Below are positions 1-31,378 of a stretch of DNA of 31,378 nucleotides, one piece after another. The notes under the pieces are model-generated. The model was not told the DNA's origin and made no database searches. It was given only the letters and a program-made list of their open reading frames with translations. How positions within the stretch are numbered: the first letter of the stretch is position 1; every line of letters begins with the position of its first letter. Origin of the DNA: a virus; the IMG/VR virus record IMGVR_UViG_3300042922_001140, positions 1 through 31,378 of that record, one strand, 5' to 3'. The position numbers and the translations under genes are program-made.

Positions 1-45
1 AGTTGTACCTACAGGGCTTTCTTTATGCCCGAGGAGGTGAAGTGA

Positions 46-405
46 ATGCCAAAGAAACCAAAGCGACCGTGTTCTTATCCCGGATGTCCTAACTTAACAG
101 ACGAACGGTTTTGTGAGCAACATCAGAAACAGGAGAACCAACGCTACGAGAAGTACGACAGAGATCCCGCTGTACGCCGTAGGTATGGTAGAGCATGGAA
201 GCGAATCCGTGACAGTTATATTGCTGCTTACCCTGTCTGTGAAGAATGTAAAAAACAGGGAAAACTGACACCGGCAGCAGAGGTACATCATATCCTGCCA
301 CTTGCACGAGGTGGAACTCACGATAAAAAAAATCTGATGGCTCTTTGCACTCCTTGTCATTCTGCCATCACAGCAAGAGATGGAGATCGTTGGGGAACCC
401 GGTAG
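46..405 (+). CDS. HNH endonuclease next to terminase
   Basis: A 119-residue HNH nuclease of the type encoded immediately before small terminase in cos-packaging phages, where HNH proteins are known to assist terminase cleavage at cos. An N-terminal Cys-rich zinc element (Cys9, Cys14, Cys23, His26) precedes a basic linker. The HNH fold has a CEEC pair (Cys65, Cys68), the catalytic VHH (His81, His82), the Asn in KKNL near residue 96 and the CTPCH zinc ligands at 101-105. The ATG directly follows a TGA and has an AGGAGGTGA ribosome site at 33-40, so it looks translationally coupled to an upstream gene outside the window. Length is normal for the family. The role in packaging is inferred from position; the HNH assignment is clear. 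Confidence 0.93.
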   Translation: MPKKPKRPCSYPGCPNLTDERFCEQHQKQENQRYEKYDRDPAVRRRYGRAWKRIRDSYIAAYPVCEECKKQGKLTPAAEVHHILPLARGGTHDKKNLMALCTPCHSAITARDGDRWGTR

Positions 406-519
406 GGGGAGTCAAATCTCTACAACTATTTAATTGTGCAACGGGCGTGGGGTATCACGCAAAAAAGTTGCGGTTCAAACGGGGGATTAACCCTGGCAAG
501 CTAAGAAAGGGGCGAAAAT
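406..519 (+). other. Candidate cos / packaging region
   Basis: This non-coding stretch lies between the HNH gene and small terminase, where cos sites lie in several related Firmicutes phages. It begins with a G-rich run followed by a GTCAAATCTCTACAAC block, which I recall (unverified) as widely conserved at this spot in clostridial prophages. It contains nested inverted repeats: an outer GCAAC/GTTGC pair at 438-442 and 467-471, and an inner GCGTG/CACGC pair at 445-449 and 456-460. No T-run follows, so it is not an ordinary terminator. The exact nicking positions cannot be read from sequence alone. Confidence 0.45.
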
Positions 520-1098
520 GTGGCAAAAGACGGAACGAACAGAGGGGGAAGACGAGTTCGCGCAGGCGATAAGCCATTATCTCTTTCTGATAAAATAACG
601 AACGGTAAGTCGGCAAAGGTATTGGAAGTGCCAGACCTACAGCCTGAAACAGTACTTAAGATTGATGAACCAGAAGGAGTTGCAGATTTATATGGGGAAG
701 ATATGCCAGCTCCAAGTGATTACCTTAGTGCAAAGCAAAGGGACGGTAAGCCCTTAGGTGCAGATTTATTATTCACTGAAACTTGGAAATGGCTGAAGGA
801 ACGTGGATGTGAGAAGTTTGTTAATCCTCGATTGATTGAAGCCTATGCTCAAGCATTCACCCGATATATTCAGTGCGAGGAAGCGATTAGTACATACGGA
901 CTTTTAGGAAAACATCCAACAACAGGCGGTGCGATAACAAGTCCATTTGTACAGATGAGCCAGTCGTTTCAAAAGCAAGCAAATCTCATCTGGTATGAGA
1001 TTTTTGATATCGTAAAGCAAAATTGCACTACATCATTTATTGGAAATCCTCAAGACGATATTATGGATGCACTTTTATCGGGTAGAAAAGGAAGGTAG
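520..1098 (+). CDS. terS: Phage terminase small subunit, P27 family
   Basis: A 192-residue DNA-recognition subunit of the packaging motor. The N-terminus (MAKDGTNRGGRR) is the basic Gly/Arg-rich leader typical of P27-family small terminases. The helical core includes the LTETWKW-like segment and an FVNPRLIEAYAQAFTRY helix. The C-terminal part (SQSFQKQANLIWYEIFDIV) is the family's conserved multimerisation region. The start is the GTG at 520; an AAAGGGG ribosome site at 506-512 lies at suitable distance. An ATG two bases earlier is in another frame and stops after about 28 codons. The partner large subunit is at 7132, unusually distant because an accessory cassette separates them. Confidence 0.9.
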   Translation: MAKDGTNRGGRRVRAGDKPLSLSDKITNGKSAKVLEVPDLQPETVLKIDEPEGVADLYGEDMPAPSDYLSAKQRDGKPLGADLLFTETWKWLKERGCEKFVNPRLIEAYAQAFTRYIQCEEAISTYGLLGKHPTTGGAITSPFVQMSQSFQKQANLIWYEIFDIVKQNCTTSFIGNPQDDIMDALLSGRKGR

Positions 1099-1101
1099 TA
1101 C

Positions 1102-1248
1102 ATGACTCTTAATATATTCTTAACGCATTTAAAAATGCAAAGAGAAAGATTAAGCAAACAACAGTACAAAACAATTCGCGGGCAAGCAATTGCTGGCGAT
1201 ATTTTTGGCGCAAATAAAGGTCTAATAAAATTGCTAAGACGGGAGTGA
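1102..1248 (+). CDS. Small conserved phage protein, 48 residues
   Basis: A 48-codon gene begins with ATG at 1102, three bases after the small terminase stop, and ends in TGA at 1246-1248. A GGAAGG ribosome site lies at about 1090-1095 inside the terS end. The product (MTLNIFLTHLKMQRERLSKQ at its start) is basic, looks helical and ends KGLIKLLRRE. I recall proteins of this size and pattern, with a QAIAGDIFGANKGL-type centre, beside methyltransferases in clostridial prophages, but I know no function. Tight spacing on both sides and a good ribosome site make it a real gene of the packaging/methyltransferase operon. Confidence 0.72.
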   Translation: MTLNIFLTHLKMQRERLSKQQYKTIRGQAIAGDIFGANKGLIKLLRRE

Positions 1249-1253
1249 ATCAC

Positions 1254-2513
1254 TTGGATAATGAAAATAAATTTACACAGGAAATGCAGCAAGTTGAAAT
1301 ATCAAAACTTGTACCATATGCTAATAATTCAAGAACCCATAGTAAAGAACAAATAAAAAAACTACAATCAAGTCTTAGGGAGTTCGGGTTTGTGAATCCG
1401 ATTTTGATTGATAGAAAATATAACATTATAGCAGGGCATGGCAGAGTATTGGCTGCAAAGGAAGATGGCATAGAAACAGTGCCTTGTGTATTTGTCGACC
1501 ATTTAACAGAGGCACAAAAGAAAGCTTACATTATTGCAGATAATAGGCTTGCTGAAGATGCAGGATGGGATAAAGATTTACTAACCATTGAATTGGAAAG
1601 CTTAAAAGAACTTGAGTTTGATCTCGACATTTTGGGATTTGATGCGGCTGAATTAAATACACTTTTAAACGCCGCTGATGATGTACAAGAAGATGACTTC
1701 GATGTTGATGAAGAACTGAAAAAGCCTCCACTTTCAAAGCAAGGTGATTTGTGGATTTTAGGAAGACATCGGCTTTTATGTGGGGACAGCACAAAATTAG
1801 AAACCTTTGATAAATTGATGGATGGTAAAAAAGCAAATTTAATCGTTACGGATCCCCCATACAATGTGAAATATGAAGGCACTGCAGGAAAGATAAAAAA
1901 TGATAATCTTTCTGCAGATGCCTTTTTTCATTTCCTTTTTGATAGTTTTAGCAATATGGAAAAGGTTATTGCTGATGATGGTTCTATTTATGTTTTCCAT
2001 GCCGATACCGAAGGACTTAACTTTAGAAAAGCTTTTGCAGATAGTGGGTTTTATTTAAGTGGCACTTGCATCTGGAAAAAGCAAAGTCTTGTTCTAGGAA
2101 GAAGTCCATATCAATGGCAGCATGAACCAATCCTCTTTGGCTGGAAGAAAACAGGAAAGCATCAGTGGTACTCAGATCGCAAACAAACGACGATTTGGGA
2201 ATTTAATAGACCAAGTAAAAATACAGACCATCCAACGATGAAACCAGTTGCACTTATCGCTTATCCAATCGGAAATTCCAGTTTAACAAACTCAATCGTT
2301 CTTGATCCGTTTGGTGGATCTGGTTCAACGCTGATAGCCTGTGAGCAAACAGATCGAATCTGTTATACCATAGAGCTCGATGAAAAGTATAGTGATGTTA
2401 TTGTAAAACGCTATATTGAGCAGATAGGTTCATCCGAAGGTGTATTTCTTTTGAGAGATGATGTCAAGTATAGGTACCATGATATATCGGGGGTGGCTGC
2501 CGATGAAGCGTAA
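1254..2513 (+). CDS. ParB-like domain fused to DNA (N4/N6) methyltransferase
   Basis: A bifunctional phage DNA methyltransferase. Residues about 13-135 form a ParB/Srx-like nucleotide-binding domain with the signature GHGR at 61-64 and a following helical region (KAYIIADNRLAE). From about 160 onward lies a beta-class amino-methyltransferase: catalytic DPPY at 200-203, then the AdoMet-binding DPFGGSGST at 351-359, in the order expected for this class. It probably methylates adenine or N4-cytosine and protects phage DNA from restriction; the target is unknown. I choose the TTG at 1254 because GGGAGTGA at 1241-1248 sits five bases before it. The in-frame GTG at 1245 overlaps the previous stop and lacks a ribosome site. 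The 3' end overlaps the next methyltransferase by 11 bases. Confidence 0.9.
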   Translation: MDNENKFTQEMQQVEISKLVPYANNSRTHSKEQIKKLQSSLREFGFVNPILIDRKYNIIAGHGRVLAAKEDGIETVPCVFVDHLTEAQKKAYIIADNRLAEDAGWDKDLLTIELESLKELEFDLDILGFDAAELNTLLNAADDVQEDDFDVDEELKKPPLSKQGDLWILGRHRLLCGDSTKLETFDKLMDGKKANLIVTDPPYNVKYEGTAGKIKNDNLSADAFFHFLFDSFSNMEKVIADDGSIYVFHADTEGLNFRKAFADSGFYLSGTCIWKKQSLVLGRSPYQWQHEPILFGWKKTGKHQWYSDRKQTTIWEFNRPSKNTDHPTMKPVALIAYPIGNSSLTNSIVLDPFGGSGSTLIACEQTDRICYTIELDEKYSDVIVKRYIEQIGSSEGVFLLRDDVKYRYHDISGVAADEA

Positions 2514-4344
2514 ACTTACGCTGGGCAGTCTCTTTGATGGGAGCGGAGGATTTCCTCTGGGTGGGGTATTAAATGGTATTATTCCTATATGGTCATCAGA
2601 AATAGAACCTTTTCCTATCCGAGTAACAACGAAAAGACTACCTTTTATGAAACATTACGGTGACATTAGTACCGTCAAAGGTTCTGTAATAGAGCCGGTT
2701 GATATAATAACTTTTGGTTCGCCATGTACTGATATGTCAGTGGCAGGAAAAAGAGCCGGACTGGACGGAAAACAATCCGTCCTTTTTTATGAGGCTATAC
2801 GAATAATCAAAGAAATGAGGTGTGCTACAAATGGCGAATATCCAAGATTTATCGTGTGGGAGAACGTGCCTGGAGCATTCTCCTCAGACAAAGGAGAGGA
2901 CTTCAAGGCAGTCCTTGAAAGCATCACAGGGGTTAAAGACGAAACCATATCTATTCCTAGGCCTAATAAATGGCTTAACGCAGGAGAAATCGTGGGAGGA
3001 GATTACTCCATTGCATGGAGAACGTTTGACGCGCAATATTGGGGAGTTCCCCAACGAAGAAAACGTATCTACCTTGTCGCAGATTTTGCAGGTAGGTGTG
3101 CCGGAAAAATATTATTTGAGTCCGAAGGCTTGTCAAGGTATTCTTCGCAGAGCATCAAGCCGTGGGAAGGAACTACCATCAATGTTAAAGATAGCACTGG
3201 AGAAACAGGCGCAATCTGCTTAAATGACCAAGGTGGTCACCGGATGGATGTGACGGAGGATATGACTAGCACCCTTCGTGCCAGATCTAATCACCCTCCA
3301 CTTGTATTTGAAAACCATTCACAAGACAGCCGATATGTGGGGCCACTTGAAACAGCACAGACAGTTCTTGCTAAGTTTGGAACCGGTGGTAATAATCAAC
3401 CCTTTGTTATGGAAACACCTAAGATATTAAAAATACGATGTGGCTGTGAAGGTGGTGGCAAGGGAGCATTAATACAGGATAACAAATCGTCGACGATTTC
3501 TTGTAATAATGATCAGACCTTATTTGTACCGACTGCTTTCGGAATTTGTGCCAAAGATAGCAACTCTATGAAATCCGATAACCCTTATAGCGGTATCTAT
3601 GAGGCAGAAACCTCTCGAACCGTGGATTGTAACGGAGGAAATCCATCGTGTAATCAAGGTGGTATTGCTGTAGTTGCTTTGCAGGGTTCCATGATTGGTA
3701 GAAAAGATTGCAATGGTCCACAGGGCGATGGTGTAAGTGAAGGAATTTCTTTCACATTAAACACCGTAGATAAGCATGCGGTAGTATATGCTATTGACCG
3801 AGAAACCTTTAACTGTGGACAGAACTTTGCGAGAAACCTGGGTATAAGCGAGGAAGGTATCTCTTCAACACTAAATGCGCAGGGACCAAGTGCAGTAGCC
3901 ACACCAACTTATTCTTCAAGCAAGGCATCTTTTTTTACCAGTGCTGAAATCGAACTTGCAAATACACTTGTAGCTACGGACTATAAAGACCCTCCATTAA
4001 TTAATGATACAGATGGTGAGGAGTATATTGTACGAAGACTGACACCTACCGAGTGTGCAAGACTACAAGGATTCCCGGATTGGTGGTGTAGTGAACTTGA
4101 AACTAGTAACCCTACGGATGAGGACATTACATTTTGGGCAGATGTCTTTGAAACGCACCGAAAGATAGTAGGGACTTCGACAAAACCAAAATCTCGAAAT
4201 CATATTATCAAATGGTTGCGTGAACCTCACTCGGATTCAGCGGAATATAAGATGTGGGGCAATGGTGTGGCTCTGCCATGCGTTTGCTTTGTGCTTGCTG
4301 GTATCGTAGAACTTGAGTTGCAAAACACCTCTGACTTAGTGTAA
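2503..4344 (+). CDS. DNA cytosine-5 methyltransferase with repetitive target-recognition insert
   Basis: A 613-residue C5 cytosine methyltransferase. The AdoMet motif FDGSGGFPLG is at 11-20, the catalytic Pro-Cys in SPCTDMSVAGKRAG has Cys75 (Thr replaces the usual Gln), motif VI WENVPGAF is at 119-126 and motif VIII PQRRKRIY at 183-190. C-terminal motifs RRLTPTECARLQGFPD and KMWGNGVALPC close the fold. Between motifs VIII and IX, residues about 238-468 hold six degenerate units ending in patterns like STLNAQGPSAV, a large variable target-recognition region. The start ATG at 2503 has GGGGGTGG at 2489-2496; the open frame extends upstream to 2458 without a better site. It overlaps the previous gene and likely acts with it against host restriction. 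Confidence 0.93.
   Translation: MKRKLTLGSLFDGSGGFPLGGVLNGIIPIWSSEIEPFPIRVTTKRLPFMKHYGDISTVKGSVIEPVDIITFGSPCTDMSVAGKRAGLDGKQSVLFYEAIRIIKEMRCATNGEYPRFIVWENVPGAFSSDKGEDFKAVLESITGVKDETISIPRPNKWLNAGEIVGGDYSIAWRTFDAQYWGVPQRRKRIYLVADFAGRCAGKILFESEGLSRYSSQSIKPWEGTTINVKDSTGETGAICLNDQGGHRMDVTEDMTSTLRARSNHPPLVFENHSQDSRYVGPLETAQTVLAKFGTGGNNQPFVMETPKILKIRCGCEGGGKGALIQDNKSSTISCNNDQTLFVPTAFGICAKDSNSMKSDNPYSGIYEAETSRTVDCNGGNPSCNQGGIAVVALQGSMIGRKDCNGPQGDGVSEGISFTLNTVDKHAVVYAIDRETFNCGQNFARNLGISEEGISSTLNAQGPSAVATPTYSSSKASFFTSAEIELANTLVATDYKDPPLINDTDGEEYIVRRLTPTECARLQGFPDWWCSELETSNPTDEDITFWADVFETHRKIVGTSTKPKSRNHIIKWLREPHSDSAEYKMWGNGVALPCVCFVLAGIVELELQNTSDLV
3214..3906 (+). repeat. Six degenerate protein-level repeats in the C5 methyltransferase
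   Basis: Six units of roughly 33-47 residues follow each other. Each has a Gly/Asp/Asn-rich stretch, a Thr- or Ser-rich strand (DMTSTLRARSN, TAQTVLAKFG, KSSTISCNND, TSRTVDCNGG, GISFTLNTVD, GISSTLNAQG) and a hydrophobic end (PPLV, QPFV, TLFV, IAVV, HAVV, SAVA). The DNA itself is diverged, so this is an old duplication series. It occupies the position of the target-recognition domain. Confidence 0.7.
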
Positions 4345-4376
4345 GTAGTAGAATGTAAAACAATTGCACATACCAC

Positions 4377-4406
4377 TTGCTATTTACTCGCTTTAGAGTG
4401 ATATAT
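4377..4406 (+). promoter_or_regulatory. Repeated promoter-like element, copy 1
   Basis: TTGCTA at 4377-4382, a 17-base spacer and GATATA at 4400-4405 form a plausible vegetative promoter. The 15-base core TTTAGAGTGATATAT (4392-4406) recurs before the amidoligase and before the first serine recombinase with the same 17-base geometry. It lies in a gap after the C5 methyltransferase and 33 bases before the next ATG, so it probably starts a separate transcript for the amidoligase cassette. Confidence 0.6.
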
Positions 4407-4439
4407 AACACTACCAAAAAAAGAAAGGTGGTATGCAGC

Positions 4440-5132
4440 ATGAATATAAAATTCAACCGAACAGGTAGCGAGCGAAAAGAACTGGTTACAGCAATCGGTG
4501 AAATACTTGAAACAAAACCAGTTTATAAAGGTGCGCCTACATTTATCTATGACGTTGATGGTTTTGAAGTGGATAAGGAAGGTACCCTTTCCTTTGATGA
4601 CGGCACTGACAGCGAAATAAGCGAAACACTGCTTGAGGAACTTGTAAGCCGAGGGTTTGCCTTTGAGAAACCTGAAACTGCGACACAGGGCAACACAGGC
4701 GCTTACGATTTGCTTGTAATTGAACTACCGAAGGAAGGGTTCACCGAGAATGCGATTGCGAACCTTGAAAAGCTTATCGAAAGTAAGGGTTCGATTATAA
4801 AGAAAGCATTTGGTGTTGATGCACTTCCGATTGAGCAGACGGAGGAAACGTTTCGTTTCCCTTGGTTTGCTTTTCACATGAATGCAGATGAGGCCAAAGC
4901 CTACGCTCATTTTATTTCAGCCATATGCGAAATGGCTAAGTCGCAGGTGAGAATAACCGCAACAGTTAAAGATGTGGTGAACGAAAAGTATGCATTTCGC
5001 TGTTTCCTCTTGCGACTAGGTTTTATCGGTTCCGAGTTTAAAGATGAGCGAAAGATTCTACTTTCAAGACTGACAGGTAGTTCGGCTTTTAAAAGTGGAA
5101 CACCCACGCATGAGGGGGTGAAATCGGAATGA
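4440..5132 (+). CDS. Amidoligase-companion protein of unknown function
   Basis: A 230-residue soluble protein of a type I recall as 'virulence-related' or hypothetical beside phage amidoligases; no function is established. Its C-terminal part (about 179-220) aligns without gaps to amidoligase residues 256-297 encoded 1.2 kb downstream, with 20 identities in 42 positions, including R-GFIG-EF. The preceding strand and helix (about 137-170) are also compatible with the amidoligase's C-terminal half. The amidoligase N-terminal GIEIEF and CGIHIH motifs are absent, so this is not an active ligase of that type. The ATG at 4440 is chosen for the AAAGGTGGT site at 4425-4432. The stop overlaps the next ATG (ATGA). 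The acidic N-terminal half (FIYDVDGFEVD) is not recognised. Confidence 0.8.
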   Translation: MNIKFNRTGSERKELVTAIGEILETKPVYKGAPTFIYDVDGFEVDKEGTLSFDDGTDSEISETLLEELVSRGFAFEKPETATQGNTGAYDLLVIELPKEGFTENAIANLEKLIESKGSIIKKAFGVDALPIEQTEETFRFPWFAFHMNADEAKAYAHFISAICEMAKSQVRITATVKDVVNEKYAFRCFLLRLGFIGSEFKDERKILLSRLTGSSAFKSGTPTHEGVKSE

Positions 5133-5356
5133 AATTTATAAATCCTGAAATACTGAAACAACTCAAATCATACTACACACCAGGCACAAAAGTTATTCTT
5201 GTGCAAATGGATGACCCGTATACGAAACTCCAACCAGGCGACAAGGGTACCGTAACAAGTGTTGATGATATTGGAACTATCCATGTAAAGTGGGACCGCG
5301 GAGGTTCGCTTGGTATAGTTTTTGGAGAGGATTCCTGTAGAAAAGTTGATGAATAA
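5129..5356 (+). CDS. DUF4314 family protein
   Basis: A 75-residue small beta-rich protein matching the DUF4314 pattern: YTPGTKVILVQMDDPYTKLQPGDKG is followed by a VDDIGTIHVKWDRGGSLGIVFGEDS segment, an SH3-like barrel with a Gly-rich turn. Members are common in clostridial phages near amidoligase genes; the biochemical role is unknown. The ATG overlaps the preceding stop by four bases, and GAGGGGGTG at 5112-5120 serves as ribosome site, so it is translationally coupled to the companion protein. Confidence 0.85.
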   Translation: MKFINPEILKQLKSYYTPGTKVILVQMDDPYTKLQPGDKGTVTSVDDIGTIHVKWDRGGSLGIVFGEDSCRKVDE

Positions 5357-5427
5357 ATACACGAATTACTCCTCAAAATGCGGATTATGTTTGTGTGGAT
5401 TATACCAACGGATATCTTAGAATTGCC

Positions 5428-5457
5428 TTGCTATATATCCCTTTTAGAGTGATATAT
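5428..5457 (+). promoter_or_regulatory. Repeated promoter-like element, copy 2
   Basis: TTGCTA at 5428-5433, 17 bases, then GATATA at 5451-5456; the core TTTAGAGTGATATAT is at 5443-5457. It shares CTTGCTAT at the -35 side with copy 1. It lies in the 144-base gap between DUF4314 and the amidoligase, 43 bases before the amidoligase ATG. The rest of the gap shows no credible gene. Confidence 0.6.
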
Positions 5458-5500
5458 GTACATGTCGAAAGGACATACACACTTTAAAGGAGAGAAAACA

Positions 5501-6400
5501 ATGTTAGGAGTAAAATTCGGAATTGAAATTGAGTTTACAGGAATTACAAGAGAAAGGGCTGCCAGAGTTGCAGCGGAATTTTTACAAGGTACTTATGATG
5601 AAGGTGGCACATATTACGACACCAAGAAGGTAACAACAACGGACGGTAGGGTTTGGAAGTTTATGTACGACGGCAGCATCAATTGTCAAAGCAAAGAGAA
5701 CGGAAGAAAGGTATCCGCAGGCAGAGAGTACAGTGTGGAGTTGGTTAGCCCAATCCTATCTTATCAGCAGGATATCGAAACTCTGCAAGAATTAGTTAGA
5801 CAGCTACGACAAGCTGGTGCATTTTCAAACACCTCTTGCGGTATCCATATTCACCTTGATGGTGCAGAACATACACCAAGGAGTATTCGGAACTTTGTAA
5901 ACATTATCGCAAGCAAGAATGACCTTTTTTATAAAGCGCTAGAGATTGCGCCTCAAAGAATGAACTATTGCAAAAAGATGGATAGCATTCTGGTCGAGAA
6001 ACTTAACCGCAAGAAACCAACCACCATGCGCCAGATTGAAGAAATATGGTACGAGGGATACAGCGAAGGCCGCAGTACACATTATCACAACAGTCGATAC
6101 CATTTTCTAAATCTTCATAGCTTTTTTACAAGCAATCACACAGTGGAACTTAGAGGGTTTAATAGCGAGCTTCATGCGGGCAAGATAAGAAGCTACATTG
6201 TTCTTGCCCTTGCCCTCAACCACCAAGCTTTAACACAGAAATGTGCATCAGCAAAGAAACCGCAGGTTGAGAATGAAAAATTTGCAATGAGAACCTACTT
6301 GAATCGTATTGGTTTTATTGGCGAGGAATTTGCAAACTGCAGAGAACATCTGACAACAGCACTTTCAGGGTCAGCGGCTTGGCGATTTCGGGCCGCCTGA
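5501..6400 (+). CDS. Amidoligase (GCS/glutamine-synthetase-like carboxylate-amine ligase)
   Basis: A 299-residue member of the Amidoligase_2 type. Visible signatures are FGIEIEF at 6-12 (metal-binding acidic residues), EYSVELVSPIL around 76-86, CGIHIHLD at 113-120, and YHFLNLHSFF followed by HTVELRGFNSELHAGKIR at 200-230. These enzymes use ATP to join an amine to a carboxylate. In phages they are proposed (Iyer, Aravind and colleagues) to act with cyclotransferase-like proteins in making or modifying peptide tags; the substrate here is unknown. The C-terminal module (256-297) is shared with the product of the gene at 4440. The ATG at 5501 has AAAGGAGAG at 5487-5495; the frame extends to 5456 without a ribosome site. 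Confidence 0.88.
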   Translation: MLGVKFGIEIEFTGITRERAARVAAEFLQGTYDEGGTYYDTKKVTTTDGRVWKFMYDGSINCQSKENGRKVSAGREYSVELVSPILSYQQDIETLQELVRQLRQAGAFSNTSCGIHIHLDGAEHTPRSIRNFVNIIASKNDLFYKALEIAPQRMNYCKKMDSILVEKLNRKKPTTMRQIEEIWYEGYSEGRSTHYHNSRYHFLNLHSFFTSNHTVELRGFNSELHAGKIRSYIVLALALNHQALTQKCASAKKPQVENEKFAMRTYLNRIGFIGEEFANCREHLTTALSGSAAWRFRAA

Positions 6401-6439
6401 ACAGACCAATAGACAAAATACTAAGAAGGAGGATTTACA

Positions 6440-6889
6440 ATGAAAAACAAACTATATGTTGCCTATGGCTCCAATCTCAATTTGGAGCAAATGGCGAATA
6501 GATGCCCCACTGCAAAGGTAGTCGGTGAAAGTATTATAAAAGATCATCGTCTGCTTTTCAGAGGCTCACATGCGGGGGCTGTGGCAACCATTGAGCCATA
6601 TAAGGGAGGTTGTGTGCCAGTACTTATATGGGAGATCACACCTGCAGATGAGGCAGCACTAGACCGTTATGAAGGATGGCCATTCCTTTATAAAAAGGAA
6701 ACAGTCAAGTTGAGATTGGATGGAAAGTATGTGACTTCGATGGTTTATCTTATGAATGAGGGAAAACCGTTGGGGCAGCCAAGTTGTTATTACTACAGTA
6801 TTATTTTAGATGGTTATAAAAGTACGGGTTTCGATATAGATATCTTGCGTAAAGCTGTTAGCGATTCAGCAGAGGAGGATGATGCATGA
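6440..6889 (+). CDS. Gamma-glutamylcyclotransferase-like (AIG2-like) protein
   Basis: A 149-residue protein of the GGCT/AIG2-like fold. It opens with the family's YVAYGSNLN substrate-loop motif (about 6-14) and has the acidic region DEAALDRYEGWPFLYKKE around 74-92, which contains the conserved acidic residue of the family, and VYLMNEGK near 106. Such enzymes break gamma-glutamyl amide bonds with release of a cyclic product. Placed directly after an amidoligase, it probably removes or edits the amide linkage that enzyme makes. AAGGAGG at 6426-6432 lies before the ATG. The stop overlaps the next gene by four bases. Specificity is not readable from sequence. Confidence 0.88.
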   Translation: MKNKLYVAYGSNLNLEQMANRCPTAKVVGESIIKDHRLLFRGSHAGAVATIEPYKGGCVPVLIWEITPADEAALDRYEGWPFLYKKETVKLRLDGKYVTSMVYLMNEGKPLGQPSCYYYSIILDGYKSTGFDIDILRKAVSDSAEEDDA

Positions 6890-7068
6890 CCGAGGAAATA
6901 ATAAATCAAATTCTAGCAATCCGAAACACAGGTGAAACCAATATGTTTGATATTCCTGTTGTCATCGATATTGCAGAACGTGATGGTTACTATGAACTGA
7001 TTGATTACCTATCTGAACATAGAGATGATTATGTTCGCTTTATTCTTAAAGGTGAAGCCAGAGAATAA
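6886..7068 (+). CDS. DUF5049 family small protein
   Basis: A 60-residue protein, mostly helical. Its pattern (IINQILAIRNTGETNMFD, then YYELIDYLSEHRDDYVRFILKGE) matches what I recall as DUF5049, common between cyclotransferase-like and large terminase genes in clostridial prophages. Function is unknown. ATGA overlap with the upstream stop indicates translational coupling. It is the last gene before a terminator. Confidence 0.78.
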   Translation: MTEEIINQILAIRNTGETNMFDIPVVIDIAERDGYYELIDYLSEHRDDYVRFILKGEARE

Positions 7069-7087
7069 AATTATAAACATTTATGGG

Positions 7088-7114
7088 AAGGAACTCTGTT
7101 TAGGGTTCCTTTTT
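7088..7114 (+). terminator. Rho-independent terminator after the amidoligase cassette
   Basis: AAGGAACTC at 7088-7096 pairs with GGGTTCCTT at 7103-7111 (one T-G pair) around the loop TGTTTA. A run of T follows to 7114. It sits 18 bases before the large terminase start, so it separates, at least partly, cassette transcription from the packaging and head genes. Confidence 0.75.
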
Positions 7115-7131
7115 CAGTATCCTGGGGGGAG

Positions 7132-8742
7132 GTGGCGGCGATACGAAAACTAAAGACATACAAGCCGACCATCTTCAAGTCAGATGGATCGGTTTATAAC
7201 AAAGATGCGGCAGATACTGCTGTTTCCTTTATCAATTGTTTAAAACACACGAAGGGTGAATGGTATGGACAGTCATTTGAACTAATTGACTGGCAGGAGC
7301 AAATTGTACGTGATGTGTTTGGCATCATGAAACCAAACGGATACCGACAGCTCAATACGGCTTATATCGAAATTGCTAAGAAGCAAGGAAAATCTGAACT
7401 TGCTGCAGCAATTGCACTACTTCTTACTTGTGGAGATTATGAGCATGGTGGTGAGGTGTATGGCTGTGCATCTGACAGGCAGCAAGCATCAATTGTATTT
7501 GATGTGGCTGTTGAAATGGTAGAACAGTGTCCAGCTCTTAAGGCTAGGATCAAGCCAGTGTTATCTCAGAAAAGATTAGTATATAAACCACTTGGCAGTT
7601 TCTATCAAGTGTTATCTGCCGAGGCCTATACCAAACATGGGTTGAACGTTCATGGAGTTGTATTTGATGAGCTACATGCGCAACCAAATCGTCAGCTGTT
7701 TGATGTTATGACACACGGTTCGGGAGATGCAAGAAAGCAACCACTGTACTTTCTGATTACAACTGCAGGAAACGATCCACACTCCATATGCTATGAGGTA
7801 CATCAAAAAGCCAAAGATATCCTAGAAGGGCGAAAGGTTGATCCTACATTCTATCCAGTCATTTATGGTGCTGAAGAAGCCGATGATTGGACAGATCCAA
7901 AGGTATGGGCGAAAGCCAACCCCTCAATGGGAATTACTGTGGATATCGAAAAGATACAGATTGCTTGTGAAAGTGCAAAGCAAAACCCTGCAGAAGAAAA
8001 CTTGTTCAGGCAGCTTCGTCTAAATCAATGGGTGAAACAATCGGTACGTTGGATGCCTATGGAAAAATGGGATAAATGTTCTTTTGCAGTAGATCCTGAA
8101 AGTCTTATAGGTAGACAATGCTATGGTGGTTTGGACTTATCATCAACTACAGATATAACCGCCTTTGTTCTTGTCTTTCCACCAGAGTATGAAGATGACA
8201 AGTATATCGTTCTTCCTTATTTTTGGATACCGGAAGATAACCTCGATCTAAGAGTGAGACGTGACCATGTACCTTATGATATATGGGAAAAACAAGAATA
8301 CCTTAAGACTACAGAAGGCAATGTGGTTCATTATGGATTTATTGAAAAATTCATTGAAGAACTTGGTGAGAAGTATAATATTCGAGAAATTGCCTTTGAC
8401 CGCTGGGGTGCAGTGCAGATGGTACAGAACCTGGAAGGGTTGGGATTAACAGTGGTGCCATTCGGTCAAGGATTTAAAGATATGTCACCACCAACTAAAG
8501 AATTGATGAAGCTGACACTGGAAGGGAAAATTGCTCACGGTGGACACCCGGTACTTCGATGGATGATGGACAATATATTTATTAGAACTGATCCCGCTGG
8601 TAATATCAAACCAGATAAGGAAAAGAGTACAGAAAAAATAGATGGCACGGTTGCGACAATTATGGCTCTTGATAGAGCTATTCGTTGTGGTGGTAAAACA
8701 GAAGGTAGTGTGTATGATGCGAGAGGGTTATTAGTTTTCTGA
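7132..8742 (+). CDS. terL: Phage terminase large subunit
   Basis: A 536-residue packaging motor ATPase-nuclease. The Walker A-like segment is IAKKQGKSELAAA (81-93) and the Walker B region is GVVFDELHAQ (175-184). A coupling-type TTAGND follows. The C-terminal nuclease opens with YGGLDLSSTTD near residue 335, has FDRWGAVQMV, and ends with DGTVATIMALDRAI carrying a late catalytic Asp. Length and architecture fit the HK97/phage-terminase group. The GTG at 7132 is the only reasonable start, but its G-rich site (GGGGGGAGG at 7124-7132) is unusually close and overlaps it. Together with HNH and small terminase it forms the cos-cutting packaging complex. Confidence 0.96.
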   Translation: MAAIRKLKTYKPTIFKSDGSVYNKDAADTAVSFINCLKHTKGEWYGQSFELIDWQEQIVRDVFGIMKPNGYRQLNTAYIEIAKKQGKSELAAAIALLLTCGDYEHGGEVYGCASDRQQASIVFDVAVEMVEQCPALKARIKPVLSQKRLVYKPLGSFYQVLSAEAYTKHGLNVHGVVFDELHAQPNRQLFDVMTHGSGDARKQPLYFLITTAGNDPHSICYEVHQKAKDILEGRKVDPTFYPVIYGAEEADDWTDPKVWAKANPSMGITVDIEKIQIACESAKQNPAEENLFRQLRLNQWVKQSVRWMPMEKWDKCSFAVDPESLIGRQCYGGLDLSSTTDITAFVLVFPPEYEDDKYIVLPYFWIPEDNLDLRVRRDHVPYDIWEKQEYLKTTEGNVVHYGFIEKFIEELGEKYNIREIAFDRWGAVQMVQNLEGLGLTVVPFGQGFKDMSPPTKELMKLTLEGKIAHGGHPVLRWMMDNIFIRTDPAGNIKPDKEKSTEKIDGTVATIMALDRAIRCGGKTEGSVYDARGLLVF

Positions 8743-8752
8743 TAAACAACAC

Positions 8753-8810
8753 TATAATACTAATTAGTAAATAAGTATTTACAAAATACTTATTTGTGTT
8801 AAGATATATT
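8753..8810 (+). promoter_or_regulatory. Promoter region with perfect palindrome before the insert gene
   Basis: A TATAAT hexamer is at 8753-8758. A second possible promoter has TTTACA at 8778-8783 and an AAGATATATT -10 region around 8801-8810. A perfect 12-base inverted repeat with a 3-base centre spans 8769-8795 (AAATAAGTATTT paired with AAATACTTATTT). No T-run follows, so it reads as an operator rather than a terminator. It probably controls the gene at 8836. Confidence 0.5.
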
Positions 8811-8835
8811 CATCAAATAGAACGGAGGAATATGT

Positions 8836-9747
8836 ATGAACACAACAAGAGTTATGTACCAATGCAATATTGATCCAGAAGTATCTGAGAAATTCGTTTT
8901 AGCACTTATGCTAAATAAGGAAGATGCAGATTCTGTTGTTGAAAAAATGATGAGCCAATATATTTCTGAAAGTTTTTCAAGGGTTTCAAAGGCATTTTCT
9001 TCAACTGAAGAGAAACAGATAATTTCATCTTATGATAGTAATGAAGACTTTGGTAAGGCAAATCGTAGAATACCAAGTTGGGCTAGAAAGCCCCAGCAAA
9101 ACAATCATAGAATAATAAAGGCTTTCCTTGAATTATTTGAGGAGTTTGGTTCTGTTACAGTTGAAGAACTAAGTGAACGGTGTAGCAATGCTGATGAATA
9201 TCCTGAACTATTTGTCTCTGATTTTAAAGGGAATTTTGCTCAGATGAAAACTGATGCAGGGAAATCTCATGGAAAAGTTTTTATTACAAATGGTGATGAT
9301 GTTGAAATATGGGATGATGTTAAAGATGTGTTAATCGCTAATAAAAATTCTTTTCTTGGAAACGATGAAGGATCTGCCAACCGTAATAAAATAACTAAGT
9401 TGCAAATAGAAACAGTATATGATTATGCAAAAAAGGCTTACCATGGTGAAATTAGTGGTCCTAAAGCTGCAGATAAAGTCGCAGAGCAATCAGGGATGAA
9501 TCGAAATTCTGCACAACGTTCAATATATGTATTTATGAACATGATGAATAGCCAAGTATATAAGAGTATTATAGGCGAGGAACAGACAAGGTATTATTTT
9601 GAAAATATACTTAATGATTTTGGTAAGGAGAGTTTGGCATCTGCGATTAAAGCAACAGAGAAGCATATTCAATATCGTGAAGACAAATTTCATACTAATG
9701 TATTTGGCATACGACAGATAGTAGAAGAATTCAAAAAGAAAATATAG
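8836..9747 (+). CDS. Stand-alone accessory (moron-like) protein, putative DNA-binding
   Basis: A 303-residue protein with no place in head assembly, set between large terminase and portal with its own promoter region and terminator. The N-terminus (about 5-45, NIDPEVSEKFVLALMLNKED) could be a ribbon-helix-helix-like segment. The middle (about 80-170) has IPSWARKPQQNNHRIIKAFLE and SHGKVFITNGDDVEIWDDV. The C-terminal about 105 residues (KAADKVAEQSGMNRNSAQRS, then a TRYYFENILNDFGKESLASA helix and HIQYRE) resemble, from memory, a helical module found with HNH or restriction-type proteins; no nuclease motif is seen. ACGGAGGAA at 8822-8829 sets the ATG at 8836. The AT-rich codon use differs from its neighbours. 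Immunity, exclusion or regulation are possible; function unknown. Confidence 0.75.
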   Translation: MNTTRVMYQCNIDPEVSEKFVLALMLNKEDADSVVEKMMSQYISESFSRVSKAFSSTEEKQIISSYDSNEDFGKANRRIPSWARKPQQNNHRIIKAFLELFEEFGSVTVEELSERCSNADEYPELFVSDFKGNFAQMKTDAGKSHGKVFITNGDDVEIWDDVKDVLIANKNSFLGNDEGSANRNKITKLQIETVYDYAKKAYHGEISGPKAADKVAEQSGMNRNSAQRSIYVFMNMMNSQVYKSIIGEEQTRYYFENILNDFGKESLASAIKATEKHIQYREDKFHTNVFGIRQIVEEFKKKI

Positions 9748-9763
9748 TACACAACATTTAAAG

Positions 9764-9787
9764 GCACTTCATAAGAAGTGCTTTTTT
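9764..9787 (+). terminator. Terminator of the accessory gene
   Basis: GCACTTC at 9764-9770 pairs with GAAGTGC at 9775-9781 around ATAA, followed by six T (9782-9787). Flanking A and T bases lengthen the stem. It closes the single-gene unit just before the portal ribosome site. Confidence 0.85.
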
Positions 9788-9816
9788 CATGTACGTTTTT
9801 AAGGAGAGTGATGCAT

Positions 9817-11103
9817 ATGAGATTGTTTTCGAATATTTTCAAAGCACGTGATAAACCGCAAAACCGTATCGGAGGTGGAGGGTCATTCCTCTTCGGAGGC
9901 ACAACCAGCGGTAAAACTGTCAATGAACACACCGCCATGCAAACCACGGCAGTGTATGCTTGTGTAAGGATACTGGCTGAGGCCATAGCAGGACTACCAC
10001 TACACGTTTACCGATACCGATTGGACGGTGGCAAGGAACATATCACTCAGCACCCTTTATATTATCTTCTTCATAATGAACCAAACCCAGAGATGACTTC
10101 ATTTGTGTTTCGAGAAACGCTGATGAGTCATCTTTTATTATGGGGAAATGCTTATGCACAAATAGTTCGAAATGGTCGTGGTCAGCCAGTGGCGCTCTAT
10201 CCTCTGCTCCCAAGCAAGATGGAGGTCAATCGTGCGTCGAACGGTGAACTGATATATACCTATTACCGTGACGCTGACGAGAGTAATCTAAAACCCAAAG
10301 GTGGATATGTCACTCTTCGAAAAGATGACGTTCTTCATATTCCAGGCTTAGGGTTTGATGGGTTAGTTGGTTACAGTCCCATTGCCATGGCAAAAAATGC
10401 TATTGGTGTATCACTTGCTACGGAGGAGTATGGAGCAGCCTTTTTTGCTAACGGTGCTAATCCAGGAGGCGTACTGGAACATCCAGGAGTTATCAAAGAT
10501 ATTCAGAGGGTCAAGGATAGTTGGAATAGCGCTTATCAAGGTAGCGGAAATGCCCATAAAGTTGCCGTGTTGGAAGAAGGTATGAAGTTTCAGGCAATTG
10601 GAATTCCACCGGAGCAGGCACAATTTCTTGAAACACGGAAGTTTCAGATTAATGAGATTGCAAGGATATTCCGTGTACCTCCTCACATGGTGGGTGACTT
10701 AGAGAAGTCAAGTTTCTCCAACATAGAGCAGCAGTCGTTGGAATTCTTGAAATATACTCTTTCGCCGTGGGTGGTACGATGGGAGCAAAGCCTTCAGCAA
10801 TCACTAATTTTGCCTTCCGAGAAATCATCACTGTTTATTAAGTTCAATGTGGACGGTCTTCTTAGAGGCGATTACCAAAGCCGTATGAATGGTTATGCTG
10901 TTGGGCGACAGAACGGTTGGATGTCAGCCAACGATATCCGTGAACTGGAGGATATGAATCGCATCACTACTGAGGAAGGCGGAGATTTGTATCTGGTCAA
11001 CGGCAATATGACAAAACTGGCTGACGCTGGAGCGTTTGTCACAAATCAAGTAAAGGAGGCAAGTTCAAATGCAAGCAAAAATGGCACAAACTCAAAATCG
11101 TGA
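9817..11103 (+). CDS. Portal protein, HK97 family
   Basis: A 428-residue portal protein forming the dodecameric DNA gate at one capsid vertex. It shows the family's early TAVYACVRILAEAIAGLPLHVYR segment, HPLYYLLHNEPNPEMTSF, and the wing and clip region with FQAIGIPPEQAQFLETRKF and VPPHMVGDLEKSSFSNIEQQ, a strong portal signature. The ATG at 9817 is eight bases after AAGGAGAG; an in-frame ATG at 9811 lies too close to that site. The 3' end overlaps the protease gene by 35 bases, consistent with a head operon. Confidence 0.95.
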   Translation: MRLFSNIFKARDKPQNRIGGGGSFLFGGTTSGKTVNEHTAMQTTAVYACVRILAEAIAGLPLHVYRYRLDGGKEHITQHPLYYLLHNEPNPEMTSFVFRETLMSHLLLWGNAYAQIVRNGRGQPVALYPLLPSKMEVNRASNGELIYTYYRDADESNLKPKGGYVTLRKDDVLHIPGLGFDGLVGYSPIAMAKNAIGVSLATEEYGAAFFANGANPGGVLEHPGVIKDIQRVKDSWNSAYQGSGNAHKVAVLEEGMKFQAIGIPPEQAQFLETRKFQINEIARIFRVPPHMVGDLEKSSFSNIEQQSLEFLKYTLSPWVVRWEQSLQQSLILPSEKSSLFIKFNVDGLLRGDYQSRMNGYAVGRQNGWMSANDIRELEDMNRITTEEGGDLYLVNGNMTKLADAGAFVTNQVKEASSNASKNGTNSKS

Positions 11104-11803
11104 AAAGAATCCATCATTACGCTGGTGGAACTGGGTACGGGATGAAACCACGGAGGAACGCACCCTCTATCTGAATGGAGTCATATCCGAGGAAACTTGG
11201 TGGGGTGACGAGGTAACTCCGAAACTATTCAAGAACGAACTTATGGAGGGCAATGGAAACATCACAGTGTGGATTAACTCGCCTGGCGGTGATGTGTTTG
11301 CAGCAGCACAAATTTATAATATGCTGATGGACTACACCGGAAATGTCACTGTAAAAATTGATGGTATGGCGGCAAGTGCTGCATCGGTAATTGCAATGGC
11401 TGGTGGTGATGTATATATGTCACCCGTGTCCATGTTGATGATCCATAATCCTTCTACTATCGCCATTGGGGATAGTGAAGAAATGCTGAGAGCAAAGGCA
11501 CTATTAGATGAAGTCAAGGAAAGTATTATCAATGCTTATGAAATAAAATCGGGGATGTCGAGAACAAAGCTTTCACATCTTATGGATGCAGAAACATGGA
11601 TGAACGCTAACAAGGCAATTGAGATGGGTTTTGCAGATAAAATCATGTTTACTGAAGGAGAAAAGACCAGCACTGACAGCCTTATCTTCTCACGAATGGC
11701 AGTAACGAACTCCCTTATAAGCAAGTTGCCGAAACAACCAAAACCGAAAACAGGTACACCAATCGAGTCGCTTGATAAGCGGCTTTCTTTAATTACCCAC
11801 TAA
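11069..11803 (+). CDS. Head maturation protease, ClpP-like (S14)
   Basis: A 244-residue ClpP-fold serine protease that cleaves capsid delta domains during prohead maturation. The oxyanion/strand motif VWINSPGGDVFAA is at 67-79. The nucleophile region GMAASAASVIAMAGG gives Ser103, and MLMIHNP gives the catalytic His126. Length is normal. AAGGAGG at 11054-11060 supports the ATG at 11069, which overlaps the portal end. It is followed directly by the capsid gene. Confidence 0.95.
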   Translation: MQAKMAQTQNREKNPSLRWWNWVRDETTEERTLYLNGVISEETWWGDEVTPKLFKNELMEGNGNITVWINSPGGDVFAAAQIYNMLMDYTGNVTVKIDGMAASAASVIAMAGGDVYMSPVSMLMIHNPSTIAIGDSEEMLRAKALLDEVKESIINAYEIKSGMSRTKLSHLMDAETWMNANKAIEMGFADKIMFTEGEKTSTDSLIFSRMAVTNSLISKLPKQPKPKTGTPIESLDKRLSLITH

Positions 11804-11823
11804 TTTGAAGGAGGAAAATCATA

Positions 11824-13029
11824 ATGAGTAAAATTTTAGAACTGCGCGAGAAACGTGCAAAAGCATGGGATGCAGCAAAGGCATTCCTTGATACCAAACG
11901 TGGTGGCGATGGTCTTTTATCCGCTGAGGACACCACTACCTATGACAAGATGGAGGCTGATGTTGTAGCTCTCGGTAAAGAAATCGAACGTTTGGAACGT
12001 CAGGTATCGATTGACATGGAACTTTCCAAAGCCACTAGTAACCCTATTACCAATACACCTTACAAAGGCATGGAGGAAAAGACTGGTCGTGCATCTGCTG
12101 AGTATAAAAAGGCATTCTGGAATGCTATGCGTACCCGTGCTGGTGAAGGACTTGATCCAGTTGTGAGAAATGCATTACAGGTTGGAACCGACACCGAAGG
12201 TGGCTACCTTGTCCCTGATGAATTTGAACGTACCCTTGTAGAAGCCCTTGAGGATGAGAACATCTTCCGTAGACTGGCAAAAGTAATCACAACTTCATCC
12301 GGCGACCGTAAAATCCCAGTTGTTGCTTCCAAGGGCACAGCATCTTGGATAGATGAGGAAGGTGCTATTCCAGAAAGTGATGACAGCTTCGGTCAAACTT
12401 CCATCGGTGCTTACAAGCTTGGGACCATGATTAAGGTTTCAGAGGAACTTTTAAATGACAGCGTGTTCAACATTGAAGCTTATATTTCTAGAGAATTTGC
12501 TAGACGTATCGGTAATAAGGAAGAGGAAGCATTCTTTATTGGTGATGGTACAGGCAAGCCAACTGGAATTCTTGCTGCAACAGGTGGTGCTCAACTTGGA
12601 GTAACCACAGCAAGCGCTACAGCTATCACCATTGATGAGTTGCTAGATTTGTTCTACTCGTTAAAAGCACCTTATCGCAATAGGTCAGCATTCGTAATGA
12701 ATGACGCTACCGTAAAAGCAATCCGCAAGCTGAAAGATGGTCAAGGACAGTATTTATGGCAGCCTTCCTTGCAGGCAGGAACTCCTGATACTATTTTGAA
12801 TCGTCCTTTGTACACTTCGGCATATGTACCAACGATTGCTTCGACTGCTAAGACGATTGCATTCGGTGATTTCAGTTATTACTGGGTAGCTGATCGTCAA
12901 GGACGTATGTTTAAGCGTCTGAATGAACTTTATGCCGCAACAGGGCAGGTAGGTTTTGTTGCTACTCAGCGAGTGGATGGCAAGTTGATTTTACCTGAGG
13001 CTATCAAGGTTCTTCAACAGAAAGCATAA
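11824..13029 (+). CDS. Major capsid protein, HK97 gp5-like
   Basis: A 401-residue capsid subunit. Residues about 1-100 are charged and helical (LELREKRAKAWDAAKAFLDT, KEIERLERQVS), the scaffold-like delta domain expected to be cut off by the adjacent protease. The HK97 core follows: LQVGTDTEGGYLVPDEFERT, KIPVVASKGTASWIDEEGAI, VFNIEAYISREFARRIGNKEEEAF and a late AFGDFSYYWVADRQG. AAGGAGG at 11808-11814 precedes the ATG. Confidence 0.96.
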   Translation: MSKILELREKRAKAWDAAKAFLDTKRGGDGLLSAEDTTTYDKMEADVVALGKEIERLERQVSIDMELSKATSNPITNTPYKGMEEKTGRASAEYKKAFWNAMRTRAGEGLDPVVRNALQVGTDTEGGYLVPDEFERTLVEALEDENIFRRLAKVITTSSGDRKIPVVASKGTASWIDEEGAIPESDDSFGQTSIGAYKLGTMIKVSEELLNDSVFNIEAYISREFARRIGNKEEEAFFIGDGTGKPTGILAATGGAQLGVTTASATAITIDELLDLFYSLKAPYRNRSAFVMNDATVKAIRKLKDGQGQYLWQPSLQAGTPDTILNRPLYTSAYVPTIASTAKTIAFGDFSYYWVADRQGRMFKRLNELYAATGQVGFVATQRVDGKLILPEAIKVLQQKA

Positions 13030-13042
13030 GGGGGTCTGAACT

Positions 13043-13255
13043 ATGAGTTATAACTCGAAAAACCATATGGAACAAGGCGGCGAGAAATGGGTTGTTGGCG
13101 GTACATTGGAAGTTCTACCAGGAGCAACAGTTACAGGACTTCCTGCCGCAACATACCAAGCTGATAGTGTAGCCACAACAGTTGAGGGATTGGTTACTGA
13201 CTTTAATGCTCTACTTGCAAAGTTAAAAGTGGCGGGACTGATGGCAGATGAATAA
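13043..13255 (+). CDS. Head fibre-like small protein
   Basis: A 70-residue protein following the capsid gene. The pattern (GGEKWVVGGTLEVLPGATVTG, then a short helix VEGLVTDFNALLAKLKVAGLMADE) matches small head-fibre or decoration-like proteins in related phages. The Gly/Val-rich N-terminal half suggests a beta-structured capsid-surface element and the C-terminal helix a trimerisation or anchor segment. GGGGG at 13030-13034 is the ribosome site. Assignment is by family resemblance and location. Confidence 0.68.
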   Translation: MSYNSKNHMEQGGEKWVVGGTLEVLPGATVTGLPAATYQADSVATTVEGLVTDFNALLAKLKVAGLMADE

Positions 13256-13276
13256 ATGCTGAAGGAGGCGGATGGT

Positions 13277-13594
13277 ATGACAACAGATAATCTTTTACCC
13301 AAGGTCAAAGCAAATCTAATCCTCACGCATGATGCGGATGACGAACTTCTGCTAAGTTACATCACCGCCGCCGTATCCTATGCAGAAAGCTATCAGCACG
13401 TTGCTATGGGTTTTTACAACGAAAATACCATGTCACCCACCACTGAACAGGCAATAATCATGCTGTCGGGCCACTTCTATGAAAGCAGAGATGGCTCGAC
13501 GGCTGGTTTCTTTTCCGACAGTGTGCAGGCAAGTCAGCAAGTGTGGAATACAGTAAATATTCTTTTGAGACTTGATAGGAAATGGGGGGTTTAG
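13277..13594 (+). CDS. Head-tail connector protein (gp6-like)
   Basis: A 105-residue adaptor that sits under the portal. The helical pattern is typical of the HK97 gp6/phage connector family: LLPKVKANLILTHDADDELL, then YITAAVSYAESYQ, then EQAIIMLSGHFYESRDG. GAAGGAGG at 13261-13268 selects the ATG at 13277; an in-frame ATG at 13256 lies before that site. The rightward operon is broken immediately after its stop by a leftward gene whose stop is at 13596, then resumes at 14501 with head closure. Confidence 0.88.
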   Translation: MTTDNLLPKVKANLILTHDADDELLLSYITAAVSYAESYQHVAMGFYNENTMSPTTEQAIIMLSGHFYESRDGSTAGFFSDSVQASQQVWNTVNILLRLDRKWGV

Positions 13595-13595
13595 G

Positions 13596-13952
13596 CTATG
13601 CCAACCGAAACATTGAGAACTCATCTGTAGATGGAATTTGCCCTCCACCAAACGTAAAATTATCAAGTCCGGCAAGGCTGAAAAATTGTATTTCAAGACT
13701 TCCGTCGAATTCATTCCTATTGAAGTCATCAGACAGATGCCACGCAATTTGTCGAGCAAAGCTGTCAGGTCCAACACCAGCCCCTCCGATTGGCAACGTG
13801 CCTATAAGTGTAGGATTTTGTGCGTTTACCAAAACAGCAATTTGATAAGCAGTTAAGAAACACGGAGTTCCATTGTAGTTTCCACTATTTCTGTATTGTT
13901 GTTGTCTTAATATCTGAGCAACAATCGGGCGAATGAGATTCCAGTTTTGCAT
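13596..13952 (-). CDS. Second gene of leftward accessory unit, unknown function
   Basis: A 118-residue protein encoded against the structural operon. The start at 13952 has a strong AAAGGAGG site seven bases upstream on the minus strand. It reads as helical at first (WNLIRPIVAQILRQQQY), then PCFLTAYQIAVLVN, a Gly-rich PIGGAGVGPDSFARQIAWHL, and a beta-rich end (LEIQFFSLAGLDNFTFGG, SMFRLA). The FLTAYQI/GGAGVG/SFA..IA..L pattern looks like a small recurring domain, possibly winged-helix-like, that I cannot name. Its stop is one base from the connector stop, so the two genes converge with no room for a terminator. It probably forms a two-gene system with its partner 25 bases upstream. Confidence 0.75.
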   Translation of the reverse strand: MQNWNLIRPIVAQILRQQQYRNSGNYNGTPCFLTAYQIAVLVNAQNPTLIGTLPIGGAGVGPDSFARQIAWHLSDDFNRNEFDGSLEIQFFSLAGLDNFTFGGGQIPSTDEFSMFRLA

Positions 13953-13977
13953 GGGAAAACCTCCTTTATACTTGTAT

Positions 13978-14391
13978 TCAATTGATTTCTTCAATGTGTT
14001 TAACTACTTTCATTGTAGCCTTTTTAATGGGGTCATAACGATAAACTGAAGCTGATTGAAACTTTGTGGATTCCGCACTTTTTGGTAAATCCTTCTGCTT
14101 CCAGACAACATATCCAAATGGCTCAAGAATGCATTTAATCATTAGTCCTATAGCCTGTTTAGTAAAGTTGTCATCAAAAGATATGGTTGGATTTTTGATA
14201 TCAAGTAGTAAATGCTCAAGGTGCTTTGCCCACGGTGTGAGTGCAGGTTTACCAGCATCACTTGCTTCAATCATTAAGATAATACTAATATCACGTGAGA
14301 GAAACTCAAAGATGATCATTGCATCAGCATTGCCGTCAAATTTGTTACAGTTAGGGTTTTGTGTGATGAAATTATTAAAAGTTGCTTTCAT
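13978..14391 (-). CDS. First gene of leftward accessory unit, unknown function
   Basis: A 137-residue soluble protein, not recognised. It has a helical N-terminal half (FNNFITQNPN, MIIFEFLSRDISIILMIEAS) and a C-terminal segment LMIKCILEPFGYVVWKQKDL followed by STKFQSASVYRYDP and a Lys-rich end. No membrane helix or signal peptide is obvious. The ATG at 14391 has GAGGAGTGA seven bases upstream on the minus strand and a near-consensus promoter behind it. It is first in a two-gene leftward operon inside head-tail genes, a typical place for a lysogenic-conversion or defence gene. Function is unknown. Confidence 0.75.
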   Translation of the reverse strand: MKATFNNFITQNPNCNKFDGNADAMIIFEFLSRDISIILMIEASDAGKPALTPWAKHLEHLLLDIKNPTISFDDNFTKQAIGLMIKCILEPFGYVVWKQKDLPKSAESTKFQSASVYRYDPIKKATMKVVKHIEEIN

Positions 14392-14434
14392 AATAGATTC
14401 ACTCCTCTGTTTAGTTAATGTGTTTCAGATATCT

Positions 14435-14463
14435 AATATAACATAACTGAAAAGAGATGTCAA
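14435..14463 (-). promoter_or_regulatory. Near-consensus promoter for the leftward unit
   Basis: On the minus strand TTGACA (14463-14458) is followed by exactly 17 bases and TATATT (14440-14435). Predicted transcription would begin about 40 bases before the ATG at 14391. This is one of the best vegetative promoters in the window and faces away from the structural operon, as expected for expression in the lysogen. Confidence 0.82.
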
Positions 14464-14474
14464 TAGGATTGACA
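14458..14474. repeat. Palindrome overlapping the leftward -35 box
   Basis: TGTCAAT at 14458-14464 and ATTGACA at 14468-14474 form a perfect 7-base inverted repeat around AGG. One arm contains the leftward -35 hexamer, so a dimeric repressor bound here could silence the unit. The other arm is a TTGACA facing right with no good -10 at 17 bases. Confidence 0.5.
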
Positions 14475-14500
14475 AAGAAAAATAAGGGGGCAAATTTTAT

Positions 14501-14836
14501 ATGAGCTTTGGAAAGATGAATACCTTCATTGATATTATCAGCACAGTGCCTATCAAAGACGAAGAAGGTTTTGCTAAAAAAGTTGATAACATGCTCGCTA
14601 GTGTACGTTCCTATAAGGAAGATCGTCACGGCAGTGAGAGATGGACGAATATGGCTTCATTCTCTACTGCATCTTCACTATTTCGATTTAGAAATATCCC
14701 CGGACTTAAGGTGACTAATGAAATGATCATAGTCTGTGGAGATGGCAGATACCAGATTTTAAGTGTAGAGGATGTACGAAGCCGTGGGATGTATGTCGAG
14801 GCTTTAGCAGAAAAATTAAAACCAACTGTGAGGTGA
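14501..14836 (+). CDS. Head closure / head-tail adaptor protein
   Basis: A 111-residue protein of the SPP1 gp16-like head-tail joining group. The pattern MNTFIDIISTVPIKDEEGFA, then a VRSYKEDRHGSERW strand, and GDGRYQILSVEDVRSRGMYVEALAEKL is typical of these beta-barrel adaptors. AAGGGGG at 14484-14490 serves the ATG. It normally follows the connector directly; here the leftward two-gene unit separates them, but the coding sequence is intact. Confidence 0.85.
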   Translation: MSFGKMNTFIDIISTVPIKDEEGFAKKVDNMLASVRSYKEDRHGSERWTNMASFSTASSLFRFRNIPGLKVTNEMIIVCGDGRYQILSVEDVRSRGMYVEALAEKLKPTVR

Positions 14837-14841
14837 TGAAT

Positions 14842-15273
14842 ATGGCAAAAGTCAATATCAAGATGCCAGAGGAATTTCTATTGAAAGTATCTCAGTTAGT
14901 TGATCAGACCGATGTAATTCTTCCTAAAGTTTTGAAAGTTGGTGGTGCTGTAGTGATGGATAAAGTCAAAGACAATTTAAATAAAGTGATTGGCACAGAT
15001 ACGAAGTATTCATCTAGAAGCACTGGCGAGTTATTATCCTCATTGGGTCTCTCCGGTGCAAAGCAGGATAGAGACGGTAACTTCAATGTGAAAGTTGGTT
15101 TTGCGGAACTACGGTCTGATGGAGAGAGTAATGCTAAAATTGCTAGTATCATTGAATATGGTAAGCATGGCCAACCTGCAAAACCCTTTTTGAAACCTGC
15201 GAGAACTGCATCTAAAAAGCAATGTATGAATGCAATGATATCTAAGCTGGAGGAGGAGATCAGTAAGATATGA
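14842..15273 (+). CDS. HK97 gp10-like head-tail joining / tail completion protein
   Basis: A 143-residue neck protein. The hallmark C-terminal pattern is present: IASIIEYGKHGQPAKPFLKPARTASKKQ with the conserved EYG and PFL, after an N-terminal helical region (VGGAVVMDKVKDNL). GAGGTGA at 14830-14836 fits the ATG at 14842; the in-frame GTG at 14833 and ATG at 14836 overlap that site. The stop overlaps the next ATG as ATGA. Confidence 0.88.
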   Translation: MAKVNIKMPEEFLLKVSQLVDQTDVILPKVLKVGGAVVMDKVKDNLNKVIGTDTKYSSRSTGELLSSLGLSGAKQDRDGNFNVKVGFAELRSDGESNAKIASIIEYGKHGQPAKPFLKPARTASKKQCMNAMISKLEEEISKI

Positions 15274-15611
15274 ATATTTTAGAAGAATTGAATATCCTCG
15301 TTACCGCTATACCACTCCCCGTGGAAACCGGAGTTTTTACTGGCTTAGCACCGGATGAGTATGCCGTGATACTTCCGCTTTCAGACATCTTCGAAGTCCA
15401 TGCGGATAACCGTCCAGGATTTGATGTAAAGGAAGCAAGAATATCTTTGTTCTCCAAGAATAATTACTTAGAGAAGAAAAGGCAGCTCACACTGGCTTTA
15501 TTAGATGCAGACTTCACGGTGACTGAACGTCGGTATATTGGGCACGAGGACGATACCGGATATCATCATTATGCCATTGATGTGGCAAAAAACTATAGAT
15601 TGGAGGAGTAA
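15270..15611 (+). CDS. Tail completion / tail terminator-like protein
   Basis: A 113-residue protein between gp10-like and major tail genes, where tail terminators are encoded. It shows an alpha/beta pattern with LNILVTAIPLPVETGVFTG, EYAVILPLSDIFEVHADNRP and a late YHHYAIDVAKNYRLEE strand, matching minor capsid/tail-completion proteins of related phages. The start overlaps the previous stop (ATGA). The GGAGGAGGA site at 15249-15257 is slightly distant, so coupling probably matters. Confidence 0.75.
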   Translation: MNILEELNILVTAIPLPVETGVFTGLAPDEYAVILPLSDIFEVHADNRPGFDVKEARISLFSKNNYLEKKRQLTLALLDADFTVTERRYIGHEDDTGYHHYAIDVAKNYRLEE

Positions 15612-15614
15612 CAT

Positions 15615-16205
15615 ATGGCAACAATCGGTCTTGATAGATTGTACTATTCAAAAATAACGGAAGATGCAAATGGTGAGGAAACCTATGCAGTACCTTCCGT
15701 ACTTGCAAAAGCCATCACTGCCGAACTCTCGGTGGAGTTGGTAGAAGCGATTCTGTATGCGGATGATGGAGCCGCCGAGGTCGTGAAGGACTTTAACAGC
15801 GGTACACTCACTCTTGGTGTAGATGACATTGGCCCTACAGTAGCAGCGGATTTAACTGGTGCGACTACGGATGACAACGGGGTATTAATCTCTGCAAGCG
15901 AGAACGTGGGCACTCCTGTTGCAGTAGGATTTCGTGCTCAAAAGGCCAACGGAACATACCGGTATTTCTGGTTGTATCGTATAAAATTCGGTCTGCCAGC
16001 AACCAACCTACAGACGAAGGCGGATTCTATCACATTCTCTACACCTACGATTGAGGGGACAGTAATGAGAAGGAACAAGTTGGACGGGATGGGAAAACAT
16101 CCATGGAAGGCAGAGGTCACAGATGGTGATGCAGGTGTTTCATCGGCAACTATCACAGGTTGGTTCACGGAAGTTTATGAACCAGTATATACACCTGAAC
16201 CTTAG
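15615..16205 (+). CDS. Major tail protein, phi13-like family
   Basis: A 196-residue tail tube subunit. IGLDRLYYSKITEDANGEET at the start, the LAKAITAELSVELVEAILYADD segment and the tube core (VGFRAQKANGTYRYFWLYRI, FSTPTIEGTVMRR) are the typical phi13-family major tail signature. The short C-terminal tail ends EPVYTPEP; no Ig-like extension is present. GGAGGAG at 15602-15608 precedes the ATG. Confidence 0.92.
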   Translation: MATIGLDRLYYSKITEDANGEETYAVPSVLAKAITAELSVELVEAILYADDGAAEVVKDFNSGTLTLGVDDIGPTVAADLTGATTDDNGVLISASENVGTPVAVGFRAQKANGTYRYFWLYRIKFGLPATNLQTKADSITFSTPTIEGTVMRRNKLDGMGKHPWKAEVTDGDAGVSSATITGWFTEVYEPVYTPEP

Positions 16206-16216
16206 GAGGAGAGATC

Positions 16217-16621
16217 ATGAATAATGAGAGAAGTGCGGCAATCAACATTGGTGGAAAAGAGCATGAATTGATTTTGACTACACGTGCAACAAAGGCAATT
16301 GCTAGTCGTTATGGTGGTCTTGAAAATCTTGGTGAAAAGCTTATGAAGTCTGAAAACTTCGAGATGGCACTGGATGAGATTATATGGTTAATCACATTAC
16401 TTGCAAACCAGTCTATCTTAATTCAGAACCTTAGAAATAAAAATTCACCAGAAGAATTGCTAACCGAGGAAGAGGTAGAACTCCTAACCACTCCGTTTGA
16501 TCTGGCTGCATATAAAAATGCAATCACCGAAGCTATGTTTAAGGGTACGAAACGAAATGTGGAAAGTGAAGAAGATGGCGTCACTGGGAGTGCCGCATCA
16601 AAAAACGTGGAAGTCGGGTAA
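16217..16621 (+). CDS. Tail assembly chaperone, short form (gpG-like)
   Basis: A 134-residue chaperone that coats the tape measure during tail tube assembly. The N-terminal beta strands (AINIGGKEHELILTTRAT) lead to helices (MALDEIIWLITLLANQS) and an acidic end (LLTEEEVELL). A slippery A_AAA_AAC heptamer at 16600-16606 near the 3' end lets some ribosomes shift -1 and make the longer form described separately. The zero-frame stop TAA lies inside the stimulatory stem. GGAGGAG at 16204-16210 is the ribosome site. Confidence 0.88.
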   Translation: MNNERSAAINIGGKEHELILTTRATKAIASRYGGLENLGEKLMKSENFEMALDEIIWLITLLANQSILIQNLRNKNSPEELLTEEEVELLTTPFDLAAYKNAITEAMFKGTKRNVESEEDGVTGSAASKNVEVG

Positions 16622-16809
16622 CGGACACTGAAGTCTTTACCCGGCTTTTTTATTATGGAACAGTTCAAATGTACATGGATGCCGAGGAGTTTTGGCTCAT
16701 GCCCATTGGGCTGTTTTTTGATTTATGGACCTGCCATAAGCAATGGCATGGCATCGAGAAACCAAAGAGAACTCGAACGATTGATGATATTATTCCACCG
16801 GGTATATAG
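16217..16809 (+). CDS. Tail assembly chaperone, frameshifted long form (gpGT-like)
   Basis: Product of a programmed -1 frameshift: about 130 residues of the short form joined to 67 residues read in the -1 frame from 16606 to the TAG at 16807-16809. The extension contains VFTRLFYYGTVQMYMDAEEF and the LMPIGLFFDLWTCHKQWHG pattern common to the T domain of Firmicutes tail chaperones, which contacts the tape measure. The T part has no suitable start codon or ribosome site of its own. It ends 14 bases before the tape measure ATG, the expected order. Confidence 0.85.
16600..16651 (+). promoter_or_regulatory. -1 ribosomal frameshift signal
   Basis: The slippery heptamer A_AAA_AAC is in phase with the zero frame (TCA AAA AAC). 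After a 6-base spacer a hairpin begins: 16613-16621 pairs with 16637-16645 (nine pairs, one G-T), one base is bulged, and GGAC (16623-16626) pairs with GTCT (16633-16636) around a six-base loop. Six T follow at 16646-16651, so the same hairpin could also act as a weak terminator of untranslated RNA. Confidence 0.85.
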
Positions 16810-16823
16810 GAGGAGGTGATGGC

Positions 16824-19250
16824 ATGGCAGATGATTTTGGATTAAAGATAGGCGTTGAGGGTGAGCGTGAATTTAAGAAGGCACTTTCTGAAATCAATCA
16901 AACGTTTAAGGTACTGGGCAGTGAAATGTCTCTAGTAACCAGTCAGTTTGATAAAAACGATAAATCCATACAGTCGGTCACCGCTCGTAATGCGGTTTTA
17001 AATAAAGAAATCGATGCACAGAAAGATAAGATATCAGCACTTAAGGCTGCCCTTGATAACGCCACCACCTCGTTCGGTGAAAATGATCGCCGTACCCAAA
17101 ACTGGCAGATACAACTAAATAAGGCTCAGGCTGAACTAAACGGTATGGAGCATGAACTAGGGCAGTCCACAATCGAAGCAGATAATCTTGGTAAGGGATT
17201 AGACGACTCCGGTAAACGTGCAGATGATGCTGGTGGCAAGTTTGATAAGCTCGGTGGCATACTGAGTGGTATCGGTGTAGCAATGGGTGCGGTTGCTATT
17301 GCGGCCGGAGCAGCTGCCATTAAGCTAGGTAAGGAAGTAGTCACGCAATTTGGTGAGCTAGAGCAAAATCTGGGTGGCTCAGAGGCAGTTTTCGGTAAAC
17401 ACGCTGCGTCGATTCAGAAAAGCGGTGAGGAAGCCTATAAAAACCTCGGTGTTTCCCAAAGTGATTATCTTGCGACCGCCAACAAAATGGGTGCATTATT
17501 CCAAGGTTCTGGTATCGAACAACAAAAAAGCCTTGAGCTTACTGAAAAAGCAATGCAACGTGCTGCTGACATGGCATCCGTTATGGGTATCGATATGTCC
17601 TCTGCGATGGAAGCCGTCACTGGTGCAGCAAAAGGCAACTTTACCATGATGGATAATTTAGGTGTATCAATGAATGCTACTAACATTGAAGCCTACGCTC
17701 TCTCAAAGGGATTGGATTTCACTTGGAAAAGCGCAACTCAAGCGGAAAAAGCCGAAGTCGCAATGCAGATGTTTTTTGAGAACACCGAGCAGTATGCTGG
17801 TAACTTTGCGAAAGAGTCAACCCAGACAATTTCCGGTTCTATTGGATTGTTACAAGCTGCAGTTGGTTCTTTTACAGCAGGACTAGGCAATGCGGATGCT
17901 GATATGACAAACCTCACGGAGAATCTTGTAGATGCATTCCGAGCTGTTGTCGCTAACATCGTCCCGGTTTTAGAGAATATCGTAGCTGCCTTACCGACAG
18001 CGACGGGTGCAATTTTAGAAGCGGTTGCAGACTTACTTCCGATGCTTCTTGAAACTGCCACAAATATATTTACCCAGGTGTTGGAAACTATTTTGAACCT
18101 CTTGCCAGAACTAATCCCGGCGGCAGTTAGTGCCCTAATGACGATAGTTGGTGCGTTGATTGAAAATCTTCCGCTACTCATAAATGCAGCAATCGTATTG
18201 GTAACCGCACTTGTGGAGGGTATTAGCTCAGCTATACCACAACTTATACCTGCAGCAGTTTCTGCCATCATACAGATTGTTCAAGCACTGATTGAGAATT
18301 TACCCATGATCCTAGATGCGGCTTTGCAATTGATTCTGGGGTTAGCTCAAGGCTTGGTGGAGGCTATACCACAGCTTATTTTAGCAATGCCGGCCATTAT
18401 CTCAGCATTAGTGGATTTTCTAATTGAAGCAATTCCCCAGATTATTGATGCAGGTATTCAATTGCTGACATCACTTGTAACAGCTCTGCCTACGATCATT
18501 GATGCAATTCTGGAAGCTATTCCAGAAATCATTGATAACATTATTGATGCAGTTATTGAGTCCATTCCCATGATTATCGATGCGGGTATCCGACTTTTAA
18601 TATCATTAATTCAAGCATTACCACAGATTATTACCACTGTTGTAGCCGCGATTCCGAAGATTGTAACCTCATTGGTAAGCGCTATTGTTGATAACATCGA
18701 CCAGATTATTCTAGCAGGTGTGCAGTTGCTTGTTGCTCTAATTGAAAATCTACCACAGATTATTGTGGAAGTAATAAAAGCGGTACCGCAAATTATTGAA
18801 GGATTGGTTAATGCATTTTCTGATTATATAAGCGATATGTCCGATATTGGTGATGATCTAATTAAAGGTCTGTGGCAAGGCATTTCAGATGCAGGAGCAT
18901 GGCTATGGGAAAAAGTCTCTGGATTTTTTGGAAATGTAGTAACTAAAATAAAAGACTTTTTTGGTATTGCATCTCCATCAAAACTATTTGCAGGTTTTGG
19001 ACGCAATATGGGTGAGGGTATTGGTGTTGGATTCGAAGATGCAATGGCAACAGTATCAAGGGATATGCAAAATGTGATACCTACTAACTTTGATATGAAT
19101 TACAGAAATATGGCAGGATCGGGTGGTGTAAGTACCGCTGGAGCGGGAATAACACAAAACATATCGGTAGTGACTCCTAAGGCTCTGTCTGAAAAGGAAT
19201 TGTCAAGGGAATTCAAAAACCTATCACGCAAATTGACACTTGAATTATAA
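16824..19250 (+). CDS. Tape measure protein
   Basis: An 808-residue protein that sets tail length and is threaded through the tube. Residues about 1-140 are charged coiled coil (FKKALSEINQTFKVLGSEM, ALKAALDNATTSF). A Gly/Ala-rich hydrophobic segment follows near 149-172. A conserved region contains TMMDNLGVSMNATNIEAYAL. From about 395 to 665 comes a long series of amphipathic hydrophobic units such as IPQIIDAGIQLLTSLVTALP. A GISDAGAWLWEKVSGFFGNV segment and the common FFGIASPSKLFAGFGRNMGE motif follow near the end. AGGAGGAGGTGA at 16808-16819 selects the ATG at 16824. It follows the frameshifted chaperone, as expected. Confidence 0.95.
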   Translation: MADDFGLKIGVEGEREFKKALSEINQTFKVLGSEMSLVTSQFDKNDKSIQSVTARNAVLNKEIDAQKDKISALKAALDNATTSFGENDRRTQNWQIQLNKAQAELNGMEHELGQSTIEADNLGKGLDDSGKRADDAGGKFDKLGGILSGIGVAMGAVAIAAGAAAIKLGKEVVTQFGELEQNLGGSEAVFGKHAASIQKSGEEAYKNLGVSQSDYLATANKMGALFQGSGIEQQKSLELTEKAMQRAADMASVMGIDMSSAMEAVTGAAKGNFTMMDNLGVSMNATNIEAYALSKGLDFTWKSATQAEKAEVAMQMFFENTEQYAGNFAKESTQTISGSIGLLQAAVGSFTAGLGNADADMTNLTENLVDAFRAVVANIVPVLENIVAALPTATGAILEAVADLLPMLLETATNIFTQVLETILNLLPELIPAAVSALMTIVGALIENLPLLINAAIVLVTALVEGISSAIPQLIPAAVSAIIQIVQALIENLPMILDAALQLILGLAQGLVEAIPQLILAMPAIISALVDFLIEAIPQIIDAGIQLLTSLVTALPTIIDAILEAIPEIIDNIIDAVIESIPMIIDAGIRLLISLIQALPQIITTVVAAIPKIVTSLVSAIVDNIDQIILAGVQLLVALIENLPQIIVEVIKAVPQIIEGLVNAFSDYISDMSDIGDDLIKGLWQGISDAGAWLWEKVSGFFGNVVTKIKDFFGIASPSKLFAGFGRNMGEGIGVGFEDAMATVSRDMQNVIPTNFDMNYRNMAGSGGVSTAGAGITQNISVVTPKALSEKELSREFKNLSRKLTLEL
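18100..18815 (+). repeat. Amphipathic unit repeats in the tape measure gene
   Basis: Repeated units of about 30-40 residues follow the scheme IP-x-(I/L)I-x-A-x-x-x-(I/L)(I/L)-x-x-(L/V)-(V/I)-x-A-(L/I)P, with frequent AIPQIIDAGIQLL-like segments. DNA versions resembling CAGATTATTGATGCAGGTAT recur imperfectly. This is usual in clostridial tape measure genes and may insert into or cross membranes. Confidence 0.6.
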
Positions 19251-19262
19251 GGGAGGGTGGCT

Positions 19263-20114
19263 ATGGAACTTACCTATATCAATACAAGCGGTGAAAGCAT
19301 CACGTTGAAACAAAGTCGCCCATTTTTCATTACCAAGATAGATGGTACTGGCAACATACGTCAGACCGTTAACACTTTCAAGGCACCGGAACAGGACGGT
19401 GCTTTTTATGTGTCATCCACGATGGATATGCGAAATATTACGTTAGAGGGCACAATTATAGCCAATACACCAGACGAAGCATATGAACTACGTAAAAGTT
19501 TCCTAAGATTATTCAGTCCTAAGAAGTCAGGAGTAATAAGATACCGTGAGAGACAAATTTCCTGCGTTGTTGAAGAGGCTGTATTATCAGTTTCTTCAAG
19601 AGAGAGGATACCAAATTTCTTTTTAAGTCTACTTTGTCCAAACCCATTCTTTGAAACCCTGGATGATGTATGGCATGACCTCGCCTCATGGGAACCTTTG
19701 TTGGAATTTCAATTAGAGATACCGGAGGAAGGCATTGAGTTTGGGGTAAGACAGCCAAGTCAGATTATGGCTGTGGATAATTTCGGAGATGTACCTTGTG
19801 GTTGTGAAATTATATTCAGGGCATCAGGGCCAGTTACTAATCCAGAGCTTCTGCTTATAGACACTGGTGAGTATGTAAGAATTCTTACAGCAATGAACAA
19901 TGGAGATGAATTTCACATATACACACACTTTGCTGAAAAAAGGGTAATAAGCATCATCAGTAATACAGAAAGTAATGCCTTTTACCTATTAGATACTGCT
20001 TCTAATTTCTTTCAATTAGAACCAGGTATGAATAATCTACGTTATGATGCATCAAGTAATTTGGAATTATTGGACGTGAGTTTACATTACCGTCCGCAGT
20101 TTTTGGGGGTGTAG
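19263..20114 (+). CDS. Distal tail protein (Dit, siphovirus type)
   Basis: A 283-residue hexameric hub at the tail tip, directly after the tape measure. The N-terminal half has the Dit pattern KIDGTGNIRQTVNTFKAPEQ, then DGAFYVSSTMDMRNITLEGT and PDEAYELRKSFLRLFSPKKS with YRERQISCVVE. The C-terminal half is a galectin-like beta domain ending in LDVSLHYRPQFLGV. GGGAGGG at 19250-19256 fits the ATG at 19263; the GTG two codons upstream is too close to that site. Confidence 0.9.
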   Translation: MELTYINTSGESITLKQSRPFFITKIDGTGNIRQTVNTFKAPEQDGAFYVSSTMDMRNITLEGTIIANTPDEAYELRKSFLRLFSPKKSGVIRYRERQISCVVEEAVLSVSSRERIPNFFLSLLCPNPFFETLDDVWHDLASWEPLLEFQLEIPEEGIEFGVRQPSQIMAVDNFGDVPCGCEIIFRASGPVTNPELLLIDTGEYVRILTAMNNGDEFHIYTHFAEKRVISIISNTESNAFYLLDTASNFFQLEPGMNNLRYDASSNLELLDVSLHYRPQFLGV

Positions 20115-20117
20115 TAT

Positions 20118-22382
20118 ATGGAGCTATATGTATTTAATCAAAATCGTGCCTTAATCGGAATCGTAGAGTCCTTTGAATACCTACGATGGACTAGGCGTTA
20201 CTCCCAATGCGGGTCATTTGAGTTAAAGGCCAATGCATCCACTGAAAATGCAACATTACTTCAGGTGGACAATTATATCTGGAAGAACGATGATAATGAA
20301 ATTGGGTTAATTGAGTTTCAACAGCTATCTCAAACAGATAGTGAAATTATAACTGTCAGTGGAAGGTTTGCAACAGTACTATTAGGACGGAGAATTATCT
20401 GGAATACAGAGAAACTTAGCGCTGATCTATCTGCTTGCGTAGGGCAATTAATAAACAACAATGTTATATCACCAGCTGATTCAGATCGGCAAATGACGAA
20501 TATTAGTTTTTCATCACCATATCTTAACATCCCAGTAAAACAACAGATATCTTATAGCAATCTTTTAGATGAAATACAGGAACTCTGCACAGCAGCATCC
20601 GTTGGTATTAAAACTGTATTTTCAACGGAGACGGGTCATTTAACAGTAACATTGTATATCGGAACATTATCTCAGGCAGTGTTTTCAAAAGAATATGACA
20701 ACTTATTGGATCAGACATTTTCAAAAAACAAAGCTACATTTGCCAACACAGCTAAGATTGGGGGAGAGGGAGAAGGTGAGGAAGGTCGTATTTTTGAGTA
20801 CATCACAAATGGTAGTGGAGAGGAACGTAGAGAAGTATTTGTAGATGCTAAAGATCTTCGTGTTACAGATTTTCCAACGGACTATGAGGGGGCATTAACC
20901 TTTCGTGGGCTAACAAGACTTTCCGAGCTTTCTATGTCTCATTCTTTCGATGTCATTGTCAATAACCATAGTAACTTAATCTATAAAACGGATTATGACC
21001 TCGGTCAGATTGTACAGGTTATTTCAAAAAAATGGGGAGTTACCATGACAGCCCGTATCGAAGAAGTGGAAGAAAGCTATGATGCAGAGGGTCAGAGTAT
21101 TAATGTCACCTTTGGGAAGTCAGAGCTTACAATTGCACAAAAAGTGAAATCTGATTTCAACCAGGTTCGTACGGCTCTTGGTGCTCCAACGGGAATTACA
21201 GAGATGCTGGGTGAATCAAATAACTGGTCAGATATGCAAAACTTTGCCGGAGGGGTCATGATTAGCTCTTCCAAGATGGCGGTAAATACTTCGACCGCTG
21301 GAGGAAATGACCCGACGCAGGCGAAGTATTTTCATGTTGCAAGGGTAGTTATAAATGGTTCTTTCAACCGTATTGCTTTTCGGTTTGATTACTTAGGAAC
21401 GGGAACAACACCAAAAATGGGTACCATAGAAGGCTACGTTTACTCCACATCAACCTTTGCAACCATATCCGTCCAGTCCTTCGTTCAGACCTATGTCAGA
21501 GACAAAAGTCCGTTTTTAACAACAGATATTAAAGTTGTAAAGTCCGCAAGCTCTTCCAGAACCATATGGGATATTTATGTCTGGCTTTCAGACTACGGTA
21601 CCGCCTATGTTAATGGGTTGTATGCACTAATAGAATCAGGAAATCTCATTGCGGATCCGGACAACGGAGCGTTGATTCTTGTGGCAAACATTCCTGCTGT
21701 AGGCAATACCTTCTCTTATAATAGCCAGACGTTTACGGTAACAGCAGTTGATAATGGGATAGTAAAGACAAACAGCTATTATGAAGACGGTTCCTTTTAT
21801 AAGCTCCAAGTGCCGAATCGTGATGTTAATCTTTCATCAACGGATAACCCGATACAGATTGGTGCTAGTACCGGGGTCAACATGGTATTTGATGGGGATG
21901 AGATACAGTCCAGAAATAATGGAGCTGCTTCACCAATGTATCTTAACCGGGATGGCGGGGCAGTTTGCGTAAACGGTGATGCAACAACGGGTATTCTTTA
22001 TGGTGGAGATACGGGATGGATTTTTGTTCAAGACGCAGAGTTTCAGAATGGCTTTACTGTATATACAGGTGGAACAGCACAACGGCCGAGATACCGAAGA
22101 ATTGGACGTATGGTTCATTTATTTGGTGCATGCTCCTCACCTGTTGGTGCGACCATAAACTCAGCTTCAGCAACAAGTATGTTTACATTGCCAATAGGGT
22201 TTCGACCAATTTATGATTTTCGTACCTTGTGCCAAGGCTCTAGTTCAAATAAGTGGTTATTTGTGATAGGTGACAACGGACAATGTACTGCTGCACGTTA
22301 TGGCACCAACACTTATGCAGCAAGCATAACGGGAGACGAATGGCTTCCCTTCAGCGTATGTTTTTTTGCTGAGACAAGTTAA
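20118..22382 (+). CDS. Tail hub / Tal-like protein with C-terminal receptor-binding region
   Basis: A 754-residue baseplate protein. Residues about 1-350 match the siphovirus ReqiPepy6 Gp37-like hub group: MELYVFNQNRALIGIVESFE, the RRYSQCGSFELKA strand, SYSNLLDEIQELCTAASVGI and TYDLGQIVQVISKKWGV-like hub strands. After about 355 comes linker and beta-rich material, and residues about 630-754 (GFTVYTGGTAQRPRYRRIGR, then MFTLPIGFRPIYDF) form a tail-tip domain of the kind seen at the ends of fibres. It may therefore combine hub and host-binding roles. It starts three bases after Dit; GGGGGTG lies at 20105-20111. Confidence 0.82.
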   Translation: MELYVFNQNRALIGIVESFEYLRWTRRYSQCGSFELKANASTENATLLQVDNYIWKNDDNEIGLIEFQQLSQTDSEIITVSGRFATVLLGRRIIWNTEKLSADLSACVGQLINNNVISPADSDRQMTNISFSSPYLNIPVKQQISYSNLLDEIQELCTAASVGIKTVFSTETGHLTVTLYIGTLSQAVFSKEYDNLLDQTFSKNKATFANTAKIGGEGEGEEGRIFEYITNGSGEERREVFVDAKDLRVTDFPTDYEGALTFRGLTRLSELSMSHSFDVIVNNHSNLIYKTDYDLGQIVQVISKKWGVTMTARIEEVEESYDAEGQSINVTFGKSELTIAQKVKSDFNQVRTALGAPTGITEMLGESNNWSDMQNFAGGVMISSSKMAVNTSTAGGNDPTQAKYFHVARVVINGSFNRIAFRFDYLGTGTTPKMGTIEGYVYSTSTFATISVQSFVQTYVRDKSPFLTTDIKVVKSASSSRTIWDIYVWLSDYGTAYVNGLYALIESGNLIADPDNGALILVANIPAVGNTFSYNSQTFTVTAVDNGIVKTNSYYEDGSFYKLQVPNRDVNLSSTDNPIQIGASTGVNMVFDGDEIQSRNNGAASPMYLNRDGGAVCVNGDATTGILYGGDTGWIFVQDAEFQNGFTVYTGGTAQRPRYRRIGRMVHLFGACSSPVGATINSASATSMFTLPIGFRPIYDFRTLCQGSSSNKWLFVIGDNGQCTAARYGTNTYAASITGDEWLPFSVCFFAETS

Positions 22383-22403
22383 TTAAAGAAGGAGGATGTT
22401 GCT

Positions 22404-22907
22404 ATGGAAAAGAGCGGATTTTTTAACTCTTCTACCGGGGATAGGATTTACGATGCCACTGACTTTGCCACATATTTTGGTAGCTTAGTTTCCAATGGCA
22501 TATTTTATAAGGATACTGCAAATTTGCAAGTAACTCCAGGTTCTGGAATGGTAGTAAATATAGCAGTTGGAAGTGGTTGGATAAATGGGTATCACTATGA
22601 GAATACCGCAGTACTAAGCAAGACATTAGAAACTGCAAATGGTTCCTTCCCTAGAATTGATCGGATTATAATCCGATGGAGCCTTCTTGATAGAAATATT
22701 GTTATAGCAGTTCTGACCGGGACGGCAACTGCATCGCCAAGTGCTCCGGCCCTAACACGCAATTCAGATGTCTATGAATTGTGCCTTACAGAGGTTTTGG
22801 TGCCACAGGCAGCTACATCTATAGCAGCAGGAAACATCACAGACACAAGATTAAATTCTACACTTTGTGGGACCGTGAATTCGCTGGTGACAGCGGTATA
22901 TGAGTGA
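22404..22907 (+). CDS. Baseplate/fibre-associated structural protein
   Basis: A 167-residue protein beginning MEKSGFFNSSTGDRIYDATD, a pattern I recall in small structural proteins encoded beside receptor-binding proteins of Clostridia and Lactobacillales phages. The middle has VTPGSGMVVNIAVGSGWING and a strand-rich RIDRIIIRWSLLDRNIVIAV region with a late LTEVLVPQAATSI, typical of fibre N-terminal or baseplate attachment domains. AAGGAGG at 22389-22395 precedes the ATG. The exact role is not readable. Confidence 0.72.
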   Translation: MEKSGFFNSSTGDRIYDATDFATYFGSLVSNGIFYKDTANLQVTPGSGMVVNIAVGSGWINGYHYENTAVLSKTLETANGSFPRIDRIIIRWSLLDRNIVIAVLTGTATASPSAPALTRNSDVYELCLTEVLVPQAATSIAAGNITDTRLNSTLCGTVNSLVTAVYE

Positions 22908-22918
22908 GGTGAACAGAC

Positions 22919-25387
22919 GTGGCAACTTATCAAGCAACAAATGCCTGTACCTGGAGAGATGGAGAATACATTCCTTCCACAACGGATAATATTCGCCAAG
23001 GAGTTTATGAACCGTTTGGGGAATGCGTAGGTGTAATGATATTTAATCTTACGGCGATTAGAAATCAATATGAAGATTATTATCCAACCAGTGCCACTCT
23101 TGAACTCACACGTGTTGCGGGAGGAGCATGGGGCAGTGATCGAACAATGACACTATATGCAGGTAATCAGACTGGCATTCCTTCGGTCAGTTCCTCCACG
23201 GATGTAACTGCATCCCGTCCTAGCAAAGTGACTTCCGGCTATAACTATACCGTATCGGCGGGAGTGGGGGATAAAACTTTTAATATAGCAACTGCTTTAA
23301 TCAATTCCATAGGAAGTGGTGCAAGCAACTGTCTTTTTATGGATGGCGGTTCTAGCACAACCAATTATATATCCTTTACCGGAAGAAATGATCTGACAAA
23401 AGTTGTTCTTAATGTTACCTGGGTCAGCCGTACAACAGATGCTGGTGCGCCCACTTCTTGTTCGGTAAATCAAACACTTGCAGAGGGTAATGTAACCCTA
23501 TCATGGAGTGGTGCAAAAGCAGGTACGAATAATGCCATTTCATCCTATGAGATTCAGTATAGTGATTCCACTAACAATAGCACTTGGGGGAGTTGGACAG
23601 CGCTTACAATTGTATCTTCAACTGCAACCAGTGGAAGTTTATCTGTTGCTCCTCCAACTACTAGAGGAAATTTCCGAAGGTTTCGTATCCGTACACGTGG
23701 TGCAGCAGGTAGTGCCTATTACTCGGTTTGGAAAGAATCATCCAATACCGTAAGAAAGAATACATTGCCTTCAGCTCCTACAACAGCAGTAGCTTTGCCG
23801 GAAATCCACAGCAATGAAACTATAACATTAAACTGGTCAGGAGCAGTAGGAGGAACGAGTGCAATTAAAGGTTACCGGGTATCAAGCCGAACATCTACGG
23901 ATAGCAGTACCTGGAGTGAATGGGGTGAACTCATAACACTCAATCTTAATGCCAATAGTGGTAGTTATAATCCAGCAGTAACAAATGTTTCAGGAACCTA
24001 TACACAGTTTAGTATTAGGACCATTGATGTTCTCGGGGCTATTTCATCAGAGAAAATAAGCAATAGTATTTTCTGCAATATTACAGCTTGTGGTGAACCG
24101 ACTGTATTTTTATTAAGCACTACAATAGCGGAAGGAAGTCTTACTCTTTCTTGGAGTGAAGCAAGTGCGGGAGCTGGTAATGCAATCACAGGTTATGAGA
24201 TAGAATACAGCGATTCTAGTGATGATAGCATTTGGGGTGCATGGATGGCATTAAAAACAATTATGTCTTCTGGCACAAGTGGAACCACAAGTGCGTCCCC
24301 TCCATCTACACGTGGATATTACCGCAGATTTAGAATTCGTACATTGGGGGCAGCAGGCAGTAGTTATTATTCTATTTGGAAGAACGCTGTAAACAATGTT
24401 CGCAAAAATACGCTACCAACACCACCTTCAATTATGACGATTTCACCAACCTTATATGAGACACCAACTGTAGTAATATCTTGGAGTGGAGCGCTACCGG
24501 GTACTAGTCCAATCAAACAATATGTAATTCAACGTAGTACAGCATATATGGGTAATCCACCATGGTCATCCTACGAAACATTAGCAACGATTGTATCTAG
24601 TGAGACATCTGGCAATTACGTGACGGAAGCATCCAATATTCCCGGAACTTCAACAAGATATCGTATCGGTGTTACAGATACATTAGATGCAGTTTCCGCA
24701 TATGTGAATAGTAATATAGTTAGGAAAAACAGCCCTCCCACAGCACCTCAAATTGGATGTCCAATGTCCGGTAGAATCACATACAATACCACACCGCACT
24801 TTTTTATCACAACAGGTATAGAACCAGATGGCCAGACACAGATTGTTCAGGTGAGACTTAACTCGGGAGTGTGGTATAACAGTGTTGATAATCCTGAGAT
24901 GTTCTCTATAAGTGGCTACCTTGGAGATAACACTAAAACCGTATTTCAATCATCGGAATTATCGTATGGAAACCATACAGTGACCATCCGGTGTTTGGAT
25001 AGTGATTTATTGACATCAAGTGTTGAGATTGGAAAAACATTTAATATTCAGTCTTCACCTTTTGAGACAATTACTGCGAATGTAACTTCTGTTAAGGCTA
25101 TGCATATTAAAGCTCTTCGTACTGCTGTTAATACCATTCGTGAATTCCACTGTATGACTCCGATTGTATGGGGTGAGGAAATCATTTCTGGTAAGACCAC
25201 AGTAGAAGTGTGGCCACAACACATAGCAGAGCTACGTGCTGCGATTGAACCTGTTATCACTAAAATTAATGGGTTTGATGAAACATCAATTTTTGACATA
25301 CCTCCAGTAGAATGGATACCTTTTGTTTTTGGTAGGCCAAAGGCAGAGGTAATAACTCAATTACAAGAGTTGATACTGATACTATAA
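22919..25387 (+). CDS. Modular tail fibre with DNRLRE-like and fibronectin III-like domains
   Basis: An 822-residue secreted-style fibre. Residues about 1-170 form a beta domain like DNRLRE/CBM-type modules (NLTAIRNQYEDYYPTSATLE, KTFNIATALIN). Four fibronectin III-like units follow (about 174-607), separated by VRKN-type linkers. Units 1 and 3 are close copies (YEIQYSDS and YEIEYSDS; RRFRIRTRGAAGSAYYSVWK and RRFRIRTLGAAGSSYYSIWK). Next is an Ig-like unit (SPPTAPQIGC to about 710). The end carries two helical signatures, KAMHIKALRTAVNTIR and WPQHIAELRAAIEPV, found in other phage fibres. The start is GTG at 22919, with GAGGTGA at 22906-22912. It probably binds the host surface. Confidence 0.82.
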   Translation: MATYQATNACTWRDGEYIPSTTDNIRQGVYEPFGECVGVMIFNLTAIRNQYEDYYPTSATLELTRVAGGAWGSDRTMTLYAGNQTGIPSVSSSTDVTASRPSKVTSGYNYTVSAGVGDKTFNIATALINSIGSGASNCLFMDGGSSTTNYISFTGRNDLTKVVLNVTWVSRTTDAGAPTSCSVNQTLAEGNVTLSWSGAKAGTNNAISSYEIQYSDSTNNSTWGSWTALTIVSSTATSGSLSVAPPTTRGNFRRFRIRTRGAAGSAYYSVWKESSNTVRKNTLPSAPTTAVALPEIHSNETITLNWSGAVGGTSAIKGYRVSSRTSTDSSTWSEWGELITLNLNANSGSYNPAVTNVSGTYTQFSIRTIDVLGAISSEKISNSIFCNITACGEPTVFLLSTTIAEGSLTLSWSEASAGAGNAITGYEIEYSDSSDDSIWGAWMALKTIMSSGTSGTTSASPPSTRGYYRRFRIRTLGAAGSSYYSIWKNAVNNVRKNTLPTPPSIMTISPTLYETPTVVISWSGALPGTSPIKQYVIQRSTAYMGNPPWSSYETLATIVSSETSGNYVTEASNIPGTSTRYRIGVTDTLDAVSAYVNSNIVRKNSPPTAPQIGCPMSGRITYNTTPHFFITTGIEPDGQTQIVQVRLNSGVWYNSVDNPEMFSISGYLGDNTKTVFQSSELSYGNHTVTIRCLDSDLLTSSVEIGKTFNIQSSPFETITANVTSVKAMHIKALRTAVNTIREFHCMTPIVWGEEIISGKTTVEVWPQHIAELRAAIEPVITKINGFDETSIFDIPPVEWIPFVFGRPKAEVITQLQELILIL
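23442..24740 (+). repeat. Duplicated fibronectin-type pair in the tail fibre gene
   Basis: Four fibronectin-like units of about 325 bases each lie at roughly 23442, 23770, 24090 and 24420. Units one and three are far more alike than units one and two, and the VRKNTLP linker recurs 650 bases apart (23749 and 24399). The arrangement is best read as duplication of a two-domain block. Confidence 0.7.
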
Positions 25388-25401
25388 GTAAATATGATAT
25401 G

Positions 25402-25429
25402 GCGCTCTTGAAAATCAGGGGCGCTTTTT
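25402..25429 (+). terminator. Terminator after the tail fibre
   Basis: GCGCTC at 25402-25407 pairs with GGGCGC at 25419-25424 (one T-G pair), followed by five T. It ends the tail transcript before the lysis genes. Confidence 0.7.
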
Positions 25430-25460
25430 GTATGCAAAAATAAGATTGGAGGATTAGAGA

Positions 25461-25898
25461 ATGAAAGAGATATGGAACAAGATACAGGCTGCATTAACAG
25501 TCGCTGGAGGATTTATTGGTTGGTTTCTCGGTGGGCTTGATGGCTTTCTCTATGCACTCATCACCTTTGTCGTAATTGATTATATAACGGGCGTGTTATG
25601 TGCAATTATTGATAAAAACCTGTGTAGTAAGATTGGAGCTAGAGGCATCTTTAAAAAGGTGCTTATTTTTGTATTGGTAGGCGTAGGGCATGTATTAGAT
25701 ACAAATGTTTTAGGAGTTGTCGGCAATACAGATGTAAATGTTTTGCGTACAGCGGTGATTTTCTTTTATCTAAGCAATGAAGGGATTTCTATCCTCGAAA
25801 ATGCTGCTCACATCGGATTACCTATCCCGGAAAAACTCAGAGATGTTTTAAAACAACTGCATAAGCGAGAAGAGGATGGGTCGCAGGAGGGTAAATAA
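25461..25898 (+). CDS. Phage holin (toxin-secretion/lysis holin family)
   Basis: A 145-residue membrane protein of the phage_holin_4 type. Hydrophobic segments lie at about 15-45 (FIGWFLGGLDGFLYALITFV), about 67-80 and about 95-105. The motif DYITGVLCAI with the following KIGARGIFKK is a strong family signature. The C-terminus is short and charged. It forms the membrane lesion that lets the amidase reach peptidoglycan. TTGGAGG at 25446-25452 lies before the ATG. Its TAA overlaps the next ATG by one base. Confidence 0.92.
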   Translation: MKEIWNKIQAALTVAGGFIGWFLGGLDGFLYALITFVVIDYITGVLCAIIDKNLCSKIGARGIFKKVLIFVLVGVGHVLDTNVLGVVGNTDVNVLRTAVIFFYLSNEGISILENAAHIGLPIPEKLRDVLKQLHKREEDGSQEGK

Positions 25899-27283
25899 TG
25901 ATTGATTTAACGAAAGTCGCAACGGTGTTCATTGGTCGGCGTGGTGAGCACCACTATCGAAATATTGAATTTGATGTATCTAGCTTATTAGAAGAGGGAT
26001 ATCCTAGTGCATCTCTAAATGCGATTTACAAAAGACCAGATGGAATTGCATATCCAGTGGTTACACATTTTGTTGATGGAGCCCTAACATGGTCACCAAG
26101 TGCAACAGATACGGTACAAGTCGGTGTAGGACGGTTAGAAATAAGAGTCACAGACGGCGATGTGGTAGGAAAAAGTGTTCGAATTCTAACCATAGTAGAG
26201 GATGCCCTTGTAGATGGGATTGTCGAACCACCGGAATCTCCCGCACAAGAGTGGTTGAATCAAGTGCTATCGGCATTAGGTGAATTAGATGTTGAAGAAA
26301 TAAATAGCCTACTTAATCTCATCTATAATCTGTTAAATGATAACTACAATTTGCTTAACACTACGCACGATCTAATCGAGGATATGAGTGAAACGTTATA
26401 CATGCGTACTGGTATTATACTCAACCATTTACATCCGATAGAAACTGCTACTGCACCTGATATGGTTAGCCGAAGAGGGGCCATCACTTTCGTGAACATA
26501 AATAGCGGCAACAACGTAGTAATCGGCTCGGTAACATATACCTTTGTTACGGCTTTGGGTAGCCCGGCTTCAAACAATGTGCAGGTTATAATTCAAGGCA
26601 CCCTTCGCAATACAGTCAAGAAACTTGCTGAAGCCATAAGGGGCATTCCAGATGCAAATGACATTGCCTATGGGTCAGGAACATCAGCAAATCCAGTTAG
26701 CACAGCCTATTGGACGAGTAGAATTTTCTCCATTGGTGATGTTACCATTCCTTCTGGTGAAAGCCTTTTCTTATTGGAAAGAGCGGAAAATGCGACGACA
26801 GCATTGATCCTTACCTCTACCGCAACAGCTACTATCAATGCATTCACCAGAGCAAGCTATTTGAGATATATCCTCAGCGGTAATGCTACCGGAGCGGGGG
26901 GCATTAATAGTGTTCGAGGACCAATGCACACATTATTGCCCATAGGCAGCGTGGTTATAGGCGGGCAGGGCGATGTGCTTTATCCGACGGCTTATGATTG
27001 TCATTTGGTTACCCTATGCCGTCAATCGGATACAAGTGAAAAAGAACTAGACTTATATATCTCAAACGATGAAGTGAACTTTACCAGAATCTCACGAAGT
27101 ACACCTATCGGTGCTGATAGTTCAAACGCTGGGTTGCATATTCATATTGAAATGCGTCAAAGCCGGGTACCTTCAGGTTATGGGTTATATGTCAATATGG
27201 GGAGTGATGGCACATCGACCAGTGCTTACTGTGATCTGAAATTTACTTATCATCTGTACCCAGTAACTCTACCAACCAACTGA
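25898..27283 (+). CDS. Baseplate upper protein-like / fibre protein between holin and amidase
   Basis: A 461-residue structural protein. The first about 110 residues (FIGRRGEHHYRNIEFDVSS, LNAIYKRPDGIAYPV, VGVGRLEIRVTDGDVVGKS) match the N-terminal pattern of BppU-like baseplate proteins. A helical stretch with many Leu and Asn (about 118-165, LLNLIYNLLNDNYNLLN) looks like a trimeric coiled coil. The C-terminal about 280 residues are beta-rich, with GGINSVRGPMHTLLPIGSVV, and end in LHIHIEMRQSRVPSGYGLYV, probably a receptor- or glycan-binding head. GGAGGG at 25887-25892 is the ribosome site. Location between lysis genes is unusual for a tail protein but recurs in clostridial phages. Confidence 0.7.
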   Translation: MIDLTKVATVFIGRRGEHHYRNIEFDVSSLLEEGYPSASLNAIYKRPDGIAYPVVTHFVDGALTWSPSATDTVQVGVGRLEIRVTDGDVVGKSVRILTIVEDALVDGIVEPPESPAQEWLNQVLSALGELDVEEINSLLNLIYNLLNDNYNLLNTTHDLIEDMSETLYMRTGIILNHLHPIETATAPDMVSRRGAITFVNINSGNNVVIGSVTYTFVTALGSPASNNVQVIIQGTLRNTVKKLAEAIRGIPDANDIAYGSGTSANPVSTAYWTSRIFSIGDVTIPSGESLFLLERAENATTALILTSTATATINAFTRASYLRYILSGNATGAGGINSVRGPMHTLLPIGSVVIGGQGDVLYPTAYDCHLVTLCRQSDTSEKELDLYISNDEVNFTRISRSTPIGADSSNAGLHIHIEMRQSRVPSGYGLYVNMGSDGTSTSAYCDLKFTYHLYPVTLPTN

Positions 27284-27302
27284 AAATTATGAGGTGATAA
27301 TA

Positions 27303-27989
27303 TTGAATTTGCATAAATTGATACTAACAAAAAATGCCTGTTATAAAGCAGGCAAAACTATAACACCAAAAGGTATTATGGTACATTCCACTGGTGCTAG
27401 TAATCCATGGCTAAAACGCTATATTGGTCCGGATGATGGTCTGCTTGGTAAGGATCGATACAATAACCATTGGAATCAAGATAAACCAGGAGGAAAGCAA
27501 GTATGTGTTCATGCCTTTATTGGCAAATTGACGGATGGTTCTATAGCTACCTACCAAACGTTGCCGTGGAACCATCGAGGGTGGCATTGTAGTAGTGGAT
27601 GGAAAGGGTCTGGCAATGACACACATATCAGTTTTGAGATTTGTGAGGATAACTTAACCGATAGATCATACTTCCGTAAGGTGTTTATTGAAGCAATAGA
27701 GCTTTGCGTGTATCTTTGCAAGTTGTATGGTCTGAATGAAAACAATATTATCTGTCATAGTGAAGGATATAAACTTGGTATAGCCAGTAACCATGCAGAT
27801 GTAATGCACTGGTTTCCAAGGCATGGTGAGACCATGGACACTTTTAGAAATGAAGTGAAAGAAAGACTTCAGGCAAAAGATGAGAAATATTATAGGATAC
27901 AGATTGGAGCATTTTCTTCCAAATCAAACGCTGAAGCCTTTCTTGATAAGGTCAAGGCTGCTGGATTTACCGATGCTATCATCAAATAA
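27303..27989 (+). CDS. N-acetylmuramoyl-L-alanine amidase with SPOR domain (endolysin)
   Basis: A 228-residue endolysin. The amidase_2 (PGRP-like) domain covers about 20-175: GIMVHSTGA gives zinc ligand His28, NHWNQDKPGGKQVCVHAFIG follows, and WNHRGWHCSSGWKGSGNDTH then ISFEICED carry the substrate site, with further His ligands later (NIICHSEG, HADVMHWF). The C-terminal about 35 residues (YYRIQIGAFSSKSNAEAFLD to the end) are a SPOR peptidoglycan-binding domain. It cleaves the bond between MurNAc and L-Ala. The TTG at 27303 is the likely start because GAGGTGAT at 27291-27298 precedes it; the in-frame GTG at 27294 lies within that site. Confidence 0.92.
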   Translation: MNLHKLILTKNACYKAGKTITPKGIMVHSTGASNPWLKRYIGPDDGLLGKDRYNNHWNQDKPGGKQVCVHAFIGKLTDGSIATYQTLPWNHRGWHCSSGWKGSGNDTHISFEICEDNLTDRSYFRKVFIEAIELCVYLCKLYGLNENNIICHSEGYKLGIASNHADVMHWFPRHGETMDTFRNEVKERLQAKDEKYYRIQIGAFSSKSNAEAFLDKVKAAGFTDAIIK

Positions 27990-28006
27990 GAATAATTTAC
28001 TGTTAA

Positions 28007-28047
28007 AGCCGTTGGGTGATTAAATTCACTTAGCGGCTATTTTTTTG
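28007..28047 (+). terminator. Terminator after the lysis genes
   Basis: AGCCG at 28007-28011 pairs with CGGCT at 28034-28038, with inner GTGA/TCAC pairing, followed by a run of T from 28040. It marks the end of the late lysis transcript. Confidence 0.8.
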
Positions 28048-28129
28048 TTATTAATATCCGGTCAAATTGATGATTTCTGTCCTTAGGAAGTTAGAGGGGT
28101 AATTCCTCAACGATTGGAGGTGCATTTTA

Positions 28130-28561
28130 ATGACAGAAGAACAGAAATTACAAATTATAAAATTGCGCGCTGATGGGTACGGCTATATCAGAGTTGCTCA
28201 AATGTTAGGTATCTCGGAAAATACAGTAAAGTCCTTTTGTCGAAGATACAATCTGACTGGAAAAGCAACAGTAGAGCTAACTAAGACACCGATCCTGTCA
28301 GGAGAAAGAATACATTTATGCATGAGCTGTGGGGTTGCAGTGAAACAGAACCCAGGACGGAAAGAGAAAAAGTTCTGCTCCGACAAGTGCAGGATGAAGT
28401 GGTGGAACAACAATCTTGACAGCGTAAAGCGTAAAGCAGTGTATGAGTATATCTGTCCTCACTGTGAAAAGTCATTTACGGTCTATGGTAATTCTCATAG
28501 GAAATATTGCAGCCATGAATGTTATGTGGCTGAACGATTTGGAGGTGTTCAGGATGAGTGA
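28130..28561 (+). CDS. HTH and zinc-finger protein of the recombination module
   Basis: A 143-residue DNA-binding protein. Residues 1-41 form a helix-turn-helix (KLRADGYGYIRVAQMLGISE, then NTVKSFCRRYNL) like sigma region 4 or resolvase-type HTH. Two zinc elements follow: CMSCG with FCSDKCRMKWW (about 64-90) and CPHCEKSF with YCSHECYVAERF (about 108-136). I recall this type, followed by a SHOCT protein and two or three large serine recombinases, in clostridial mobile elements. It may regulate the recombinases or act as a directionality factor; neither is shown here. GGAGGTG at 28116-28122 is the ribosome site. The 3' end overlaps the next gene by eight bases. Confidence 0.82.
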   Translation: MTEEQKLQIIKLRADGYGYIRVAQMLGISENTVKSFCRRYNLTGKATVELTKTPILSGERIHLCMSCGVAVKQNPGRKEKKFCSDKCRMKWWNNNLDSVKRKAVYEYICPHCEKSFTVYGNSHRKYCSHECYVAERFGGVQDE

Positions 28562-28730
28562 AGACCAGTTCCGAAATGAATTACTGTATCAGACCACAAT
28601 GAGTCTTGTTAGATCAATGATGAATAAGGACATGATTTCCGAAGAGGAATACCATGAATTTAATACAATTATGCTGGATAAATACCGCCCTATTTTCGGC
28701 ACATTATTCTCCGACATTAGCTTGAATTAG
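28554..28730 (+). CDS. SHOCT-domain small protein
   Basis: A 58-residue helical protein. The C-terminal half (MMNKDMISEEEYHEFNTIML) fits the SHOCT pattern of a short helix, an I-S-EEE-like turn and a second helix. The N-terminal half (FRNELLYQTTMSLVRSM) is an amphipathic helix. GGAGGTG at 28541-28547 selects the ATG at 28554, inside the previous gene, so it is translationally coupled. It recurs beside serine recombinases in related elements; the role is unknown. The repeated promoter-like element overlaps its stop codon. Confidence 0.8.
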   Translation: MSEDQFRNELLYQTTMSLVRSMMNKDMISEEEYHEFNTIMLDKYRPIFGTLFSDISLN

Positions 28731-28751
28731 TAGGCCTTTAGAGTGATATAT
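28722..28751 (+). promoter_or_regulatory. Repeated promoter-like element, copy 3
   Basis: TTGAAT at 28722-28727 (overlapping the SHOCT stop), 17 bases, then GATATA at 28745-28750. The core TTTAGAGTGATATAT at 28737-28751 is identical to the copies before the amidoligase cassette. It lies 23 bases before the recombinase ATG. Confidence 0.6.
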
Positions 28752-28774
28752 AGTGTTGGGAAGGAGTCGATATT

Positions 28775-30346
28775 ATGCGGAAAATAAGCAAAATAGGGGA
28801 GGCTATACCGAAGATAAAACTAATGAAAAGGGTAGCAGCCTACGCTCGTGTATCCAAAGATACCGAAGTACTTTTACATTCCTTTTCAGCCCAGATAAGT
28901 TACTATAGTTCTTTCATACAGAGAAATCCAGAATGGACTTATGTAGGTGTCTACGCAGATGAAGGAATTACTGGTACCAGCACAGAGAAGCGGGATGATT
29001 TCAAACGTCTCGTTGCAGACTGTGACGCAGGAAAAATTGACATTGTACTTACAAAGTCTATAAGCCGCTTCGCAAGAAATACAGTTGACCTTTTGGAAAC
29101 AGTCCGGCATCTGAAGGATATCGGAGTTGAGGTGCGGTTTGAAAGAGAAAACATCAGCTCCATGAGTGGAGATGGAGAACTATTGCTGACCATTTTGGCA
29201 TCCTTCGCACAAGAAGAAAGCAGAAGTATGTCGGAGAACATTAAATGGGCCATCAAAAAAGGATTTGAAAGAGGAGAACCACATTCAGCGAGTAGAGCCA
29301 TTGGTTATGAATGGGACGGTGGGCAATACCGAATTGTTCCCAAAGAAGCAGAGGTGGTTAGAATTATTTTTGAACAGTACCTTGCAGGTGTTTCCACACT
29401 ACAGTTACCTAAGTTACTTAATAAAAAAGGGGTAGTTGGAATTAATGGAAATCCATTGTCAAGGGCATCCATCAAGGACATTCTCCAAAATGAGATTTAC
29501 ATTGGAAACCTGGTGTTGCAGAAAAGCTACTCACCCAAAATAAGAAAGAGAAGTCTCAATTATGGTAAACTGCCAAAGTATCGGGTGGAAGAGGCACACG
29601 AACCGATTATCAGTAACGAGTTGTTCCAAGCGGTACAGAATGCACGTGTGGAGCGTGGTGAGACCGCATCAAATAAAAATAAGCAGGTTACTTGCTTTAC
29701 TGGCAAAATCCAATGCGGTAAATGTGGATATAAATGCAGCCGTAGAAATATTGCACATAGCAAAACAACAGAAAGAACTTCCTATAAGAGATGGGTATGT
29801 AATGCGTGTGAAACCAAGGGAAGAAAATTCTGCGATATGCAGCCGATTGATGAAGATTTACTTGGGTCGGCTTCAGCATTTGTCTTGGGAGAAAAGGTTC
29901 TGGATGAAGCTAGATTTCAAAGGGAAATCGATACGGTTTCAGTTTTCGATGATAGGATAGAATTCCTCTTTAAGAATGGAAAGATCAAGAAGTGGGCAAG
30001 GGATTACTCCTCAAAGCCGAGAGGAAGAACCTGTTTTACAGGAAGAATTAAATGTGGAAAATGCGGATCAAACTGCATTAGAAATCCAATTGCTCACAGT
30101 AAAACTACCGTTCGAGAGTATTACGAAAGGTGGACTTGCAACGGGCAGAGAAAGCATAAAATGGCTTTTTGCAATTTGAAATCATTTGATGAAGATGAAT
30201 TAAGAAAAGCTACTGCAACCTTACTTGGAGATAAGACAAATTATGAAGTAAGCTTCATCCAAGAGGTAGAAGAGGTCATCTTGTTTGATGACAAAGCCAT
30301 ATTTAATCATAAAGATGGGAGGAATTTAGAATGGCAAAGAGAGTAA
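28775..30346 (+). CDS. Large serine recombinase with duplicated zinc-ribbon region
   Basis: A 523-residue site-specific recombinase. The resolvase-type catalytic domain has YARVSK with nucleophile Ser27, then VYADEGITGTSTEKRDDFKR and SISRFARNTVDLLETV, the Arg-rich active site. The recombinase domain follows at about 170-300 (AIGYEWDGGQYRIVPKEAEV, LQNEIYIGNLVLQ). The C-terminal region holds two tandem copies of about 104 residues (about 307-410 and 420-523), each beginning CFTG(K/R)I and CGKCG. The first copy has CNAC as second ligand pair, whereas the second has CNGQ. AAGGAG at 28761-28766 precedes the ATG. It overlaps the next recombinase by 16 bases. It probably integrates and excises the element. 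Confidence 0.93.
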   Translation: MRKISKIGEAIPKIKLMKRVAAYARVSKDTEVLLHSFSAQISYYSSFIQRNPEWTYVGVYADEGITGTSTEKRDDFKRLVADCDAGKIDIVLTKSISRFARNTVDLLETVRHLKDIGVEVRFERENISSMSGDGELLLTILASFAQEESRSMSENIKWAIKKGFERGEPHSASRAIGYEWDGGQYRIVPKEAEVVRIIFEQYLAGVSTLQLPKLLNKKGVVGINGNPLSRASIKDILQNEIYIGNLVLQKSYSPKIRKRSLNYGKLPKYRVEEAHEPIISNELFQAVQNARVERGETASNKNKQVTCFTGKIQCGKCGYKCSRRNIAHSKTTERTSYKRWVCNACETKGRKFCDMQPIDEDLLGSASAFVLGEKVLDEARFQREIDTVSVFDDRIEFLFKNGKIKKWARDYSSKPRGRTCFTGRIKCGKCGSNCIRNPIAHSKTTVREYYERWTCNGQRKHKMAFCNLKSFDEDELRKATATLLGDKTNYEVSFIQEVEEVILFDDKAIFNHKDGRNLEWQRE

Positions 30347-31378
30347 CGACGATCCCAGCTACCATAAACAGAGTTACTGCTCAGCCGATTGGTAAAGCGA
30401 AGAAACGAAGGGTGGCAGGATATGCCAGAGTATCAACAGATTTAGAAGAACAGCAGAGCAGTTATCAGGCACAGATGGATTACTATTCAACTTATATCCA
30501 AAGCCGAGATGATTGGGAGTTTGTAGGAATGTATAGTGATGAAGGTATATCGGCTACAAATACCAAACACCGTGAAGGATTTAAGCAGATAGTTGAGGAT
30601 GCTATAGAAGGAAAAATAGACCTTATCATTACCAAGTCGGTTAGCCGATTTGCACGAAATACAGTAGACAGCCTTACGACAGTGAGAAAACTGAAAGAAC
30701 AGGGCATTGAGATTTATTTTGAAAAAGAGAATATCTGGACATTGGATGCAAAAGGAGAACTTCTTATTACGATTATGTCTTCCTTGGCACAGGAGGAAAG
30801 CCGGAGCATTTCAGAGAATACCACATGGGGGCAGAGGAAACGTTTTGCAGACGGTAAAGCAAGTGTAGCTTATAAAAGGTTCCTTGGTTATGACAGAGGA
30901 CCCAAAGGTGGCTTTGTAGTAAATGAAGAACAAGCAAAAGCAGTAAAACTGATTTACAAGATGTTCCTTAGTGGCTTGTCTTACCATACTATAGCAAAGC
31001 AACTGATGTCAAGGGGGATTAAATCCCCAGGAGGTAAGGATAAATGGTATCAGGAGACGGTAGAAAGTATCCTTACGAATGAGAAGTATAAAGGGGATGC
31101 ATTGTTACAGAAATCCTATACGGTGGATTTTTTGCAAAAAAAGACAAAGAAGAATGAGGGTGAAATCCCACAGTACTATGTGGAAGGAAACCATGAGGCA
31201 ATCATACAGCCAGAGACATTCGGTTTGGTGCAGGCAGAAATCCAGAAGAGATATGGCGGAGGTAAGAAATACAGCGGCGTCAACATTTTCTCATCAAAGA
31301 TTAAATGTGGCGAGTGCGGAAGTTGGTACGGTTCAAAGGTATGGCATTCCACGGATAAGTATCGAAGGGTCATTTATC
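30331..31378 (+). CDS. Second large serine recombinase, cut by the window edge
   Basis: An open reading frame from ATG 30331 runs to the right edge without a stop (349 complete codons). The catalytic domain is clear: GYARVSTDLEEQQSSYQAQM with nucleophile Ser35, then YSDEGISATNTKHREGFKQI, SVSRFARNTVDSLTTVRKL and LAQEESRSISENTTWGQRKR. The recombinase domain (KAVKLIYKMFLSGLSYHTIA, ILTNEKYKGDALLQKSY) follows and the zinc ribbon begins with IKCGECGSWYG at the edge. GGGAGGAAT at 30318-30326 is the ribosome site, inside the first recombinase gene. Tandem large recombinases, often three, are common in clostridial elements and may work together or act on different sites. Confidence 0.93.
   Translation, partial: MAKRVTTIPATINRVTAQPIGKAKKRRVAGYARVSTDLEEQQSSYQAQMDYYSTYIQSRDDWEFVGMYSDEGISATNTKHREGFKQIVEDAIEGKIDLIITKSVSRFARNTVDSLTTVRKLKEQGIEIYFEKENIWTLDAKGELLITIMSSLAQEESRSISENTTWGQRKRFADGKASVAYKRFLGYDRGPKGGFVVNEEQAKAVKLIYKMFLSGLSYHTIAKQLMSRGIKSPGGKDKWYQETVESILTNEKYKGDALLQKSYTVDFLQKKTKKNEGEIPQYYVEGNHEAIIQPETFGLVQAEIQKRYGGGKKYSGVNIFSSKIKCGECGSWYGSKVWHSTDKYRRVIY

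Follow-up and report, generated by a model that had tools for sequence, protein, structure and literature searches.

The 31,378-base stretch of viral DNA analyzed here (the window, an IMG/VR virus record with HK97-like head genes) carries what is probably a moron in its late operon, i.e., a passenger transcription unit set backwards in a spare junction between structural genes. Its constant component is P1, a small protein whose relatives are found elsewhere alone or with other partners, and the inverted half-sites that surround the promoters of P1 genes are a conserved, P1-linked element. The P1 family, its DNA signature and its insertion pattern appear to be undescribed in the sources searched, although the kind of entity, an autoregulated moron, is already known.

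A leftward unit in a spare junction of the late operon

Two minus-strand genes of 137 and 118 residues with strong ribosome-binding sites had been proposed from the sequence, and both open reading frames and both sites are present. P1 (137 aa; 13978..14391, minus strand) is preceded by GAGGAG (14402..14407, minus strand) and P2 (118 aa counted from its ATG; 13596..13952, minus strand) by AAGGAGG (13960..13966, minus strand); the genes are separated by 25 nt and served by one promoter. An in-frame TTG lies 14 codons upstream of the P2 ATG, but the ATG with its AAGGAGG site is the preferred start. Both P1 and P2 are real genes: differences from homologues are in excess at third codon positions (35/32/90 at positions 1/2/3 for P1 against the homologue in L161, and 35/24/74 for P2 against that in L191). 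The G+C content of the unit (37.0% vs. 41.3% for the window) is not extreme, with 9% of windows equally low.

To the left lies a head-tail connector gene (13256..13594, plus strand; PF05135, Phage_connect_1, E 1.4e-9; phrog_40), which is convergent with P2 and whose stop adjoins the P2 stop. To the right lies a head closure Hc1/head-completion gene (14501..14836, plus strand; PF05521, E 3.2e-14; phrog_25). Relatives of both flanking proteins were gathered from viral contigs to compare this junction. The gap is at most 30 nt in 110 of 118 distinct relatives (for example GTTTAGCATGAG in L009/L010) and 909 nt in the window, so that the two flanking genes are normally adjacent, as the sequence-only reading had assumed. 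The eight wide junctions comprise the window, one contig with a Mom-like gene (L061) and six with P1 homologues, two of which are overlapping cuts of one contig. Most close relatives thus retain an intact tight junction and lack the unit, which has, on the sequence evidence, a promoter independent of the surrounding operon. The sequence-only reading was right to see here an insert driven leftward by its own promoter and to exclude virion genes.

That reading had also proposed looking for other morons at the same site, and L061 provides one: a Mom-like DNA-modification gene (4559-4999, plus strand; phrog_1384, E 1.7e-36). It shares the connector/head-closure slot with the P1 unit but lies in the forward direction, belongs to a known family and encodes an unrelated protein. 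The terminase/portal junction is a busier slot, exceeding 300 nt at 22 of 81 distinct junctions. In the window this slot, used by P1 in relatives, holds a gene for a 303-aa protein (8836-9747, plus strand) without a Pfam or PHROG match, which is probably another moron. A further insertion slot precedes the tape-measure gene (g16217|TMP), with more than 300 nt at 20 of 92 distinct junctions and a nucleotidyltransferase-like gene among the inserts in L024. In L044, the 2481-nt gap between the head protease and major capsid genes holds an ORF of 598 aa that resembles a reverse transcriptase, by eye of the group II intron type.

The promoter (14435..14463, minus strand) consists of a -35 TTGACA at 14463-14458, a 17-nt spacer and a -10 TATATT at 14440-14435. 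Already recognized from the letters, it stood up well: it matches the consensus at 11 of 12 positions, has a TG ahead of the -10 and ranks first among nine candidates in 3 kb, and its score was reached in one of 200 shuffles of its 150-nt region. A TTGACA/TAGACA-17-TATAAT-like promoter is kept about 39 nt before the P1 ATG in homologues at both insertion sites, and the unit could plausibly be expressed in the lysogen. No terminator-like site was found 3' of P2 on the minus strand. The window also encodes a large serine recombinase (28775-30346), and the phage, which we take to be a Bacillota siphophage, is therefore probably temperate. An amidoligase gene (PF12224, E 4.1e-77; 5456-6400, plus strand) precedes the terminase, and related genes occur in several relatives.

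The P1 family and its exchangeable second gene

Viral-contig scans with the single P1 or P2 protein as query gave no match, nor did tblastn of either protein against phage and plasmid collections. A four-row P1 alignment (A1) recovered 21 viral and 11 genomic loci, and profile and operator searches added further ones. Homologues are 41-63% identical to P1, with a distant branch (L178, L188-L190, L204) at 22-28% that has the core 'GRMIKF.....GY' and the hairpin region in common with P1. At each of the 25 loci that have structural neighbors, some being near-copies, the close family is oriented antisense to those genes. These 25 are located at either connector/head closure or terminase/portal, and the stop of the P1 homologue often overlaps that of the neighboring structural gene. 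In the P1 tree, the window falls in a 99/99-supported set of nine with connector-site copies, and few changes of site are needed.

Members outside structural genes (L180-L182, L186-L189) occur in Bacillota and in one Synergistaceae bin (L180, where the homologue has an internal stop), and the chromosomal neighbors in L180-L182, L186 and L187 include no consistent partner; the L186 homologue belongs to Acetobacterium wieringae DSM 1911. In the distant branch, to which a homologue in Robertmurraya kyonggiensis NB22 belongs, the genes in L179, L190 and L204 read in the sense direction and precede the tape-measure gene. This branch also has two palindromes (TTAATGTAAC...TACATTAA type) ahead of the P1 homologue, downstream of the tail-chaperone gene (L190, ~7820-7925; L204, 1380-1500; L005, ~2630-2733). 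In L202, a Phd-like antitoxin ORF identified by eye (1038-1292, minus strand) adjoins the P1 gene beside the terminase.

Profile searches of P1 (Pfam and PHROGs up to an E of 1, NCBIfam, PADLOC) returned nothing above chance; a PADLOC match at E 0.04 and leads to PDC-S02 and DUF5713 were discarded as chance. PDB sequence profiles gave chance-level HPr matches for P1 and none for P2. No known Acr or Aca gene was recognized beside P1, nor any Acr/Aca homologue, and no description of such an antisense moron was found in open-access papers.

The AlphaFold2 model of P1 is confident (pLDDT 94.5, pTM 0.88) and shows six helices followed by a beta-hairpin. Comparison with the PDB and BFVD (Foldseek/VIA) gave no credible match, an absence that is no proof of a new fold. 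The highest-scoring structures, MAGE and an Smc5/6 subunit, reach Z 3.3-3.7 and are suggestive at most; the top one (MAGE, Z 3.7) is a winged-helix domain. Neither profiles nor the model revealed a canonical HTH in P1 and, with no fold match either, the argument for DNA binding by P1 comes from the operator. The P2 model (pLDDT 76.7, pTM 0.75, weak at 94-104) has a helix-helix-helix-hairpin arrangement. Its structure rows (Z 5-7.7) are within the stated background of the tool but consistent in kind, being mostly winged-helix domains (RNA polymerase III subunit, PadR/LmrR, Fur), and P2 is thus predicted to have a winged-helix fold. P2 had no match in Pfam, PHROGs, NCBIfam or PADLOC.

The gene that follows P1 varies. 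At the window's site P1 stands alone in L159, L164, L165 and L166, as it does in most terminase/portal copies. A gene for an unrelated 95-aa protein comes after it in L160-L163 (window's site) and in L207 (terminase/portal site), the L207 protein being 64% identical to that of L160-L163. Relatives of the 95-aa protein (~60-64% identity) occur on Sinorhizobium and Mesorhizobium plasmids (L211, 5980-6291; L212, 5980-6285), a jump across phyla which indicates that this protein, too, is mobile cargo. P1 followed by P2 was found in the window only. The closest relative of P2 (61%) is chromosomal and stands as a solo gene in two genomes from a single Clostridia-type family, in a class searched starting from a Lachnospiraceae bin. 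More distant relatives are frequent, again as solo genes, in one family of Bacilli (8 of 23 genomes), and a search with a two-row alignment of P2 gave no relative among viruses.

These observations bear on the proposal of the sequence-only reading that P1 and P2 form a two-protein system. A dedicated defense, exclusion or toxin-antitoxin pair would fit the shared strand and promoter, the short spacing and the strong ribosome-binding sites of both genes. It would also fit one Bacilli genome (L199, 413-4389, minus strand), where the gene immediately upstream of a Gabija GajA/GajB-like pair (GajA in two frames, GajB intact) encodes a distant relative of P2, although this linkage was seen at that locus only and the other P2 relatives are solo. 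A search for the P1-P2 pair in other elements found no second instance, and P1 usually has either no partner or a different one. We thus regard a dedicated pair as improbable. The same reading had overlooked the terminase/portal insertion site, the existence of a P1 family and the inverted half-sites at the promoter.

Operator-like half-sites at P1 promoters

Upstream of P1 genes we observed half-sites of the TTTYANNTATGTT type in the order A, inverted B and, often, C further down. In the window, half-site A (TTTCAGTTATGTTA; 14439..14452, minus strand) lies in the -35/-10 spacer and half-site B (TTTCAGATATCTAA; 14423..14436, plus strand) just downstream of the -10, inverted relative to A. A tentative half-site C (ACATTAACT in minus-strand reading; 14413..14421, minus strand), likewise inverted relative to A, is weak here and clearer in relatives. 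Other examples are TTTTACATATGT-TATATT-ACATATGTAAAA in L173, TCACGGGCGTTA..TAACGACCGTGA in L171, TTAGTTATGT..ACATAACTAA in L175 and TTAGTTACGTGAT-ATCACATAACTAA in L186. The arms around the -10 are perfect over 12 bp in L173 and 13 bp in L202; the latter was found through the P1 protein profile, in sequence not used to see the half-site pattern. Such repeats are also present at P1 genes that lie away from phage structural genes (L186, L189), whereas no clear operator was found in L187 and L205.

The inverted-repeat score summed over 25 upstream regions was 223, whereas the best of 200 shuffled sets reached 165, and arms agreed better within than between loci when A was compared with B or C (permutation p 0.006); in both tests the loci are related and kinship is uncorrected. 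When only A and B were compared, they did not agree significantly (p 0.12), and neither did B and C (p 0.38). The arms of the window are imperfect (10 of 14, p ~0.34), and several loci, the window included, are not significant singly. Elsewhere in the window, half-site matches appear only at three mismatches in 14, which is chance level.

One perfect form of the operator was then used as DNA alone. Among 2.9 million viral contigs it occurred in three, L173's own and two new ones, with P1 directly downstream in each. Among 291 genomes, allowing this pattern up to two mismatches gave one place, that of L202, beside P1, and a reversed control pattern gave none. Together these protein-blind scans led to four separate places, and at all of them a P1 gene lies directly downstream. 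A second pattern, modeled on the window/L165 promoter, matched L165's contig and no other.

Could the repeats merely reflect an AT-rich promoter and shared ancestry? The lack of significance at several loci taken singly and the kinship that the shuffles leave uncorrected both speak for this reading. The set-wide excess of inverted repeats, the long perfect arms in distant members and the recovery of P1 genes only by scans blind to protein argue against it, and we give it little credence.

Proposed self-regulation and alternative readings

The reading we favor, with a probability of roughly 0.55, is a self-regulated moron in which P1 is constant, the half-sites form an operator bound by P1, and exchangeable cargo follows. 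Its near-consensus promoter would probably drive P1 expression separately from the late genes, in lysogens and shortly after infection. The inverted half-sites wrapped around the -10 would act as operator, and P1 itself would most likely bind them and limit its own synthesis. The gene after P1 would be cargo: P2 here, recruited from a chromosomal family, the 95-aa protein elsewhere, and often none. The main job of P1 is probably, if tentatively, accessory interference with host defense or competing phages rather than virion building. Isoelectric points spread widely across the family (4.8-9.2), which counts against a uniformly basic DNA-binder.

In the simplest reading, P1 would be a moron protein that represses itself, with an architecture like that of autoregulated acr/aca or AcrIIA15 genes. 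In acr-aca operons the promoter region contains one or two inverted repeats (PMC9410906), and AcrIIA15 binds inverted repeats of its own promoter while inhibiting Cas9 (PMC10901769). Like AcrIIA15, AcrIIA1 and AcrIF24 (PMC10901769, PMC9410906, PMC9001735), P1 is a small phage or prophage gene with a near-consensus promoter and inverted repeats inside the core promoter, family-wide although imperfect in the window. Self-repression, common to these three, is something we infer for P1, which differs from them in its lack of a detected HTH and of any sequence or fold match, and in half-sites that flank the -10 where they have one compact repeat. With acr-aca operons (Aca1-10; PMC9410906) the unit shares the likeness of an autoregulated cassette with an exchangeable neighbor and one or two core-promoter repeats, but here the constant gene comes first and is usually alone, and no Acr/Aca homologue was found. 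The resemblance would thus be one of working, not of membership. A moron that inhibits virion assembly and blocks competing phages (PMC10884400) is likewise an extra temperate-phage gene outside the virion program; its likeness to P1 is in genomic setting.

A bolder version, which we consider doubtful, would make P1 a new bifunctional class of phage protein, with a fold lacking solved relatives. Such a protein would act through paired half-sites to repress its own promoter and would, as a separate activity, inactivate a host defense or a rival phage, and an exchangeable slot for cargo would lie behind its gene.

Operators that overlap a phage promoter are often those of the lysogeny repressor. 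The half-sites might accordingly be bound by another regulator, either that repressor or a host factor, which would time expression and leave P1 purely an effector; P1 has no recognized HTH, as this account would expect. Yet the element travels with P1, both to two late-operon sites and to places away from structural genes; its arms remain symmetric even though they vary from phage to phage; all scan matches are at P1; and the half-sites are absent elsewhere in the window, a stretch that does not take in the early/repressor region of the phage. We judge this account unlikely. Alternatively, P1 or the leftward transcript might control the life cycle of the phage itself, for example through antisense control, or by keeping the head genes silent in the lysogen. 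The constant antisense orientation to late genes and the lack of a terminator-like site after P2 are in keeping with such a role, which is hard to reconcile with the absence of P1 from these junctions in most close relatives, with two different operon positions and with the members outside structural genes; we therefore think it quite improbable.

Under the favored reading of a self-regulated moron, P1 and its relatives suggest an undescribed family of self-limiting virus-carried genes. P1 defines a recognizable family of phage passenger genes, its DNA signature retrieves members without use of the protein sequence, and two tight late-operon junctions (connector/head closure and terminase/portal) are now mapped as insertion slots in Bacillota phages. 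Self-limiting promoters are typical of anti-CRISPR genes, and the P1 family and its partner slot are therefore good candidates for screening.
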